This document shows, piece after piece, positions 1 through 64,000 of a stretch of DNA of 64,000 bases. The stretch comes from Aeromicrobium massiliense JC14 (lineage in GTDB: Bacteria > Actinomycetota > Actinomycetes > Propionibacteriales > Nocardioidaceae), in contig NZ_HE978636.1 of assembly GCF_000312105.1 (NCBI RefSeq), positions 523,642 to 587,641 of the forward strand. The letters run 5' to 3'. The notes under the pieces were generated by a model that saw only the letters and a list, made by a program, of their open reading frames with translations, had not been told where the DNA came from and ran no database searches. A program made the translations under genes and the position numbers. Numbering within the stretch: the first letter of the stretch is position 1; every line of letters starts with the position of its first letter.

Positions 1-528
1 CGCATCCGCTCCATCGTCTCCACCATCGTGGCCGCCGGCTTCCTGGTCACCGCCGCCCCGACGGCCGCCCAGGCCAGTGACTACTTCTGGATGAAGGACC
101 GGGTGGGCGACGCGCGTGCCACCTCTGACATCACCCGGGTCAAGGTCACGAAGACGGACTCGCTGGTCATCACCAAGATCTCCCTCCGCAAGGTGAAGCG
201 ATCCAGCCCGGTCGAGCTGTACTACGACACGAAGGGCGACGGTCGGCCCGACTACCGCGTCAGGATCAAGGGCTCCGAGCAGATCGTCAGCGAGCACGGG
301 TGGAAGGGCGGCAGCACCTACCAGTGGGGCGGTTGCCTGAACGAGCTCGGCGGGCAGCGCGCCGTGAGCTACCAGACCAAGGCGAAGACCATCACCGTGA
401 AGACCCCGCTCGAGTGCATGGCCGAGACCGGGACGCCCACGAAGATCCGCGTGGCGGCGAGCGCGAAGTCCGGCTCGACCCGTGACTGGGCCTACGCGAA
501 GCGCCACTACACCCGCTGGCTCCGCTGA
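1..528 (+). CDS. Secreted small protein of unknown function, 5' end outside window
   Basis: The frame is open from base 1, and the first residues (hydrophobic IVSTIVAAGFLVTAA, then AAQA) look like the body of a Sec signal peptide whose ATG lies upstream of the window. A GTG at base 28 is a poor start because it would remove the signal's n-region. Cleavage after AQA (about base 75) would leave a mature protein of about 150 residues, rich in beta-prone K/T/V stretches, with two cysteines that could form a disulfide. A DTKGDGRPDY segment resembles a calcium-binding-like loop. The layout (signal, GDA/RAD-type start, alternating beta segments, paired cysteines) recalls the secreted protein at 16242-16832, suggesting distant paralogy. 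Function unknown. Confidence 0.75.
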   Translation, partial: RIRSIVSTIVAAGFLVTAAPTAAQASDYFWMKDRVGDARATSDITRVKVTKTDSLVITKISLRKVKRSSPVELYYDTKGDGRPDYRVRIKGSEQIVSEHGWKGGSTYQWGGCLNELGGQRAVSYQTKAKTITVKTPLECMAETGTPTKIRVAASAKSGSTRDWAYAKRHYTRWLR

Positions 529-633
529 GTCCTGGAGTCGGGCCACGAGCCGCGACGTGAATCCGCGTCACGACTCCCGCAGGCGGCGTAGCCCACCCCA
601 GCAGGCGCCACCTGCACCTGAGCCCCGGTCACA

Positions 634-674
634 CGACGAGGCGCCCTCCCCCACGCGGGAAGGGCGCCTCGTCG
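634..674 (+). terminator. Hairpin after the secreted-protein gene
   Basis: A 14-bp perfect stem (634-647 with 661-674; CGACGAGGCGCCCT) extends by a further CCC/GGG pairing around an ACGC-type loop. It lies after the stop at 528 and just before the -10 of the next gene, so it insulates the two. No U-tract follows, as is common in high-GC actinobacteria. Confidence 0.7.
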
Positions 675-688
675 CGTCCGGGCCGCAC

Positions 689-700
689 TAGCGTGGGGTC
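689..700 (+). promoter_or_regulatory. Leaderless-type -10 for the SDR gene
   Basis: TAGCGT (689-694) is followed by exactly six bases and then the ATG at 701. No Shine-Dalgarno sequence fits. Transcription would therefore start at or next to the start codon. Confidence 0.5.
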
Positions 701-1366
701 ATGCCTCTCGCCCTCGTCACCGGAGCCCGCCGCCCCGAGGGACTCGCCGCCAGCATCGTCCCCCGCCTGGTCGCCGACGGCTGGGACGTCGCGACGTCCG
801 ACCTGCACGGCACCGACTTCCCCTGCGACCTGTCCACGCCCACCGGGCCGGACGAGCTGCTGCGCGCGGTCACGGCCGAGCGCGGCCCGATCACGGCGCT
901 CGTGCTCAGCCACGCGCACGACGTCGAGTCCGGCGTGCTCGACACGACGGCCGAGAGCTTCGACCGACACGTCGCGGTCAACGCCCGCGCGAGCCTGCTG
1001 CTCGTCGCCGGGTTCGCCCGCCAGGTGCCGGACGGCGGCGGAGCGGTGGTGGCGCTGACCAGCGACCACACGACCGGCAACCTGCCCTACGGCGCCTCGA
1101 AGGGGGCGCTGGACCGCATCGTCATCTCGGCCGCCCGCGAGCTCGGCCCGCTCGGCGTCTCGGCCAACGTCGTGAACCCGGGGCCGGTCGACACCGGCTG
1201 GATGGACGACGGGGTGCGCGAGGCGCTGGGCGCCCACCAGCCGCTCGGCCGCCTGGGCACCGCCCAGGACGTCGCGGAGGTGGTGGCGTTCCTCGTCTCC
1301 CCCGCCGGTCGCTGGGTCTCGGGCCAGCTGCTGCACGCCGACGGCGGCTTCTCTGCCCGCTACTGA
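701..1366 (+). CDS. SDR-family oxidoreductase
   Basis: A 221-residue short-chain dehydrogenase/reductase predicted to use NAD(P)H in the cytosol; the substrate is not predictable. An N-terminal TGARRPEG replaces the usual TGxxxGxG cofactor loop. N94 (AVNARA), S121, Y130 and K134 (YGASK) provide the catalytic set, and NPGPVDTGW and the C-terminal SGQLLHADGG match the family's ends. The S-to-Y spacing is nine residues, shorter than the usual twelve or so, and the protein is slightly short. The start is set by the leaderless promoter just upstream. Its stop overlaps the convergent TetR gene by seven bases. Confidence 0.85.
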   Translation: MPLALVTGARRPEGLAASIVPRLVADGWDVATSDLHGTDFPCDLSTPTGPDELLRAVTAERGPITALVLSHAHDVESGVLDTTAESFDRHVAVNARASLLLVAGFARQVPDGGGAVVALTSDHTTGNLPYGASKGALDRIVISAARELGPLGVSANVVNPGPVDTGWMDDGVREALGAHQPLGRLGTAQDVAEVVAFLVSPAGRWVSGQLLHADGGFSARY

Positions 1367-1974
1367 GCCGGCGTGCCGTTGCGCAGGACCACCGCGACCT
1401 GGCGCCGCACCTCCTCGACGACGTCGTCGACCGTGGCGGCGGCGTCCCGCGGCGCGGCCATGGCCAGGAACATCACCGCGGACACGACGTGCGCGAGCGC
1501 GACGGCGTCCTGCTCCGGCCGGACCTCGCGGCGCAGCACGTCCGCGAGGGCCGCCTCGGTCCGGCCCACGATCGCGAGCGCCTCGGCGTGGTGCGTCTCC
1601 GTGGGGTCGCCGAAGACCATCTCGCGCAGGTAGGTGCGCCCGTTGTCGACGTGCGTGCGGTTGCACTCGACGACGGGCCGGACGACGGCCATCACCGCGT
1701 CGACGACGTCCGGGACACCGTCGGCGGCCTGCACCCCGCGAGCCAGCGCGTCCTCGTAGGCGGCGTTCTGCACGAGCAGCAGCAGCTCGCCCTTGGTACG
1801 GGCGTAGAGGAACAGGGTGCCGGCGCCGATGTCGGCCCGCTCGGCGATCTGCTGGGTCGTCACGTCGTCGACCCCGCGCTCGGCGAACAGCTCGCGCGCC
1901 GCGGCGGTGATGCGGTCGAGCTTCTCCTGCTTGTTGCGCTCGCGCCGGCTCACGGCCCTGGGGGCGGCTGTCAT
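1360..1974 (-). CDS. TetR/AcrR-family transcriptional regulator
   Basis: A 204-residue TetR-type repressor. The N-terminal helix-turn-helix (about residues 15-62: ITAAARELFAERGVDDVTT, then IGAGTLFLYARTKGELL) is canonical, followed by an all-helical ligand-binding domain with no recognisable ligand signature. A GGAGGAA ribosome site (1981-1987 on the complement) lies six bases before the ATG. The gene follows the quinone-reductase-like gene on the same strand after 94 bases, so the two are probably co-transcribed and the regulator may control that gene through the palindrome at 3133-3148. Its 3' end overlaps the convergent SDR gene. Confidence 0.88.
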   Translation of the reverse strand: MTAAPRAVSRRERNKQEKLDRITAAARELFAERGVDDVTTQQIAERADIGAGTLFLYARTKGELLLLVQNAAYEDALARGVQAADGVPDVVDAVMAVVRPVVECNRTHVDNGRTYLREMVFGDPTETHHAEALAIVGRTEAALADVLRREVRPEQDAVALAHVVSAVMFLAMAAPRDAAATVDDVVEEVRRQVAVVLRNGTPAQ

Positions 1975-2068
1975 CGAGAGTTCCTCCGGCCTACGAGTGC
2001 GGGCGCGTGCTGGTGCGCCGGGGTCGAGTGTCCCACCCGCCGCCGCAAGCCGCGGGCGACGACACGGA

Positions 2069-3055
2069 TCAGCGGGTCACGACGGCCTTGCCCCGGACGC
2101 GTCCCTCAGCCAGGGCGGCGAGCGCCTCGGGCGTCCGGCCGAGGTCGAAGGCCTCGACCGTGGGCGGGCGCAGCGTGCCGGCCTCGACCAAGGCGGTGAT
2201 CTCACGCAGCTGCTCGCCGGAGGCGTGCATGAACAGGAACTCGTAGGACACCCCAGCGCGCCGAGCCTGACGGCGGACCTTGCTGCTGAGCCCCGCGACC
2301 GCGAGGCGCAGGAGCGGGTTCAGGCCGGCCTGCCGCGCGAACGCCGGGTCGGGCGGTCCGGCGATGCCGATGGCGCGCCCACCGGGACGCAGCACGCCGA
2401 GCGACCGCGTCAAGTTGTCTCCGCCGAGACTGTCGAGCACCAGGTCGTAGCCGGAGAGCTGAGCGGCGAAGTCCTGGGTGCGGTAGTCGACCACCACGTC
2501 CGCGCCGAGCTCGCGCACGAGCGCCAGACCGTCCCCGCTCGCCGTCGTGGCCACGTGCGCCCCGAGGTGCTTGGCGAGCTGGATCGCGACCGAGCCGACC
2601 GCACCCGCACCGGCGTGGACGAGGACCTTCTGACCGGGTTGGACGCGACCGCGCTCGACCAGCACCTGCCACGCGGTCAGCGAGACGAGCGGCAGCGCGG
2701 CGGCCTCGGCCATGCCGAGCGAGGCCGGCACGGGGGCGAGGTCGGCCTCGGCCACGGCGACCCGCTCGGCGAACGTCCCGGGTCGGGCCGGTCGGCCGTA
2801 GACCCGGTCCCCCACCGCGAAGGCGCGCACGTCGGTCCCGACCTGCAGCACGGTGCCGGCCACGTCGTGCCCGAGGACCAGCGGCAGGGACGCGGGCAGG
2901 ATCGCCTTGAACTCGCCGGCCCGGATCTTCTCGTCGAGGTGGTTGAGGCCCGCCGCCTCGACGTCCACCAGCACGTCGTGCGGGCCGACCACCGGCTCGG
3001 CGACCTCCATCCGGGTCAGGGGCTGCTGGTAGGCGGTGATGCCGAAGGCGTGCAT
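2069..3055 (-). CDS. NADP-dependent MDR oxidoreductase (quinone reductase-like)
   Basis: A 328-residue medium-chain dehydrogenase/reductase. It has the N-terminal GroES-like fold (LPLVLGHDVAGTVLQVG around residue 60), a cofactor loop HAGAGAVGSVAIQLAKHLGA near residue 147, and DSLGGDNL/GGRAIGIAG typical of quinone oxidoreductases. The catalytic-zinc cysteines and the structural-zinc lobe of classical alcohol dehydrogenases are absent, so it is a zinc-independent reductase of enones or quinones. AGGAG (complement of 3063-3067) lies seven bases before the ATG. It is likely first in an operon with the downstream tetR. Confidence 0.87.
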   Translation of the reverse strand: MHAFGITAYQQPLTRMEVAEPVVGPHDVLVDVEAAGLNHLDEKIRAGEFKAILPASLPLVLGHDVAGTVLQVGTDVRAFAVGDRVYGRPARPGTFAERVAVAEADLAPVPASLGMAEAAALPLVSLTAWQVLVERGRVQPGQKVLVHAGAGAVGSVAIQLAKHLGAHVATTASGDGLALVRELGADVVVDYRTQDFAAQLSGYDLVLDSLGGDNLTRSLGVLRPGGRAIGIAGPPDPAFARQAGLNPLLRLAVAGLSSKVRRQARRAGVSYEFLFMHASGEQLREITALVEAGTLRPPTVEAFDLGRTPEALAALAEGRVRGKAVVTR

Positions 3056-3132
3056 GAGGAGACTCCTGGAGAGGCGGGGGCGGAGCGGGCTCCGCGCGGT
3101 CGCGCCATCGCATGATCCCGACCGCGCTCATT

Positions 3133-3148
3133 CCTGAGCCTACTCAGG
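3133..3148. promoter_or_regulatory. Palindrome, candidate TetR operator
   Basis: CCTGAG and CTCAGG arms are separated by four bases (CCTA), 78-93 bases upstream of the quinone-reductase-like gene. The size fits a TetR-family operator, and a TetR gene is the second gene of this unit. The binding protein is inferred. Confidence 0.35.
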
Positions 3149-3187
3149 TTTGCGGACGGGGCAAGTCCCCGGCCGCTGACCCGGTGC

Positions 3188-3213
3188 CCGGACGGCACCT
3201 GGCGCCCGTCCGG
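3188..3213 (-). terminator. Hairpin after the serS-HAD unit
   Basis: CCGGACGG (3188-3195) pairs perfectly with CCGTCCGG (3206-3213) around a ten-base loop, ten bases beyond the HAD stop codon on the minus strand. Confidence 0.55.
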
Positions 3214-3222
3214 ACGCGCGAC

Positions 3223-4008
3223 CTACAGGTAGCGCTGGAGCTCGGTGAGCAGGCCGTCCTCGTGGATCGAGCCCGTGACGTCGTCGGCGACGTCCTTGAG
3301 GACGTCCGGGGCCTGGCCCATGGCCACGCCGCGGCCGGCCCACTGCAGCATCTCGACGTCGTTGTTGCCGTCGCCGACCGCCAGCACCTCCGAGCGCTCG
3401 ACCCCGAGCTTCTCGCACAGCACCTCGAGGCCGTACGCCTTCGAGACGCCCTGCGGCGCGAGGTCGAGCCACGCGTCGTAGCCGATGTAGTAGGAGGTGT
3501 CGTCCAGGCCGAGACCGCGGACGATCTCGCCGAACTCCTCCGGCGCGTGGTCGGGGCTGCGGATGATGACGCGCACGACCGGCTCGGCGATGAGCGACTC
3601 GACGTCCTCGACCACGATCGTGCCGTTGATCTCGCCGGTCGGGAACGGGCGGCTGACCCGGTAGCCGGTGCCGAGCTCCTCGACCGCGACGATCGCGTCG
3701 GGCATCTCGGCCAGCACGCGGCGCACGGCCTCGGACGCGTCGAAGGTGACGGTGTGCAGGATGTCGACCGGCGGGTACGCCAGCACGACGGCACCGTTGG
3801 ACGCGATCGCGTGACGGCCCTCGAGCCCGAGCTTGTCGACGACGTCCAGGACGCCGGGGATGGCGCGGCCGGTGCTGATGACGACCTCGATGCCGCGATC
3901 GACCAGGCCACGCACCGCCTCGCGGACGGGCGCGGTGAGCCGGTTGCGCTCGTCCACGATGGTGCCGTCGACGTCGAGGGCCACGAGCTTGGGCTGGAAG
4001 GCGGTCAC
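3223..4008 (-). CDS. HAD-superfamily hydrolase, Cof/SupH-like phosphatase
   Basis: A 261-residue phosphatase of the Cof-type HAD subfamily, acting on small sugar or cofactor phosphates. Motif I is LDVDGT (nucleophile D12, acid D14), motif II STG at 45-47, the motif III lysine K190, and motif IV GDGNND at 212-217. The C2-type cap occupies about residues 80-185. The start is the GTG at 4008 because GTGA overlaps the serS stop, giving translational coupling with serS. The open frame runs further upstream but only as a shadow inside serS. A serS-HAD pairing is common in actinobacteria; the substrate is unknown. Confidence 0.9.
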
Positions 4009-5273
4009 GAGCGCGGCTCCAGGACCTCGGGCAGCAGGCCGTGCAGCGCCTTGGGCAGGCGCACCGAGCCGTCGGCCTGCTGGCCGTTCTCGAGCAGCGC
4101 GATGATCGTGCGGGTCATGGCGCACAGGGTGCCGTTGAGCGTCGAGACGTGGCGCGGGCCCTCGTCGGTGCGCTCGCGGATGTCGAGGCGGCGGGCCTGG
4201 AACTGCGTACAGTTGGACGCCGAGGAGACCTCGCGGTACTTGCCCTGGGTGGGGATCCAGGCCTCGCAGTCGAACTTGCGGATGGCCGACAGGCCGAGGT
4301 CGCCGGCGGCGACGTCGACGACCCGGTAGGGCAGCTCGAGCGCGTCCAGCCAGGCGCGCTCCCAGCCGAGCAGCCGCTCGTGCTCGGCCGCGGCCTCCTC
4401 GGGCGTCGTGTAGACGAACATCTCCACCTTGTCGAACCAGTGCACCCGGAAGATCCCCCGCGTGTCCTTGCCGTACGAGCCTGCCTCGCGCCGGTAGCAG
4501 GGGCTGAACGCGGCGTAGCGTCGCGGCAACGATCCGGCGTCCAGGATCTCGTCGGAGTGGTACGCCGCGAGCGGCACCTCGCTGGTGCCCACGAGGTACA
4601 GGTCGTCCTTGGGCAGGTAGTAGACGTCGTCGGCGGCCTGGCCGAGGAAGCCGGTGCCCTCCATGGCGCGCGGCTTGACCAGCGCTGGCGGGATCATCGG
4701 CGTGAAGCCCCACTCGGCGGCCTTGCTCATCGCCAGCTGGGTGAGCGCCAGCTCGAGCTGGGCGCCGACGCCGGTCAGGTAGTAGAAGCGCGCGCCGGAG
4801 ACCTTCGCGCCGCGCTCGACGTCGAAGGCGCCGAGCGCCTCGCCGAGCTCGAGGTGGTCCTTGGGCTCGAAGCCCTCGGCGGCGAAGTCGCGCGGGGTGC
4901 CGACGGTGTCGAGCACGACGAAGTCGTCCTCGCCGCCCTCGGGCGCCTGCTCGGACGCCAGGTTCGGCAGGCTCTTGAGCAGCCGCTCGAACGCCTGGGC
5001 CGCCTCGCCCTGCGCCGCCTCGGCCTCCTTCACCTGCGCCGACAGCGCCTTGGTGCGGGCCAGCAGCTCGGCCTTCTCGTCGCCGGACGCCTTCGCGACC
5101 AGCTTGCCGATCGACTTCTGCTCGGCGCGGACCGCCTCGTACGCGGCGATCGAGGAGCGGCGTCGCTCGTCGGCGGCGACGAGCTCGTCGACGAGGCTCT
5201 CGGACTCCCCACGACGTCGCTGGGCGGCACGCAGGAGGTCGGGGTCTTCACGCAGGAGCTTGGCGTCGATCAC
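4005..5273 (-). CDS. serS: Seryl-tRNA synthetase
   Basis: A 422-residue class II aminoacyl-tRNA synthetase that charges tRNA-Ser in the cytosol. The N-terminal arm ([22 protein letters not shown], then a long charged coiled coil to about residue 105) is the tRNA-binding hairpin. The catalytic core shows motif 2 ([18 protein letters not shown], with [12 protein letters not shown]) and motif 3 near the C-terminus ([22 protein letters not shown]). The length is typical of bacterial SerRS. The ATG at 5273 opens the unit, and its stop overlaps the HAD start. Confidence 0.98.
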
Positions 5274-5367
5274 GCGCCCAGCCTATCGGCGCGGGCCCGC
5301 GACAGCGCGGTCCCGTCGGCCGGGCACTACGCTGGCCCGGTTCGGCCGACGACGAGGGGAGCTGCTG

Positions 5368-6984
5368 GTGACGATCGACGTGCGACGCGCACGCCCGACC
5401 CACCCGGTCCTCCTGGGCACCTTCGCCGCCCTGCTCCTCGCCACCTTCGTCACGCTCGCCACCCTGGTGGCCACCGGCTCGACCTGGCTGCAGGACCTCG
5501 ACACCCGGCTCTCCTCACGAGCGCTGCTGTTCACCAGCACCCACGACCTCGTGCACGACGCAGCCAAGGCGGCGAGCATCGGCCTGGACCGCTGGACCTG
5601 GACGCCGGTGCTGCTGGTCGTCGCCTTCTGGGCGTGGCGCCGCGGCGCTCCCCGGCTGGCCGCGTTCGTGGTCGCCGCCGGTGTCACCGAGGCGATGCTC
5701 AACCCGCTGCTCAAGCTGGCCTTCGACCGCGACCGTCCGGTGCACGAGGACCCGCTCGAGGTCTTCCACGGGCTGTCGTTCCCGAGCGGCCACTCGTCCT
5801 CGGCCGGCGTCGGCTGCACCGTGCTCGTGATCGTCACCCTCGTGGCCCTGCGGCGCGGGACGCGCCGCCGGCTGCTCATCGGGCTGCTCGTCGTCCTCGC
5901 CCTGCTCGTGGCCACGAGCCGGGTGTTCTACGGCGCCCACTACCCCAGCGACGTCGTCGCCGGGCTGTGCGAGGGCGTGCTGGTCGCCCTGCTGTGGTGG
6001 GCGATGCTGCTGCGCACCGACCGCACCGGCACGCCGCTCGTGGCCGCCGCCCCGGGGGCCGAGCCGCGCCGGGCCGCCGTCGTGCTCAACCCGGCCAAGG
6101 TCGGCGACGTCGACACGTTCAAGGAGCGGGTCGCCGAGGTCGCGCGGCTGCACGGCTGGCGCGAGCCGATGTGGCTGCGCACCACCATCGAGGACCCCGG
6201 CACCGGCCAGGCGCAGGCCGCGGTCGAGGCGGACGTCGACCTCATCGTGGTGGCCGGCGGTGACGGCACCGTCCGCACCGTCTGCGAGGTCGCGGCCGGC
6301 AGCGGCGTCCCGGTCGGCATCGTCCCGCACGGCACCGGCAACCTGCTCGCCCGCAACCTCGACATCCCGCTCAACATCCGCGACGCGATGGACGTGGCGT
6401 TCAGCGGCCAGGACCGTGCCGTCGACCTCGGTCACTTCATGTCCGACGCGCCCGAGGCCGAGCGCACCGCCTTCCTGGTCATGGCCGGGCTGGGCATGGA
6501 CGCGGCGATCATGACCGGCGTCGACGAGGAGCTGAAGGCGAAGGTCGGCTGGGCCGCGTACTTCGTCTCCGGCGTGAAGGCCGCCCGCTACCCGGCGCAG
6601 CGGGTCAAGATCACCGTCGACGACGCCGAGCCGGTCAAGCTCAAGGCGCGCACGGTCGTCGTCGGCAACGTCGGCTTCCTGCAGGCCGGCATCCCGCTGC
6701 TGCCCGACGCCCGGATCGACGACGGGTTGCTCGACGCCGTCGTCCTGGCCCCCAAGCGCTTCATCGGCTGGCTGGCGATCGGTGCCCGGCTCTTCACGCG
6801 CGGCAAGCGCACCAACGACAAGCTCGAGCGCTTCACCGGCACCCGCATCCTCATCGAGGCCAAGGAGCCGATGCCGATGCAGCTGGACGGCGACCCGGTC
6901 GGCGAGGGCACCCGGATCGAGGCGACGATCAGCGCCGGGGTGCTGCTCGTGCGCGTGCCGGACGACGGCGGTCTTCGCGACTGA
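5368..6984 (+). CDS. PAP2 phosphatase-diacylglycerol/sphingoid kinase fusion
   Basis: A 538-residue two-domain membrane lipid enzyme. The N-terminal PAP2 domain (residues 1-215, about six membrane segments) carries all three motifs: K116...RP(123-124), PSGH (139-142), and SR(184-185)...H191...D195. The second half (about 233-538) is a DAGK/LCB5-type lipid kinase with GGDGT (297-301) and GTGN (322-325). Phosphate removal and phosphate addition on lipids therefore sit in one chain. The GTG at 5368 is chosen because GGGGAG lies seven bases upstream; the frame remains open further 5' only as a serS shadow. It is divergent from serS, and a TACGCT -10 lies near 5328. Confidence 0.9.
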   Translation: MTIDVRRARPTHPVLLGTFAALLLATFVTLATLVATGSTWLQDLDTRLSSRALLFTSTHDLVHDAAKAASIGLDRWTWTPVLLVVAFWAWRRGAPRLAAFVVAAGVTEAMLNPLLKLAFDRDRPVHEDPLEVFHGLSFPSGHSSSAGVGCTVLVIVTLVALRRGTRRRLLIGLLVVLALLVATSRVFYGAHYPSDVVAGLCEGVLVALLWWAMLLRTDRTGTPLVAAAPGAEPRRAAVVLNPAKVGDVDTFKERVAEVARLHGWREPMWLRTTIEDPGTGQAQAAVEADVDLIVVAGGDGTVRTVCEVAAGSGVPVGIVPHGTGNLLARNLDIPLNIRDAMDVAFSGQDRAVDLGHFMSDAPEAERTAFLVMAGLGMDAAIMTGVDEELKAKVGWAAYFVSGVKAARYPAQRVKITVDDAEPVKLKARTVVVGNVGFLQAGIPLLPDARIDDGLLDAVVLAPKRFIGWLAIGARLFTRGKRTNDKLERFTGTRILIEAKEPMPMQLDGDPVGEGTRIEATISAGVLLVRVPDDGGLRD

Positions 6985-7000
6985 CCGGTAAGGGATTACC

Positions 7001-8437
7001 GTGCGTCGGGTGAGCGAACCGACCGTCAGCTTCCCCTCCGAGAGCACCACCTCGACCGCCCGCACCGTCCTCGCGGACGCGCTGCGCAAGGCGGACCCCG
7101 TCGGTGCGCGCGCCGTCGAGCACGAGACCGCCTGGCGGCGCCAGTACCTGTCCCACTTCCGCCGCGCGGTCGAGGCCGGCATCGGCGAGGCGTCGTCGGC
7201 CCACCGCATCGCCGCCGACGGCCTGGCCTCGGCGTACGGCCACTTCACGTACGGCGACGCCCCGCTGGGCGAGGCCATCGGGACCCAGCCGCTCACCCAG
7301 GCCTTCCACACCGTCGAGGTGCGCGGCGAGGCCGAGCCCGAGACCGAGCTGACGCTCCCCTACCGCGGCGAGCGGCTGAGCGGCGACGCCCTCGGCGCCC
7401 AGCTCGACGACTGGGTCGCGCGCGGGGTCATCACGACGTCCGCGGCCGACCGCGTGCGCCTGGTGCAGCAGCACCCCGAGTGGCTGCGCCTGGACGGCGA
7501 GACGGTCGTCGTCCTCGGCGCCGGCGCCGAGATGGGCCCGATGCACGCGCTGCTGCGCTGGGGCGCGGACGTCGTCGCGCTCGACCTGCCGCGCGAGGAC
7601 GTCCAGGAGCGCATCCGCCAGACCGCCTCGTCGCTCGCCGGGCGCGTGCGCCTGCCCGCCCGCATCGTCGGCGGCGCCGGGTCGGACGCGGGCGCGGACC
7701 TGCTCACCGAGCTGCCGGCCATCGCCGAGTGGCTCGACGGCATCGACGGCGCGCTCGTGCTGGGCAACTACTGCTACGCCGACGGCGGCACCCACGTGCG
7801 GCTGTCGATGGCGGCCGACGCCCTCGGCACGCACCTGGTCGAGCGCCGGCCCGACACCGCGCTGGCGTTCCTGGCCACCCCGACCGACGTGTTCGCCGTG
7901 CCGCGCGGCGAGGTCGTCGCGGCCGACGCCGCGTACCGCGCGGGCGGCGCGATGTCGCGACTGAGCCGGCGCACCGTCCGCACGCTGGCCGGGGGCCGGC
8001 TGCTCACCCGCAACTACCCGCCGGCGGCCGATCCCGGCATCTGCGACGCGCTCGTGCCGCAGCAAGGGCCGAACTACGCCTTCGCCAAGCGGCTGCAGCG
8101 CTGGCGCGCGACGGCGGCGCGCCATGACGGCGTGCGCGTCTCGCTCAACGTGGCGCCGTCCACCCGCACCCGCTCGGTGGTCAAGAACAAGGCGCTCGCC
8201 GCCGCGTACGCCGGCGCCCACCGCTTCGGCGTCGAGGTGTTCGACCCGGCGACGAGCAACACGCTCATGGCGGCGCTGCTCGTGCACGACCTCAAGGCCG
8301 GCGCCCCGGCCGAGGCCGAGCCGTGGATGGACGAGGCGGCCGGCGCCTGCCACGGCGGCCTGTGGACCGCGGCCTACCACCCGCGCAGCGCGCTGGGCCT
8401 GGCCGCGATCCTCGGCGTCGGCGCCCTCCGCGGGTAG
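7001..8437 (+). CDS. Unrecognised protein with a Rossmann-like segment
   Basis: 478 residues, soluble, family not recognised with confidence. The central segment ETVVVLGAGAEMGPMHALLRWGADVVALDLPRED (about 167-200) has the G173-x-G175-x-x-x-G179 loop and acidic beta-2 end of an NAD(P)-binding fold. Before it lie about 160 mostly helical residues. After it come LGNYCYADGGTHVRLSMAADALG and a NAPSTRTRSVVKNKALAAAY stretch whose basic residues could bind phosphate. No SDR YxxxK tetrad is evident. GTG 7001 is preferred over GTG 7010 because TAAGGGA (6989-6995) is correctly spaced only for the first. It starts 16 bases after the PAP2-DAGK stop, so it is probably co-transcribed with that lipid enzyme. 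Confidence 0.72.
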   Translation: MRRVSEPTVSFPSESTTSTARTVLADALRKADPVGARAVEHETAWRRQYLSHFRRAVEAGIGEASSAHRIAADGLASAYGHFTYGDAPLGEAIGTQPLTQAFHTVEVRGEAEPETELTLPYRGERLSGDALGAQLDDWVARGVITTSAADRVRLVQQHPEWLRLDGETVVVLGAGAEMGPMHALLRWGADVVALDLPREDVQERIRQTASSLAGRVRLPARIVGGAGSDAGADLLTELPAIAEWLDGIDGALVLGNYCYADGGTHVRLSMAADALGTHLVERRPDTALAFLATPTDVFAVPRGEVVAADAAYRAGGAMSRLSRRTVRTLAGGRLLTRNYPPAADPGICDALVPQQGPNYAFAKRLQRWRATAARHDGVRVSLNVAPSTRTRSVVKNKALAAAYAGAHRFGVEVFDPATSNTLMAALLVHDLKAGAPAEAEPWMDEAAGACHGGLWTAAYHPRSALGLAAILGVGALRG

Positions 8438-8463
8438 CCCTCGGCGTTCCTGTCCTCAGGTTC

Positions 8464-8527
8464 CCGTTGAGTGTGACGTTTCGGGGCTCGTCCAGCCCGT
8501 TCCACCCCCGAGACGTCACACTCAGCG
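8464..8527. repeat. Long inverted repeat between convergent genes, terminator- or REP-like
   Basis: Two 22-base arms (about 8465-8486 and 8505-8526), containing TGAGTGTGACGT and ACGTCACACTCA, match in 20 of 22 positions when one is reversed, around a loop of about 20 bases. The element fills the gap between two converging genes, so it may end transcription both ways. The TGAGTGTGACGT core looks like a dispersed genomic palindrome, which cannot be confirmed from one window. Confidence 0.6.
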
Positions 8528-8554
8528 CGAACGGGCGCTCAGCCCGGGTCGAGG

Positions 8555-9220
8555 TCAGTCGCGGAAGGTGACGAACTCGTCCAGCGGGACGCGGTTGGTC
8601 CGGTAGGTGTTCGTCAGGTGCTCGGGGTCGGGACGCCCGAAGGCGATGCCGGCCACCACCTGACGGTCGTCGGCCAGCCCCAGGTGCTCGCGGACGACGC
8701 CGGCGCGCATGGCGATCGCCGCCTGGGCGCACGCACCGAGGCCGAGGGCCTGCGCGGCGAGCAGGAACGAGTCGATGAACAGGCCGCAGTCGACCGCGCC
8801 GTACGGGCCGAGCGACGCCGTGGTCGTGACGATCGCCGCGTGCGGGGCGCCGAAGAACTCGAAGTTGCGCAGCATCTGGGCTGCGGACGCGTCGCGGTCG
8901 CCCTTCGCGACACCGACCGCCTCGTACAGCTGCCAGCCGGACTCGCGACGCCGGTCGGCGTAGACGCCCTCGTACCCGGCCGGGAACGGGATGTCCGGCG
9001 TCCAGTGCTCGGCGTCCTCGGCCATCGCCTTCACCAGCGACGACGTGGCCTCGCCCGACAGGACGGTGACCTCCCACGGCTGGGTGTTGCACCACGACGG
9101 CGTGCGGCCGGCGACGGTCAGCAGCCGCTCGATCGTCTCGCGCGGGACCTCGTCGGACAGGTAGCCGCGGCAGCTCCAGCGCTCGGCCAGCAGCCGCTCG
9201 AGGACGGTCATGTCATCCAT
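8555..9220 (-). CDS. Nitroreductase-family FMN oxidoreductase
   Basis: A 221-residue member of the nitroreductase fold, expected to use FMN and NAD(P)H as a dimer on quinones or nitro compounds. The FMN-binding start RWSCRGYLSDEVPRETIERLL is typical, followed by AGRTPSWCNTQPWEV and the C-terminal LGLGACAQAAIAM and VVAGIAFGRPDP. The ATG at 9220 overlaps the end of the upstream hydrolase gene by eight bases; an in-frame ATG at 9211 is the alternative. It is likely the second gene of a two-gene unit with that hydrolase. Confidence 0.9.
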   Translation of the reverse strand: MDDMTVLERLLAERWSCRGYLSDEVPRETIERLLTVAGRTPSWCNTQPWEVTVLSGEATSSLVKAMAEDAEHWTPDIPFPAGYEGVYADRRRESGWQLYEAVGVAKGDRDASAAQMLRNFEFFGAPHAAIVTTTASLGPYGAVDCGLFIDSFLLAAQALGLGACAQAAIAMRAGVVREHLGLADDRQVVAGIAFGRPDPEHLTNTYRTNRVPLDEFVTFRD

Positions 9221-10085
9221 GGATGCTCCACATCTGGGTGAGGGTCTGCAGGACGGCCACGAGCGCGACCGGCTGGTCGAGCATCACGTGGTGCCCGGAG
9301 TCCAGGACGGTCGTGACGGGCACGCGCCCGCCCAGCCGCTCGGCGGTGTCGGCGACGATCGCCGGCGTGGCCATGCCGCGCTCGGCCCGCACGAGCGCCA
9401 CCGGGCACTCGGCCTTGCCGAGCATGTCCGGGCTCATCGCGGACGAGCCGAAGATGCGCTGGTCGAACTTCCACGTCCAGCCGTCGTCGACGCGCCGGAC
9501 GGAGCCCTCGGCGACGTGCCGGGTGACGTACGGCAGGTCACGGTCGTCGTCGGGCAGCGTGCGGAACCGGCTCAGGATCGACTCACGGTCCGGGTAGCGC
9601 TTCGTGCGCGGGGCGGACGCCGCCTCGCGCGCCCGCTCGCGGACGGTGTCGGGCAGCACCCGCACCGGCGAGTCGACGGCCGCGGCCCCCCGCAGCCGGC
9701 AGCCGGGCTGTGCGGCGGCGGTGAGCGCGACGAACCCGCCCATGCTGTGGCCCAGGACGACCGGCTCGGCGTCCCCCTCGGCCGCGGCCACCGCGACGAC
9801 CTCGCGCGCCCAGGTCTCGAGCGAGTAGGCGTCGCGCCAGCCGCTGTCGCCGTGCCCGGACAGGTCGAGCGCGACCACACGGCGGTCGATGGCCAGGAAC
9901 GGTGCGACGTGGTCCCACCACCCGGCGTGCGCGGCACCGCCGTGCACCAGGACGACCACGGGCGCCCCGGCCGGACCCCACGTCCGGTAGGCGACCTCGC
10001 AGCCGTCGACCGTCACCTGGTGGGCGTCGGGTCGCTGGGCGAGGGCCTCGGCGAACCAGGCGGGGACGGGCTCGTCGGTGTTCAT
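9213..10085 (-). CDS. Alpha/beta hydrolase
   Basis: A 290-residue alpha/beta-hydrolase. The oxyanion motif VLVHGGAAHAGWW starts near residue 46, the nucleophile elbow is GHSMGG (S114), and the histidine lies in DSGHHVMLD (about 265). A middle cap of about 100 residues is charged and basic. The substrate is not predictable; family members act as esterases, lactonases or C-C hydrolases. GGAGGC lies just upstream of the ATG on the minus strand. It is translationally linked to the nitroreductase downstream. Confidence 0.88.
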   Translation of the reverse strand: MNTDEPVPAWFAEALAQRPDAHQVTVDGCEVAYRTWGPAGAPVVVLVHGGAAHAGWWDHVAPFLAIDRRVVALDLSGHGDSGWRDAYSLETWAREVVAVAAAEGDAEPVVLGHSMGGFVALTAAAQPGCRLRGAAAVDSPVRVLPDTVRERAREAASAPRTKRYPDRESILSRFRTLPDDDRDLPYVTRHVAEGSVRRVDDGWTWKFDQRIFGSSAMSPDMLGKAECPVALVRAERGMATPAIVADTAERLGGRVPVTTVLDSGHHVMLDQPVALVAVLQTLTQMWSIHG

Positions 10086-10255
10086 GCGGCCTCCTGCGTC
10101 GTCGCCACATCCAAACAGACGGGGAGACCGGGATCACACCCGCCCACAGGACTAGCCCGAAGGAGCCATTTTCCACCGACCTCGGCGAGCCGCCCACGCG
10201 CCCGGTCAGGTCGGCCTAGCGTCGGCCGAAGGGACTGGTGCGAAAGGGGGCACCG

Positions 10256-10576
10256 ATGAACAGCTACCTGTACGACCTCGACGGGCACGTCATCGCGTTC
10301 CGCCGCGACCCGGACGACCCGCACGTCTTCGACCTCGAGGGCCACTGGATCGGCTGGCAGGCGTGGGAGGACCGCGACGTCGCCGACCAGGACGGCCGCT
10401 ACCTCGGCACGATCGTGTGCGACCGGCTGGTGCGCCGCAACGACTGGTGGGAGCGCCCGGCCCCCACCCCGGTCGTCCCGCCCGCCGCGCCGCTGCCCTC
10501 CGGCCGTCCGCTGCCGCCGGCGGCGTTCCCCTACCGGTTCGCCTACGAGGACGTCCGGCTGCCGCACCCGGCCTGA
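10256..10576 (+). CDS. Small 4-fold beta-flower-like protein
   Basis: 106 residues. The first half shows successive short units LYDLDGHVIAF, FDLEGHWIGW, VADQDGRYLGT and CDRLV, each with a D-x-x-G/E-G-type turn and a following aromatic or aliphatic strand. This pattern resembles the 4-fold beta flower domain, known only as a structural fold without assigned activity. The second half is proline-rich and probably disordered. The ATG at 10256 is chosen over GTG 10238 because AAAGGGGG (10243-10250) is ideally placed. A TAGCGT -10 lies at 10217-10222. Divergent from the hydrolase gene. Confidence 0.6.
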   Translation: MNSYLYDLDGHVIAFRRDPDDPHVFDLEGHWIGWQAWEDRDVADQDGRYLGTIVCDRLVRRNDWWERPAPTPVVPPAAPLPSGRPLPPAAFPYRFAYEDVRLPHPA

Positions 10577-10606
10577 TCTGCACGTGCCGTCCGGGCTCCG
10601 CGGCCC

Positions 10607-10618
10607 GATACTCGGCAC
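10607..10618 (+). promoter_or_regulatory. Leaderless-type -10 for the SDR-DUF2867 gene
   Basis: GATACT (10607-10612), six bases, then ATG at 10619. There is no ribosome-binding sequence in the interval. Confidence 0.45.
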
Positions 10619-12115
10619 ATGACCCGAAGCCTCGTCACCGGTGCGACCGGATACATCGGCGGGCGCCTCGTCCCCGTCCTGCTCGACGCCGGGCACACCG
10701 TCCGCGTCATGGCCCGCGACGAGTCGAAGGCCCAGGCGCACGACTGGGCCGACCGGGTCGAGATCGCCCGCGCCGACGCCACCGACGCCGACGACGTGCG
10801 CCGCGCCCTCGAGGGCGTCGACGTCGCCTACTACCTGCTGCACTCGATCGGCACCGGCAAGGACTTCGCGGCCACCGAGGAGCGCATCGCCCGCACGTTC
10901 GCCGAGCAGGCCCACGCCGCCGGGGTGCAGCGCATCGTCTACCTCAGCGGCATGGACCCGGCCGGCGAGGAGCTGTCCGAGCACCTTCGCTCGCGCGACC
11001 GGGTCGCCCAGGTGCTGCTCGACTCGGGCGTGCCGACCACGGTGCTGCAGGCCGGGGTGGTGATCGGCTCGGGCTCGGCGTCCTTCGAGATGCTGCGCCA
11101 CCTCACCGAGCGGCTGCCGGTCATGGTCACGCCGCGGTGGGTGCACAGCCGCATCCAGCCGATCGCCGTGCGCGACGTGCTGCACTACCTGGCCGGCAGC
11201 GCGTCCATGCCGGCGGACGTGAGCCGGCGCTTCGACATCGGTGGGCCGGACGTGCTGACCTACCTGAGCATGATGCAGCGGTACGCGGCCGTGGCCGGTC
11301 TGCCGAAGCGGCGCATCCTGCCGGTGCCGATCCTGTCGCCGACGCTCTCGAGCCTGTGGGTGGGGCTCGTGACGCCCGTGCCGAGCGGCCTGGCGCGTCC
11401 GCTCGTGGAGTCGCTGCGCAACAACGTCGTGGCCTCCGAGCACGACATCGACGAGCTCGTGCCGCCGCCCGAGGGCGGTCTCACCGGCTTCGACCGGTCG
11501 GTCGAGCTCGCGCTGACCAGGATCCAGAACCTGGACGTGCCGACGTCCTGGTCGTCGGCCAGCCCGGCCGGTGCCCCGGCCGCGCCGCTGCCCTCCGACC
11601 CGGACTGGGCCGGCGGCACGCTCTACGCCGACGAGCGGACCCGCGAGGTCGATGCCACGCCGGACGACCTGTGGGCCGTCATCCAGGGCATCGGCGGCTC
11701 GCAGGGCTGGTACTCGTGGCCGCTCGCCTGGCGCGTCCGCGGCCTGCTCGACCGGCTGGTCGGCGGGCCCGGCCTGCGCCGCGGACGCCGCGACCCCGAG
11801 CGGCTGCTGGTCGGCGACGCCGTCGACTTCTGGCGCGTGGAGCAGGTCGAGGAGAAGAAGCTGCTGCGGCTGCGGGCCGAGATGCGCCTGCCCGGGCTCG
11901 CCTGGCTCGAGCTGTGCATCGGCTCGACCGACGGCGGCACGACCACCTTCAGCCACCGGGCCCTGTACGCCCCGCGCGGTCTGGTCGGCCGGCTCTACTG
12001 GTGGAGCATCTACCCCTTCCACGGCGTCGTCTTCGGCGGGCTGCAGCGCAACCTCGCGCTCGCCGCCGAGCAGCGCAGCCACGGCTCCGCACAGACCGAG
12101 AGGAGCGCCGCATGA
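10619..12115 (+). CDS. NAD(P)-binding SDR-like protein with C-terminal DUF2867 domain
   Basis: 498 residues in two parts. The first (about 1-300) is an atypical/NmrA-like SDR domain with VTGATGYIGGRLVPVLLDAGHTVRVMARDESKAQ at the start and LSGMDPAGEELSEHLRSR in place of a strict YxxxK active site. The second (about 330-490) matches the DUF2867 layout, a START-like domain with GDAVDFWRVEQVEEKKLLRLRAEMRLPG and the conserved LYWWSIYPFHGVVF segment near the end. Homologues occur across actinobacteria without a firmly assigned reaction. It overlaps the next gene by ATGA, so the two are translationally coupled. Confidence 0.88.
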   Translation: MTRSLVTGATGYIGGRLVPVLLDAGHTVRVMARDESKAQAHDWADRVEIARADATDADDVRRALEGVDVAYYLLHSIGTGKDFAATEERIARTFAEQAHAAGVQRIVYLSGMDPAGEELSEHLRSRDRVAQVLLDSGVPTTVLQAGVVIGSGSASFEMLRHLTERLPVMVTPRWVHSRIQPIAVRDVLHYLAGSASMPADVSRRFDIGGPDVLTYLSMMQRYAAVAGLPKRRILPVPILSPTLSSLWVGLVTPVPSGLARPLVESLRNNVVASEHDIDELVPPPEGGLTGFDRSVELALTRIQNLDVPTSWSSASPAGAPAAPLPSDPDWAGGTLYADERTREVDATPDDLWAVIQGIGGSQGWYSWPLAWRVRGLLDRLVGGPGLRRGRRDPERLLVGDAVDFWRVEQVEEKKLLRLRAEMRLPGLAWLELCIGSTDGGTTTFSHRALYAPRGLVGRLYWWSIYPFHGVVFGGLQRNLALAAEQRSHGSAQTERSAA

Positions 12116-12915
12116 GCGCCACGCAGGACGTCCGCGACCACGACGCGCTCGAGCACGGCGCGCGCGTCGGGCTAATCGCCTACGGCGTCGTGCACGTGAT
12201 CGTCGCCTGGATAACCCTGCAGCTGGCCTGGGGCGGCAGTGGCGAGGAGGCCAGCGAGTCCGGCGCCATGCAGGAGCTCGCCGAGAAGCCGCTCGGCACC
12301 GCGCTGCTCTGGATCGTCGTCGTCGGGCTGGTCGCGCTCACGCTGTGGCAGCTGGCCACGGCGATCTGGGGCTTCCGCTCCGAGGACGGCACCGAGCGGC
12401 TGCGCCACCGGCTCGCCGCCCTGGGCCGCGGCGTGGTCTACGCCGTCCTGGCCTTCACCGCCGGGCGCACCGCCACCGGCAGCAGCGGGGGCGGCGACTC
12501 GTCCCAGGAGGGCATGACCGCCAAGCTCATGGGCGCTCCTGCCGGCCAGTGGCTGGTCGGCGCCGTCGGCCTGGGCATCGCGGTCGTGGGCGTCTACCTG
12601 ATCTGGCGCGGTGTCACCCAGGGCTTCACCGTCGACCTGCGCACGGACGCGCTGGCGGGCAGCACCGAGAAGCCGGTCATCGTCACGGGCACCGTCGGCC
12701 ACGTGGCCAAGGGCGCCGCGATCACCGTCGTGGGCGGCCTGTTCCTGTGGGCGGCGGCGACGTACGACCCGGAGAAGGCCGGTGGCCTGGACGACGCGCT
12801 GACGACGCTGCGCGAGCAGCCGTTCGGCCCGTACCTGCTCACCGCGATCGCGCTGGGACTGCTGGCGTACGGCGTCTACTGCTTCGCCTGGGCGCGGTAC
12901 GTCCGCCAGCGGTAG
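12112..12915 (+). CDS. DUF1206 integral membrane protein
   Basis: 267 residues with six predicted membrane segments arranged as three repeats of two, each beginning with an A-R-x-G-x-x-A/G-Y-G or LGRGVVYAVLAF type sequence; this is the DUF1206 architecture. No catalytic residues are evident. The ATG overlaps the stop of the SDR-DUF2867 gene by four bases, suggesting a functional pairing at the membrane. Role unknown. Confidence 0.87.
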   Translation: MSATQDVRDHDALEHGARVGLIAYGVVHVIVAWITLQLAWGGSGEEASESGAMQELAEKPLGTALLWIVVVGLVALTLWQLATAIWGFRSEDGTERLRHRLAALGRGVVYAVLAFTAGRTATGSSGGGDSSQEGMTAKLMGAPAGQWLVGAVGLGIAVVGVYLIWRGVTQGFTVDLRTDALAGSTEKPVIVTGTVGHVAKGAAITVVGGLFLWAAATYDPEKAGGLDDALTTLREQPFGPYLLTAIALGLLAYGVYCFAWARYVRQR

Positions 12916-13047
12916 GCCGAAACACGACCGTCGCGGGAGGCGGGCAAACGTAACGGGCGCGCAACCGGCGCCGTCCCGTCGCGACACAGCGGCTGCCTAG
13001 AAACGGGGGCGACGCAGTTCTCCCCCGACGAAAGGCCCCGTCCCTCC

Positions 13048-16000
13048 ATGCCCTCCCCCACTCGTGGACGCCGTGCCGTCCGCCTCGTCGCCGTCCCGGC
13101 GGCCGCGGCGGTCGGGCTGGGCGCCCTCACCGCACCGCCCGCCTCGGCGCTCACCAGCGTGACCACCACCGACGGCGCGGTCGTCCAGATCAACGACGCC
13201 CGCCGTCCCGGACTCGACACCGGCTCCATCCGCAACGTGTCGGACTCCCGGATGGAGGGCTTCGGCAACGTGTTCGTCCGGGTCGAGCAGACGCCCGCCC
13301 CGCGCATGAACGACCAGATGATGCGCGGCTTCGGCCTCTCCGCCACCGGTGGCGGCGCGTACCGCTCGACCAAGGCGGTGCGCCTGGGCGACGTGCTCAT
13401 GACCCGCGCCGTGCGCGTGGCCGCGACCGGCACCACGAGCTTCTTCGACACCTTCACCAACACGTCGACCAAGCCGGTGACGTTGAAGGTCTCGTTCGGC
13501 GGCTCGCTCGGCTCGGGCTACGCGCCCGCCGCGACGCCGACGCCCAGCCCGAACAAGGCGACGGTCGCCACGACCAGCGACGGGGACGCGGACGTGGAGG
13601 CCTCCGACACCTGGATCACGGCGACCACGCCGGGCAACACGCGTCCGACCGGCGTCGTCGTCGGGTCGGGCGTGAGCGCCCTGGGCGACCAGCAGGCCGA
13701 CCCGTTCGCGACGGCGTACTCGCCCACCGGCAGCCGCTCCAACGACCTCGGCTTCGTCCGTGAGCTGACCGTCGACCCCGGCGCCACCGAGTCGCTGGCG
13801 CAGTTCGTGGTCGTCGGCGCCCGCAGCGGCGCGGCCCAGCTGGCCACCGACACCGCCGCCCTGGCCGCGGCGCCCGACCTGTCGGGCCTGACCCTCGACG
13901 AGATCTGCACCCTGCAGAACTGGGACCTCAGCACCTACACGGCCGCGTGCGCCGGCGCCGAGCCGCTGCGCATCCCCGCCGCCGAGGCGGACGTCGCCGC
14001 GACCACCTCGGTCGCCTACGACGTCACGGGCAAGACGATCGCCCAGCTGCAGGCCGACATGACGGCCGGCAAGGTCACCTCGGTGCAGGTCACCAAGGCG
14101 TACCTGGACCGCATCGAGGCCTACGACTCCGGCGCGCTCGGCTTCCACTCCTTCATCACGGTGGCCAAGGACGCCGTCGCCCAGGCATTGAAGGCCGACC
14201 AGGCCCGCAAGGCCGGCCGCAAGGGCTCGCTGCTCGGCGTCCCGGTCGCGCTCAAGGACCTCTACGACACCAAGGACATGCCCACGTCCGGCGGCACCCT
14301 CGCGCTGAAGGACTGGCAGCCCGGCAAGGACGCGTGGCAGGTCGCCAAGCTGCGTGAGGCCGGCGCGGTCATCATCGGCAAGACGAACCTGTCCGAGTTC
14401 GCCAACTCCGGCTCGTTCAGCGAGAGCGGCTTCGAGCAGACCTGGAACGCGCTGTACCCGTCGAAGACGTCGTTCGGCTCCAGCGGCGGCTCGGCCGTCG
14501 CCGTGGGCGCGGACCTGGCGCCGGCCGCCATGGGCACCCAGACCGGCGTCTCGCTGTACGCGCCGTCGACCGGCGCCGGCCTGTCGTCGTTCCGCGGCAC
14601 GGACGGCCTGACCAGCACCAACGGCGTCATGCCGCTGACCTGGGCCACCGACTACGCGGGTCCGATCGCCAAGTCGGTCACCGACCTGGCGGCGCTGCTC
14701 GACGCCACCGCGACGCAGAAGACCGGCAACGACCCGGCCGACCTGCTGACCTCGCGCGTCGACAACACCAAGCGTCCGGTCGAGTGGGGCTCGTCGCTGT
14801 CGAAGGACGCGCTGCGCGGCAAGGTCGTCGGCTACGTGCCGACGGCGTTCTCCTCCACCGTCGTCACCGACGACGACGCCGGCCAGCAGGCGCTGGCCGA
14901 CGCCAAGGCCGCGGTCGAGGCGGCCGGTGGCACGCTCGTCCCGCTGCCCCAGGGGTCGCCGGCCGCGCCGACGAACCCGCCCGCGAGCGGCTTCCCGACG
15001 TCCGGCAGCGCCGGCGCGGAGGGCTGGGAGCGCTACATCGCCGAGGAGCGTCCCGCGACGTTCCCGTACACGACCAAGCAGCTGATGGAGAGCCCGCAGA
15101 ACCTGCCGTACAACGTCTCGTCGAACTACACGGCGCAGCCGATGGACGACACGAGCGTGACGAACCTGCTGGCCCGGCGCGACGCCTACAAGCAGAACGC
15201 CGCGGCCTGGATGGACACCGCCTTCGGCCAGCCGGTCGACGCCGTGGTCTACCCCGGCTTCCTGACGAGCGTGGGCAACAACGACGCCGCCTCGGCGATC
15301 TTCAGCTCCGACCGTGCGTCGGGCGTCATCACCCAGGGCATCGGCCTGCCGACGGTCATCCTGCCCATCGGCCAGAACGCCGAGGGCCAGTCCAACAACG
15401 TCCAGCTCGTCGGACGCGCCTGGACCGACGCCCAGGTGCTCGGCATGGGCTACGCGCTGGAGCAGCAGGCCGACGCCCACGTGCGCACCGGCTTCGCCCC
15501 GGCGCTGAGGTGGAGCGGCCCGGCCGCCTCGGTGACGTCGGTGCGGCTCGGCCGCACGGCGACCACCTACGGCACGGCGGCCACGGCGGCCGTGACGGTC
15601 ACGTCCGACCCGGCCGCCACCGGCACCGTGTCGGTGGCCGTCGCCGGACGCACCATCAAGGGCGCGCTCAAGGCCGGGCGGGCGACGGTGACGCTGCCCA
15701 AGGACGTCCCGGTCGGCACGCACGTCGTGACGGCGTCCTACGCCGGCTCGGCGACGGTCGCCAAGAGCTCGGCCACGACGACGCTCAAGGTGGCCAAGGC
15801 GGCCCCGTCGGTGTCGGCGAAGCTGGCCAAGTCGTCCATCCGCAAGAAGCAGAACGGCGTGCTGCGGGTGACCGTCCCGAGCCTGCTGCCGGCCGGGGCG
15901 ACGGCCCTGGTCTACGACGGGTCGAAGGTGCTGCGCACCGTCACCCTGCGCAAGGGCACGACCGTGGTGAAGCTGCCGCGGCTCAAGCCCGGCCGGCACA

Positions 16001-16083
16001 AGATCCGCGTGCAGGTGCTCGCCGGCAGCGACTACCGGGCCGCGTGGAGCAGGACCCGGGTGCTGAAGGTCGCCAAGCGCTGA
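13048..16083 (+). CDS. Secreted amidase-signature-family hydrolase with C-terminal Ig-like domain
   Basis: 1011 residues. A Sec signal (MPSPTRGRRAVRLVAVPAAA, cleavage near ASA) precedes an N-terminal beta-rich region (about 35-300) with no family I recognise. The amidase-signature domain (about 325-830) has an intact Lys-Ser-Ser triad: K403 in VALKD, cis-serine S478 in FGSSGGS, and nucleophile S502 in TGVSL. Their spacing (75 and 24 residues) equals that of fatty acid amide hydrolase. The tail holds an Ig-like Big_3-type repeat (about 835-925) and a basic VKLPRLKPGRHKIRV region that may adhere to the wall. It would act outside the cell on amides; the substrate is unknown. The codon use matches its neighbours. 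Confidence 0.88.
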   Translation: MPSPTRGRRAVRLVAVPAAAAVGLGALTAPPASALTSVTTTDGAVVQINDARRPGLDTGSIRNVSDSRMEGFGNVFVRVEQTPAPRMNDQMMRGFGLSATGGGAYRSTKAVRLGDVLMTRAVRVAATGTTSFFDTFTNTSTKPVTLKVSFGGSLGSGYAPAATPTPSPNKATVATTSDGDADVEASDTWITATTPGNTRPTGVVVGSGVSALGDQQADPFATAYSPTGSRSNDLGFVRELTVDPGATESLAQFVVVGARSGAAQLATDTAALAAAPDLSGLTLDEICTLQNWDLSTYTAACAGAEPLRIPAAEADVAATTSVAYDVTGKTIAQLQADMTAGKVTSVQVTKAYLDRIEAYDSGALGFHSFITVAKDAVAQALKADQARKAGRKGSLLGVPVALKDLYDTKDMPTSGGTLALKDWQPGKDAWQVAKLREAGAVIIGKTNLSEFANSGSFSESGFEQTWNALYPSKTSFGSSGGSAVAVGADLAPAAMGTQTGVSLYAPSTGAGLSSFRGTDGLTSTNGVMPLTWATDYAGPIAKSVTDLAALLDATATQKTGNDPADLLTSRVDNTKRPVEWGSSLSKDALRGKVVGYVPTAFSSTVVTDDDAGQQALADAKAAVEAAGGTLVPLPQGSPAAPTNPPASGFPTSGSAGAEGWERYIAEERPATFPYTTKQLMESPQNLPYNVSSNYTAQPMDDTSVTNLLARRDAYKQNAAAWMDTAFGQPVDAVVYPGFLTSVGNNDAASAIFSSDRASGVITQGIGLPTVILPIGQNAEGQSNNVQLVGRAWTDAQVLGMGYALEQQADAHVRTGFAPALRWSGPAASVTSVRLGRTATTYGTAATAAVTVTSDPAATGTVSVAVAGRTIKGALKAGRATVTLPKDVPVGTHVVTASYAGSATVAKSSATTTLKVAKAAPSVSAKLAKSSIRKKQNGVLRVTVPSLLPAGATALVYDGSKVLRTVTLRKGTTVVKLPRLKPGRHKIRVQVLAGSDYRAAWSRTRVLKVAKR

Positions 16084-16097
16084 CCTGACCGGCACGG

Positions 16098-16131
16098 CGG
16101 CGCCGCGGACCCCTCGGGGACCGCGGCGCCG
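16098..16131 (+). terminator. Hairpin after the amidase gene
   Basis: An 11-bp perfect stem (CGGCGCCGCGG at 16098-16108 with 16121-16131), extended internally by CCCC/GGGG, 15 bases after the stop codon. Confidence 0.75.
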
Positions 16132-16241
16132 TCGTCGTCCAGGCCAGGGCCATGGCCGACAGCCCGACGCGCCGCAGGTTTCCGCCTCGCGGCCGCGCCG
16201 GGTTACCGTCGTGCGGACGTCCACTACTTCGGGGGAAACAC

Positions 16242-16832
16242 ATGCGTCTCATCACCGGGCTGGTCACCACCGCCCTCGCCGTCGGCACCGTCCTGGGCAC
16301 CTCGACGGCCGCCCAGGCCCAGCAGAGCACGATCAAGGACAAGCGCGCCGACGTGCTGCGCTTCGACTCGATCGAGTCCGACTCCTACACCCGCCTGGAC
16401 TCGGCGGCCAGCAAGAAGTCCGGCGTCGACGCCAAGAGCGTCCGCTTCGACCACGGCCGCAAGAACGTCACCATCACGGTGAGGTTCTCGCGGCTGAAGT
16501 CCGGCTCGACGATCTACGCCGAGTTCGTCCGCGCCGGCAAGAAGAAGCCGTCGTTCGAGCTCTACGGCTACGACAAGCAGGGCGGCGACGTCTACAACGC
16601 CCGCGACAAGAAGGTCTGCAACGCCAAGGTCCGCACCAGCAACGGCAAGAACGGCACCATCAGGGCCACCGTCCGCCGCTCGTGCCTGGGCAACCCGGCC
16701 AAGCTGCGCATCTCGGTCGGCGTGCTGCGCCTGTCGGGCGGCAGCGCCGAGAGCCCCGGCTACTCGATGGACGTGCTGTCGTCCAAGAAGGTGCTGACGC
16801 CCGAGCGCAGCCGCCTGCTCAAGAGCAGCTGA
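16242..16832 (+). CDS. Small secreted basic protein of unknown function
   Basis: 196 residues. MRLITGLVTTALAVGTVLGT followed by AAQAQ is a clear Sec signal peptide (cleavage about residue 27). The mature part is lysine- and serine-rich, with alternating strand-like segments (KNVTITVRFSRLKSGSTIYAEF) and two cysteines (VCNAKVR and RSCLGN) that could pair. GGGGGAAA at 16231-16238 places the start at ATG 16242. The strand pattern and two cysteines resemble the protein at 1-528. It lies between two strong hairpins, so it is monocistronic. Function unknown. Confidence 0.8.
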   Translation: MRLITGLVTTALAVGTVLGTSTAAQAQQSTIKDKRADVLRFDSIESDSYTRLDSAASKKSGVDAKSVRFDHGRKNVTITVRFSRLKSGSTIYAEFVRAGKKKPSFELYGYDKQGGDVYNARDKKVCNAKVRTSNGKNGTIRATVRRSCLGNPAKLRISVGVLRLSGGSAESPGYSMDVLSSKKVLTPERSRLLKSS

Positions 16833-16845
16833 ACCCGCCCGCTCC

Positions 16846-16879
16846 ACGACGCCGGACCCGTTCGCGGGTCCGGCGTCGT
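16846..16879 (+). terminator. Perfect 15-bp hairpin with TTCG tetraloop
   Basis: ACGACGCCGGACCCG (16846-16860) and its exact complement (16865-16879) enclose TTCG. It sits 14 bases after the secreted-protein stop and before a convergent stop, so it can serve both strands. Confidence 0.85.
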
Positions 16880-16891
16880 CGCGTCCGGAGG

Positions 16892-17257
16892 TCAGTAGCG
16901 CTGCAGGACGAGCCGGTCGTCGTCCACGACGAGCCGCCAGGGTCGCTCGGCGCCGACGGCCGAGGAGTACTCGCCCTCGTCGTTCAGCGCCTCGCGCACG
17001 TCGCGCGCCTCGTCGAGCGAGACGGTGACGCCACGCTCCTGCAGGGCGCCGCGGAGCCGGTCGACGTCGCGGGACTCCTCCACCCAGCCGACGACGACGG
17101 ACAGCAGGGCGACCGCCACGCCGCCGAGGCCGAGCAGCAGCGCCGGACGCCGGGCGTCGCGGACGAGCCACAGCCCGAGCGCGACGACGACCAGCACCGC
17201 GCCGAGTCCGGCGCCCAGCAGCGTGCCCGAGCCGTCCTGCAGCAGGTCGGTGCCCAT
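16892..17257 (-). CDS. Small two-pass membrane protein, unknown
   Basis: 121 residues. Two hydrophobic helices (about 12-32 and 38-60) precede a soluble C-terminal half (ESRDVDRLRGALQERGVTVSLDEARDVREALNDEG...) that looks like a small alpha/beta cytoplasmic domain ending in WRLVVDDDRLVLQRY. No family recognised. A GAAGGGG ribosome site precedes the ATG, and a TAGCGT -10 (complement of 17283-17288) lies about 25 bases upstream. Convergent with the secreted-protein gene. Confidence 0.65.
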   Translation of the reverse strand: MGTDLLQDGSGTLLGAGLGAVLVVVALGLWLVRDARRPALLLGLGGVAVALLSVVVGWVEESRDVDRLRGALQERGVTVSLDEARDVREALNDEGEYSSAVGAERPWRLVVDDDRLVLQRY

Positions 17258-17296
17258 GCGTGCCCCTTCGGTCAGGTGGCCGACGCTACCTCGCGG

Positions 17297-18157
17297 TCAG
17301 CCCAGCAGGCTGGCGCTGACCGTGTAGGTGCGGGCCTCGCCGGGCGGCAGGTGGTCGAGGTCGTCGCGGGTGGTCAGCTCGACGTCCTCGGGCCGGGCCG
17401 GCAGGCCGCGCCAGGTCTCGAGGCAGACGAACTCGCCGCCGTCGCGCATCCACAGCGTCACGCCGGTGAAGCCGGTCCAGTCCAGGCGGACGCCGCGGCC
17501 GGACGGCGCGCGGTAGGTCAGGCCGGTGCTGGCGACGTCGGGCATGATCACCGCGCCCTCGTCGAACAGCCGCTCGCTCAGCCGCAGCTCGGTGCCCTCG
17601 ACGACGGAGTCGAAGAGCTCGGGACGCAGCAGGTTGTCCTCGACCCGGCGGAACGGCGCGGGCTCGGGACGGTCGAACTCGACGACGTGGTCCTCGCGCT
17701 CGCCGTCCAGCGGCCACACGAACGCCGGGTGCCAGCCCAACGCGTACGGCAGCGGACGCTCGTCGCGGTTCTCCACGACGTACGTGGTGGTCAGCGTGCG
17801 TCCGCGCAGCTCGTGGGTGACGTGCAGGCCGAACGCGTAGGGGTAGTGCGCGCGCGTCTCGTCGCTGTCGCGCAGGCCGAGCACCACGCGGTCGGCCGAC
17901 AGGTCAAGCACGTCGAAGTCGCTCTCGCGGGTGAACCCGTGCTGGCGCATCGGGTACGCCGTGCCGTCGACGACGGCCTGGTCGTCCGGGACCCGGCAGA
18001 TGACCGGGAACAGGATCGGCGCGGTGCGTCGCCATGCCTCGCCCGCCTGCCACAGGTGCTCGCGCCCCTCCGCGTCCTGCCAGGAACGGGGCTCGGCACC
18101 ACGCACGTTCACCTGGAGCGTCGACTCCGGCGTGCGCAGGGTCAGTCGGTCGGACAC
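17297..18157 (-). CDS. Aldose 1-epimerase family protein (YeaD/LacX-like)
   Basis: 286 residues, galactose-mutarotase-like beta-sandwich, expected to interconvert anomers of a sugar or sugar phosphate. Conserved positions seen: R-Q-H-G-F-T-R near residue 73, the GWHPAFVWPL histidine near 145, and an ETW glutamate near the C-terminus (CLETWRGLP). The GTG at 18157 is chosen because GAGGAGGA lies just upstream; the open frame extends beyond this only without a ribosome site. A TAGGCT -10 (complement of 18194-18199) fits. It is transcribed away from the sigma-factor unit. Confidence 0.85.
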   Translation of the reverse strand: MSDRLTLRTPESTLQVNVRGAEPRSWQDAEGREHLWQAGEAWRRTAPILFPVICRVPDDQAVVDGTAYPMRQHGFTRESDFDVLDLSADRVVLGLRDSDETRAHYPYAFGLHVTHELRGRTLTTTYVVENRDERPLPYALGWHPAFVWPLDGEREDHVVEFDRPEPAPFRRVEDNLLRPELFDSVVEGTELRLSERLFDEGAVIMPDVASTGLTYRAPSGRGVRLDWTGFTGVTLWMRDGGEFVCLETWRGLPARPEDVELTTRDDLDHLPPGEARTYTVSASLLG

Positions 18158-18250
18158 GGATTCCTCCTCGGACGGGGGCGGGGGTCCGTCCAGCCTAGGA
18201 GCGGCGCACCGGGGTCGCACCCGGCGCCGGCGTGACGGCCGACACCGTCC

Positions 18251-18265
18251 TGGAAAAACTTTCCA
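18251..18265. promoter_or_regulatory. TGGAAA-AAC-TTTCCA dyad upstream of the ECF promoter
   Basis: A perfect 6-3-6 inverted repeat that is AT-rich in an otherwise GC-rich gap, ending seven bases before the -35 of the DGPF-sigma unit. It is a candidate activator or repressor site; the binding protein is unknown. Confidence 0.35.
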
Positions 18266-18271
18266 CGCTGA

Positions 18272-18300
18272 TGTCGATCCGCGCCGACCCCGTCCGACGA
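18272..18300 (+). promoter_or_regulatory. Candidate ECF42-type promoter
   Basis: TGTCGA (18272-18277), 17 bases, then CGACGA (18295-18300). From memory, ECF42 sigma factors recognise TGTCGA at -35 with a CGA-containing -10, which this fits. It lies 47 bases before the DGPF-protein ATG, and the sigma gene is the next gene, so autoregulation is likely. Confidence 0.65.
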
Positions 18301-18346
18301 CATAGTGAGAGGCCGAGAAGCGGCCCCGCGAACCAGGAGACACATC

Positions 18347-18787
18347 ATGGCCAAGTACATGCTCATCATGCGCAACAGCGGCTCGGTCGAGATGCCCGAG
18401 GACATGGACTTCGAGCAGATCATCAACGACATGGGCGCCTACAACGAGTCGATGATGAAGGCCGGCGTGCTGCTCGGCGGCGAGGGACTCTCCGACGCGT
18501 CCGAGGGCGCGGTCGTCGAGTTCACCGGCGAGGCGCCGGTCGTCACCGACGGGCCCTACGGCGAAACCCACGAGCTGTTCAACGGGTTCTGGACGCTGCA
18601 GGTGTCCACCCGCGAGGAGGCGGTCGAGTGGGCCAAGCGTGCCCCGCTCGGCGCCGGCAACAAGATGGAGGTCCGCCGCATCACCGACGAGGCCGACTTC
18701 GAGGACTACGCCGACAACGAGTACGTCCAGAAGGAGAAGGAGTGGCGTCGTGAGCTGGGCACCGACGCCGACACCGCGTCGGCCTGA
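18347..18787 (+). CDS. YCII-related DGPF-domain protein
   Basis: 146 residues, ferredoxin-like alpha/beta fold of the YCII/DGPF family. Starts MAKYMLIMRNSGS and carries the family motif as VTDGPYGETHELFNGFWTLQV near residue 65. It is a cytosolic partner protein often encoded next to ECF sigma factors; its biochemical role is not established. CAGGAG six bases before ATG 18347 sets the start; an in-frame upstream ATG lacks a ribosome site. It is four bases from the downstream sigma gene, hence one operon. Confidence 0.9.
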   Translation: MAKYMLIMRNSGSVEMPEDMDFEQIINDMGAYNESMMKAGVLLGGEGLSDASEGAVVEFTGEAPVVTDGPYGETHELFNGFWTLQVSTREEAVEWAKRAPLGAGNKMEVRRITDEADFEDYADNEYVQKEKEWRRELGTDADTASA

Positions 18788-18791
18788 GCCG

Positions 18792-20024
18792 ATGAGCCAG
18801 GACGTCCACCGCGTCGTCGACGCCGTCTGGCGGATCGAGGGTGCGCGCATCGTCGCCACCCTCGCCCGCGTCACGGGCGACGTCGGCCTCGCGGAGGACG
18901 TGGCCCACGAGGCGCTGGTCGAGGCCCTCGAGCAGTGGCCCACGGCCGGCGTCCCGCAGAGCCCGGGCGCGTGGCTGACCACGGTCGCCCGGCGGCGCGC
19001 GGTGGACGTGTTCCGCCGCCGCTCCGTGCAGGACGACCGGTACCGGCGGCTCGCGCTGGAGCTCGACGAGACGTCCGAGACGCAGTGGGAGCCGGTCGAG
19101 GACGACGTGCTGCGGCTCGTGCTGACCGCCTGTCACCCGGTGCTGTCGCGCGAGTCGCAGATCGCGCTCACGCTGCGGGTCGTCAGCGGCCTGTCGACCC
19201 AGGAGGTCGCCCGGCTGCTGCTCGTGCCGGTGCCGACGGTGCAGGCGCGCATCACCCGGGCGAAGAAGACGCTCGCTGCGGCCAAGGTGCCGTTCGAGTC
19301 CCCGGAGCCGGCGCAGTGGCCCGAGCGGCTCGCCGCGGTGCTGGGCGTCGTCTACCTCGTCTTCACCGAGGGGTACGCGGCCACGGCCGGCGACCGCTGG
19401 ATCCGCACCGAGCTCGCCGGCGAGGCGCTCCGGCTCGGTCGCGTGCTGACCGGGCTCGTCCCGCAGGAGCAGGAGGCGCACGCGCTGCTGGCGCTCATGG
19501 AGCTGCAGGCGTCGCGGTTCGCGGCCCGGGTGGCGCCCGACGGCACGCCGGTGCTGCTGGCCGACCAGGACCGGTCGCGCTGGGACCGGGCCGCCATCGC
19601 CCGCGGACGCGCGTCGCTGGCGCGCGCGGACGCACTGGGACGCGGCCGCGGCTCGTACGCGCTGCAGGCGGCGATCGCCCAGTGCCACGCCGTCGCCCCC
19701 AGCGTCGCCGAGACCGACTGGGACGAGATCGTCGTCCTCTACGAGGCGCTGGGCCGGCTCGCCCCGAACCCGGTGGTCGAGCTCAACCGCGCGGTCGCGG
19801 TGTCGATGGCGTCCGGTCCCGAGGCCGGGCTGGCCGTGGTGGACTCCCTCGCCGACGCCCCCGGGCTGCGCGGCTCGCACCTGCTGCCGAGCGTCCGCGG
19901 GGAGCTGCTGGCCCGGCTCGGCCGGGTCGACGAGGCCCGCTCCGAGCTCGTGACCGCCGCCGCCCTCGCCGGCAACGAGCGCCAGCGCGCCGTGCTCGAG
20001 GCCAAGGCCGCAGAGCTGCGCTGA
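18792..20024 (+). CDS. ECF-family RNA polymerase sigma factor with C-terminal extension (ECF42-like)
   Basis: 410 residues. Sigma region 2 lies at about 12-85 (AHEALVEALEQWPTAGVPQSPGAWLTTVARRRAVDVFRRR). Region 4 is at about 115-165 (QIALTLRVVSGLSTQEVARLLLVPVPTVQARITRAKKTLA). A long helical tail (about 180-410) contains VVYLVFTEGYAATAGDRWIR and LNRAVAVSMASGPEAGLAVVD, a TPR-like DUF6596 region. The coupling to a DGPF protein and this tail match the ECF42 group, where the tail is reported to be needed for activity. No anti-sigma gene is adjacent. Confidence 0.92.
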   Translation: MSQDVHRVVDAVWRIEGARIVATLARVTGDVGLAEDVAHEALVEALEQWPTAGVPQSPGAWLTTVARRRAVDVFRRRSVQDDRYRRLALELDETSETQWEPVEDDVLRLVLTACHPVLSRESQIALTLRVVSGLSTQEVARLLLVPVPTVQARITRAKKTLAAAKVPFESPEPAQWPERLAAVLGVVYLVFTEGYAATAGDRWIRTELAGEALRLGRVLTGLVPQEQEAHALLALMELQASRFAARVAPDGTPVLLADQDRSRWDRAAIARGRASLARADALGRGRGSYALQAAIAQCHAVAPSVAETDWDEIVVLYEALGRLAPNPVVELNRAVAVSMASGPEAGLAVVDSLADAPGLRGSHLLPSVRGELLARLGRVDEARSELVTAAALAGNERQRAVLEAKAAELR

Positions 20025-20093
20025 GGGTCAGTCGCTCCTCGGGCTGGTCGAGAGGAGCCTGTGGACCGCGCCGTTCCTGTCGGTGCCAGCACC

Positions 20094-20115
20094 TACGATG
20101 AGAACATCAGTTCGA
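20094..20115 (+). promoter_or_regulatory. -10 with LexA (SOS)-like box for the HNH gene
   Basis: TACGAT (20094-20099) is a good -10. Immediately after it, GAGAAC-ATCA-GTTCGA (20100-20115) matches the actinobacterial LexA box TCGAAC-N4-GTTCGA in 10 of 12 arm positions, covering the expected start of transcription. Confidence 0.6.
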
Positions 20116-20128
20116 CTCGGGGGTCGTC

Positions 20129-21481
20129 ATGGTCGCAGTACTCGTGGACACGTCGTCCGTCGACACGCGCCTGGCCGCGCTCGAGGCCGAGCTGGACGCG
20201 CTGAGCGCCGAGTCGCTGCTCGACCAGACTCCCGAGCAGGCCCGGCGCACCGCCGAGCGGCTGCAACGCCTGCAGGCCCGGCTGAGCGCGAAGGTCGCCG
20301 CCGCCGTCCGGGCGGTGGACGCGCTGGTGCCGGTGGGTCTTGGCGGGTCCACCGGCACGGCCGACCTGCTGGCGCGCGACTTCGGCCACGACCGCACGGC
20401 CGCCGGACGGCAGGTGCGGTTCGCGCAGGCGCTCGGCCAGAAGTCGGCCACCGAGCAGGCGCTGGCCGACGGCGCGATCACCGAGGCCGGCGCCGCCCTC
20501 ATCGTGAACACGCTGCGGAAGGTGCCCGACGAGCACCAGGAGCGGTGCGAGCGGACGTTGATCCGCGACGCCCAGCGGTTGAGCGCGAAGGATCTCTCGC
20601 GCCGGGCTCGCCGGATCGCGGACGTCTACGCGTCCAAGCCCGAGGTCGACCGGATCGAGGACGCGTCGCTCGAGGCCCAGGAGCGTCGGGCGTGGGAGCG
20701 CACCGAGCTCTGGATGGCCGACAACCGCGACGGCACGTGGCGCGGTGGGTTCGTCCTGCCCGACCTGCAGGCCGAGCTGCTCCGCACGATGCTCGACGCG
20801 TTCACCGCACCGAGGCAGGGGGCCTCCCGTCTCGACAAGCTCACCGACCGGACTGCCCCGGAGCCGTCCCCGTTCCCTGAGCCTGTCGAAGGGACGCACC
20901 ACCAGCGGCAGGGCCACGCGTTCGCCCACCTGGTCGAGAGGATGCCGGTCGACGGGCTGCCGCAGTCCGGCACCACGGCGGCCACGCTCGTGGTGACGAT
21001 GGAGCTCGACGACCTGCGCGACGGGCTCGCGGCCTCCACGCTCGCCACCGGAACCCGGCTCTCGGCGGGAGAGACCCGGCGGCTGGCCTGCAGCGCGGAC
21101 GTCATCCCCGCGGTGCTGAGCGGCGACAGCGTCCCGCTCGACCTGGGACGGTCGAGACGGTTGTTCTCCAAGCACCAGAAGACCGCACTCGGACTGAGAG
21201 ACCTGGGGTGCGTGGCACCTGGTTGCGACAGGCCACCGGCCTGGTCCGAGGTCCATCACCCGATCCCCTGGTCGGCCGGCGGCGCGACCGACCTCGACAA
21301 CGCCGTCATGCTCTGTCCCCGACATCACCACCAGGCCCACCAGCAGGGCTGGCAGTTCCGTCGCGACCGACGCGGCCACGTCCAGACCCGCGGACCGGAC
21401 GGGCGGTGGCGCGACGACGGACGGTGGCGCCCTTCGACAGGCTCAGGAACCGACCCTTCGACAGGCTCAGGGGCCGCCTAG
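20129..21481 (+). CDS. DUF222 / 13E12-repeat HNH endonuclease-like protein
   Basis: 450 residues. The helical DUF222 domain (about 10-300: LQARLSAKVAAAVRAVDAL, ARDFGHDRTAAGRQVRFAQALG) is followed by an HNH domain (about 365-415) with CVAPGCDRPPAWSEVHHPIPWSAGG, D-x-D-N and CPRHHHQAHQ. The metal-binding cysteines and the HH...N...H core are present. Mycobacterial 13E12 members include SOS-induced genes, and an SOS-like box is present here. The gene holds three copies of a dispersed repeat: one codes for PEPVEG around residue 250, and two direct copies code for the terminal PSTGSG units. Its stop shares a CTAG with the convergent gene. Confidence 0.9.
   Translation: MVAVLVDTSSVDTRLAALEAELDALSAESLLDQTPEQARRTAERLQRLQARLSAKVAAAVRAVDALVPVGLGGSTGTADLLARDFGHDRTAAGRQVRFAQALGQKSATEQALADGAITEAGAALIVNTLRKVPDEHQERCERTLIRDAQRLSAKDLSRRARRIADVYASKPEVDRIEDASLEAQERRAWERTELWMADNRDGTWRGGFVLPDLQAELLRTMLDAFTAPRQGASRLDKLTDRTAPEPSPFPEPVEGTHHQRQGHAFAHLVERMPVDGLPQSGTTAATLVVTMELDDLRDGLAASTLATGTRLSAGETRRLACSADVIPAVLSGDSVPLDLGRSRRLFSKHQKTALGLRDLGCVAPGCDRPPAWSEVHHPIPWSAGGATDLDNAVMLCPRHHHQAHQQGWQFRRDRRGHVQTRGPDGRWRDDGRWRPSTGSGTDPSTGSGAA
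20875..20893 (+). repeat. Dispersed 19-base repeat, copy A (inside HNH gene)
   Basis: CCCTGAGCCTGTCGAAGGG read on the + strand, in frame within the HNH gene. Identical to copy D at 55922-55940. Confidence 0.8.
21430..21472 (-). repeat. Dispersed 19-base repeat, copies B and C in tandem (24-base period)
   Basis: CCCTTCGACAGGCTCAGG at 21430-21447 and again at 21454-21471, the reverse complement of copy A. They form the last coding residues of the HNH gene (two PSTGSG units) and run up to its stop codon, suggesting insertion that extended the reading frame. Confidence 0.8.
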
Positions 21482-21996
21482 GACGTGTGGGTGACGACCA
21501 TGGCGACCGTCGCTCCGACGACGACCACTGCCGACAGCGAGCGCACGGGGAGGCACGGCAGCCTGGTGCCGGCGAGCAGCACCAGCGCGACCACGACGAA
21601 CGTCCCGAAGCCGGCCAGCCCTGCGTCCATGACCGCGTCCGCCCACCCGCGCGTGGTGGCGACCTCGATCAGACGCTCGCGGTCGGCCGACGCACCCGCG
21701 CGGCGGCCGGGAACGCCCAGGAGCAGCAGAGGAAGGAACGCCAGCGCGAGCGCGAGCGGCGCCCAGCGCCGCCATCCCGACCACAGCGCCGCAGCGAACC
21801 CGGCCAGCACGAGGGCGCTCGGCAGCAGCGTCAGCAGCCCGGCGACGACCGCCGGCCACGGCAGCACCGCGTGGTAGATCTCGGCCACCCGGTCCTTGTT
21901 CATGCCGATCAGCACGAGCGCGGCGACCACGACGGACAGCGCCAGCAGCGCCGGCCACAGGCGGACGTCCCGACGCTCCTCCGACCGGCCGGCCAC
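21478..21996 (-). CDS. Integral membrane protein, unknown
   Basis: 172 residues, with about five hydrophobic segments (LWPALLALSVVVAALVLIG, WPAVVAGLLTLLPSALVLAGFAAAL, APLALALAFLPLLLLGV, a helix near 130-145, and a C-terminal helix). A charged loop (RRAGASADRERLIEVATTRGW) lies between the third and fourth. No family recognised. Its ATG lies two bases after the MOSC stop, so it is the last gene of the iron-transport unit. The stop shares CTAG with the HNH gene. Confidence 0.7.
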   Translation of the reverse strand: MAGRSEERRDVRLWPALLALSVVVAALVLIGMNKDRVAEIYHAVLPWPAVVAGLLTLLPSALVLAGFAAALWSGWRRWAPLALALAFLPLLLLGVPGRRAGASADRERLIEVATTRGWADAVMDAGLAGFGTFVVVALVLLAGTRLPCLPVRSLSAVVVVGATVAMVVTHTS

Positions 21997-21998
21997 CC

Positions 21999-22565
21999 TC
22001 AGACCACGTGCAGCGGCTCGTGCGGCAGAGCGGGCAGCTCGACGGCCACTGCGTCTCCGGGACGGACGACGCCGCCGGTCAGCACGACGCTCATGACGCC
22101 GGCCCGGTGCACGACCGCCCCCTGCTCGTCGCGGTCGACGACCGCCTTGAGCAGCCCGGTGCGGAACCGCTCGATCTGGACGCAGGGCTTGCGCAGGCCG
22201 GTGACCTGCAGGACCGCCTCGTCGCCGACCCGCAGCAGCGCGCCCGTCGGCAGGTCGAGCAGCCGGACGCCGCGGGTCGTCAGGTTCTCGCCCAGGTCGC
22301 CGGGCTTCACGTCGAAGCCCTGCACGGCCAGCTCGTCGAGCAGCTCGGCGTGGATCAGGTGCACCTGGCGCAGGTTCGGCCGAGCCGGGTCGCGGCGCGC
22401 GTCGAAGACGTGCTGGACGGTGGTGCCGGCGTGCGCGTCGCCCTCGACACCGACGCCGGCGACGAGCCGCGCCTCGAAGGCGTTGGTCTTGCTGAACGTG
22501 TGGCGCGCGGAGACCGAGACGGCGTCGACGAGGCCGGAGGCGAGCAGGTCGGGCGCGTCGTTCAC
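21999..22565 (-). CDS. MOSC-domain protein
   Basis: 188 residues. MOSC domains occur in molybdenum-cofactor sulfurases and in YiiM-type molybdoenzymes that reduce N-hydroxylated compounds. Seen here: GVEGDAHAG near residue 43, RQVHLIHAELLDEL, GDLGENLTTRG, and the conserved cysteine in LRKPCVQIE (about 130). This is the YiiM-like, stand-alone type. GTG 22565 is chosen, ten bases after the ATPase stop; a longer frame would overlap the ATPase. Its position in an iron-uptake unit is unusual. Confidence 0.85.
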   Translation of the reverse strand: MNDAPDLLASGLVDAVSVSARHTFSKTNAFEARLVAGVGVEGDAHAGTTVQHVFDARRDPARPNLRQVHLIHAELLDELAVQGFDVKPGDLGENLTTRGVRLLDLPTGALLRVGDEAVLQVTGLRKPCVQIERFRTGLLKAVVDRDEQGAVVHRAGVMSVVLTGGVVRPGDAVAVELPALPHEPLHVV

Positions 22566-22575
22566 GGACGCGACT

Positions 22576-23418
22576 CTACGGCGCGTCCACGGCTCCCGGA
22601 GCCGAACCGACCAGGCGTCCCGCGTGGTGGCGCCCACGCGGCACGATCATCGGCGTGCCGCTGACCGGGTCCGGCACGACCTCGCACGGCAGGCCGAACA
22701 CCTCGCTGACCAGCGCCGCGTCGACGACGTCCACCGGCGCGCCCTCGGCCACGATGCGGCCGGCCTTCATCGCGATGATGTGGTCGGCGTAGCGGCAGGC
22801 CAGGTTGAGGTCGTGCAGCACGAGCACGACCGTGGTGCCCTCGGCCCGGTTGAGGTCGGTGAGCAGGTCGAGCAGCTCGACCTGGTGGTTGATGTCGAGG
22901 TAGGTCGTCGGCTCGTCGAGCAGCAGCAGGTCGGTCTCCTGGGCCAGGGCCATCGCGATCCAGACCCGCTGGCGCTGGCCGCCCGAGAGGTCCTGCACGC
23001 GACGGTCGACCAGGTCGGCGGTGCCCGTCGCCTCCAGCGCGGCCGCGACGGCGCGATCGTCGTCGGCCGTCCAGCGGCGGAAGAAGCCCTGGTGCGGGTA
23101 GCGGCCGCGACCGACCAGGTCGCCGACGGTGATGCCGTCGGGGGCCAGCGGCGTCTGCGGCAGCAGCCCGAGCACCTGCGCGACGTCCTTGCTGGCCATC
23201 TCGTGCACCGACTCGCCGTCGAGCAGCACGCGACCGGACTCGGGCTTGAGCAGCCGGGCCAGCCCGCGCAGCAGCGTGGACTTGCCACACGCGTTCGCGC
23301 CGACGATGACGGTGATGGCGCCGTCGGGCAGCTCGACGTCGAGCTGGTCGACGACGGTGCGGTCGTCGTAGGCCAGGCTCAGGCCCTCGGCCCGCAGCGA
23401 GTGGGGGGTGCGCGTCAT
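22576..23418 (-). CDS. Iron-siderophore ABC transporter ATP-binding protein (FepC/FecE type)
   Basis: 280 residues. Walker A GANACGKSTLLRG near residue 40, Q-loop GLLPQTPLAPDG, signature LSGGQRQRVWIA, Walker B LLLLDEPTTYLD and switch histidine in VLHDLNLA are all intact. The TTYLDINHQ sequence after Walker B is characteristic of ferric-siderophore/B12/heme importers. It energises the two permeases encoded just upstream. Its ATG overlaps the stop of the adjacent permease by four bases. Confidence 0.95.
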   Translation of the reverse strand: MTRTPHSLRAEGLSLAYDDRTVVDQLDVELPDGAITVIVGANACGKSTLLRGLARLLKPESGRVLLDGESVHEMASKDVAQVLGLLPQTPLAPDGITVGDLVGRGRYPHQGFFRRWTADDDRAVAAALEATGTADLVDRRVQDLSGGQRQRVWIAMALAQETDLLLLDEPTTYLDINHQVELLDLLTDLNRAEGTTVVLVLHDLNLACRYADHIIAMKAGRIVAEGAPVDVVDAALVSEVFGLPCEVVPDPVSGTPMIVPRGRHHAGRLVGSAPGAVDAP

Positions 23419-24482
23419 CCGCCCCGTCCTTCCCGGTTGACGCTGGCCAGCAGCCAGATGAGGTACGGCGCGCCCAGCAGACCGGTCACGACGCCCGCGG
23501 GCAACGGCGTGGGCAACAGGTTCTGGGCGACGAGGTCGGCGCCGAGCAGCACGATCGCGCCGACGCAGCCCGCGGCGAGCAGGCCGCCGGACGACGCCGG
23601 ACCGAGCACGCGGTGGGCGATCGGGCCGGCGACGAGGGCGACGAACAGCAGCGGCCCGGTGACCGCGACGGCCACGGCGGTCAGCGCGACCGACACCGCG
23701 AGCAGCACCAGGCGCGAGCGCTCGACCCGGACGCCGAGCGCCTTGGCAGCGTCGTCGCCGAGCTCGAGCGTGGCCAGCGAGCGCGACAGCACGAGCGCGA
23801 GCGGCAGCAGCACCACGAGCGTCACCCACAGGACGGCGAGCTCGGTGTCCCCCGCGCGGCCGACCGACCCGACCAGCCAGGTCATCGCCTCGCGCGCCTC
23901 GAACACGTCGGCGCGGGCGACGACGTAGCTGATGAGCGAGGTGCACAGCTGCTGCACGCCGATGCCGATGAGGATGAAGCGGTAGCCGCTGATGGCGCCG
24001 CGGAACGCCAGGACGTACACGATCACGGCGGTCACGACCGCGCCCACGAGGGCGGACGCCGACACCGCCAGGCCGGCCCCGCCGCCGAGCAGGATCATCG
24101 AGACCGCGAACAGGCTGGCGCCGGACGAGACGCCGACGAAGTCCGGCGAGGCGAGCGGGTTGCCGAGCAGGCGCTGGAAGATCGTGCCCGCGAACCCGAG
24201 CGCGAGCCCGGTGCCGAGCGCGGCCGCCGCGACCGGGAGCCGCAGGTCACGGACTACGAAGTCCGCGCCCGGGTCGTCGCCGAGGCCGAGCAGCGACGCG
24301 ACCACCTGCACCGGCCCGATCGCGTAGTCGCCGACCATCATCGTCAGCACGAACAGGGCCCCGGCGACGGCGGCGAGGACGCCGGTGACGACGGTGCCGC
24401 GGCGCCGGCGGGCCCGGCGGACGCTGCCGACGGCGTCGACGTGGACGTCCGCGGGCGGCTGCACCAGCTCGACGGCGGTCAC
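23415..24482 (-). CDS. Iron-siderophore ABC permease 2 (FecCD family)
   Basis: 355 residues, about nine or ten membrane helices. It has the FecCD landmarks RLPVAAAALGTGLALGFAGTIFQRLLGNPLASPDFVGVSSGASL, LELGDDAAKALGVRVERSR (the ATPase-contacting loop), and VTGPLLFVALVAGPIAHRVLG. The GTG at 24482 overlaps the upstream permease stop by four bases (GTGA). It is expected to form a heterodimeric channel with the preceding gene product. Confidence 0.93.
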   Translation of the reverse strand: MTAVELVQPPADVHVDAVGSVRRARRRRGTVVTGVLAAVAGALFVLTMMVGDYAIGPVQVVASLLGLGDDPGADFVVRDLRLPVAAAALGTGLALGFAGTIFQRLLGNPLASPDFVGVSSGASLFAVSMILLGGGAGLAVSASALVGAVVTAVIVYVLAFRGAISGYRFILIGIGVQQLCTSLISYVVARADVFEAREAMTWLVGSVGRAGDTELAVLWVTLVVLLPLALVLSRSLATLELGDDAAKALGVRVERSRLVLLAVSVALTAVAVAVTGPLLFVALVAGPIAHRVLGPASSGGLLAAGCVGAIVLLGADLVAQNLLPTPLPAGVVTGLLGAPYLIWLLASVNREGRGG

Positions 24483-25552
24483 AGCCGCACCGCGTCCCGG
24501 TAGCGGACGAGCGCCACGAAGACCGGGGCGCCGATGACGCCGAGGACGACGCCGACCTGCAGCTCGCCGCGGTCGAGCACGAGCCGTCCGGCGATGTCGG
24601 CGGCGAGCAGCACGAGTGGAGCCAGGAAGACCGAGTAGGCCAGGATCCAGCGGTAGTCGGGGCCGCAGATCATCCGCGCGACGTGCGGGACGATGAGCCC
24701 GACGAAGGTGATGGGGCCGCAGGCGGCGACCGCCGCGCCGCACAGCACGGCGACCGCGACGAACACGACCGAACGGGTCAGCACGATGCGCTGGCCGAGG
24801 GCCCGCGCCACGTCGTCCCCGAGAGCCAGGCCGTTCAGGGCACGTCCGGCGCCCAGCGCCACGACCACGCCGACGACGATGAACGGGACGGTCTGCCAGA
24901 ACACGGACGCGTAGCGGCCGGCCAGGGCGCCGACCTGCCAGAAGCGCAGCGTGTTGAGCGCCTCGACGTTGGTCAGCACGATCGCGGACGTCAGCGAGCT
25001 CAGCAGGGCGGTGACCGCGGCGCCGGCGAGCGCCAGCTTCACCGGGGTGGCGCCCTCGCGGCCGAACGAGGCGACGCCGTAGACCGCGAACGTCGCCACG
25101 GCCGCGCCGGCCATGCCCAGCCAGACCGTCTGCGCCGGCGCGCTGATGCCCAGCACCATGACGCCCAGGACGACGCAGGCGGCGGCGCCGGCGTTGATGC
25201 CCATGATCCCGGGGTCGGCGAGCGGGTTGCGGGTGACGCCCTGCAGCAGCGCGCCGCTCAGGCCGAGCGCGGCACCGACGGCCAGGCCGAGGGCGGTGCG
25301 CGGCACGCGCATCTCCAGCAGCGTCGCCTTGTCGGCCGCGGCGGCGTCACCGCCCAGGAAGACGTCGCGCACCAGGCCGAGCTCGATGTCGCGGCTGCCC
25401 AGCGCCAGGCTCATGACGCAGACGACCAGCAGGCCCAGCACGACCACGACGAGGCCGGCGACGAGCAGCGGGGCGCTGCGGTGCCGCGGCGCCGTCTCGA
25501 CCGGTCCGGTCGCGGCGGTCCCGGCTCGGGACGGCACGGCGGTACGGGGCAC
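24479..25552 (-). CDS. Iron-siderophore ABC permease 1 (FecCD family)
   Basis: 357 residues, about ten membrane helices after a 25-residue polar N-terminus. Landmarks are RVPRTALGLAVGAALGLSGALLQGVTRNPLADPGIMGINAGAA, LGDDVARALGQRI and CGPITFVGLIVPHVARMICG. It is the first gene of the unit, directly behind the iron box at 25589-25615. No periplasmic-type substrate-binding lipoprotein is encoded in this cluster, so that component must be elsewhere. Confidence 0.93.
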   Translation of the reverse strand: MPRTAVPSRAGTAATGPVETAPRHRSAPLLVAGLVVVVLGLLVVCVMSLALGSRDIELGLVRDVFLGGDAAAADKATLLEMRVPRTALGLAVGAALGLSGALLQGVTRNPLADPGIMGINAGAAACVVLGVMVLGISAPAQTVWLGMAGAAVATFAVYGVASFGREGATPVKLALAGAAVTALLSSLTSAIVLTNVEALNTLRFWQVGALAGRYASVFWQTVPFIVVGVVVALGAGRALNGLALGDDVARALGQRIVLTRSVVFVAVAVLCGAAVAACGPITFVGLIVPHVARMICGPDYRWILAYSVFLAPLVLLAADIAGRLVLDRGELQVGVVLGVIGAPVFVALVRYRDAVRL

Positions 25553-25588
25553 GGGCGGGTCTCTCGGTCGGACGGATCTAGCCAGATC

Positions 25589-25615
25589 AGCCTAACTTAG
25601 GCTCGGCTAACCGAA
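25589..25615. promoter_or_regulatory. Iron box (IdeR/DtxR-type operator)
   Basis: Bases 25597-25615 match the 19-base DtxR/IdeR consensus in 16 positions (TTAGG and GCTAACC halves). Overlapping it, AGCCTAA-C-TTAGGCT (25589-25603) is a perfect palindrome. The site lies 37-63 bases before the first permease start, so iron-loaded repressor would shut off uptake. Confidence 0.75.
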
Positions 25616-25651
25616 GGAGCGAGTGTGACCCAGCCCGCCCTGCCCCTCCCC

Positions 25652-25664
25652 TAGCCTGCTCCCC
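25652..25664 (+). promoter_or_regulatory. Leaderless-type -10 for the DUF1905 gene
   Basis: TAGCCT (25652-25657), seven bases, then ATG 25665, with no ribosome-binding sequence. Confidence 0.45.
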
Positions 25665-25937
25665 ATGAGCGCACCCCGGACGAGCTTCCGCACCACCATC
25701 GGCGTCGAGGTCAAGGGCGACACCTGGAGCTGCGTCGAGATCCCGGGCTCGGCCGAGCTGTTCGGCACCGGCCGAACCGTGCGGGTCGACGCCACGGTCG
25801 ACGACGTCCGGCTCGAGGACGTCGGCGCGATGCCGACCGGCACCGGCGGCCACATGGTGTCGCTGAGCGCGAAGGTCCGCAAGGCCCTGGGCAAGGACGT
25901 CGGCGACACCGTCGACGTCACGATCACCGGGCGCTAG
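25665..25937 (+). CDS. DUF1905 small beta-barrel protein
   Basis: 90 residues. The pattern TTIGVEVKGDTWSCVEIPGSAELFGTGRTVRVDATVDDV and the end SLSAKVRKALGKDVGDTVDVTITGR match DUF1905, a small beta-barrel domain often fused to YdeI-like domains but free-standing here. No catalytic residues are known. Divergent from the iron ABC unit and separated from it by the iron box, which might also affect this gene. Confidence 0.75.
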   Translation: MSAPRTSFRTTIGVEVKGDTWSCVEIPGSAELFGTGRTVRVDATVDDVRLEDVGAMPTGTGGHMVSLSAKVRKALGKDVGDTVDVTITGR

Positions 25938-25950
25938 GCCCGGACGCGCC

Positions 25951-25981
25951 GAGGCCCGCCAGACGGTGTCCGGCGGGCCTC
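25951..25981. terminator. Bidirectional hairpin between DUF1905 and the fadB-like gene
   Basis: GAGGCCCGCC (25951-25960) pairs perfectly with GGCGGGCCTC (25972-25981) around an 11-base loop, between two converging stops. Confidence 0.7.
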
Positions 25982-26000
25982 GCTCACGTCAGGCGACGAC

Positions 26001-28196
26001 TCAGAACTTCTCGTTCTTCGCGGCCTTCTCCAGCAGCAGCGCCGGCGGGTTGAAGCGCTCGCCGTACGTCTTGGCCAGCTCCTGCGCGCGCTCGACGAAC
26101 GCCTGCACGCCGATGCTGCCGTCGGCAGCCTCGTAGCCGTTGATGTGCTGGATGACGCCACCGTGCAGCGCCGGGAAGCCGATGCCGAAGATCGAGCCGA
26201 TGTTGGCGTCGGCGGTCGTGCGGAGCACGCCCTCCTCGAAGCACTTCACCGTCTCCAGCGCCATGATGAACGTCAGGCGCTCCTTCATGTCGACCAGCGA
26301 CGGCTGGGTCTCGGCCGTCGGGTACTTCTCGGTCAGGCCCGACCACAGGCCGGTGCGCTTGCCGTCGGTGTACTCGTAGAAGCCCGCGCCCTTGAGCTTG
26401 CCCGAGCGGCCCTGCTCGATCATGTAGTCGATGACCTGCTCGGCCGGGGACGCGTCCCACGTGCCACCGGCGGCCTCGACCGCGGCGATGGACTCCTTGC
26501 GGATCTTGACCATGAGCTCGAGGTTCAGCTCGTCGGACAGCTGCAGCACCGGGGCCGGGAAGCCCGCCTGCGTCGTGGCGCGCTCGATGCGGACCGGGTG
26601 CACGCCCTCGGTCAGCATGGAGATGCCCTCGTTGACGAACGTGCCGATGACGCGGCTGGTGAAGAAGCCCTGGCTGTCGTTGACGACGATCGGGATCTTC
26701 TTGATCTGCTGCGTGTAGTCGATCGCGCGGGCCAGGGCCTCGTCCGACGTCTTCTCGCCGGCGATGATCTCGACCAGCATCATCTTGTCGACCGGGCTGA
26801 AGAAGTGGATGCCGATGAAGTCCTCGGGACGCTGCACGCCCTCGGCCAGCTTGGTGATCGGCAGCGTGGACGTGTTGGAGCCCAGCAGGGCGTCCGACTT
26901 CACGATCGGCTCGAGCTCGCCGAAGACCGACTTCTTCAGGTCGACGGACTCGAAGACGGCCTCGACGACGAGGTCGCAGCCCTCCAGGTCGGCGTAGTCG
27001 GCGGTGGGCGTGATGCGGCCCAGCACCTCGTCGCGCTTCTCCTGCGTGATGCGGCCTCGCTCGAGCGCCTTGTCGAGCAGCTTCTCGCTGTAGTTCTTGC
27101 CCTTCTCGGCGGCCTCGATCTTGACGTCCTTGAGCACGACCTCGATGCCGGCCTGGGCCGAGACGTACGCAATGCCGGCGCCCATCATGCCCGCGCCGAT
27201 GACCGCGACCTTCTCGACCTTGCGCTTCTCGACGCCCTCGGGGCGCGAGCCACCGGCGTTGATGGCGTTGAGGTCGAAGAAGAACGCCTGCGTCATGTTC
27301 TTGAACTGCTGACCGACGAGCAGCTCGACCAGGTAGCGCGACTCGATGCGGCTGGCGGTGTCGAAGTCGACGGCCGCGCCCTCGACGACGGCCGACAGGA
27401 TCGCCTTCGGCGCCTTCATGTCCGCACCCTTGAGCTGCTTGCGCAGCATCGCGGGCAGGGCCGGCAGGTTCGCGGCGAGCGCGGGGGTCTTCGGGGTGCC
27501 ACCGGGCATCTTGTAGCCCTTGCGGTCCCACGGCTGCGACGCGGCGTCGGCGTTGCCGGCGTTCGCCTCGATCCAGGCCTTGGCGGCCGGGACGAGCTGG
27601 TCGGCGGACTCGACGACCTCGTCGATCAGGCCGATCTTGAGCGCCTTGGCCGGCTTCATGCGCGGGCCCTGCAGCAGGACGTTGAGCAGCGCGTCCTGGA
27701 TGCCGAACATGCGGACGGTGCGGGTGACGCCGCCGCCGCCGGGCAGCAGGCCGAGGGTGACCTCGGGCAGGCCGATCTCGTAGCGTCCCTCGACCGCGAC
27801 GCGGTGGTGGGCCGCCAGCGCGATCTCCAGGCCGCCGCCGAGGGCGGCGCCGTTGATGGCCGCGACGACGGGCTTGCCGATCGTCTCGAGCTTGCGCAGC
27901 GTGGCCTTGATGCGCTCGACGTTGTCGAACAGCGCCGGGGCGTCGTCCTTCGTGGCCTGGGTCATGAGCTTGAGGTCGCCACCGGCGAAGAAGGTCTTCT
28001 TCGCCGAGGTGATGACGACGCCCTGGATCGAGTCGGCGTCGGCGGCGATGTCCGCGGCGAGGGCGTCGACGGCCTTCTCCATGGACTCGACGTACGCCTG
28101 GTTCATCGTGTTGGCGCTCTGGCTCGGGTCGTCGAGCACCAGGGTGGCGATCGCGCCGTCCTTCTCGTAGCGGACGGCCTCGGTGGTGGTGGTCAT
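26001..28196 (-). CDS. fadB: Fatty-acid oxidation alpha subunit: enoyl-CoA hydratase / 3-hydroxyacyl-CoA dehydrogenase
   Basis: 731 residues, trifunctional FadB/FadJ-like. The crotonase domain (1-190) has both catalytic glutamates, E124 (GGGLEIALAAH) and E145 (IGLPEVTLGLLPGGGG). After a linker, the NAD-binding domain begins at VAVIGAGMMGAGIAYVSAQAG (about 335), with NTSTLPI, IGIHFFSPVDKMMLVEII (active-site His) and the C-terminal 3HCDH domain ending in IGFPALHGG. It hydrates enoyl-CoA and oxidises the product. The ATG at 28196 is used; the longer frame lacks a ribosome site. It lies 37 bases after the thiolase stop, one operon. Confidence 0.95.
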   Translation of the reverse strand: MTTTTEAVRYEKDGAIATLVLDDPSQSANTMNQAYVESMEKAVDALAADIAADADSIQGVVITSAKKTFFAGGDLKLMTQATKDDAPALFDNVERIKATLRKLETIGKPVVAAINGAALGGGLEIALAAHHRVAVEGRYEIGLPEVTLGLLPGGGGVTRTVRMFGIQDALLNVLLQGPRMKPAKALKIGLIDEVVESADQLVPAAKAWIEANAGNADAASQPWDRKGYKMPGGTPKTPALAANLPALPAMLRKQLKGADMKAPKAILSAVVEGAAVDFDTASRIESRYLVELLVGQQFKNMTQAFFFDLNAINAGGSRPEGVEKRKVEKVAVIGAGMMGAGIAYVSAQAGIEVVLKDVKIEAAEKGKNYSEKLLDKALERGRITQEKRDEVLGRITPTADYADLEGCDLVVEAVFESVDLKKSVFGELEPIVKSDALLGSNTSTLPITKLAEGVQRPEDFIGIHFFSPVDKMMLVEIIAGEKTSDEALARAIDYTQQIKKIPIVVNDSQGFFTSRVIGTFVNEGISMLTEGVHPVRIERATTQAGFPAPVLQLSDELNLELMVKIRKESIAAVEAAGGTWDASPAEQVIDYMIEQGRSGKLKGAGFYEYTDGKRTGLWSGLTEKYPTAETQPSLVDMKERLTFIMALETVKCFEEGVLRTTADANIGSIFGIGFPALHGGVIQHINGYEAADGSIGVQAFVERAQELAKTYGERFNPPALLLEKAAKNEKF

Positions 28197-28233
28197 GTCG
28201 GTGGGTACTCCTGAGGTGAGAGGGGTCCGCGGA

Positions 28234-29448
<1,215 letters not shown>

Positions 29449-29482
29449 GGGGTGGGTCCTCCCAGCGGAAATGTCCAAGCAT

Positions 29483-29498
29483 GTAAGCGCTTGCTTAC
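29483..29498. promoter_or_regulatory. Palindrome downstream of the fadA start of transcription
   Basis: GTAAGC-GCTT-GCTTAC, a 16-base perfect dyad, 35-50 bases before the fadA start codon. Its size fits a TetR-family operator for fatty-acid genes; the protein is unknown. Confidence 0.5.
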
Positions 29499-29510
29499 TG
29501 CGCTCCCGTC

Positions 29511-29531
29511 ATTGTGACACCAGAACTGTCA
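29511..29531. promoter_or_regulatory. TGACA-N7-TGTCA dyad and -10 in the fadA/merR gap
   Basis: TGACA (29515-29519) and TGTCA (29527-29531) flank seven bases. On the minus strand CACAAT (29516-29511) starts within the dyad and can serve as the fadA -10. The same dyad precedes the acyl-CoA dehydrogenase and a hydrolase gene. Confidence 0.5.
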
Positions 29532-29611
29532 GAACGGTAGGGCGCCCCGGTGACATGACCCACATCATCATCGCGGTGGCCGGGGGGCGGGGTCGCGCGC
29601 GGCCGGCGACC

Positions 29612-29623
29612 TATCCTTCCCCC
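29612..29623 (+). promoter_or_regulatory. Leaderless-type -10 for the merR gene
   Basis: TATCCT (29612-29617), six pyrimidine-rich bases, then ATG 29624. Confidence 0.45.
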
Positions 29624-30358
29624 ATGAGCGCCGCACCCACGGAGACTCCCGAGTCGGCCGACACCCTGAGCATCGAGCAGCTGGCCAGCCGCGTCGGCAT
29701 GAGCGTGCGCACGGTGCGCTTCTACGCCGGCCGCGGGCTCATCCCGCCGCCGCGCCGCGAGGGGCGCAACGGCTACTACGGGCCCGACCACCTGGTGCGG
29801 CTCGAGCTCGTCCGCGAGCTGCAGGCGCACGGCTTCACCCTGGCCGCGATCGAGGGCTACCTCGAGAACCTGCCGGGCGACGCGAGCCCGGAGCGGGTCG
29901 CGCTGCAGCGCACGCTGCTGGCCCCGTGGACGCCGACCAAGCCCGAGACCCTGCCCAGGGCCGAGCTCGAGCAGCGGGCCGGGCGCGCGCTCAGCGACGA
30001 CGACCTCGAGCTGCTCGTCGCGCTCGGCGTCGTCGACCCCACCCCCACCGAGGACGTCTTCGAGGTGGCCCCCGCCCACCTCGGCCTGGGCATGTCGCTC
30101 ATCGACATCGGCCTGCCGATCGAGGCCGCGGACGCCGCCCGGCGCGTGTTCGCCGAGCACGGCCGCGCGATGGCGCACGAGATCGACGAGGTCTTCCGCG
30201 TCCACGTGTGGCCGCACCTGAAGGAGTCGCACGAGTCGCCGGCGCAGATCCGCGCCATCGTCGAGCGGTTCAAGCCACTCACCATCCAGGCGCTGGTCAA
30301 CTCCTACGCGCAGGCGATCGACGAGACCAAGCGCGCCAGCGTCCACCGCCGCACCTGA
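29624..30358 (+). CDS. MerR-family transcriptional regulator
   Basis: 244 residues. The winged-helix MerR domain (about 18-88) is clear: SIEQLASRVGMSVRTVRFYAGRGLIPPPRREGRNGYYGPDHLVRLELVRELQAHGFTLAAIEGYL. The C-terminal 150 residues are helical, with HGRAMAHEIDEVFRVHVWPHL, and lack metal-binding cysteines, so it is not a metal sensor. Divergent from fadA, it is the natural candidate to bind the TGACA-N7-TGTCA dyad and control beta-oxidation, probably in response to an acyl-CoA; this is inference. Its stop is four bases from the convergent kdpE stop. Confidence 0.9.
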   Translation: MSAAPTETPESADTLSIEQLASRVGMSVRTVRFYAGRGLIPPPRREGRNGYYGPDHLVRLELVRELQAHGFTLAAIEGYLENLPGDASPERVALQRTLLAPWTPTKPETLPRAELEQRAGRALSDDDLELLVALGVVDPTPTEDVFEVAPAHLGLGMSLIDIGLPIEAADAARRVFAEHGRAMAHEIDEVFRVHVWPHLKESHESPAQIRAIVERFKPLTIQALVNSYAQAIDETKRASVHRRT

Positions 30359-30362
30359 CTGC

Positions 30363-31076
30363 CTAGGGCTCGAGGGTGTAGCCGAGGCCGGGTGACGTGA
30401 TCAGGTGCCGCGGGTGGGCCGGGTCGGCCTCGAGCTTGCGGCGCAGCTGCGCGGCGTAGACCCGCAGGTAGTGGCCCTCGTGCAGGTAGGCCGGGCCCCA
30501 CACCTCGCGCAGGATCCGGTCGCGCGGCACGAGCGTGCCCAGGTTGCGGGCCAGCAGCTCCAGGAACGCCCACTCGGTCGGCGTGAGCCGGACGTCCTCG
30601 CCGGCGCGGGCGACGCGCTTGCGGGCGAGGTCGACGACCAAGTCGCCCACCACCACCTCGGCGACCTGCGGCGCGCCGGCGTCCTGGGCCCGGCGCACGG
30701 CGGCGCGCAGCCGGGCCATCAGCTCGTTCATCGCGAACGGCTTGGTCACGTAGTCGTCGGCCCCGAGGTCGAGCGCCTCGACCTTGTCCTCGCCGTGCTG
30801 GCGCGCCGACAGCACGACGATCGGGACGTTCGTCCAGCCGCGCAGGCCGGCAATGACCTCGGTGCCGTCGAGGTCGGGCAGGCCGAGGTCGAGCACGACG
30901 ACGTCCGGGGAGCCGGTCGCCGCGGCGTCGAGCGCGGACCGCCCGTCCGGCACGGTGACGACCTCCCAGCCGTGGGCGCGCAGGTTGATCGCGAGCGCCC
31001 GGGCCAGGGCCGGCTCGTCCTCGACCACCAGCACCTTGCCGCTCGTGGTCCGCTCGGTCGCGGCGTGCTCGCTCAC
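30363..31076 (-). CDS. kdpE: Potassium-operon response regulator KdpE
   Basis: 237 residues, OmpR-type. The receiver has E19/D20, phospho-acceptor D63 (VVLDLGLPD) and K112 (TKPF). The C-terminal winged helix includes LTPTEWAFLELLARNLGTLVPRDRILREVWG and YLRVYAAQLRRKLE, distinctive of KdpE. It activates kdpFABC when phosphorylated by KdpD. The GTG at 31076 overlaps the kdpD stop by four bases. Confidence 0.96.
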   Translation of the reverse strand: MSEHAATERTTSGKVLVVEDEPALARALAINLRAHGWEVVTVPDGRSALDAAATGSPDVVVLDLGLPDLDGTEVIAGLRGWTNVPIVVLSARQHGEDKVEALDLGADDYVTKPFAMNELMARLRAAVRRAQDAGAPQVAEVVVGDLVVDLARKRVARAGEDVRLTPTEWAFLELLARNLGTLVPRDRILREVWGPAYLHEGHYLRVYAAQLRRKLEADPAHPRHLITSPGLGYTLEP

Positions 31077-33580
31077 GGGGTCTCCTCGTCGCGGCCGGCC
31101 CGCGGCAGGGCCAGCACCATCGTCAGCCCGCCGCCGGGGGTGTCCTCGGCGGTGAGGGTCGCCTCGAGCGCGTCCGCCAGCCCGCGAGCGACGGCCAGGC
31201 CGAGGCCGAGGCCCTCGCCGCTGCTGTCGTCCAGCCGCTGGAACGGCTCGAACATCCGGTCGCGGACGTCGGCGGGCACGCCCGGGCCGCGGTCGACGAC
31301 GTGCACCTCGACCGTCTCCGGCAGGACGTGCGCCGCGACCCGGACGGGGGCACCGCGGCCGTGGCGCACGGCGTTGGAGACCAGGTTGGCCACGACGCGG
31401 GTGAGCAGACCGCCGTCGGTGCGCACGAACGGCACCGACTCGTCCAGCAGCAGCTCAACCGCCCCCGGCGCGTGGCCGGACACCGCCACCGGCAGCACCT
31501 CCTCGAGGCTGCGTGGACGCAGCACCGGATGGAGCGAGCCGGCCTCGACCCGCGACAGGTCGAGCAGGTCGTCGATGAGCTGCTCGAGCCGGCTGGTCGA
31601 CTCGGCCACGGCGGCGACGAGCTCGGCGCGCTCGTCGGGGGCGAGCGCGTCGGACGCGAGGCCGTCGACGGCGGTGCGGGTGATGGCCAGCGGGGTGCGC
31701 AGGTCGTGCGAGACGGCCCGCAGCAGCGCGGTGCTCGTGGCCTCGGCCCGCTCCAGGGCGGCCGCCCGGTCACCACGCTCGCGCAGCCGCCGGTACTCGA
31801 GCACCAGGCTGGTCTGCACGGCGAACGCCTCCAGGACGCGGCGGTCACCGGCCCGCAGCGGGCTGCCGTGCAGGACGATCGCGTGCCGGTCGTCCACGTC
31901 GACGGTCGTCTCGCCGTCCTCGGGGCGCTCCGGCGGACGTCCGCCGGTGCCGGCCACGACGCGCCAGCTGCCGCCGTCGCGCACCAGCAGCGACGCCGAC
32001 TCCTGGCCGAACGTCTCGCGGACACGCTCGACGACGGCCTCGGCGGTGTCCTGGCCGGTCAGCACCGAGCGCGACAGGGCGGTCATGGTGGCGGCCTCGG
32101 TGCGCGCCCGGACGGCGTCCGCGGCCCGGCGCGAGGCGCGGTCGACGACGGACGCGACGCCGACGGCCACCGCGACGAACACGACGAGGGCCAGGACGTT
32201 CGTCGGCTCGGAGATCGTCAGCTCGCGCACCGGCGGGGTGAAGAACCAGTTGAGCAGCACGAACCCGCTGAGCGCGGCCACCAGCGAGGGCAGCAGACCC
32301 CCCACCAGCGCGACGAGCACCGTGGCGCCGAGGAACAGCAGCACGTCCAGCGGCAGCTGCTCGCTGCTGTGCTCGACGCCGCGCAGCGCGAGGGTCAGCA
32401 CGACCGGGAGCAGCAGTCCGAGAGCGAGCCCGATCACCTGCCGGCGTCGGCCCAGGGACGACGGACGGCGCCGGCGCCCGGCCAGGCGCGGCCGCTCGTC
32501 GTGAGTAACCAGGTGGACGTCCACCGACCCGGCCAACGAGGCCACCCGTTCGCCGGTGGTGCCGGTGAACAGGCGGCGCAGCCGGCCGTGGCTGGACGTG
32601 CCGACGACGATCATCGTGGCGTTGGCGCCGACGGCGAAGTCGACCACGGCGCTGGCCGGCTCCTCCCCCACGACCGAGTGGAAGGTGGCGCCGAGCGACG
32701 CGGTGAGCTGCTGCAGCCGGGCGATGCGGGCCGAGTCCTGCCCGGCCAGCCCGTCCTCGACGATGACGTGCACGGCGAGCAGCTCACCGGCCGCCGACCG
32801 CTGGGCGAGCCGGGCACCGCGGCGCAGGAGGCTCTCGCTCTCCGGCCCGCCGGTGACCGCGACGACGATGCGTTCCTTGGCCGGCCACGGCGCGTCGATG
32901 CGGTGCGCCCGGCGGTAGTCGTCGAGCGCGTCGTCCACCCGGTCGGCCAGCCACAGCAGCGCCAGCTCGCGCAGGGCGGTGAGGTTGCCGACGCGGAAGT
33001 ACGACGACAGCGACGCGTCCACCTGCTCGGGCCGGTAGACGTTGCCGTGCGCGAGCCGGCGGCGCAGCGCCTCGGGCGCCATGTCGACGAGCTGGATCTG
33101 GTCGGCCTGCCGCACCACCGGATCCGGCACCGTCTCGCGCTGCCGCACGCCGGTGATGCGCTCCACCGCGTCGTTGAGCGACTCCAGGTGCTGGACGTTG
33201 ATCGTCGTGATGACGTCGATGCCCGCGGCGCGGATCTGCTCGACGTCGTCCACCCGCTTGGCGTGGGCGCTGCCCGGCACGTTGGTGTGCGCCAGCTCGT
33301 CGACGCAGACCACGGCCGGACGACGGGCGATGATCGCCTCGGTGTCCATCTCGGTGAAGGTGGCGCCGCCGTGGTGGACGACCTTGCGCGGCACGACCTC
33401 CAGGCCCTCGAGCCGGGCCTCGGTGTGGGCGCGCCCGTGGGTCTCGACGAGGCCGACGACCACGTCGGTGCCGCGGTCGAGCCGGCGGCGCGCCTCGTCC
33501 AGCATCGCGAAGGTCTTGCCGACCCCCGGTGCCGCACCCAGGTAGACGGTCAGCCGACCGCGACGCACCGTCGTCTCCAC
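31073..33580 (-). CDS. kdpD: Osmosensitive potassium sensor kinase KdpD
   Basis: 835 residues. The N-terminal KdpD domain has Walker A at 15-23 (GAAPGVGKT) and VDELAHTNVPGSAHAKR. A universal-stress-type domain (about 230-355) contains the nucleotide-binding GTSSHGRLRR. Four clustered membrane helices (about 380-485) precede a GAF-like region, the HisKA phospho-site H625 in SHDLRTP, and an ATPase domain with NLVSNAVRHG and GLGLGLAVARG. The membrane kinase senses potassium limitation. The start is GTG 33580; the stop is coupled to kdpE. Confidence 0.96.
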   Translation of the reverse strand: METTVRRGRLTVYLGAAPGVGKTFAMLDEARRRLDRGTDVVVGLVETHGRAHTEARLEGLEVVPRKVVHHGGATFTEMDTEAIIARRPAVVCVDELAHTNVPGSAHAKRVDDVEQIRAAGIDVITTINVQHLESLNDAVERITGVRQRETVPDPVVRQADQIQLVDMAPEALRRRLAHGNVYRPEQVDASLSSYFRVGNLTALRELALLWLADRVDDALDDYRRAHRIDAPWPAKERIVVAVTGGPESESLLRRGARLAQRSAAGELLAVHVIVEDGLAGQDSARIARLQQLTASLGATFHSVVGEEPASAVVDFAVGANATMIVVGTSSHGRLRRLFTGTTGERVASLAGSVDVHLVTHDERPRLAGRRRRPSSLGRRRQVIGLALGLLLPVVLTLALRGVEHSSEQLPLDVLLFLGATVLVALVGGLLPSLVAALSGFVLLNWFFTPPVRELTISEPTNVLALVVFVAVAVGVASVVDRASRRAADAVRARTEAATMTALSRSVLTGQDTAEAVVERVRETFGQESASLLVRDGGSWRVVAGTGGRPPERPEDGETTVDVDDRHAIVLHGSPLRAGDRRVLEAFAVQTSLVLEYRRLRERGDRAAALERAEATSTALLRAVSHDLRTPLAITRTAVDGLASDALAPDERAELVAAVAESTSRLEQLIDDLLDLSRVEAGSLHPVLRPRSLEEVLPVAVSGHAPGAVELLLDESVPFVRTDGGLLTRVVANLVSNAVRHGRGAPVRVAAHVLPETVEVHVVDRGPGVPADVRDRMFEPFQRLDDSSGEGLGLGLAVARGLADALEATLTAEDTPGGGLTMVLALPRAGRDEETP

Positions 33581-33596
33581 GCTCGAATCCTGCCAG

Positions 33597-34214
33597 TCAG
33601 TCGCCGTCGGCGGCCCGCAGCACGGCCGCGTTCAGCTCCAGGACGTTCACCCGCGACTCGCCGAGGACGCCCAGGGTGCGTCCGTCGGTGTGCTCGCGGA
33701 CGAGCGCCTCGACCGCGGCGACGTCCAGGCCGTGAGCCCGGGCGACCCGCGGCGCCTGCAGCGCGGCGTACGCGACCGACACGTGCGGGTCCAGTCCCGA
33801 CCCGGACGCGGTGACCGCGTCGACCGGCACCTCGGACTCGTCCACGCCCTCGCGGGCGGCGACCTCGGCCTGGCGCTGCGTCACGAGCTCGACGAGGTCC
33901 GGGCTCTCCGGGCCGAGGTTGGAGCCGGCGCTGGCCAGCGTGTCGTAGCCGTCGCCGGCGGCGGACGGCCGCGGCTGGAACAGGTCCGGGTCGTCCACGA
34001 CCTGGCCGATCAGCGCCGAGCCGACCGCCTCGTCGGGGTCCGTGGTGTGCTCGCCGTCGGCGGTGATCATCGAGCCCTGCGAGGCCCATGGGGCGGCCAC
34101 GGCGGCCGCGCCCTGGACGACGAGCGGGTAGGCGACGCCCAGCACGAGGGTCGCGACGAGCATGGCGCGCAGGCCGGCCAGGCTCTGGCGGTAGAGGGAG
34201 AACAGGGTCTTCAC
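33597..34214 (-). CDS. kdpC: Potassium-transporting ATPase subunit KdpC
   Basis: 205 residues. One N-terminal membrane helix (LRAMLVATLVLGVAYPLVVQG) is followed by an extracytoplasmic domain with LIGQ, FQPRPSAA, SGSNLGP-like SAGSNLGPESPDL, and the conserved VPVDAVTASGSGLDPHVS. It assembles with KdpA, KdpB and KdpF. Four bases separate it from the kdpB stop, and the following kdpD begins 16 bases later. Confidence 0.95.
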   Translation of the reverse strand: MKTLFSLYRQSLAGLRAMLVATLVLGVAYPLVVQGAAAVAAPWASQGSMITADGEHTTDPDEAVGSALIGQVVDDPDLFQPRPSAAGDGYDTLASAGSNLGPESPDLVELVTQRQAEVAAREGVDESEVPVDAVTASGSGLDPHVSVAYAALQAPRVARAHGLDVAAVEALVREHTDGRTLGVLGESRVNVLELNAAVLRAADGD

Positions 34215-34218
34215 GGGG

Positions 34219-36312
34219 TCACGCTCCGGGGAGGGTCGAGACGAGCAGGTCGATGAGCTTGATGCCGACGAACGGCGCGACCACGCCGCCGACGCCGTAG
34301 ATCAGCAGGTTGCGGCGCAGCAGGGCCGAGGCCGAGCTGGGCGTGTAGCGGACGCCGCGGAGCGCCAGCGGGATCAGGGCGACGATGACGAGCGCGTTGA
34401 AGATGACCGCCGAGAGGATCGCCGACTCCGGGCTGCTCAGCCGCATCACGTTGAGCACGTCCAGACCGGGGAAGGCGACGACGAACATCGCCGGCAGGAT
34501 CGCGAAGTACTTGGCGACGTCGTTGGCGACGGAGAACGTCGTCAGCGCACCGCGGGTGATGAGCAGCTGCTTGCCGATCTCCACCACGTCGATGAGCTTG
34601 GTCGGGTCCGAGTCCAGGTCGACCATGTTGCCGGCCTCCTTGGCCGCGGTCGTGCCCGTGTTCATCGCGACGCCGACGTCGGCCTGCGCCAGCGCAGGCG
34701 CGTCGTTGGTGCCGTCGCCGCACATGGCGACCATGCGACCGCCCTCCTGCTCGCGGCGGATGAGCGCCAGCTTGTCCTCGGGCGTCGCCTCGGCCAGCAC
34801 GTCGTCCACACCGGCCTCCTCGGCGATGGCTGCCGCGGTGGTGGCGTTGTCGCCGGTGACCATCACCGTGCGGATGCCCATGGCCCGCAGCTCGGCGAAG
34901 CGCTCGCGCATGCCGTCCTTGACGACGTCCTTGAGGTGGACGACCCCCAGAACGCGCGGCACCTCGCCCGCGCGCTGCTCGGCGACGACCAGCGGCGTGC
35001 CGCCCGCGCGGCTGATGCCCTCGACGACGTCGCCGACCTGGTGCGGCACGACGCCCTGCTGCTCCTCGACCCAGCGGGCGACCGCCGACGCGGCCCCTTT
35101 GCGGACCGAGCGGCCCGGCAGGTCGACGCCGCTCATGCGGGTGGACGCCGAGAACGGCACGAGCGTGGCTGCCGCCGGCACCGGCGGGCGCGTGCCGTCG
35201 CCACGCACCAGGGCCACGATGCTGCGACCCTCCGGGGTCTCGTCGGCCAGCGACGAGAGCAGGGCCGCGTCGGCGAGCTCGGCGTCCGGCACGTCCGCGA
35301 CCGGCAGCACCGCGCAGGCCTGGCGGTTGCCGTAGGTGATCGTGCCGGTCTTGTCGAGCAGCAGCACGTCCACGTCGCCGGCGGCCTCGACCGCGCGGCC
35401 GGACATGGCCAGCACGTTGCGCTGCAGCAGCCGGTCCATGCCGGCGATGCCGATCGCCGACAGCAGCGCGCTGATCGTCGTGGGGATCAGGCACACCAGC
35501 AGCGCGGTCAGCACGAGCACGCCCTGGCCGGCGTCGCTGTAGCCGGCGACGAAGTGGAGCGTCACGACCACGACCAGGAAGATCGCGGTCAGCGACGACA
35601 GCAGCACGTTCAGCGCGATCTCGTTGGGGGTGCGCTGACGCTCGGAGCCCTCGACGAGCGCGATCATCCGGTCGACGAACGAGTGCCCGGGCTCGGACGA
35701 GATGCGCACGACGACGCGGTCGGACAGCACGATCGTGCCGCCGGTGACGGCCGAGCGGTCGCCGCCGGACTCGCGGATGACCGGGGCCGACTCGCCGGTG
35801 ACCGCCGACTCGTCGACCGACGCGACCCCCTCGACCACGTCGCCGTCGCCGGGGATGCGCTCCCCGGCGGTGACGACCACCAGGTCGCCCGGGCGCAGGG
35901 ACGTGCTGGGCACGACCTCGGCCGGCTGGTCGAGCAGCGAGCCGCGGGCGGGGTCGGGACGTCCGCTCAGGCGGTGCGCCGTCGTCTCCTCCTGCAGCGC
36001 GCGCAGGCTGTCGGCCTGGGCCTTGCCGCGACCCTCGGCCACGGCCTCGGCCAGGTTGCCGAACAGCACGGTCAGCCACAGCCAGATGGTCACGCCGACG
36101 CCCACGGTGCCGGGGTCGACGAGCGTCATGACGGTGGTCAGCACCGCGCCGAGCTCGACGACGAGCATGACCGGGCTGGCCAGCAGCGCGCGCGGGTCGA
36201 GCTTGCGCAGGGCGCTGGGCAGCGCCTCGCGCAGCTGGACGGGCAGGGGACGCCGCGCGGTGGCGGAGGCGGGTTCGGCCGGGGCCGGGCGGTTCAGGGT
36301 CTGGGTGTTCAC
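34219..36312 (-). CDS. kdpB: Potassium-transporting P-type ATPase subunit KdpB
   Basis: 697 residues, the catalytic subunit. The phosphorylated aspartate is D320 in [13 protein letters not shown], the actuator TGES sequence is at about 172-175, and [21 protein letters not shown] and [19 protein letters not shown] are characteristic of KdpB. About seven membrane helices. The start is GTG 36312, whose GTGA overlaps the kdpA stop; the frame remains open upstream but only as a kdpA shadow. Confidence 0.97.
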
Positions 36313-37973
36313 GAGAGGGACTCCACGATCGGGCCGAGCACGAGCACCGGCACATAGGTCAGGCCGACCACCACGACGGCCACGCCCGAGAGCAGGACCA
36401 CGAAGAGCGGACGGTGGGTGGGCAGCGTGCCGGCACCGGCCGGCAGCCGCGGGGCGGCGGCGAAGCGTCCGGCCAGGGCCAGGACGAGCACGATCGGCAC
36501 GAAGCGGCCGAGCAGCATGCACGTGCCCAGCAGGGTGTTCCAGAACGGCGTGCCGGACGTCAGGCCGCCGAAGGCGCTGCCGTTGTTGTTGGCCGCGGAC
36601 GTCACGGCGTACAGCGCCTCGGACAGGCCGTGCGGCCCGGTCTCCTGCAGGCCGGCGACGCCCGGGGAGACGCTCAGCGCGAGCGCGGTGCCGACCAGCA
36701 CGAGCACGGGCGTCGTCAGCACGTACAGGGCGACGAGCACGATCTCGCGCTGGCCGATCTTCTTGCCCAGGTACTCGGGGGTGCGTCCGACCATGAGCCC
36801 GGCCAGGAACACCGCCACGACGGCGAGCACGAGCATCCCGTACAGGCCCGAGCCGACGCCGCCGGGCGCGATCTCGCCCAGCATCATGTTGAACATGGTC
36901 AGGCCGCCGCCGGGTGCGGTGAACGAGTCGTGCATGGCGTTGACCGCGCCGGTGGACGTGCCGGTGGTCGCGGCGCCGAACAGGGCCGAGCCCGCCTCGC
37001 CGAACCGCACCTCCTTGCCCTCCATCGCGCCGCCGGCCAGGGCCGGCACGGTGCCGGGAGCGGCCATCTCGGCCCAGGTCAGCAGCGCCGTGGAGGCACC
37101 GAGCAGCAGGGCCATGACGGCCAGGACGGCGCCGCCCTGGCGCCGGTCCTTCACGATGAGGCCGAACGCCCACGCCATGGCGAAGGGGATCAGCAGGATC
37201 AGGAAGATCTCGAGCAGGTTGGTGACCGGCGTCGGGTTCTCGAACGGGTGCGCGGAGTTCGCGTTGAAGAAGCCGCCCCCGTTCGTGCCGAGCTCCTTGA
37301 TCGCCTCCTGGCTGGCCACCGGTCCGCCGAGCACGGGCTGCGTGCCGCCGGTCAGCGTGGTCACGTCCCGCGGGCCGTGCCAGCTCTGCACCACGCCACC
37401 GACCGCGAGCGCGGTGGCGCCGAGCACGGCGATCGGCACGAGCACGCGGACGAGGCTGCGGACCAGGTCGGTCCAGAAGGAGCCGACCCGTCCGCCGGCC
37501 CGGCTGCGGGCCAGGCCGCGCGCGAACGCGGCGGCGACGCTCATGCCGACGGCGGCCGAGACGAAGTTCTGCACGGTGAGGCCGGCGGCCTGCAGCAGGT
37601 GGCCCGCGGCCGCCTCGCCGGAGTACCACTGCCAGTTGGTGTTGGCCACGAACGAGACCGCGGTGTTCCAGGCCCCGTCCGCGGGCAGCGGGTCGAGGCC
37701 CAGCGACAGCGGCAGGTGCGGCTGCAGGCGTCCGAGGCCGTGGAGGAGCAGCAGGCCGACGAGCGAGAAGCCGAGCACGCTCAGGGCGTAGGTGCGCCAG
37801 GACTGGTCGGCGTCGGGGTCGACGCGCAGCAGCCGGTAGGTGGCGCGCTCGGGCAGCAGGTGCCGCTCGGAGGTGTAGGTGCGGGCCAGGTGGCGGCCGA
37901 GCAGCGGGGTGGACAGGGCGAGGGCCGTGACGAGGATCGCGACCTGGCCGAGGGCGGGCAGCACGTCGCTCAT
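36309..37973 (-). CDS. kdpA: Potassium-transporting ATPase subunit KdpA
   Basis: 554 residues, the potassium-channel-like subunit with about ten membrane helices and four pore-like loops. Segments [56 protein letters not shown] and [14 protein letters not shown] form the selectivity filter region. The ATG at 37973 overlaps the kdpF stop, and the stop overlaps the kdpB start. Confidence 0.97.
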
Positions 37974-38062
37974 CGCTGCGCCCTCCTGTCCAGGAGGTCG
38001 ACCAGCAGGGCGAGCAGGGTGAAGGCTCCCACGGTGAGGAGCACGTAGAGGACGTCGAGCAC
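37970..38062 (-). CDS. kdpF: KdpF, 30-residue membrane subunit
   Basis: A GTG start at 38062 opens a 30-codon frame ([20 protein letters not shown] followed by [10 protein letters not shown]) whose TGA overlaps the kdpA ATG (ATGA). One hydrophobic helix then a basic end is the KdpF layout, and kdpF is the first gene of kdp operons. It is known to stabilise the KdpABC complex. Confidence 0.88.
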
Positions 38063-38100
38063 GCCCCGTTCCTACGCCCGGACGACGCCAGACCTCAGGG

Positions 38101-38141
38101 TCCTTGATGCTTCCTTGACGCCGTCCGTCCGGTTCCTGACG
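38101..38141 (-). promoter_or_regulatory. Phased direct repeats upstream of kdpF, candidate KdpE site
   Basis: On the + strand TCCTTGA occurs at 38101-38107 and 38112-38118 (11 bases apart), with a degenerate TCCTGA at 38134-38139 (22 bases further). Direct repeats on one helical face are how OmpR-type regulators bind. They lie 39-77 bases before the kdpF start. Confidence 0.5.
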
Positions 38142-38163
38142 GCATCCCTACGCCCGGGAACGA

Positions 38164-38199
38164 CGGAGGGACCACGCTCGGTCGAGCGTGGTCCCTCCG
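38164..38199. terminator. Strong hairpin between the acyl-CoA dehydrogenase gene and the kdp promoter
   Basis: CGGAGGGACCACGCTCG (38164-38180) is exactly complementary to 38183-38199, giving a stem of about 15 bp with a small loop, about 33 bases beyond the acyl-CoA dehydrogenase stop. Confidence 0.8.
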
Positions 38200-38231
38200 C
38201 GTCCGCGCCGGGACGGGTCCCGGCCGGGGTC

Positions 38232-39374
38232 CTACAGGCCCATCGAGCGGCCGACGATCTCCTTCATGATTTCGGTCGTGCCGCCGTAGATCGTCTGGAT
38301 GCGGCTGTCGGTGTAGGCCTTCGAGATCGGGTACTCGGTCATGAACCCGTAGCCGCCGTGCAGCTGCAGGCACTGCGCCGCGGCCTTGTTCTGCAGCTCG
38401 GTGGTCCACCACTTGCCCATGGCCGCCTCCTCGGCGGTCAGCTCGCCGCGGTTGTGCGCCGCGATGCTGGCGTCGACGAACGACTGGCCGATGCGGTACT
38501 CGGTCTCCAGCGAGGCAAGCACGAAGCGGCTGTTCTGGAACGAGCCGATCGGCTTTCCGAACGCCTTGCGCTCCTTCACGTAGTCCAGCGTCATGTCCAG
38601 GATCGCGCGGGTCGCGGCCATCGCGCCGACCGAGATGGCCAGGCGCTCCTGCGGCAGGTTCTGCATCAGGTAGATGAAGCCGTGGCCCTCCTGGCCGAGC
38701 AGGTTCTCGACCGGCACGCGGACGTCGTCGAAGAACAGCTCGGCGGTGTCCTGCGCCTTGAGCCCCATCTTGTCCAGGTTGCGGCCGCGCTCGAAGCCCT
38801 CCATGCCGCGCTCGACCACGATGAGCGAGACGCCCATGGCACCGGCGGACGGGTCGGTCTTGGCCGCGACGATCACCAGGTCGGACAGGATGCCGTTGGA
38901 GATGAACGTCTTCGCGCCGTTGAGCACGTAGTGGTCGCCGTCGCGCACCGCGGTGGTGGCGATGCTCTGCAGGTCCGACCCGGTGCCCGGCTCGGTCATG
39001 GCGATCGCGCTGATGATCTCGCCGGTGCAGAACGGTGGGAACCAGCGTGCCCGCTGCTCGTCGTTGGCGAGCGCGAGCAGGTAGCTGGAGACCAGGTCGG
39101 TGTGCAGCACGAAGCCGACGCCGCTGGCGCCGATGCGGGCCAGCTCCTCGGACAGGATCGCGTTGAACCGGAAGTCGTGGATGCCGCCGCCGCCGTGCTC
39201 CTCGGGCATCATGAAGCCGAGCAGGCCGAGCTCGCCGGCCTTGCGCCACAGCTCGCGCGAGACGACGCCGTCCTTCTCCCACTGCTCGTGGTTCGGCGCG
39301 ACCTCCTTCTCGAAGAACGCGCGGACGGTGTCGCGGAAGGCGTCGTGGTCGGGCTCGAAGATGTCGCGCTGCAT
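38232..39374 (-). CDS. Acyl-CoA dehydrogenase
   Basis: 380 residues, FAD-dependent, catalysing the first beta-oxidation step and passing electrons to ETF. Seen: AMTEPGTGSDLQSI and FISNG (FAD/substrate region), the helical bundle RLAISVGAMAATRAI...ERKAFGKPIGSFQ, LHGGYGF, and the catalytic base E368 in YGGTTEIMKEIVGRSM. The ATG at 39374 is chosen because GAGGAG lies seven bases upstream; an earlier GTG overlaps that site. Monocistronic, with a TGACA-N7-TGTCA dyad in its promoter. Confidence 0.95.
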   Translation of the reverse strand: MQRDIFEPDHDAFRDTVRAFFEKEVAPNHEQWEKDGVVSRELWRKAGELGLLGFMMPEEHGGGGIHDFRFNAILSEELARIGASGVGFVLHTDLVSSYLLALANDEQRARWFPPFCTGEIISAIAMTEPGTGSDLQSIATTAVRDGDHYVLNGAKTFISNGILSDLVIVAAKTDPSAGAMGVSLIVVERGMEGFERGRNLDKMGLKAQDTAELFFDDVRVPVENLLGQEGHGFIYLMQNLPQERLAISVGAMAATRAILDMTLDYVKERKAFGKPIGSFQNSRFVLASLETEYRIGQSFVDASIAAHNRGELTAEEAAMGKWWTTELQNKAAAQCLQLHGGYGFMTEYPISKAYTDSRIQTIYGGTTEIMKEIVGRSMGL

Positions 39375-39405
39375 GGTGATGCTCCTCACTGTGGAGGGCC
39401 CATCC

Positions 39406-39432
39406 TGACAGTGGCGCTGTCATGGTCGCAAG
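39406..39432 (-). promoter_or_regulatory. Acyl-CoA dehydrogenase promoter with TGACA-N7-TGTCA dyad
   Basis: On the minus strand TTGCGA (complement of 39427-39432), 18 bases, then CAGGAT. The dyad (39406-39422, arms TGACAG/CTGTCA) fills the spacer, the geometry typical of MerR-type control. Confidence 0.55.
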
Positions 39433-39541
39433 GGACCATCGGCCAGCGGAGGGGGACGAGCGGCCAGCGTCCGGCCCGCGCGGGCTCCCTCGCCCTTGAC
39501 TAGGGTGCGAGAGCACGGACGACGACAGGAGTGACGGGGAC

Positions 39542-40732
39542 GTGGAGCAGCACGACGTGGTCGAGGCCGAGCAGCGCCGGCTGCGCGCGGTGGAGAACGT
39601 GGGCGTCCTGGACGACGCCCACCAGCAGCGGCTGGACCGCCTGACCCGCACGGCGCAGGTCGCCTTCGACGTGCCAGCGTCCTCGATCACGCTGATCGAG
39701 GCCGACCAGGCTTGGTACCCGACCATCCGCGGCCTGCCGAGCGCCCCGGTGCCGCGCAAGGACACCTACTGCAGCCGCGCCATCGAGCTGGAGACCGTCG
39801 TGGTGTCGAACGACACCGCCGCCGACCCCCGCTTCATGGACCTGCCCTTCGCCACCGGCGAGGGGGCGCTGCGCTTCTACGCCGCGCGCGTTCTGCGCGA
39901 CCCGGCCGGCAACGCGCTGGGCACGTTCTGCCTGTTCGACGTCCGGCCGCGCGAGTTCAGCGAGCGCGAGATGCGGCTGCTGGACGAGCTGGGCGGCTGG
40001 GCCGAGTCCGAGCTGCTCGCGTCGGCGGAGATGACCCGCGCGCACATGGTGCAGGCGGCGATGCTGCCGGAGGCCCCGCTCGAGCTCGACGAGTGGCAGG
40101 TCGAGGGCGTCTGCACGCCGGCCCAGGCCGTCGGCGGCGACTACTTCGACTACTCGGTCGACGACGGGCTGCTGAGCTTCGGCCTGGCCGACGTGATGGG
40201 CAAGGGCACGTCGGCCGCGCTCATCGGCGCGGGCGTCCGGGTCGGCCTGCGCGCGGCCCGCAGCGCCGTCGCGGACGGCGCCGACCTGGGCCGCGTCATC
40301 ACGCTGCTCGAGGAGGGCAGCATCGCCGACCTGGACCGCGCCGGCTCGTTCGTGACCCTGTTCGAGGGCATCGCCGACCTGGCGTCCGGCGAGCTGCGCT
40401 GGGTCGACGCGGGGCTCGGGCTCACCGTGCTCGTGCGGGCCGACGGCACCGCCGAGCAGATGCGCGGTGAGGACCTGCCGCTGGGCGTCGTCCCCGGCCG
40501 CGGGTTCACCGAGCACGTCACCCGGATGGAGCCGGGCGACCGGCTCGTGGTGTTCAGCGACGGCGTGCTCGACCTGCTGGACGACGAGAATCGCTGGCTG
40601 GAGCCGGTCGCCGACCTCGTCCGCCAGCACGCCGCTCCCCGCGACCTGTTCGCCGCGGTCAACACGCTGGCGCGCACCCGGATGCCGATGGACGACATCA
40701 CGCTGCTGTCGGTCTACCGCCGCCCGGCCTGA
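39542..40732 (+). CDS. GAF-domain PP2C/SpoIIE-type serine phosphatase
   Basis: 396 residues, soluble. A GAF domain (about 15-165) contains VPASSITLIEADQAWYPTIRGLP, CSRAIE and GNALGTFCLFD. A SpoIIE/RsbU phosphatase domain (about 190-395) has GGDYFDYSVDDGLLSFGLADVMGKGTSAAL and GDRLVVFSDGVLDL with the metal-binding aspartates. It likely dephosphorylates an anti-sigma-factor antagonist in a general-stress cascade, gated by whatever its GAF domain binds; no partner gene is adjacent. Start GTG 39542, with AGGAG about ten bases upstream. A hairpin follows its stop. Confidence 0.92.
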   Translation: MEQHDVVEAEQRRLRAVENVGVLDDAHQQRLDRLTRTAQVAFDVPASSITLIEADQAWYPTIRGLPSAPVPRKDTYCSRAIELETVVVSNDTAADPRFMDLPFATGEGALRFYAARVLRDPAGNALGTFCLFDVRPREFSEREMRLLDELGGWAESELLASAEMTRAHMVQAAMLPEAPLELDEWQVEGVCTPAQAVGGDYFDYSVDDGLLSFGLADVMGKGTSAALIGAGVRVGLRAARSAVADGADLGRVITLLEEGSIADLDRAGSFVTLFEGIADLASGELRWVDAGLGLTVLVRADGTAEQMRGEDLPLGVVPGRGFTEHVTRMEPGDRLVVFSDGVLDLLDDENRWLEPVADLVRQHAAPRDLFAAVNTLARTRMPMDDITLLSVYRRPA

Positions 40733-40733
40733 C

Positions 40734-40751
40734 GCGCGGGGTTCCCCGCGC
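40734..40751 (+). terminator. Hairpin after the phosphatase gene
   Basis: GCGCGGGG (40734-40741) and CCCCGCGC (40744-40751) are perfect complements around TT, immediately after the stop. Confidence 0.6.
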
Positions 40752-40761
40752 TCCCGGCATG

Positions 40762-40778
40762 TGACATCCTGCGTGTCA
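40762..40778. promoter_or_regulatory. TGACA-N7-TGTCA dyad upstream of an alpha/beta hydrolase gene
   Basis: TGACA (40762-40766) and TGTCA (40774-40778), extended to GTGACA/TGTCAC, 22 bases before the ATG. Same dyad as at 29515 and 39406. Confidence 0.5.
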
Positions 40779-40799
40779 CGTACCGACCCGAGGAGCCCG

Positions 40800-41606
40800 A
40801 TGACGACCACCGCGACCCCGATCCAGCGCCTGGCCACCACCCGCAAGGGGACCGGGGAGCCGCTGCTCCTGCTGCACGGCATCGGTCACCGCCGCCAGGC
40901 CTGGGACCCGGTGCTCGCGCGCCTCGCCGAGTCCTACGACGTCATCGCCGCCGACCTGCCGGGCTTCGGCGAGTCCGACCCGTTCCCGCCGGGATCGACG
41001 ATCGACATGGACGCCGCCTGCCGCGCCGTCGTGGCCGAGCTGGAGCGGCTGGGCATCTCCAAGCCGCACGTCATGGGCAACTCGCTCGGTGGGGCGATGG
41101 CCCTGGAGCTGGCCCAGCGCGGCCACGCCGCGTCGGTGGTGGCACTCAGCCCGGCCGGGTTCTTCCGCCACCTGGGCGACCGCCTGCAGGCGCTCGGCGT
41201 GCTGGCCGTGCTCAAGGGCACGGCCTCGGCGCCCGCGGCCGTGCTGCGCCGCGTCACCGCGACGCGCCTGGGGCGCCGGCTCGCCGGCATGGCGCTGTTC
41301 ACCCACACCGAGCGGCTGGACGCCGACGGCATGTACGGCGACTCGCTCGCGCTCCGGGACGGGTCGGCGTTCTGGCCGATCGCGCGCTCCGGGGCGACCT
41401 ACAACTTCCACGGCACCGTCGACGTGCCGGTGACGGTGGCCTGGGGCACGCGCGACCGCATCCTGCGCCACGGACAGAGCAGCCGTGCCCGACGCCAGCT
41501 GGCCGACGCGCGTCACGTCGACCTGCTCGGCGCCGGGCACGTGCCGATGATCGACGAGCCGGACACGATCGTCCGGCTCGTCCAGGAGACCACCGCCCGG
41601 GCCTAG
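40800..41606 (+). CDS. Alpha/beta hydrolase
   Basis: 268 residues. LLLLHGIGHRRQAWDPVL holds the oxyanion hole, the nucleophile elbow is GNSLGG (about S100), the acid lies in WGTRDRI, and the histidine in GAGHVPMIDEP. GAGGAG about six bases before the ATG at 40800 sets the start. The promoter dyad links it with fatty-acid genes, so an ester or lipid substrate is plausible but unproven. Convergent with the aldo/keto reductase gene. Confidence 0.9.
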   Translation: MTTTATPIQRLATTRKGTGEPLLLLHGIGHRRQAWDPVLARLAESYDVIAADLPGFGESDPFPPGSTIDMDAACRAVVAELERLGISKPHVMGNSLGGAMALELAQRGHAASVVALSPAGFFRHLGDRLQALGVLAVLKGTASAPAAVLRRVTATRLGRRLAGMALFTHTERLDADGMYGDSLALRDGSAFWPIARSGATYNFHGTVDVPVTVAWGTRDRILRHGQSSRARRQLADARHVDLLGAGHVPMIDEPDTIVRLVQETTARA

Positions 41607-41622
41607 CGCCCGGGCGCCGGGC

Positions 41623-42456
41623 TCACGGGATCCAGTTGAAGGTGTCCGGGTCCGGGCCGGTGCGGTGTCCCTTGTCCAGGGCCGCGATCGCGTCGACGTC
41701 GGCCTGGTCGAGCTCGAAGTCGAACAGCGCGAAGTTCTCCTCCACGCGCGAGCGGGTGACCGACTTGGGGAAGACGATGTCGCCCCGCTGGATGGCCCAG
41801 CGCAGCGTCACCTGGGCCGGCGTGCGGCCGACCTTGCGGGCGATCTCGGTGATCGTCGGGTCGTCCAGCACCTGGCCCTGGGCGATCGGCGACCACGCCT
41901 CGATCGCGATGCCCTTGTCGGCCGAGTAGGAGCGCACGGCCTCGTTGGTCAGGTACGGGTGCACCTCGACCTGGTTCACGGCCGGGACGACCTCGGCCGT
42001 CTCGAGCAGCCGGTCCAGGTGGGCCGGCTGGAAGTTCGAGACGCCGATGGCGCGGACCTTGCCCGACGCGGCGATCTCCTCCATGGCCTTCCAGGTGTCG
42101 ACGTAGTCGATGTCGATGCCCGGCAGCGGCCAGTGCACGAGGAACAGGTCGACGTACTCGCCGCCGAGCTTCTCGAGCGTCTCGTCGAACGAGCGCAGCG
42201 CGTCCTCACGGGCGTGGTGGCCGTTGTTGAGCTTGCTGGTGATGAAGACGTCCTCGCGGGCCAGGCCGGACGCGGCCAGCGCCTCGCCGACGCCCGCCTC
42301 GTTGCCGTACATCTGCGCCGTGTCGACGTGCCGGTAGCCGACCTCGAAGGCGGTGAGCACCGCGTCCTTCGTCTCGGCCGGGTCGACCTGGTACACGCCG
42401 AAGCCCAGCTGGGGGATCTCGACGCCGTTGTTCAGGGTGATGGTGGGAACGGTCAT
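41623..42456 (-). CDS. Aldo/keto reductase
   Basis: 277 residues, AKR5-like (2,5-diketo-gluconate reductase type) TIM barrel using NADPH. The catalytic tetrad is complete: D45, Y50 (DTAQMYGNE), K75 (TSKLNN) and H108 (LVHWPL). IGVSNFQPAHLDRLL and VNQVEVHPYL are typical, as is the C-terminal cofactor clamp FPKSVTRSRVEENFALFDFEL. The start is leaderless (TATGGT six bases before ATG). Divergent from the flavoprotein gene. Confidence 0.95.
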   Translation of the reverse strand: MTVPTITLNNGVEIPQLGFGVYQVDPAETKDAVLTAFEVGYRHVDTAQMYGNEAGVGEALAASGLAREDVFITSKLNNGHHAREDALRSFDETLEKLGGEYVDLFLVHWPLPGIDIDYVDTWKAMEEIAASGKVRAIGVSNFQPAHLDRLLETAEVVPAVNQVEVHPYLTNEAVRSYSADKGIAIEAWSPIAQGQVLDDPTITEIARKVGRTPAQVTLRWAIQRGDIVFPKSVTRSRVEENFALFDFELDQADVDAIAALDKGHRTGPDPDTFNWIP

Positions 42457-42468
42457 GAGCCCACCATA
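42457..42468 (-). promoter_or_regulatory. Leaderless-type -10 for the aldo/keto reductase gene
   Basis: On the minus strand TATGGT (complement of 42463-42468), six bases, then ATG at 42456. Confidence 0.45.
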
Positions 42469-42542
42469 GAACCGCTCGCAAATACCCGCGCGTGCAACCA
42501 GTTGCCGGGCATCTTTCGCGCCGTCCGGGCGTTGCAGCAGGC

Positions 42543-43604
42543 GTGGACGTCCTCGACAGCGTGGTCACCGGTGCCGGTCAGGCGGGGTTGTCGGCGTCGT
42601 TCCACCTGCGCCGGCTGGGTCTGGAGCACGTGGTCCTGGACGCCGACGCGGCCCCCGGCGGCGCCTGGCAGCACCGTTGGGACTCGCTCACCATGCACGA
42701 CGTCCACGGCGTCGCCGACCTGCCCGGCCTCGAGCGCGAGGGCGGTGACGGCGCCGACCGCGCCAACGAGGCGGTGCCCGCGTACTTCGCCGACTACGAG
42801 CGCCGCTTCGACCTGCCCGTCGTCCGTCCCGTCCGGGTCGAGCGCGTCGAGCGCGACGGCGACCTGCTCGTCGTCCGCGCGGACGGCCGCGCCTGGCGCA
42901 CCCGGACGCTCGTCAACGCCACCGGCACCTGGACCCACCCGTTCTGGCCGCACTACCCCGGCATGGAGACCTTCGTCGGCGAGCAGGTGCACACCGCGCA
43001 GTTCCCCGGCGGCGAGCACTTCCGCGGCGTCCGGACGCTGGTGGTCGGTGGCGGCGCCTCGGCCGTGCAGCACCTCGGCGAGCTGGCGCCGGTCACCGAC
43101 ACCCTGTGGGTCACCCGCCGCCCGCCCGTGTGGCGCACCGGCGAGTTCACCCCCGAGGCCGGCCACGAGGCCGTCGCCCTCGTCGAGGAGCGGGTGCGCC
43201 AGGGTCTTCCGCCGCAGAGCGTCGTGAGCGTGACCGGGCTGATGCTGCGCGAGCAGGAGCGCGAGGCCGAGCGGCTCGGCGCCTACGCCGACCGTCGCGA
43301 CCCGTTCGTGCGCGTCGAGCCCGACGGCGTGCGCTGGGCCGACGGCACGTTCGAGCCGGTCGGCGCGATCGTGTGGGCCACGGGGTTCCGTCCGGCGGTC
43401 GCCCACCTGGCGCCGCTGCGGCTGCGCAGCGAGCACGGCGGCATCCAGCTCGACGGCACGACGTCGGTGGCCGACCCCCGGGTGCAGCTCGTCGGGTACG
43501 GACCCTCGGCGTCGACGATCGGTGCGAACCGGGCCGGGCGCACCGCCGCCCTCGGCGTCCGCCGCGCCCTGCGCGCCGTGCCCGAGGCCGCTCCCGCTCC
43601 CTGA
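42543..43604 (+). CDS. FAD-dependent NAD(P)-binding oxidoreductase (monooxygenase-like)
   Basis: 353 residues. The FAD loop VVTGAGQAG is at residues 8-15, followed by LGLEHVVLDADAAPGGAWQHRWDSL. The NADPH loop TLVVGGGASAVQHLGEL is near 165, and WATGFRPAVAHL near 280 corresponds to the ATG motif of flavin monooxygenases. The Baeyer-Villiger fingerprint FxGxxxHxxxW is seen only partly (GEQVHTAQFPGG). The start at GTG 42543 places the FAD strand at the N-terminus as usual; an upstream in-frame GTG at 42492 is the alternative. Substrate unknown. Confidence 0.85.
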   Translation: MDVLDSVVTGAGQAGLSASFHLRRLGLEHVVLDADAAPGGAWQHRWDSLTMHDVHGVADLPGLEREGGDGADRANEAVPAYFADYERRFDLPVVRPVRVERVERDGDLLVVRADGRAWRTRTLVNATGTWTHPFWPHYPGMETFVGEQVHTAQFPGGEHFRGVRTLVVGGGASAVQHLGELAPVTDTLWVTRRPPVWRTGEFTPEAGHEAVALVEERVRQGLPPQSVVSVTGLMLREQEREAERLGAYADRRDPFVRVEPDGVRWADGTFEPVGAIVWATGFRPAVAHLAPLRLRSEHGGIQLDGTTSVADPRVQLVGYGPSASTIGANRAGRTAALGVRRALRAVPEAAPAP

Positions 43605-43608
43605 GACC

Positions 43609-43623
43609 GGGGAAAGGTTCCCC
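43609..43623 (+). terminator. Short hairpin after the flavoprotein gene
   Basis: GGGGAA-AGG-TTCCCC, a 6-bp perfect stem just after the stop codon. Confidence 0.4.
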
Positions 43624-43712
43624 AGTGGCAGGGATGTGCCCGCCTGGCGGGACCCGTACGGTCTCCATCCCGATCGCGCCACCGACGGCCGATCTCCCGA
43701 CCAGGAGACCTC

Positions 43713-44276
43713 ATGACCCGCTCGTCCCTCGTCCTGTCCCTCGGCCTGTCGGCCGCTGCCATGCTGGTGGCCGCCGGGTGCAGCGCCATGCCCGGCGCGG
43801 TCGACGCGGCGTCGCTGGACACCAGCCACGACTACGACGCGACGAAGCTGGCCCAGGCCTGGGACAAGCTGGGTGACGACATCGGCGCGGAGAACCCGAA
43901 GGTCGTCTCCATCTCGGTGACGGACACCACCGTGACGGCGTCGGCGACCGACCCGGACGCACCGACCGAGCTGAACGACTGGACGGTCTCGGGCTCCAAG
44001 GTGCTCCCGTCCGTCCCGGTCGACTACGACAACAACGTCGAGGGCCTCAAGCAGTCGGTCTTCGACATGGATGACATCGATCCGAAGGTCGTCGCCGCCT
44101 TCGCCGACGAGGCGGTCAAGCGCGCCAAGATCGAGAAGGGTGAGGTGCAGAGCGTGCTCGTCCGCCGCGACCTGCCGACCTCGACCAAGATCCAGATGAC
44201 GGCCAGCGTTCAGGGCGAGCGCGATGGCAAGACCGTGGTGGGCGACGACAAGGGATCCGTGCTGTCCGTCGACTGA
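43713..44276 (+). CDS. Lipoprotein of unknown function
   Basis: 187 residues. The N-terminus MTRSSLVLSLGLSAAAMLVA then AGC gives a lipobox with lipid-modified C23, so it is anchored on the outer face of the membrane. The mature part has no recognised domain. It contains two similar strand-rich halves (KVVSISVTDTTVTASATDPDAPTELNDWTVSG and STKIQMTASVQGERDGKTVVGDDKG), suggestive of a small alpha/beta PepSY-like fold. CCAGGAG is near the start. Convergent with the amino acid ABC genes. Confidence 0.8.
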   Translation: MTRSSLVLSLGLSAAAMLVAAGCSAMPGAVDAASLDTSHDYDATKLAQAWDKLGDDIGAENPKVVSISVTDTTVTASATDPDAPTELNDWTVSGSKVLPSVPVDYDNNVEGLKQSVFDMDDIDPKVVAAFADEAVKRAKIEKGEVQSVLVRRDLPTSTKIQMTASVQGERDGKTVVGDDKGSVLSVD

Positions 44277-44288
44277 CCCGCCCTTGCG

Positions 44289-45014
44289 TCAGGCGAGGTG
44301 GCGGGCCAGGAAGGCCCGCGTGCGCTCGTCCACCGGCGCGGTGAAGATCTGCTCCGGCGGGCCCTGCTCGACGATGCGTCCGTCGGCCAGGAAGACGACC
44401 CGGTCGGCGACCTCGCGGCAAAAGTCCATCTCGTGCGTGGCCATGACGATCGTCTGGCCGGACGCCGCCAGGTCGCGGACGACCTGCAGCACCTCGGCGA
44501 CGAGCATCGGGTCGAGCGCGCTGGTGACCTCGTCGAGCAGCAGGAGCTCGGGGTCCATGGCGACGGCGCGCACGAGCGCGACCCGCTGCTGCTGCCCGCC
44601 GGACAGCGCGTCCGGGTGGGCCGGCGCCCGGTCGGCCAGCCCGACCCGCTCGAGCAGCTCGCGGGCCCGCGCCTCGCTCTCGCGCCGGCCGCGGCCCAGC
44701 ACCTTGCGCTGGCCGAGCGTCACGTTGCTCAGCACCGACAGGTGCGGGAACAGGTTGTAGGCCTGGAAGACGACGCCGATGCGCCGCCGGGTCGCGTCGA
44801 CGTCCAGCGCCGGGTCGGTGAGCTCGACGTCGCCGAGCCAGATGTCGCCGTCGTCGGCCACCTCGAGCAGGTCCAGGCAGCGCAGCAGGGTCGACTTGCC
44901 CGAGCCGGAGGCACCGATGAGGCAGACCACCTCGCCGGCGGCGACCTCGAGGTCGACGTCGTCCAGCACGACCTTGTCGCCGAACGTCTTGCGCAGCCCC
45001 GTCACGCGCAGCAT
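44289..45014 (-). CDS. Polar amino acid ABC transporter ATP-binding protein
   Basis: 241 residues, GlnQ/HisP type. Walker A GASGSGKSTLLRCLDLL, Q-loop VFQAYNLFPHLSVLSNV, signature LSGGQQQRVALVRAVAM, Walker B LLLLDEVTSALDP and H-loop ATHEMDF are all intact. The FNLFPH-like and EVTSALDP sequences mark the polar amino acid class. The ATG shares its A with the permease stop (TGATG). It is the last gene of a binding protein-permease-ATPase operon. Confidence 0.95.
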   Translation of the reverse strand: MLRVTGLRKTFGDKVVLDDVDLEVAAGEVVCLIGASGSGKSTLLRCLDLLEVADDGDIWLGDVELTDPALDVDATRRRIGVVFQAYNLFPHLSVLSNVTLGQRKVLGRGRRESEARARELLERVGLADRAPAHPDALSGGQQQRVALVRAVAMDPELLLLDEVTSALDPMLVAEVLQVVRDLAASGQTIVMATHEMDFCREVADRVVFLADGRIVEQGPPEQIFTAPVDERTRAFLARHLA

Positions 45015-45862
45015 CAGGCACCCGCCTCCCGGCGCATCTGGCGGATCATGAACCAGTCGGTGATCCGCGTGACGAACACCGTCGTGACCACGAAGAACAG
45101 CGCGGCCACGCACAGCGACGTGAAGTTGAAGGTCTCGGCCTGGTAGACGCTCGCCGCGCGCAGGCCCTCGACGAGGCCGATCGTCGACAGCAGCGCGGTG
45201 TCCTTCTGCAGCGAGACGAAGTCGTTGACCAGCGGTGGCGTCACGCGGCGCAGCGCCTGGGGCAGGACGACGTGGCGCAGCGTCGCGCCGTACGACATGC
45301 CAAGCGCGCGGCCGCTGGCCCACTGCGTCGGGTGGACGGAGAGGATGCCCGCCCGCACCACCTCGGCCACGTAGGCGCCGTAGCTCAGCGCGAGGGCGAT
45401 GGCCCCGAGCCAGAACAGGCTCGTGGGCATGCCGGCCAGCCCGAGCGCCGGGAAGCCGAAGCCGACCAGCAGCACGACCAGGATGGTCGGCACGCTGCGG
45501 AACAGGTCGGTGTAGACCGTTGCCAGGATCTTGAACGGCGCCATGAACGGCGCCGGCACCACGCGCACGACCGCGACCAGCACGGCCACGACGAGCACCA
45601 GCACCTCGACCAGCAGGAACATCCGGATGTTCAGCCAGAACGCGTCGCGGACGAGCGGGAAGCTCTCGCGCGCGTGGCCGGCGTCGAAGTACGTCCGCTG
45701 CACCCGCTCCCAGCCGGGCGAGGTGACGACGGCGGCGGCCAGTCCCCCGAGGACCACCACCGTCGAGAGCACGCCCGCGAGCGCCCGGCGCCGGGTGCGA
45801 CGCCGGCGGAAGGCGTCGCGCTCGGCCTGCCGGGCGCTCGGGACGTGCGGGACGGCCGTCAC
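45014..45862 (-). CDS. Polar amino acid ABC transporter permease
   Basis: 282 residues with about five membrane helices. The EAA loop GRALGMSYGATLRHVVLPQALRRVTPPLVNDFVSLQKDTAL is the HisM/GlnP type, and TDLFRSVPTILVVLLVGFG is the family's TM1-2 signature. A long basic cytoplasmic N-terminus (about 28 residues) precedes the first helix. The GTG at 45862 overlaps the binding-protein stop by four bases. A single permease gene implies a homodimeric channel. Confidence 0.94.
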   Translation of the reverse strand: MTAVPHVPSARQAERDAFRRRRTRRRALAGVLSTVVVLGGLAAAVVTSPGWERVQRTYFDAGHARESFPLVRDAFWLNIRMFLLVEVLVLVVAVLVAVVRVVPAPFMAPFKILATVYTDLFRSVPTILVVLLVGFGFPALGLAGMPTSLFWLGAIALALSYGAYVAEVVRAGILSVHPTQWASGRALGMSYGATLRHVVLPQALRRVTPPLVNDFVSLQKDTALLSTIGLVEGLRAASVYQAETFNFTSLCVAALFFVVTTVFVTRITDWFMIRQMRREAGA

Positions 45863-46737
45863 TTCAGGACGGGCGCGTTCGCCGACTCGGCGAGCCAGGT
45901 CTGCTCGAGGTCGGCCAGCGTGCCGTCCTCGCGCAGGCCCTCGACGGCGTCGTCGACGCACGAGGTGAGCTTGCTGCCCTTCTCCAGCAGCAGGCCGAAC
46001 GCCTCGGTGGCGTCGCCCTCGACCTGGAACTGGCCGGCGATGACCGAGCCGTCGATCTCGGCGGCGGTCAGGTAGAACGCGCTGGGCAGGTCGGCCACGA
46101 TGCCGTCGACCTGGCCGTTGCGAAGGGCCTCGGCGGCCTTGGTCGTGTCGTCGTAGACCCGCGGCTGCTTGGCGCCCTCGATCTGGCCGATCGCCTTGAG
46201 CGAGGTGGTGCCGATCTGCGCGCCGAGCTGGGCGTCGGCGAGGTCGGCCAGGCTCTTCGCGTCGGCGAACGGCGAGTCCTCGAGCACGATGACCGCCTGC
46301 GCGGCCTCGTAGTACGGCGCGCTGAAGTCGACCGCCTGCTTGCGCTCGTCGGTGATCGAGATCTGGTTGATGTCGACGTCGAACTGCTTCTCGCCGGGCT
46401 GGTAGGCGGTGTTGAACGGCACCTTCGTCCAGACGACCGCGTCCTTGTCGAAGCCGAGCCGGTCGGCGACGGCGTAGGCGACCGCGCTCTCGAAGCCCTT
46501 GCCGTTGGCCGGGTCGTTGTCGGAGAACCACGGCTCGTAGGCCGGGTCGTCGGTGGCGATCGTGAGGCTGCCCTTCTTCACCGTGGGCAGGGAGTCGACC
46601 GAGCACGCGGCCGAGGAGTCGGCGGACGACGCGGAGTCGGACTCCTCGTCGGCCGGGGCGCAGGCCGCGGCGAGCAGCAGGGCGGAGGCGGCGACGAGGC
46701 CGCCGAGCGAGCGGGGGAGGGACGTCATGGCCGTCAT
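45859..46737 (-). CDS. Amino acid ABC transporter substrate-binding lipoprotein
   Basis: 292 residues, SBP family 3. Signal ending LLLAAAC gives a lipidated cysteine near residue 26, then a serine/acidic linker. The core has GSLTIATDDPAYEPWF, GFESAVAYAVADRLGF, FDVDINQISITDERKQAVDFSAPYYEAAQAVIV and LRNGQVDGIVADLPSAFYL. It should bind a polar amino acid outside the cell. ATG 46737 or ATG 46728 are both possible starts. First gene of the three-gene operon. Confidence 0.94.
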   Translation of the reverse strand: MTAMTSLPRSLGGLVAASALLLAAACAPADEESDSASSADSSAACSVDSLPTVKKGSLTIATDDPAYEPWFSDNDPANGKGFESAVAYAVADRLGFDKDAVVWTKVPFNTAYQPGEKQFDVDINQISITDERKQAVDFSAPYYEAAQAVIVLEDSPFADAKSLADLADAQLGAQIGTTSLKAIGQIEGAKQPRVYDDTTKAAEALRNGQVDGIVADLPSAFYLTAAEIDGSVIAGQFQVEGDATEAFGLLLEKGSKLTSCVDDAVEGLREDGTLADLEQTWLAESANAPVLK

Positions 46738-46889
46738 CGTAGGGGCGCGCGCCGCGGCCCGGGCGGCGTCCCAGGGTTCGGCGCCGGGGTGCGACCGACG
46801 TCACGTCTCGGTACCGGCATCCCAGATGCACGGGAGGCGGACGCGCCTACGTCGGTCTTTCATGGGGCACGTCATCCACGGAGGAACCC

Positions 46890-46943
46890 ATGACCGCTCG
46901 GCACGTCCCACACCCGCAGCACCGCGAGAGGGTGGTCGCATGA
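46890..46943 (+). CDS. 17-codon upstream ORF coupled to the thioesterase-like gene
   Basis: ATG 46890 is preceded by GGAGG at 46880-46884 with ideal spacing, and encodes MTARHVPHPQHRERVVA. Its TGA overlaps the next gene's ATG (ATGA at 46940-46943). Three histidines and three arginines in 17 codons are notable. It may act as a translational leader; no function is known. Confidence 0.45.
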   Translation: MTARHVPHPQHRERVVA

Positions 46944-47383
46944 CCCCCAGCAGGCTCCGTCTGGCCATGAACACGTGGCCGACCTACCGGTTCGCCGGGG
47001 TGCGGGTCGAGCAGATCGCGGAGGACTGGACGTCCGTGGACGTGCGGCTCCGGGTGAGGGGCCTGCAGCGCAACGCGGTAGGCACCGCGTTCGGGGGGAC
47101 GCTCTTCGCGATGAGCGACCCCTTCCTCATGATGATGGCGATGAACCAGCTCGGCCGCGCGTACGTCGTGTGGGACAAGCAGGCGGCGATCGAGTACGTG
47201 AAGCCGGGACTCGGCACCATCCGCGGCCACTTCGAGCTGCCGACCGACACGGTCGAGGAGATGCGCGTCGCCACGAAGGACGGCGACAAGCACCTGCGCT
47301 GGTTCGAGGACGTCCTGACGGACGACGCGGGGGACGTCGTCGCCCGGCTGCGACGCCAGCTGTACGTCCGCCGCGCGCGCTGA
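46940..47383 (+). CDS. DUF4442 hotdog-fold thioesterase-like protein
   Basis: 147 residues. GLQRNAVGTAFGGTLFAMSDPFLMMMAMNQLG is the hotdog central helix of the DUF4442/YiiD-type family, followed by strands (YVVWDKQAAIEYVKPGLGTIRGHFELP). It is expected to act on acyl-thioesters, though activity is not proven for most members. The start is ATG 46940, coupled by ATGA to the preceding mini-ORF; GAGAGGG gives a secondary ribosome site. Confidence 0.85.
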   Translation: MTPSRLRLAMNTWPTYRFAGVRVEQIAEDWTSVDVRLRVRGLQRNAVGTAFGGTLFAMSDPFLMMMAMNQLGRAYVVWDKQAAIEYVKPGLGTIRGHFELPTDTVEEMRVATKDGDKHLRWFEDVLTDDAGDVVARLRRQLYVRRAR

Positions 47384-47441
47384 CGCCAGGCGTCCGCCGG
47401 CGGCCCCGAGCTCGGCTCCGTGCCCCGGCGGCCGCGGGGCC

Positions 47442-47453
47442 TAGAGTGCCCGC
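47442..47453 (+). promoter_or_regulatory. Leaderless-type -10 for the ltrA gene
   Basis: TAGAGT (47442-47447), six bases, then GTG 47454. Confidence 0.45.
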
Positions 47454-48626
47454 GTGATCCCGGCTCCGTCCCGCCCCGCCCGCTCCCGCCTCGTGCCGAT
47501 GCGTCCGCGCGACCCGCGCGAGCCCGCCCGCACCGCCAGCGAGCTGGAGCTGTTCTTCGACCTGGTCTTCGTCGTAGCGGTGAGCGTCGCCTCGGTGCAG
47601 CTGCACCACGCGCTGGCCGAGGGGCACGTCGTCGACGGCGTCGTCAGCTACCTCATGGTGTTCTTCTCCATCTGGTGGGCGTGGATGAACTTCACCTGGT
47701 TCGCCACCGCCTTCGACACCGACGACTGGCTGTACCGCGTGCTGACGCTGGTGCAGATGGCCGGCGTGCTGGTGTTGGCCGCCGGGGTCGAGGACACCTT
47801 CGGCGCCGAGCGCGACTACACCGTCGTGACGCTGGGCTACGTCCTCATGCGGGTCGCTCTGGTCGCCCAGTGGCTGCGCGCGGCGCACGGCGACGCGTCC
47901 CTGCGCCGCACCACGCTCGTATATGCCGCCGGCATCAGCACCGTCCAGGTGCTGTGGCTGCTGCGGCTGGCGCTGCCGGAGTCGGTGGCGACCGCCTCGT
48001 TCCTCGTCCTCGTCGCGGCCGAGCTGGCGGTGCCGGTGGTGGCCGAGCGGGTCGGTCCCACGCCCTGGCACCCGCACCACGTGGCCGAGCGGTACGGGCT
48101 GTTCACGCTCATCGTCCTGGGCGAGAGCGTGCTGGCGTCGGCGAACGCGTTCATCGGCGCGCTGCACGACGACGCCGAGCTGGTGCCGCTGGTCACCACG
48201 GCGGTGCTGACGTTCGTCGTGACCGCCGCGCTGTGGTGGACGTACTTCTGGGCGCCGCACCACCGGACGATCGACGCCGGCGGGGCGCTGCGCTACGGCT
48301 ACGCCCACTACCTCGTCTTCGCCGCGGCCGGCGCGTTCTCGGCGGGCGTGGAGGTCGAGATCGACGCCCTGAGCGGGCACGGCGAGCTGTCGCAGGCGGC
48401 GGCCGCGTGGACGGTCTCGGTGCCGGTCGCCGTGTTCGTGCTGGGCATCTGGGCGATCGCGCTGCGTCCGGTCGGCGACCGCGTGGTCAACCTGGTGGTG
48501 CCGGTCGCGGCGCTCGTCGTGCTGGCCGACGCGCTCGTGCCCGTGCCGCTGCTCGTCACCGCGGTCGTCATGGTCGGCGTCGTGTTCGTCCTCGTGCGCC
48601 GCCCGGCTGAGGTCGCCGTCGCTTGA
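47454..48626 (+). CDS. Low-temperature-requirement A (LtrA) family membrane protein
   Basis: 390 residues with ten or more membrane helices. ELFFDLVFVVAVS near residue 31 and RYGLFTLIVLGESVLAS near 220 are the two hallmark LtrA segments, with WWAWMNFTWFATAFDTDD between. The family is named from a Listeria cold-sensitivity phenotype; its biochemical activity is unknown. The start is GTG 47454, leaderless. The arginine/proline-rich first 28 residues are cytoplasmic. Confidence 0.92.
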   Translation: MIPAPSRPARSRLVPMRPRDPREPARTASELELFFDLVFVVAVSVASVQLHHALAEGHVVDGVVSYLMVFFSIWWAWMNFTWFATAFDTDDWLYRVLTLVQMAGVLVLAAGVEDTFGAERDYTVVTLGYVLMRVALVAQWLRAAHGDASLRRTTLVYAAGISTVQVLWLLRLALPESVATASFLVLVAAELAVPVVAERVGPTPWHPHHVAERYGLFTLIVLGESVLASANAFIGALHDDAELVPLVTTAVLTFVVTAALWWTYFWAPHHRTIDAGGALRYGYAHYLVFAAAGAFSAGVEVEIDALSGHGELSQAAAAWTVSVPVAVFVLGIWAIALRPVGDRVVNLVVPVAALVVLADALVPVPLLVTAVVMVGVVFVLVRRPAEVAVA

Positions 48627-48675
48627 CGCCCGTGCTCGAGCACGGCGCCGATTCGCCGCGGGCGACCGCTATCGT

Positions 48676-48702
48676 GGAATACGGAGGGGCACCCCGGTTT
48701 CC
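48676..48702. promoter_or_regulatory. Operator-like dyad before the tetR gene (48736)
   Basis: GGAATACGGAGG and CCCGGTTTCC flank GGCAC, an imperfect dyad similar to the two operators in front of the MFS gene. It supports autoregulation by the TetR protein. Confidence 0.5.
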
Positions 48703-48735
48703 GCCGGACCCTGTGTCGTGAAGGGAGCACCGGCC

Positions 48736-49311
48736 GTGACGGCACCGAGCGGACGAGCACGCCGCAGCCGCGCCGACTTCGAGCGCAACCGCTCGGAGAT
48801 CGTGACGCAGGCGGAGCGTCACTTCGCCGAGTCGGGTGTGGGCGCCTCGCTCGAGGCGGTGGCCCGCGACGCCGGGGTCGGCTCGGCCACCCTGTACCGA
48901 CACTTCCCGACCCGGGACGCCCTGCTCGCCGAGGTGCTCCAGCGCCGGACCGACACGCTCGAGGCGTCCAAGGCGAGGATCGAGCAGCTCGACGACCCGG
49001 ACGCGGCGCTCGAGGCGTGGCTGGCGGCGCTCGAGGAGTACTTCGGCGCGTTCGACGGGCTGTCCGGCCCGTTGCGCAGCGCGCTCGCGCAGGAGCACAA
49101 CCCGCTCACCCTGACCTGCATCGGGTTCATCCACGGGACCGACCACTTCCTGCGGGCCGCGCAGCAGCACGGCTCCGCACGGCAGGACGTCCGGGGACGG
49201 GACCTCTTCCTGGCGGTGCTCGCGACGAGCTGGGTGCGCGGAGCGTCCCTGGCGGACGACGAGGCCGCAGGCCGGCTGCGCGGCCTGATGCGCGACGGCT
49301 ACCGCCGCTGA
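48736..49311 (+). CDS. TetR/AcrR-family transcriptional regulator of the flavin-monooxygenase module
   Basis: 191 residues. The helix-turn-helix is clear (RSEIVTQAERHFAESGVGASLEAVARDAGVGSATLYRHFPTRDALLAEVLQRR), followed by a helical domain ending SWVRGASLADDEAAGRLRGLM, the SCO4008/KstR2-like C-terminal type. GTG 48736 is chosen because AAGGGAG sits eight bases upstream; GTG 48718 is the alternative. It lies 170 bases before, and in line with, an exporter and flavin monooxygenase genes, and matching operators flank both. Confidence 0.9.
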   Translation: MTAPSGRARRSRADFERNRSEIVTQAERHFAESGVGASLEAVARDAGVGSATLYRHFPTRDALLAEVLQRRTDTLEASKARIEQLDDPDAALEAWLAALEEYFGAFDGLSGPLRSALAQEHNPLTLTCIGFIHGTDHFLRAAQQHGSARQDVRGRDLFLAVLATSWVRGASLADDEAAGRLRGLMRDGYRR

Positions 49312-49400
49312 CCTGGTCGGGTCGCCATCGCGGCCCGCCGCGTCCGGTGCTCCCGTGAGCCGGCCCCGGCTGTCTCGCTGATCACATCGGCGTCGCGTCG

Positions 49401-49428
49401 TTGCGAAACGGAGGCACCCCCTGTTTAA
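49401..49428 (+). promoter_or_regulatory. Promoter of the MFS-flavin operon with operator 1
   Basis: TTGCGA (49401-49406), 16 bases, TTTAAT (49423-49428). Operator 1 (49405-49427; arms GAAACGGAGG and CCCCTGTTTA around CACC) lies across the spacer. Confidence 0.6.
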
Positions 49429-49430
49429 TC

Positions 49431-49453
49431 GAAACGGGGGCATCCCCCGTTTC
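49431..49453. promoter_or_regulatory. Operator 2, perfect palindrome
   Basis: GAAACGGGGG and CCCCCGTTTC are perfect 10-base arms around CAT, starting 26 bases after operator 1, so the two sites lie on nearly the same side of the helix. Just downstream of the promoter: a repressor position. Confidence 0.7.
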
Positions 49454-49480
49454 ATCCCCACCTCGAGAGCGAGCACCGCC

Positions 49481-51016
49481 GTGTCATCGGACCTGTCACC
49501 TTCCGCCGCACCTGACCGGCCCGGACGCCCCGGCCCGGACGGCCCCCGCACCGAGGCGCGCGCGCACGGCGACCGGCTGGCCCCGGGCGACGGGCTGATG
49601 ATCGGCCTGCTCATGGGGTCGACGTTCGTGGTGCTGCTCAACGAGATGCTGCTCGGCGTGGCACTGCCCACCCTGATCCAGGACCTGGGGATCAGCGCCT
49701 CGACCGGCCAGTGGCTGACCACGGGCTACCTGCTCACCCTGGCCGTCCTCATCCCCGCGACCGGGTTCGTGATGCGCAAGCTCCACCTGCGCACGATCTT
49801 CCTGGCCTCGATGACCCTGTTCACGGTGGGCACGGCGATGGCTGCCCTGGCTCCCGGGTTCGGGCTGCTCCTCGCCGGCCGCCTGGTGCAGGCGGCGGGC
49901 ACCGCGGTGTTCCTGCCGCTGCTGATGACGACGGTCATGCGGCTGGTGCCCGAGGGTCGCCGCGGCCGGTTCATGGCGTTCGTCGTGGTGGTCACGGCGG
50001 CCGCGCCGGCTCTCGGACCGGCAGTGTCCGGGCTGGTCCTGTCGCAGCTGGGCTGGCGATGGCTGTTCATCCTCATGCTGCCGATCGCGCTGCTCTCGCT
50101 GGCGCTCGGCGCCGCCAAGCTGCGCAACATCACGCGTCCCGAGCCGGTGCGGCTCGACGCCCTGTCCCTGCTCCTGTCCGCCGTCGGCTTCGGCGCACTG
50201 GTCTACGGCCTGGCCAGCATCGGCGAGTCGGCCTCGGGCCACACCCCCGTGCCGCCGTACGTCCCCCTGGCGATCGGCCTGCTGGGTGTCGCTGCGTTCG
50301 TGCTGCGCCAGGTCGCGCTGCAGGAGCGGGAGACGCTCCTGCTGGACGTGCGGATCTTCGCCGTCCGCTCCTTCTCGGTCCCCCTCCTGGTCATGCTGAT
50401 GCTGACGATGACCGCCTTCGGCACCGGGATCGTGCTTCCGCTCGTGCTCACCGGCGTCCACGGGCTGAGCTCGCTGCAGGTCGGCCTCTTCCTGGTGCCC
50501 GGCGGGGTGGCGATCTCGGTGGTCTCGGCGATCGGCGGACGCTTCTACGACCGCGTCGGTCCGCGACCGCTGGTCGTCCCCGGTGCGGTGATCGTGGCCG
50601 CGACCCTGTGGTTCCTGGCGCAGGTCAGCGCCACCACCTCGGTCTGGACGCTCCTGGCCGTCTACATCGTGATGATCGTCGGCCAGGCGCTCATGTGGAG
50701 CCCGCTGACGACGGCGGCGCTCTCCGCCCTGCCGAGCACCCTGTACCCGCACGGCAGTGCCGCGTTCAGCGCCGTCCAGCAGCTCGGCGGCGCCGCGGGC
50801 ACCGCGATCCTCGTCTCCGCGTACACGTTCGGGGCCGGCGCCGGCGGCTCCGGGACGCTCGACGTGGCCCAGTCCGTCGACGCCGCCCGGGCGGCGTTCA
50901 CGGCCGCGGCGGTCATCGCGTGCGTCTCGGCCGTGGCGAGCCTGCTCGTCCGCCGCGCACCCCTCGCGGACGAGTCCGAGACCGAGCACGAGGTCGCCGA
51001 GCACGCGTCCGCCTGA
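49481..51016 (+). CDS. MFS drug/metabolite exporter (DHA2, 14-helix type)
   Basis: 511 residues with 14 predicted membrane helices after a 37-residue polar, proline-rich N-terminus. GVALPTLIQDLGISASTGQWLTTGYLLTLAVLIPATGFVMRKL and GRLVQAAGTAVFLPLLMTTVMRLVPEGRRGRFMAF (motifs A and C region) mark the DHA2 class, including EmrB/QacA-like proton antiporters. It should export a hydrophobic compound or toxic product. The start is GTG 49481. It is first in a likely operon with the flavin reductase and monooxygenase. Confidence 0.92.
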   Translation: MSSDLSPSAAPDRPGRPGPDGPRTEARAHGDRLAPGDGLMIGLLMGSTFVVLLNEMLLGVALPTLIQDLGISASTGQWLTTGYLLTLAVLIPATGFVMRKLHLRTIFLASMTLFTVGTAMAALAPGFGLLLAGRLVQAAGTAVFLPLLMTTVMRLVPEGRRGRFMAFVVVVTAAAPALGPAVSGLVLSQLGWRWLFILMLPIALLSLALGAAKLRNITRPEPVRLDALSLLLSAVGFGALVYGLASIGESASGHTPVPPYVPLAIGLLGVAAFVLRQVALQERETLLLDVRIFAVRSFSVPLLVMLMLTMTAFGTGIVLPLVLTGVHGLSSLQVGLFLVPGGVAISVVSAIGGRFYDRVGPRPLVVPGAVIVAATLWFLAQVSATTSVWTLLAVYIVMIVGQALMWSPLTTAALSALPSTLYPHGSAAFSAVQQLGGAAGTAILVSAYTFGAGAGGSGTLDVAQSVDAARAAFTAAAVIACVSAVASLLVRRAPLADESETEHEVAEHASA

Positions 51017-51060
51017 CCGCGTCGCACCCCGACCGAAGCCACACCAGATCGGAGATCGCC

Positions 51061-51570
51061 ATGCCGGACCCCGTCACCCTCGGCGGCGGCGCCGCGAGCA
51101 CCGTCACCCCACGACGGATGCGGGACGCCCTGGCCGGGTACCCCACCGGGCTCGTGCTCGTCGCCGGCACGGACGACGGCGCGACCGTCGGCATGCTGGC
51201 CAGCTCGTTCACCTCGGTCTCGCTCGAGCCGCCGCTGGTCTCGCTCGCCTTCGCACGCACCTCGACCACCTGGCCGAGGCTGCAGCGCGCCGACCGATGG
51301 GGCCTCAGCGTGCTGAGCCAGCAGCAGGCGGACCTCCTCCCGCTGCTGGCCCGCCCGGCCGACGTCCGCTTCGACGACGTCGGGACGTCCGAGCGGCACG
51401 GCGGACTCGTCCTGCCCGACGCCGCACTCACCCTCACGGTCACCCGGCACGCCGAGGTCGAGGCCGGCGACCACGTCCTGGCCCTGCTCCGGGTCCTCGA
51501 CGTGCACCGGGACGACGCCAGGCCCCCCGTGGTCGTCCACGACCGGCGCGCCCGCCACCTCGCCGCCTGA
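51061..51570 (+). CDS. Flavin reductase (NADH:FMN oxidoreductase domain)
   Basis: 169 residues, flavin-reductase-like FMN-binding split barrel. RRMRDALAGYPTGLVLVAGTDDG, GMLASSFTSVSLEPPLVSLAFARTSTTWPRL, WGLSVLSQQQ and the late H-x-L-A-L-L-R-V strand are diagnostic. It supplies reduced FMN to the monooxygenase encoded 47 bases downstream. A single ATG is well placed after GGAG. Confidence 0.9.
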   Translation: MPDPVTLGGGAASTVTPRRMRDALAGYPTGLVLVAGTDDGATVGMLASSFTSVSLEPPLVSLAFARTSTTWPRLQRADRWGLSVLSQQQADLLPLLARPADVRFDDVGTSERHGGLVLPDAALTLTVTRHAEVEAGDHVLALLRVLDVHRDDARPPVVVHDRRARHLAA

Positions 51571-51617
51571 CCCCGCCTGCCCACAGCTCCGCACCTCTGC
51601 GACGAAGGACCCGCACC

Positions 51618-52946
51618 ATGACCGACCGCACGATGATCCTCGGGATGCACCTGGGGACCGGCTACGGCTCCCAGGCCCTGTCCTGGCGCGCCCCGGGCGT
51701 CGACCCCGGCGCCTACACCGACTTCGACGCGCAGGTGCGCCACGCCCGCGCCGCCGAGCGGGGCAAGTTCGCGTTCCTGTTCCTGCCCGACTCCCTCGCC
51801 GTCACCCGCGGCATCGAGCGCGAGGTGCCGCAGGCCACCTTGGAGCCGATGCTGACCCTGGCGGCGATCGCCCGCGCCACCGAGCGCATCGGCCTGGTCG
51901 CCACCGGCTCCACCACCTTCAACGAGCCGTACAACGTCGCGCGCCAGTTCAAGACGCTCGACGTGATGAGCCACGGCCGGGCGGGGTGGAACGCCGTCAC
52001 GACCAGCGACCCGAACGCCGCGGCGAACTTCGGCCAGACCATCGCCGACCGGCCGGAACGGTACGGACGCGCCCACGAGGTGATCCAGGTCGTCCAGGCA
52101 CTCTGGGGCAGCTGGCAGGAGGACGCCTGGGTCAAGGACCCGGCGACCGGCACGTTCGTCGACCCCGACAAGCTGCGTCCCGTGAACCTGCAGGGGGCGC
52201 ACGTCGCCGCCCGCGGACCGCTGCCGATCCCGCCGTCGGAGCAGGGACAGCCGGTCATCTTCTCCGCCGGGGGCGGCGCCTACGGCCTGACGCTCGCCGG
52301 TCGCTACGCCAGCGGCGTCATCGGCGCGGCGTTCACCATCGAGGACGCCCGCGCGCAGCGTGACGCCGCCCGGGAGGCGGCCCGCCAGGCCGGTCGCGAC
52401 CCCGACGAGGTCAAGTACTTCGCCGGCGTCATGCCGGCCCTGGGCACGTCCGTCCGTGACGCGCTCGACCGGCGCATGGCGCTCAACGGGGACCTCTTCG
52501 CGAGCCGGGTGCCGTACCTCGGTCTCATGCTCGGGCTCTCCCTCGACGCCGGCCAGCTGGACCAGCCGCTGACCCCCGCCCAGCTCGGTGCGGCGCGGGC
52601 CGGATCCGGTGACCCGCGGGCCGCGCGGGCCCTCGAGGTGGCGCGGGAGGGCTGGACGCTCCGCGAGGTGCTGGCCCACGGCGTCATCGACTACCACCCC
52701 ACGCCCGTCGGACCGCCCGCCGTCGTCGCCGATCACCTGCAGGCGTGGTTCGACGCCGAGGCGGTGGACGGGTTCTGGGTCTCCCCCGACGTGAACGCGA
52801 CCGACATCAACACCTTCGTCGACGAGGTCGTCCCGCTCCTGCAGGACCGCGGGCTGTACCCGGCCGACTACGTGGGGACGACGCTGCGCGAGCACCTGGA
52901 CGTGCCACATCAGTACGGGATCGACCCGCGCATCGTCACGCACTAG
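51618..52946 (+). CDS. FMNH2-dependent class C flavin monooxygenase (NtaA/SnaA/DszA-like)
   Basis: 442 residues, bacterial-luciferase-like TIM barrel. The NtaA/SnaA/DszA subfamily features are seen: GTGYGSQALSWRAPGVDPGAYTDFDAQVRHARAAERGKFAFLFLPDS near the start, ARQFKTLDVMSHGRAGWNAVTTSDPNAAANFG, RYGRAHEVIQVVQALWGSW and SEQGQPVIFSAGGGAYGLTLAGRYA. It oxidises a sulfur-, nitrogen- or carbon-containing substrate using FMNH2 from its partner reductase. Relatives desulfurise organosulfur compounds or attack chelators such as NTA; the substrate here is not predictable. Confidence 0.92.
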   Translation: MTDRTMILGMHLGTGYGSQALSWRAPGVDPGAYTDFDAQVRHARAAERGKFAFLFLPDSLAVTRGIEREVPQATLEPMLTLAAIARATERIGLVATGSTTFNEPYNVARQFKTLDVMSHGRAGWNAVTTSDPNAAANFGQTIADRPERYGRAHEVIQVVQALWGSWQEDAWVKDPATGTFVDPDKLRPVNLQGAHVAARGPLPIPPSEQGQPVIFSAGGGAYGLTLAGRYASGVIGAAFTIEDARAQRDAAREAARQAGRDPDEVKYFAGVMPALGTSVRDALDRRMALNGDLFASRVPYLGLMLGLSLDAGQLDQPLTPAQLGAARAGSGDPRAARALEVAREGWTLREVLAHGVIDYHPTPVGPPAVVADHLQAWFDAEAVDGFWVSPDVNATDINTFVDEVVPLLQDRGLYPADYVGTTLREHLDVPHQYGIDPRIVTH

Positions 52947-52967
52947 CCTCCGCCGGCGCTCGCTGGC

Positions 52968-52998
52968 TGCAACCTCTTGCACATGCAACTCGTTGCAT
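52968..52998 (+). promoter_or_regulatory. Tandem dyads in the padR promoter
   Basis: TGCAA-CCTC-TTGCA (52968-52981) is followed 16 bases later by ATGCAA-CTCG-TTGCAT (52983-52998). They overlap a TTGCAC -35 (52977-52982) and precede TAGGTT (53001-53006). These TGCA-type dyads resemble PadR operators. Confidence 0.6.
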
Positions 52999-53014
52999 AG
53001 TAGGTTCTCGCGGC

Positions 53015-53551
53015 ATGGCCCTGGAGCACGCGATCCTCGTGTCCCTCGCGGAACGGTCGGCCACCGGCTACGACCTCGCGCGGCGCTTCGACGCGTCCAT
53101 CGGGCACTTCTGGAAGGCCACCCACCAGCAGGTCTACAAGGTGCTGGCCCGCATGCAGGAGCAGGGCTGGGTGGACGTCGAGCTGGTCACCCAGGCCGGG
53201 CGTCCCGACCGCAAGGTGCACCGCATCACCGACGCCGGACGCGCCGAGCTGCGGCGCTGGTCGGCCGAGCCGATCGGGCCGGAGGTGCTGCGCAGCAGCT
53301 TCGCCGTCGCCCTGCGCGGGCTGCCGAACGTCGACCAGGACGCCCTGCTGGCCCACGTCCGCGCGCGGCGCGACGAGCACGCGGCGACGCTGGAGGCGTA
53401 CGAGAAGGACATGGCGCGCACGTTCCCCGACCCGGACGCGCTCGACGAGGCCGCGCTCGGCCCCTACCTCGTGCTGCGCGGCGGCATCCTCACCGAGGCC
53501 GCTGGGCTTCAGTGGTGCGAGGAGACGCTCGCCCGCCTTGAGGCGCGATGA
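53015..53551 (+). CDS. PadR-family transcriptional regulator
   Basis: 178 residues. The winged helix (MALEHAILVSLAERSATGYDLARRFDASIGHFWKATHQQVYKVLARMQEQGWVDVELVTQAGRPDRKVHRITDAGRAELRRW) is the PadR-type start, and a C-terminal Vir domain completes the family (about 95-175). ATG 53015 is eight bases after TAGGTT, so the mRNA would have almost no leader. It probably represses itself through the tandem dyads. Its end overlaps the convergent small membrane gene by 43 bases. No clear target gene is adjacent. Confidence 0.9.
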   Translation: MALEHAILVSLAERSATGYDLARRFDASIGHFWKATHQQVYKVLARMQEQGWVDVELVTQAGRPDRKVHRITDAGRAELRRWSAEPIGPEVLRSSFAVALRGLPNVDQDALLAHVRARRDEHAATLEAYEKDMARTFPDPDALDEAALGPYLVLRGGILTEAAGLQWCEETLARLEAR

Positions 53552-53775
53552 GCCAGCACCGCGCGAGCGCCCACGACGAGCACGCCGACGCCGATCGAGA
53601 ACGCGGTGACGATGAGCACCGCGTGCACCCAGAAGAACGCCGTCGGGTCACTCGACCAGTGCTCGCCCGCCCACGCCCGGTCGTCGTCCGCGATCGCCTT
53701 GGCGAAGCGCGGCCAGATGACCATGTTGAACAGCCCGGCCAGCACCAGGAACCACGCCGACGTCCTCGAGATCAC
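53509..53775 (-). CDS. SCO4848-type small membrane protein
   Basis: 88 residues with two membrane helices (SAWFLVLAGLFNMVIWPRF and AFFWVHAVLIVTAFSIGVGVLVVGARAV). FAKAIADDDRAWAG and DPTAFFWVHAVL match the SCO4848 family, which is widespread in actinobacteria and without known function. The GTG start at 53775 is leaderless (CATACT, six bases, GTG). Only 23 bases separate it from the divergent FadH-like start, and its 3' end overlaps padR. Confidence 0.75.
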   Translation of the reverse strand: MISRTSAWFLVLAGLFNMVIWPRFAKAIADDDRAWAGEHWSSDPTAFFWVHAVLIVTAFSIGVGVLVVGARAVLAHRASRRASVSSHH

Positions 53776-53798
53776 GCCCCCAGTATGAGGAGCACCGC

Positions 53799-55823
53799 AT
53801 GACCACGAACCACCCGCACCTGCTCAGCCCGATCACCATCGGCGCCACCACGCTGCGCAACCGCGTGATCATGGGGTCGATGCACGTCGGCCTGGAGGAC
53901 AAGGCCAAGCACCTGCCCGACCTCGCGGCCTACTTCGCCGAGCGGGCCAAGGGCGGCGTGGCGCTGTCGGTCACCGGCGGCTTCGCCCCCAGCTGGCGCG
54001 GCTGGCTGCTGCCGTTCGGCTCGCAGATGACGTCCCGTCGGCACGCGGACTCGCACAAGGTCGTGACCGACGCCGTCCACGAGCACGACGGCAAGATCGC
54101 GATGCAGCTGCTTCACGCCGGCCGCTACGGCTACAGCCCGCTCAAGCACACCGTCTCGGACGTCCGCAGCCCGATCACGCCGTTCCGGAACCGCACGATG
54201 AGCAGCCGCGACGTCGACCGCACCGCCACCGCGTTCGCCAAGTCCGCCGCGCTCGCGCTGCGCGGCGGCTACGACGGCGTCGAGATCATGGGCTCCGAGG
54301 GCTACCTGATCAACCAGTTCCTGGCCGCCCGCACCAACACCCGCACCGACGCGTGGGGCGGCACCGCGGAGAAGCGCATGCGGTTCCCGGTCGAGGTCGT
54401 CCGCCGCACCCGCGAGCTGCTCGGCGACGACGCGTTCGTCATGTACCGGATGAGCCTGCTCGACCTGGTCGACGACGCGCAGAGCTGGGACGAGACGGTC
54501 GAGCTCGCGCACCGGTTGGAGGAGGCCGGCGTCTCGGTGTTCAACACCGGCATCGGCTGGCACGAGGCCCGCATCCCCACGATCGTCACGTCCGTGCCGC
54601 GCGCAGCGTTCAGCTGGGTCACCGGCAAGCTGCGCGCCGAGGTGGGCGTGCCCGTGGTGGCGTCCAACCGCATCAACGACCCGGACGTGGCCGAGCGCAT
54701 CCTGGCCGACGGCGAGGCCGACCTCGTCTCGATGGCGCGCCCGCTGCTGGCCGACCCGGAGTTCGTCCGCAAGACGGCCGAGGGCCGCACCGACGAGATC
54801 AACACCTGCATCGCCTGCAACCAGGCCTGCCTGGACCACACGTTCAGCAACCAGCGGGCGTCCTGCCTGGTCAACCCGCGCGCCGGGCACGAGCGCGAGC
54901 TCGTGCTGCTGCCGACGCGCCGCGCGAAGACGGTCGCCGTCGTCGGCGGCGGCCCCGCCGGGCTCGCGGCGGCGACCGAGCTGGCCGGGCGGGGCCACAC
55001 GGTCGAGCTGTTCGAGGCGTCCGAGGAGCTCGGCGGGCAGTTCCGCCTGGCCATGCGCATCCCCGGCAAGGAGGAGTTCGCCGAGACGCTGCGCTACTTC
55101 TCCCGCCGCCTGGAGGTCACCGGCGTCAAGGTGCACCTCGGACGTCGCGTGGAGGCCGGCGACCTGACCGGCTTCGACGAGGTCGTCGTCGCCACCGGCG
55201 TCACCCCGCGCCTGCCCGACCTGCCGGGCGTCGACCACCCCAAGGTCGTCTCGTACGCCGACGTCGTCGCCGGACGGGTCGAGGCCGGGCAGAAGGTCGC
55301 GGTCATGGGCGCCGGCGGCATCGGCTTCGACGTCGCCGAGCTGCTGCTGCACGAGCCGGGCGAGTCGCTGGAGCACTGGATGACCCGCTGGGGCGTCACC
55401 GACCCCGCGCTCGCGCCCGGCGGCCTGGCCACCAAGGTGCGCGAGACGCCGCGCCGCGAGGTCTTCCTGCTGCAGCGCAAGACGACCCCGCACGGCGCCG
55501 GGCTCGGCAAGACGTCCGGCTGGGTCCACCGCACCACGCTGCGCGACTCGGGCGTCACCTTCGTGGGCGGTGTCCGGTACGACCGGGTGGACGACGCCGG
55601 GCTGCACGTCACGATCGGCGCCGACGGCGACTCCCCCGAGTCGCGCGTGCTCGACGTCGACACCGTGGTGCTGTGCACGGGCCAGGAGTCGGTGCGCGAG
55701 CTGGTCGACCCGCTGACCGAGGCCGGGGTCGTCACCCACGTCATCGGCGGCGCCGAGGTCGCGGCCGAGCTGGACGCCAAGCGGGCCATCCGCCAGGCCA
55801 CCGAGCTCGCCGCCCGCATCTGA
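53799..55823 (+). CDS. fadH: 2,4-dienoyl-CoA reductase-like FMN/FAD/4Fe-4S oxidoreductase
   Basis: 674 residues. An old-yellow-enzyme-like FMN barrel (about 1-330) has QLLHAGRYGY and GYLINQFLAARTNTRTDAWGG. The 4Fe-4S cluster cysteines C337, C340, C344 and C356 have the family spacing (CxxCxxxC-x11-C). The FAD/NAD domains include VAVVGGGPAGLAAATELAGRGHTVELFEA and KVAVMGAGGIGFDVAELL. The layout equals E. coli FadH, which reduces dienoyl-CoA in unsaturated fatty-acid oxidation. Other members act on other enones. GAGGAG lies six bases before the ATG. Confidence 0.85.
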   Translation: MTTNHPHLLSPITIGATTLRNRVIMGSMHVGLEDKAKHLPDLAAYFAERAKGGVALSVTGGFAPSWRGWLLPFGSQMTSRRHADSHKVVTDAVHEHDGKIAMQLLHAGRYGYSPLKHTVSDVRSPITPFRNRTMSSRDVDRTATAFAKSAALALRGGYDGVEIMGSEGYLINQFLAARTNTRTDAWGGTAEKRMRFPVEVVRRTRELLGDDAFVMYRMSLLDLVDDAQSWDETVELAHRLEEAGVSVFNTGIGWHEARIPTIVTSVPRAAFSWVTGKLRAEVGVPVVASNRINDPDVAERILADGEADLVSMARPLLADPEFVRKTAEGRTDEINTCIACNQACLDHTFSNQRASCLVNPRAGHERELVLLPTRRAKTVAVVGGGPAGLAAATELAGRGHTVELFEASEELGGQFRLAMRIPGKEEFAETLRYFSRRLEVTGVKVHLGRRVEAGDLTGFDEVVVATGVTPRLPDLPGVDHPKVVSYADVVAGRVEAGQKVAVMGAGGIGFDVAELLLHEPGESLEHWMTRWGVTDPALAPGGLATKVRETPRREVFLLQRKTTPHGAGLGKTSGWVHRTTLRDSGVTFVGGVRYDRVDDAGLHVTIGADGDSPESRVLDVDTVVLCTGQESVRELVDPLTEAGVVTHVIGGAEVAAELDAKRAIRQATELAARI

Positions 55824-55840
55824 GCCCGGCACCCACTCCG

Positions 55841-55891
55841 GCGGTGAGTCATCCACCACGAGGATCGTCCCGGTGGTGGACGACCCACCGC
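55841..55891 (+). terminator. Long hairpin after the FadH-like gene
   Basis: 19-base arms (55841-55859 and 55873-55891; GTCATCCACCAC against GTGGTGGACGAC) agree in 17 positions around a 13-base loop, about 18 bases after the stop. Confidence 0.65.
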
Positions 55892-55921
55892 CCCGGTCGC
55901 GGTCGCGGACCCGGTCCCGGT

Positions 55922-55955
55922 CCCTGAGCCTGTCGAAGGGAACCCCGTCGAAGGG
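55922..55955 (+). repeat. Dispersed 19-base repeat, copy D plus partial copy
   Basis: CCCTGAGCCTGTCGAAGGG (55922-55940), identical to copy A, followed by a truncated GTCGAAGGG (55947-55955). Intergenic here. Confidence 0.8.
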
Positions 55956-55980
55956 AGCGCGGGCTGTCCCCGAGCGGGCC

Positions 55981-55993
55981 TAGGCTGCGCGTC
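55981..55993 (+). promoter_or_regulatory. Leaderless-type -10 for the DUF1697 gene
   Basis: TAGGCT (55981-55986), seven bases, then ATG 55994. Confidence 0.45.
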
Positions 55994-56518
55994 ATGAGCA
56001 CCCGGGTCGTCCTGCTGCGCGCCGTCAACGTCGGTGGCGCCCAGCTCCCGATGGCCGACCTCCGTGCCATGGCCACCGACCTCGGGGCGTCCGACCCTCG
56101 CACCTACATCGCCAGTGGCAACCTCGTCGCCGACGTCCCGGGCGACCCGGACGCCTTCGACCGGGCGCTGGAGCAGGCCGTGCAGGAGCGGTTCGGGTTC
56201 TTCCGCGAGGTCATCAGCCGCACGCCCCACGAGGTGCGAGCCGCGCTCGCGGCGCACCCGTTCGAGGTGGTCGAGCCGAAGTTCTCGTACGTCTCGTTCC
56301 TGCTGCGCGAGCCCGATCGCGAGTCGATCACCACGGCGGAGGCGGTCGAGACCGGTGACGACCGCTGGCAGGTCGTCGGCCGCGAGCTGCACCTGCGCTA
56401 CGCCGACGGGGCCGGCCGCGCCCAGCTCGATGACAAGAAGCTGCTGCGGGCGCTGGGCACCCCCGGCACGGCCCGCAACCTGCGCACCGTGGCCAAGCTC
56501 GTCGAGCTGGCCGGGTAG
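55994..56518 (+). CDS. DUF1697 protein
   Basis: 174 residues. VVLLRAVNVGGAQLPMADLRAMATDLGASDPRTYIASGNLVADV is the DUF1697 signature (LLRAVNVGG, M-x-x-L, TYI-SGN). The rest is alpha/beta with FGFFREVISRTPHEVRAAL and KKLLRALGTPGTARNLRTVAKLVEL. Widespread, cytosolic, function unknown. Monocistronic behind a leaderless promoter. Confidence 0.88.
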   Translation: MSTRVVLLRAVNVGGAQLPMADLRAMATDLGASDPRTYIASGNLVADVPGDPDAFDRALEQAVQERFGFFREVISRTPHEVRAALAAHPFEVVEPKFSYVSFLLREPDRESITTAEAVETGDDRWQVVGRELHLRYADGAGRAQLDDKKLLRALGTPGTARNLRTVAKLVELAG

Positions 56519-56547
56519 AAGCGCGTCGCCGGAGCGTCCGGCTGGGC

Positions 56548-56559
56548 CAGGATGGGCGC
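56548..56559 (+). promoter_or_regulatory. Leaderless-type -10 for the DJ-1/PfpI gene
   Basis: CAGGAT (56548-56553), six bases, then ATG 56560. Confidence 0.4.
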
Positions 56560-57174
56560 ATGACGTTTCCCTCCCCCTCCCCCACCCACGTCGCCATCGT
56601 CGTCTTCGACGAGGTCGAGGTGCTCGACTGCTGCGGCCCGTTCGAGGTCTTCTCCGTCGCCAACCGTGCTGCCGCCGGTCGCGGCGAGCCCGAGCCGTTC
56701 GTGGTCCGGATGGTCGCGGCCGACCGCGAGGTCGTCGCCCGCGGCGGCCTGGTGCTGCGCGCCCACGCCACGATCGACGAGGACCCGCCCGTGGACCTGC
56801 TCGTCGTGTCCGGCGGGGTCACCGACGCCGTCGAGAAGGACGCCCGCGTGACCGGCTGGGTCGCCCGCGTCCGTCCGCGGCTCACGACGTCCGTCTGCAC
56901 CGGCGCGTTCGTGCTCGCCGAGGCCGGCGTGCTCACCGACCAGCAGGTCACGACCCACTGGGAGGACCAGCAGGCGCTCGCCGAGCGCTGGCCGTCGCTC
57001 ACCGTGCTCGCCGACCGGCGCTGGGTGCGCGACGGCGACGTGCTCACGTCCGGCGGCATCTCGGCCGGTATCGACATGGCCCTGCACCTGGTCGAGGTCG
57101 TCGCCGGACGCGAGCTGGCCGAGGCCACCGCGCACCAGATGGAGTACCGCTGGAACGACGACCCGGCCGCCTGA
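56560..57174 (+). CDS. DJ-1/PfpI-family protein (class I glutamine amidotransferase-like)
   Basis: 204 residues. VAIVVFDEVEVLDCCGPFEVFSVANR and the nucleophile elbow TTSVCTGAFVLAEAG (C113), then THWEDQQAL, are typical of stand-alone DJ-1/PfpI proteins related to the AraC-regulator (GATase-like) and isonitrile-hydratase (InhA) groups. No AraC DNA-binding domain is attached. The reaction is not predictable; candidates are isonitrile hydration or carbonyl detoxification. Confidence 0.88.
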   Translation: MTFPSPSPTHVAIVVFDEVEVLDCCGPFEVFSVANRAAAGRGEPEPFVVRMVAADREVVARGGLVLRAHATIDEDPPVDLLVVSGGVTDAVEKDARVTGWVARVRPRLTTSVCTGAFVLAEAGVLTDQQVTTHWEDQQALAERWPSLTVLADRRWVRDGDVLTSGGISAGIDMALHLVEVVAGRELAEATAHQMEYRWNDDPAA

Positions 57175-57202
57175 GCCGCCGGGCGGCGCTGGTGCGGCGA
57201 CC

Positions 57203-57214
57203 TACGCTGGGGGG
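57203..57214 (+). promoter_or_regulatory. Leaderless-type -10 for the sirtuin gene
   Basis: TACGCT (57203-57208), six G residues, then GTG 57215. The G run could also mimic a ribosome site but directly abuts the start. Confidence 0.4.
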
Positions 57215-58018
57215 GTGAGCATCGATGCCGTCGCGGACGTCCTGTCCGACAAGCGCTGGCTGGTGCTGACGGGGGCGGGCGTCTCCACGGACTCGGGCAT
57301 CCCCGACTACCGCGGCCCGGACTCCCCGCCGCGCCACCCCATGACCTACCAGGAGTTCATCGCCACCCCCGAGGCGCGCCAGCGGTACTGGGCCCGCGCG
57401 CACGTCGGCTGGTCGAGCATGACCACCGCCGACCCGAACACCACCCACCGGCTGCTCGTCGCGCGCCAGCAGGCCGGTGGCCTCAGCGGCCTCATCACGC
57501 AGAACGTCGACGGGCTGCACGAGCGCGCCGGCCACCGCGACGTCGTCGACCTGCACGGCCGCATCGACCGGGTCGTCTGCCTGGACTGCGGCACCCGGTC
57601 GCCGCGCCAGCGGCTGCACGAGCGGCTGGTCACCCTCAACCCCGGCTACGCCGAGCGCTCGGCGGTGATCGCCCCCGACGGCGACGCCGTGCTCGAGGAG
57701 ACGTCCGACTTCGTCGTCGCGTCTTGCGAGGTGTGCGGCGGCCGGCTCAAGCCCGACGTCGTGTTCTTCGGCGAGTCCGTGGCCAAGCCGGTCGTCGAGC
57801 ACTGCTTCTCGCTCGTCGAGGACGCCGAGGTGCTGCTGGTGCTCGGCTCCTCGCTGCAGGTCATGAGCGGGCTGCGGTTCGTCCGCCGCGCGGCCAAGGT
57901 CGGGGTCCCGGTCGTCATCGTCAACCGCGGCACGACCCGCGGGGACGAGCTGGCCACGGTGAAGCTCGAGGCCGGCGTCGCCGAGACGCTGACCGCCCTG
58001 GAGCCCGTCCGGGTCTGA
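57215..58018 (+). CDS. NAD-dependent protein deacylase, Sir2 family
   Basis: 267 residues. The NAD-binding GAGVSTDSGIPDYRG (21-34), TQNVDG (95-100) and catalytic H114 (DLHGR) are intact. The zinc site is C122-x-x-C125 and C171-x-x-C174, with LKPDVVFFGE after. It removes acyl groups from lysines, releasing nicotinamide and O-acyl-ADP-ribose. The TPARQRYWARAHVGW segment, lacking the A..Y..R residues of SIRT5-type desuccinylases, suggests the mitochondrial SIRT4-like group. Convergent with the epoxide hydrolase gene. Confidence 0.93.
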   Translation: MSIDAVADVLSDKRWLVLTGAGVSTDSGIPDYRGPDSPPRHPMTYQEFIATPEARQRYWARAHVGWSSMTTADPNTTHRLLVARQQAGGLSGLITQNVDGLHERAGHRDVVDLHGRIDRVVCLDCGTRSPRQRLHERLVTLNPGYAERSAVIAPDGDAVLEETSDFVVASCEVCGGRLKPDVVFFGESVAKPVVEHCFSLVEDAEVLLVLGSSLQVMSGLRFVRRAAKVGVPVVIVNRGTTRGDELATVKLEAGVAETLTALEPVRV

Positions 58019-58027
58019 CCGGAGCCG

Positions 58028-59266
58028 TCAGGCCCGCGGCCGGTGCGGACGCATCGTGCGCCGCAGGTCGTCGGTCCACTCCTCGGGCAGCTCCCACGGG
58101 ATGAAGTGCCCGCCGCGCGGGTGGGCCGTCACGTTCTCGAGCCGGTACCAGTCGGCCCGCTCACCGGCCAGGAAGCCCGCGACCCGCTCCTCGGGCGTGC
58201 TGACGCCCGGCGGGTCCTCGTGAGCGACGAAGGTGACACCGGTCGGCGCCTCGACGACCGGCCACCGGTCGTGCGACGGCGTCCAGGGGTGGCGGTTGTT
58301 GTTGGCGTAGGTGCGCATGGAGCTGGCGATCGAGCCACCCGCCCAGATGATCGTCGCGTGGGTCAGCAGGTCGTCGCGCGAGAAGACCTGGCCCAGGTCA
58401 CCGTCGTGGTCGGACCAGCGGTCCCAGCGCTCCAGCACCCAGGCCAGCATGCCCACTGGCGAGTCCTGCAGCGCGTAGCCCAGGGTGGCCGGGGCCAGCA
58501 CCTGCGCCGAGAGGTGCACGGCGAAGCGCCGCTCGAGCTCGATGACCCGGTCGCGGACCGCGTCCGGCACGCCCTCGGGGAGCGGACGGCCGCCGGTGAC
58601 GTCCCAGGCCCGGTCGCCGGTGAACAGGTCGAGCCGCTGGGCCGAGCCGATGTGGATGGCGTGCAGGGCGTCGGCGTGCCGGTGGCCGAGCTGACCGGTG
58701 ATCAGTGCTCCCACGTCGCACCCGGCCGCCGCGTAGCGCTCGTGGCCCAGGACCCCGGTCATGAGCTCGTGGAAGATCTCGGCGATGCGCCAGAAGCTCA
58801 GGTCCGGGTGCCGGTCGACCGGTGTGGAGAACCCGAAGCCGGGCAGGGACGGCACGATCACGTCGAACGCGTCCGCGGGGTCGCCCCCGTGGGTCCCCGG
58901 GTCCGCCAGCCGGTCGACGACCTTGGACCAGTGCCAGAACGTCCACGGCCAGCCGTGGCTCAGCAGGAGCGGGACCGGCGCGGGGCCGACCCCGCGCCGG
59001 CGCATGAAGTGGACCGGCACGCCGTCCACCTGGACCCGGTGGTGCTCGTAGGCGTTGATCGCCCGCTCGGCCGCGCGCCAGTCGAAGCCGTCGGCCCAGT
59101 ACTCCACGAGCGGCTGCAGCACCGCCCGCCGGACCCCGTACCCGCCGTCGTCGTTGGCCGGGTCGTCCGGCCACCGCGTCGCGTGCAACCGGCGGCGCAG
59201 GTCGTCGAGCACCGCGTCCGGGACGTGCACGGAAGTCGGATCGAGCTCGTGGATCGGCTCAGTCAT
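58028..59266 (-). CDS. Epoxide hydrolase (EHN-type alpha/beta hydrolase)
   Basis: 412 residues. The N-terminal EHN domain (about 8-95) has DDLRRRLHATRWPDD and YEHHRVQVDGVPVHFMRRRG. The alpha/beta-hydrolase core has HGWPWTFWHW (oxyanion), nucleophile D184 (AAGCDVGALI) and H387 (PRGGHFIPWELPEE), the last two as in soluble epoxide hydrolases. It converts epoxides to diols. ATG 59266 overlaps the marR stop by eight bases, so it is co-transcribed with and probably controlled by that regulator. Confidence 0.92.
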   Translation of the reverse strand: MTEPIHELDPTSVHVPDAVLDDLRRRLHATRWPDDPANDDGGYGVRRAVLQPLVEYWADGFDWRAAERAINAYEHHRVQVDGVPVHFMRRRGVGPAPVPLLLSHGWPWTFWHWSKVVDRLADPGTHGGDPADAFDVIVPSLPGFGFSTPVDRHPDLSFWRIAEIFHELMTGVLGHERYAAAGCDVGALITGQLGHRHADALHAIHIGSAQRLDLFTGDRAWDVTGGRPLPEGVPDAVRDRVIELERRFAVHLSAQVLAPATLGYALQDSPVGMLAWVLERWDRWSDHDGDLGQVFSRDDLLTHATIIWAGGSIASSMRTYANNNRHPWTPSHDRWPVVEAPTGVTFVAHEDPPGVSTPEERVAGFLAGERADWYRLENVTAHPRGGHFIPWELPEEWTDDLRRTMRPHRPRA

Positions 59267-59726
59267 CGTCTCGCTCCTCGTCGTGTGGGACACCGGGACG
59301 GCCCGCCACGGCGAGCCGCTCGAGCACGGCGGTCGCCGCGAGCAGGGTCGCCCGCTCCTCGTCGGTGGCGTGCCGCAGCAGCCCCTCCAGGCCATCCACG
59401 CGGCTGTCGTGCCGCGACCGGACCACGTCCTGGCCGGTGGCGGTCACCTCGACCAGCGACGCGCGTCCGTCGGCCGGGTCGGGCCGGCGGCGCACCAGGC
59501 CGTCGCGCTCGAGCCGGTCGACCGCCGACGTCAGCGCCGGCTGCTTGATCTGCTCGGTCCTCACCAGGTCGGTGATCCGCATCGGCCCGCGCCGCGACAG
59601 CGTGTGCACCACGGACAGGGCGGAGAACCCGAGCCCGGCGGGCTCGGGCAGCCGGATGAACACGGCGTTGAAGTCCTCGAGCGCGCGGGCGAAGCGGCTG
59701 AGGGCGGAGGGGGACGGAACGGCCAC
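59259..59726 (-). CDS. MarR-family transcriptional regulator
   Basis: 155 residues. The winged helix (GLGFSALSVVHTLSRRGPMRITDLVRTEQIKQPALTSAVDRLERDGLVRRRPDPADGRASLVEVTATGQDVV) is the canonical MarR core with the DxR wing (DPADGR). GTG 59726 starts six bases after TATAAA on the same strand, so the transcript is leaderless. The start lies inside the 47-base palindrome, so the protein very likely represses itself and the coupled epoxide hydrolase gene. Confidence 0.9.
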   Translation of the reverse strand: MAVPSPSALSRFARALEDFNAVFIRLPEPAGLGFSALSVVHTLSRRGPMRITDLVRTEQIKQPALTSAVDRLERDGLVRRRPDPADGRASLVEVTATGQDVVRSRHDSRVDGLEGLLRHATDEERATLLAATAVLERLAVAGRPGVPHDEERDDD

Positions 59727-59767
59727 GGGACATTTATATCGAAGTTCGATGTAAATGTCCCGTGGCC
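59721..59767. promoter_or_regulatory. 47-base palindrome over the marR start, candidate MarR operator
   Basis: Sixteen-base perfect arms (GGCCACGGGACATTTA and its complement at 59752-59767) enclose ATCGAA-G-TTCGAT (59738-59750). Only one position pair breaks the symmetry of the whole 47 bases. It contains the marR start codon and a TATAAA -10 on the minus strand. Confidence 0.8.
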
Positions 59768-59840
59768 TCGGCGCCCACGTCGCCCGCCCACCCAGCGGGA
59801 CGGGGGTGTGTCCGTCGACACACCGTGACAGCGCTTCTGG

Positions 59841-59853
59841 CACGATGCGAGCC
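59841..59853 (+). promoter_or_regulatory. Leaderless-type -10 for the enoyl-CoA hydratase gene
   Basis: CACGAT (59841-59846), seven bases, then ATG 59854. It overlaps the alternative ATG at 59845. Confidence 0.4.
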
Positions 59854-60633
59854 ATGAGCTCCTCGGTCACCCGGCACGGCCGCGTGCTGCGCCTCGTCCT
59901 GTCCGACGCCGCGACCGGCAACGCCCTCGACTTCGGCCGGGTCGCCGAGGCCAAGGCGGCGCTCGAGCAGCTGGACCCCGCCGAGACCGGTGCCGTGCTG
60001 CTCGCCGCCGACGGCCCGCACTTCTCCACCGGCGGCAACGTGCACGCGTTCGCGGCCGCCGCCGACCGGCACGCGCACGTCCACGACGCCGCCGACGGCC
60101 TGCACGACTTCGTCCGCGTGCTCGACGCCGTGACCGTCCCCGTCGTGGCCGGGGTGCCCGGCTGGGCCGCCGGAGCCGGCATGAGCCTGGTGCTGCTCGC
60201 CGACGTCCGCATCGGCGGCACCCGCACGCGCCTCAAGCCGGCCTACCCCGGCATCGGCTACACCCCCGACGGCGGCATGACCCACACGCTGACCCGCCAG
60301 GTCGGCGAGGCCAAGGCCCGCGAGCTCGTGCTCACCAACGCCACGATCGACGCCGAGACCGCCGAGCGGCTCGGCATCCTGTCGCGCGTCGTGGCCGACG
60401 ACGAGATCGCCGACGAGGCCCTGGCCGCGGCCACCGCGCTCGCCGAGGGTCCCACCGAGGCCTACGGACGCATCCGCACGCTGTTCCGCGAAGGACGCGC
60501 GCGGTCGTTGTCCGACCAGCTCGACGCCGAGTCCGACTCGATCGCCGACAGCTCCACCAGCCTGGCCGGCCTCGAGGGCGTGGACGCCTTCGTCGCCGGA
60601 CGTCCCGCCCAGTGGCCGTCGGCCACGTCCTGA
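59854..60633 (+). CDS. Enoyl-CoA hydratase/isomerase family protein
   Basis: 259 residues, crotonase fold. GPHFSTGGNVHAF (oxyanion-hole strand) and VAGVPGWAAGAGMSLVLLADVRIGGTRTRLKPAYPGIGYTPDGGMTHTL are diagnostic. The two catalytic glutamates of hydratases fall at non-glutamate positions (GAGMSL, YPGIGY), so it is more likely an isomerase or dehydratase variant than a standard hydratase. ATG 59854 fits the leaderless promoter better than ATG 59845. It starts the downstream unit with the LLM and racemase genes. Confidence 0.88.
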   Translation: MSSSVTRHGRVLRLVLSDAATGNALDFGRVAEAKAALEQLDPAETGAVLLAADGPHFSTGGNVHAFAAAADRHAHVHDAADGLHDFVRVLDAVTVPVVAGVPGWAAGAGMSLVLLADVRIGGTRTRLKPAYPGIGYTPDGGMTHTLTRQVGEAKARELVLTNATIDAETAERLGILSRVVADDEIADEALAAATALAEGPTEAYGRIRTLFREGRARSLSDQLDAESDSIADSSTSLAGLEGVDAFVAGRPAQWPSATS

Positions 60634-60652
60634 CCTACCGAGAGGAACCGCC

Positions 60653-61702
60653 ATGCGCCTGGGCATGCAGCTCGACTACTCCGCCGGATTCAAGGAGGCC
60701 GTCGCCGACATCCAGCGGCTCGAGGCCGCCGGGCTCGACACGGTGTTCGCCGCCGAGCTCTACAGCTACGACTCGATCAGCCAGCTGGGCTACATCGCGG
60801 CCAAGACCGAGACGGTGAAGATCGCCACCGGCATCGTCAACATCTACTCGCGCACGCCTGCGCTGCTCGCCATGACCGCGGCCGGCCTGGACTACATCTC
60901 CGACGGCCGGTTCATCCTCGGCCTCGGCGCGTCCGGCCCGCAGGTCGTCGAGGGCTTCCACGGCGTGCCCTACGACGCGCCGATCGGGCGCACCCGCGAG
61001 GTCATCGAGATCTGCCGCAAGGTGTGGCGCCGCGAGCCGCTGACCTACGACGGGAAGTTCTACCAGCTGCCGCTGCCCGCCGAGCAGGGCACGGGCCTGG
61101 GCAAGCCGCTCAAGCTGATCAACCACCCGCTGCGCGCCGACATCCCCGTGATGCTGGCGGCGATGGGCCCCAAGAACGTCGCCCTGGCCGCCGAGCTGTG
61201 CGAGGCGTGGGAGCCGATCTTCTTCCACACCGGCAAGGCTATGGACGTCTTCGGGCCGTCGCTGGAGAAGGGCCGGGCGAAGCGCTCGGCCGACCTCGCG
61301 CCGCTGGAGATCTACGTCGACGCGCCGGCCTACATCGGCACCGACGAGGGCAAGGCCGTCGAGGAGGTCAAGCACCGCCTGGCGCTGTACGTGGGCGGCA
61401 TGGGCGCGAAGGGCAAGAACTTCTACCACGACCTGGCCACCCGTTACGGGTACGGCGAGGAGGCCGACAAGATCCAGGACCTGTACCTGTCGGGCAAGAA
61501 GGTCGAGGCCGCCGCGGAGGTGCCCGAGGAGTTCGCGCGCTCGATCTCGCTCATCGGCAGCGAGACCGACGTCGCCGAGCAGCTGGCCGCGTTCGAGCGC
61601 GCCGGCGTCAGCACGATCCTGGTCAGCCCCGTGGGCGACGCCAACCGCGACGCGGACGCACGCCTGCGCCTCGTCGAGCAGATCAACGAGCTGAAGGGCT
61701 GA
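60653..61702 (+). CDS. LLM-class (F420-type) oxidoreductase
   Basis: 349 residues, luciferase-like TIM barrel. MRLGMQLDYSAGFKEAVADIQRLEAAGLDTVFAAELYSYD, SISQLGYIAAKTETVKIATGIVNIYSRTPALLAMTAAGLDYISDGRFILGLGASGPQVVEGFHG is the actinobacterial F420-dependent LLM type, expected to use deazaflavin F420 rather than FMN. The substrate is unknown; its place between crotonase and racemase genes suggests an acyl or steroid intermediate. GAGAGGA precedes the ATG by about seven bases. Confidence 0.9.
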   Translation: MRLGMQLDYSAGFKEAVADIQRLEAAGLDTVFAAELYSYDSISQLGYIAAKTETVKIATGIVNIYSRTPALLAMTAAGLDYISDGRFILGLGASGPQVVEGFHGVPYDAPIGRTREVIEICRKVWRREPLTYDGKFYQLPLPAEQGTGLGKPLKLINHPLRADIPVMLAAMGPKNVALAAELCEAWEPIFFHTGKAMDVFGPSLEKGRAKRSADLAPLEIYVDAPAYIGTDEGKAVEEVKHRLALYVGGMGAKGKNFYHDLATRYGYGEEADKIQDLYLSGKKVEAAAEVPEEFARSISLIGSETDVAEQLAAFERAGVSTILVSPVGDANRDADARLRLVEQINELKG

Positions 61703-61705
61703 CCC

Positions 61706-62809
61706 GTGGCCGGACCCCTCGCAGGCGTCAGGGTCGTCGAGCTCGGCGGCATCGGACCGGGCCCGCACGCGGCCATGATGCTGGGCGACCTCGGCGCGGA
61801 CGTCGTGCGCGTCGAGCGCCCGGCCGGCGGCCTGGACGTCACCGGCGGCCAGGGCGGCGACCACCTCATGCGCAGCCGCCGCTCGGTCGGCCTGAACCTC
61901 AAGGACGAGACCGACAAGGCGACCCTGCTCGCCCTGGTCGAGAAGGCCGACGTCGTCGTCGAGGGCTTCCGCCCCGGGGTCGCCGAGAAGCTGGGCATCG
62001 GCCCGGACGTGTGCCTGGAGCGCAACCCGCGGCTGGTCTACGCGCGCATGACCGGCTGGGGCCAGACCGGCCCGATGGCCCACCTGGCCGGCCACGACAT
62101 CAACTACATCGGCCTCACCGGCGCGCTGCACGCGATCGGCACCGCCGACAAGCCGGTGCCGCCGGTCAACCTGCTCGGCGACTTCGGCGGCGGCTCGATG
62201 CTGCTGGTGCAGGGCGTCCTGGCGGCGCTCGTCGAGCGGGGCACGTCCGGCCAGGGGCAGGTCGTGGACGCCGCCATCGTCGACGGCACGTCCAACCTCA
62301 TGCAGTTCGTGTGGGCGCTCAAGGCGATCGGCCTGTGGCAGGACGCTCGTGGGGTCAACCTGCTCGACGGCGGCGCCCCGTTCTACGACACCTACCGCTG
62401 CAGCGACGGCGGCTGGATGGCCGTGGGGTCGCTCGAGCCGCAGTTCTACGCGCTGCTGCTCGACGGCCTGGGCCTCGACCCGGCCGAGCTCCCGCAGCAG
62501 ATGGACCCGACCGGCTGGCCGCGGCTGCGCGAGGTCTTCACCGAGACGTTCGCGTCGCGCACCCGCGACGAGTGGACCAAGGTCTTCGCCGGCACCGACG
62601 CGTGCGTCACCCCGGTGCTGACGATGGAGGAGGCCGCGCAGGACGAGCACCTGCGCGCCCGGGGCACGATCGTCGACGTCAACGGCGCCACCCAGTCCGG
62701 CCCGGCACCGCGGTTCTCGCGCACGGCGCCGGACGCGCCCACGCCGCCGCCGGTGCCCGGACGCGACAACGACGCCGTGCTGAGCGACTGGGGCGTCGGG
62801 TCCGCCTGA
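61706..62809 (+). CDS. Alpha-methylacyl-CoA racemase-like CoA-transferase (CaiB/BaiF family)
   Basis: 367 residues, family [20 protein letters not shown] carries the H130 equivalent and [20 protein letters not shown] the D159 equivalent of the racemase catalytic pair (H126/D156 in the mycobacterial enzyme). This favours racemisation of 2-methyl-branched acyl-CoAs over CoA transfer. It would let beta-oxidation proceed on branched or sterol side chains. Start GTG 61706, three bases after the LLM stop. Confidence 0.9.
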
Positions 62810-62821
62810 CACAATGACGAG

Positions 62822-63694
62822 GTGAGTGTCGACCTGACCTTCCGGGGGCGCCGGGTCGTGCGCGACCGGGCGCTGGTCATGGCCATCCTCAACCGCACGC
62901 CCGACTCGTTCTACGACAAGGGCGCCACGTTCGAGGACGCCGCCGCGATCGAGGCCGCGCACCGGCTCGTCGCCGAGGGCGCCGACGTCCTCGACATCGG
63001 CGGCGTGAAGGCCGGGCCCGGCGACGACGTCGACGAGACCGAGGAGATCCGCCGCACGGTGGGCTTCGTCGAGCGCGTCCGCGCCGAGCTGCCCGACGTG
63101 GTCATCAGCATCGACACCTGGCGCGCATCGGTCGGCCGGGCCGCCATCGAGGCCGGCGCGGACCTGCTCAACGACACCTGGCAGGGCGCCGACCCCGGCC
63201 TGGTCGACGTGGCCGCCGAGCTCGGCGCCGGGTTCGTGTGCTCGCACACCGGTGGCGCGGTGCCCCGCACGCGGCCGTTCCGCGTGGCCTACGACGACGT
63301 CGTGGCCGACGTGGTCGCCGAGACCACCGCCGCGGCCGAGCGCCTGGTCGCCCGCGGGGTGCCACGCGAGGGCATCCTCATCGACCCCACCCACGACTTC
63401 GGCAAGAACACCTGGCACGGGCTGGAGCTGCTGCGCCGGGCCGACGAGCTCGTCGCTACCGGATGGCCGGTGCTCATGGCGCTGAGCAACAAGGACTTCG
63501 TCGGCGAGACGCTCGGCGGACTGCCGCCGGCCGAGCGCGGCGAGGGCACGCTCGCGGCCACCGCGCTGGCGGCGCACGCCGGGGCGGCGATGTTCCGCTC
63601 GCACGATGTCGGCGGCACCCGCCGGGTGCTCGAGCTGGTCGCCAGCGTGCGCGGCGACCGCCCGCCCGGACGTGTGGTGCGCGGTCTTGCCTGA
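62822..63694 (+). CDS. folP2: Dihydropteroate synthase homologue, FolP2 type
   Basis: 290 residues, TIM barrel. VMAILNRTPDSFYDKGATFEDA and DVLDIGGVKAGPGDDVDETEEIRR align with dihydropteroate synthase but lack the NVTPDSFSDGG and GGESTRPG pterin-site signatures, and SHTGGAVPRTRP replaces HMQGxPxTM. This is the FolP2 pattern; mycobacterial FolP2 is reported not to provide the folate activity. It lies directly upstream of gpgS, as Rv1207-Rv1208 do. GTG 62822 may have its own leaderless -10 (CACAAT, six bases). Its stop overlaps gpgS. Confidence 0.88.
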   Translation: MSVDLTFRGRRVVRDRALVMAILNRTPDSFYDKGATFEDAAAIEAAHRLVAEGADVLDIGGVKAGPGDDVDETEEIRRTVGFVERVRAELPDVVISIDTWRASVGRAAIEAGADLLNDTWQGADPGLVDVAAELGAGFVCSHTGGAVPRTRPFRVAYDDVVADVVAETTAAAERLVARGVPREGILIDPTHDFGKNTWHGLELLRRADELVATGWPVLMALSNKDFVGETLGGLPPAERGEGTLAATALAAHAGAAMFRSHDVGGTRRVLELVASVRGDRPPGRVVRGLA

Positions 63695-64000
63695 CCTCGA
63701 CCCCGCTCGCGCCTGGCTGGCGCGACGCACCTACCCGCGCGCCGAGCACGACACCGCCGCCCTGGTCGCCGCCAAGGCGGGCCGGCGCACGTCCGTGCTG
63801 CTCCCGGCCCGCAACGAGGGCGAGACGCTCGGTCCGATCCTGCGCGACCTCGCCCGGCTGACCGCCTCCGGGCTGGTCGACGAGGTGCTGGTCGTCGACT
63901 CGCGCTCGTCCGACGGCACCGCCGCGGTCGCTCGGGAGGCCGGCGTGCGCGTCGTCGAGGTGCCCGCCGACGGCCCCGACCTCGGCAAGGGCGGCGCGAT
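63687..64000 (+). CDS. gpgS: Glucosyl-3-phosphoglycerate synthase, 3' end beyond window
   Basis: The visible 104 codons start (TTG 63687, overlapping folP2 by eight bases; GTG 63672 is the alternative) with PDLDPARAWLARRTYPRAEHD and ALVAAKAGRRTSVLLPARNEGETLG, then VDEVLVVDSRSSDGTAAVA, matching the GT81 family. The ALNE-type, acidic D-S-x-S and PGKG-like LGKGGA elements bind the UDP-glucose donor. It begins methylglucose lipopolysaccharide or glucosylglycerate synthesis. The frame is open to the last base. Confidence 0.85.
   Translation, partial: MPDLDPARAWLARRTYPRAEHDTAALVAAKAGRRTSVLLPARNEGETLGPILRDLARLTASGLVDEVLVVDSRSSDGTAAVAREAGVRVVEVPADGPDLGKGGA

Follow-up and report, generated by a model that had tools for sequence, protein, structure and literature searches.

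What function is served by a locus in which a TetR-type repressor gene is followed, in the same direction, by genes for an exporter, a flavin reductase and a luciferase-like monooxygenase, and do these genes form one regulated unit? The locus lies in a 64 kb stretch of 73% GC DNA (C1:523642-587641 of a 3.32 Mb genome), which was analysed as a whole and is referred to here as the window. A first, sequence-only reading had placed four co-directional genes there, and all four were present at that place, on the forward (+) strand. The tetR gene occupies 48736-49311 (+), with a GTG start at 48736 that agrees with relatives; a GTG at 48718 is also possible. Its product carries both a TetR_N domain (PF00440, 42 bits versus a cut-off of 24) and an SbtR-like C-terminal domain (PF21597, 46.6 bits versus 27). 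The next gene (49481-51016, +) encodes a DHA2 family MFS protein (TIGR00711, 264.5 bits versus a cut-off of 230.2; MFS_1 was also matched), and as a member of this family it is a putative exporter. It is followed by a flavin reductase gene (51061-51570, +; PF01613, 90.2 bits versus 27) and by the gene of an NtaA/DmoA-type luciferase-like monooxygenase (51618-52946, +; TIGR03860, 388.9 bits versus a cut-off of 279.7, and PF00296). The monooxygenase fell far short of the cut-offs of the substrate-specific models that it matched, such as SfnG (53.2 of 383 bits), SsuD (31.3 of 518) and RutA (38.3 of 498). The tetR and exporter genes are separated by 169 bases, exporter and reductase by 44, and reductase and monooxygenase by 47, which places a partner flavin reductase next to the monooxygenase. 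Between these genes, terminator-like sites were not found, and the only matches fell inside the monooxygenase gene.

The earlier reading had described a perfect palindrome and an imperfect copy 26 bases apart upstream of the exporter gene, and this description was correct. The palindrome, S2 (49431-49453, +), reads GAAACGGGGG-cat-CCCCCGTTTC, and S1 (49405-49426, +), upstream of it at a spacing of 26 bases, is 85% identical to S2 over 26 nt. The two predicted operators do not flank the exporter promoter, as had been proposed. The promoter, TTGCGA-N17-TTTAAT (49401-49429, +; 9 of 12 consensus matches), has its -35 element at 49401-49406 and its -10 element at 49424-49429; S1 fills the 17-base spacer, and S2 begins two positions past the final base of the -10 element. 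The score of this promoter was equalled by none of 500 random 43-base stretches, and a stricter scan, in which A was required at -10 position 2, listed no promoter within 48500-54000. A third dyad was said to precede tetR. A related operator-like site, S3 (48681-48700, +), does lie 35 bases upstream of the probable start of tetR, and it is weak, being one base longer than S1 and S2 and a poor palindrome. Allowing up to three mismatches, the pattern common to S1 and S2 was unique to these two sites in the window (0 expected), and it was not found elsewhere in the 3.32 Mb genome.

Palindromy as such was rejected as evidence for an operator, because inverted repeats with perfect 10-base arms are common here (16 in the window, with overlaps counted separately, versus 0-9 in ten simulated windows) and because a palindrome-pair test blind to the motif was unconvincing. 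That test gave p=0.46 for the exporter promoter and p=0.89 for that of tetR, neither of them significant, and it reached p<0.05 at 3 of 22 promoters, one of which (L050) did not involve the motif. The evidence for the predicted operators is the conservation of their motif, not their symmetry.

Conservation was evaluated with a matrix of nine sites, all drawn from the relatives L033, L034 and L036 and none from the window. When this matrix was run over the 64 kb, S2 ranked first, S1 second and S3 only fourth. All matrix sites had been chosen by eye from the loci, and a result is independent only for a locus that was left out. A matrix from 24 sites outside the family placed S1 sixth in the window, and S2 was absent from the best 12 positions; since the operator has diverged between clades, only the family matrix is informative for the window. 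Matrices that each left out one locus were then applied to 16 loci, including the window and excluding L035 and L038, and the best site fell within 250 bp of the start of tetR or a target gene in 15 of the 16, as did the second-best site, also in 15 of 16. In L049 the best site was 871 bp away and the next two were at tetR, and in L044 just the best site was close. The four best sites in L064, found with a matrix built without that locus, lay between its divergent monooxygenase and exporter genes or before its tetR. Clear sites precede tetR in L033 and L036, at the place where the window has the weak S3, and operators stand directly 5' of the monooxygenase gene in L035, L040 and L064. Judged by this conservation, both predicted operators at the exporter promoter, S1 and S2, are strongly supported.

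The position of the operator within the promoter recurred as well. At the exporter gene it occupies the spacer in L033 (TTGGAA-17-TTTACT), in L034 (GGAACA-17-TTTAAT), and in L036 and L064 (TTGACA-17); on the monooxygenase side it does so in L036, L040 and L064. Seven tetR promoters (TTGACC or TTAACC-17; L039, L040, L041, L042, L043, L045 and L049) have an operator in the spacer, and that of L049 is weak, as 6% of random stretches score equally. A spacer-embedded operator was absent or unclear in L034 (in the tetR direction), L044, L046, L047, L048 and L050. Further operator-like sites were seen before a second TetR-like start in L044 (9674-9725), before a zinc-type dehydrogenase-like gene in L042 (9287-9307), and about 0.9 kb before tetR in L049 (5467-5517).

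How widely are this repressor and its neighbouring genes distributed? A TetR homologue is present in 5 of 149 genomes of the family (E up to 1e-25), 5 of 391 of the order (E up to 1e-40) and 15 of 393 of the class (E up to 1e-35), the own genome being counted each time, and at these cut-offs the homologues span seven families (f1, f2, f5, f18, f19, f20 and f45). Gene company was examined around 17 TetR homologues, among which L038 has an identity of only 36%, and around the monooxygenase of genome G029, making 18 places; two monooxygenase places and two TetR places were added later. The five closest loci, namely the window, L033, L034, L036 and L064, have the helix GSATLYRHFPTR in common. The earlier reading had suggested looking for the four genes together in related genomes, and within this group they do recur. 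The exporter is found in 5 of 5 loci (73-79% identity to that of the window) and the monooxygenase in 5 of 5 (86, 73 and 61%, with a piece of only 199 aa in L036), while the flavin reductase, and hence the whole four-gene set, is found in 3 of 5 (the window, L033 at 47% and L064 at 35%). An FNO/STEAP-like gene is present in four of the five, the window being without it. The short monooxygenase of L036 (genome G092, 4139-4738) retains mainly the C-terminal third of the protein, and the operators, exporter and TetR are kept there.

Over the 16 relatives' TetR loci among the first 18 places (L038 left out), an FNO/STEAP-like gene was the most frequent partner (10 loci), followed by a monooxygenase (9 loci, partial in L036, L043 and L048), a nitroreductase (6), a DHA2-like MFS gene (5) and a flavin reductase (2); presence was scored within fetched stretches of 9-19 kb and is not proof of co-regulation. 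The fetched stretch of L045 held none of the partner genes that were sought. A flavin reductase also adjoins the monooxygenase in L033, L035, L056, L057 and L064, and it was not found beside the monooxygenase in L034, L036, L037, L040, L044, L048 or L049. Viewed from the enzyme, the TetR group was present in 7 of the 8 genomes with the monooxygenase among the 393 class genomes (Fisher 1.9e-10, uncorrected for kinship). Neither TetR nor operators were found in the stretches fetched around G029, G396 C134 and G410 C23, which are three of the ten close monooxygenase places; at two of these three, genes for monooxygenase and flavin reductase stand end to end. At the G029 place (L037, 3964-8034), the monooxygenase (85%), an FNO-like gene and a DHA2 protein lie side by side without TetR. 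A MerR-like gene upstream, called by eye and matched by no model, is perhaps a swapped regulator.

From the genes and their families, the conserved operators, the promoter geometry and the recurring gene company, we infer that the locus is a ligand-inducible operon for detoxification by export and oxidation, and we lean towards this as the probable function. In the absence of ligand, TetR would occupy both S1, which lies between the -35 and -10 elements, and S2, which lies at the start site, and would thereby block RNA polymerase and silence a single transcript encoding the exporter, the flavin reductase and the monooxygenase; the weaker S3 would probably let it limit its own gene as well. On binding a small molecule, hydrophobic or redox-active, TetR would be released, the DHA2 pump would then expel the compound, and the flavin reductase would feed reduced FMN to the monooxygenase, which would oxidise the same compound that the pump expels. 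Transcription as an operon is supported by the gaps of 44 and 47 bases with no terminator-like site between the genes, and the model as a whole by the family matches, by the leave-one-out sites in 15 of 16 loci and by the spacer operator at five exporter promoters. The company of the five closest loci and the presence of TetR in 7 of 8 monooxygenase genomes argue for it too, and so does G029, which keeps monooxygenase, FNO-like gene and DHA2 protein together even without TetR. Support for the earlier idea that TetR, exporter and two-component monooxygenase act as one regulated unit comes from the conserved operators, from the geometry of the promoters and from co-occurrence in relatives. Detoxification is favoured because of the exporter family and of the nitroreductase and FNO/STEAP-like company of the regulator. 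The model is weakened by the three of ten close monooxygenase places that have no TetR and no operators, by the missing flavin reductase in two of the five closest loci, by the motif-blind palindrome test, which was not significant, and by the importers near tetR and in L034, which hint at sulfur nutrition.

These two importers, cystine-like in the window and for sulfate in L034, are what keeps alive a nutritional role, in which growth would draw on an organosulfur compound (or a chelate) opened by the monooxygenase pair, with the MFS protein moving substrate or product; they leave the organosulfur substrate of the earlier reading a possibility. In the window, genes for LtrA and DUF4442 proteins separate tetR from an amino-acid ABC importer about 2 kb upstream (44289-46737, -). 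The top model for its ATPase was L-cystine TcyN, below the cut-off (272 bits versus 406), and that for its binding protein was lysine/arginine/ornithine, followed by cystine, all below cut-off. In L034, a sulfate ABC ATPase (405 bits, above the cut-off of 343) and a CysT-like permease piece lie about 2.4 kb beyond the monooxygenase. Among the nearest relatives of solved structure are YtnJ, DszA and a protein that bears the name nitrilotriacetate monooxygenase. In Bacillus subtilis, ytnJ sits with a cystine importer. However, the importer of the window is on the opposite strand with two genes between, and differs from the sulfate importer of L034; moreover, the transporter under the operators belongs to an exporter family, and the partners of the regulator elsewhere are nitroreductases and FNO/STEAP-like reductases. 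We regard scavenging as unlikely.

The same partners could instead point to a redox-stress circuit, in which TetR would sense quinone-like or nitro-type electrophiles and the enzymes would serve flavin and electrophile balance, not one substrate. The frequency of nitroreductases (6 of 16) and FNO/STEAP-like reductases (10 of 16) in relatives' loci and the F420 biosynthesis gene cofD in the genome are consistent with this, but the window's operon has neither a nitroreductase nor an FNO/STEAP-like gene, and an exporter with a dedicated oxygenase suggests a defined compound, so that such a circuit seems rather doubtful to us. That TetR governs just itself and the exporter, with reductase and monooxygenase as a neighbouring pair under separate control, is improbable: no site before 51061 or 51618 appeared among the window's best 12 positions with any of the three matrices and close monooxygenases occur without TetR in three places, but the gaps are 44 and 47 bases, terminator-like matches are confined to the monooxygenase gene, and the monooxygenase genes of L035, L040 and L064 have operators immediately in front of them.

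A broader proposition, to which we give roughly even weight, is that the locus represents one branch of a widespread TetR regulon with its own operator family and an exchangeable redox toolbox (luciferase-like monooxygenase, FNO/STEAP-like reductase, nitroreductase, flavin reductase and DHA2 pump), serving export and inactivation of one inducer class. In relatives from seven families, the TetR group is accompanied by tandem operators, all of one type, and by redox genes that vary from locus to locus. Half-sites of CGGAGG, CGGAGA or CGGGGG would track the TetR subclade under this proposition, and the operator would often lie in the promoter spacer. GSAT helices went with CGGGGG in 19 of 22 half-sites versus 0 of 58, an association confounded with clade, and L064, added later, agrees. 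A one-residue specificity rule, by which position 6 of the half-site would be A with HFPN and G with HFPT (16 of 18 half-sites versus 1 of 62), was rejected, as the later locus L065 has HFPT with GAGA sites. The count had also taken in L035, where the sites may be those of another TetR, present as a fragment close to the monooxygenase.

The FNO-like genes raised the question of the enzyme's cofactor. F420 was considered for the monooxygenase, as FNO-like genes recur and cofD is in the genome, and is not favoured, since the name of the subfamily marks it as FMN-dependent and a flavin reductase gene lies alongside. The own genome has cofD at C1:85203-86138 and two FNO-like paralogues without an operator (C1:904613-905299 and C1:1170272-1170940). 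Three FNO-like proteins scanned against NCBIfam matched no model at 1e-10, and for the one protein searched the nearest solved relatives include STEAP metalloreductases.

Is such a combination new? LmrB is a DHA2 pump. By the title of a 2007 study by Hirooka, the lmrAB and yxaGH operons of B. subtilis are reportedly under LmrA and YxaF (= QdoR). The TetR-type QdoR represses a quercetin dioxygenase gene via two operators and its own gene via one, and is released by quercetin (PMC8481877). The layout of this flavonoid regulon (lmrAB, yxaGH/qdoI, qdoR), with two operators at the oxidative target and one at the repressor gene, resembles that predicted for the window, where export would likewise be joined to oxidative destruction in one regulon; gene layout and operators agree with such control. 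Unlike the B. subtilis case, where a quercetin dioxygenase, separate operons and two repressors are involved, the oxidising enzyme here is a luciferase-like monooxygenase, and the locus may work like the LmrA/QdoR regulon without being a member of it. The claim that export with oxidation under a single repressor is not a described system was therefore too strong, and such pairing under TetR-type control is known in kind. What is new is that oxidation falls to a two-component luciferase-like monooxygenase, that an operator family has its place in the promoter spacer, and that the redox partners can be exchanged; a search of open-licence papers recognised none on the locus, the operator or the regulator group.

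The partner reductases of NtaA, DszA and SnaA are NtaB, DszD and SnaB. The window shares with these pairs a monooxygenase of the same subfamily beside a flavin reductase, and differs from them in the link to an exporter and a particular type of TetR. The pqrAB genes of Streptomyces coelicolor are a TetR-DHA2 drug efflux pair with no oxygenase or reductase known in the unit; the order of tetR and DHA2 exporter is alike, whereas here an oxygenase and a reductase are added. Operators, promoter and targets are now defined enough to ask which compound opens the repressor. Knowing the inducer would yield a natural biosensor, reveal on what class of substrate an orphan branch of the NtaA/DmoA monooxygenases acts, and tell whether a cell uses export together with flavin-dependent oxidation against the same compound.

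Downstream of the operon are genes for DUF1697, DJ-1/PfpI and SIR2 proteins, and a FadH/OYE-type flavoprotein is encoded at 53799-55823, for which the nearest model was a mycofactocin-linked OYE (399 bits versus a cut-off of 793). A PadR gene (53015-53551) begins 68 bases after the operon, with the perfect palindrome ATGCAACTCGTTGCAT just upstream of it at 52983-52998 (0 expected in shuffles), and is probably a separate, self-controlled regulator.
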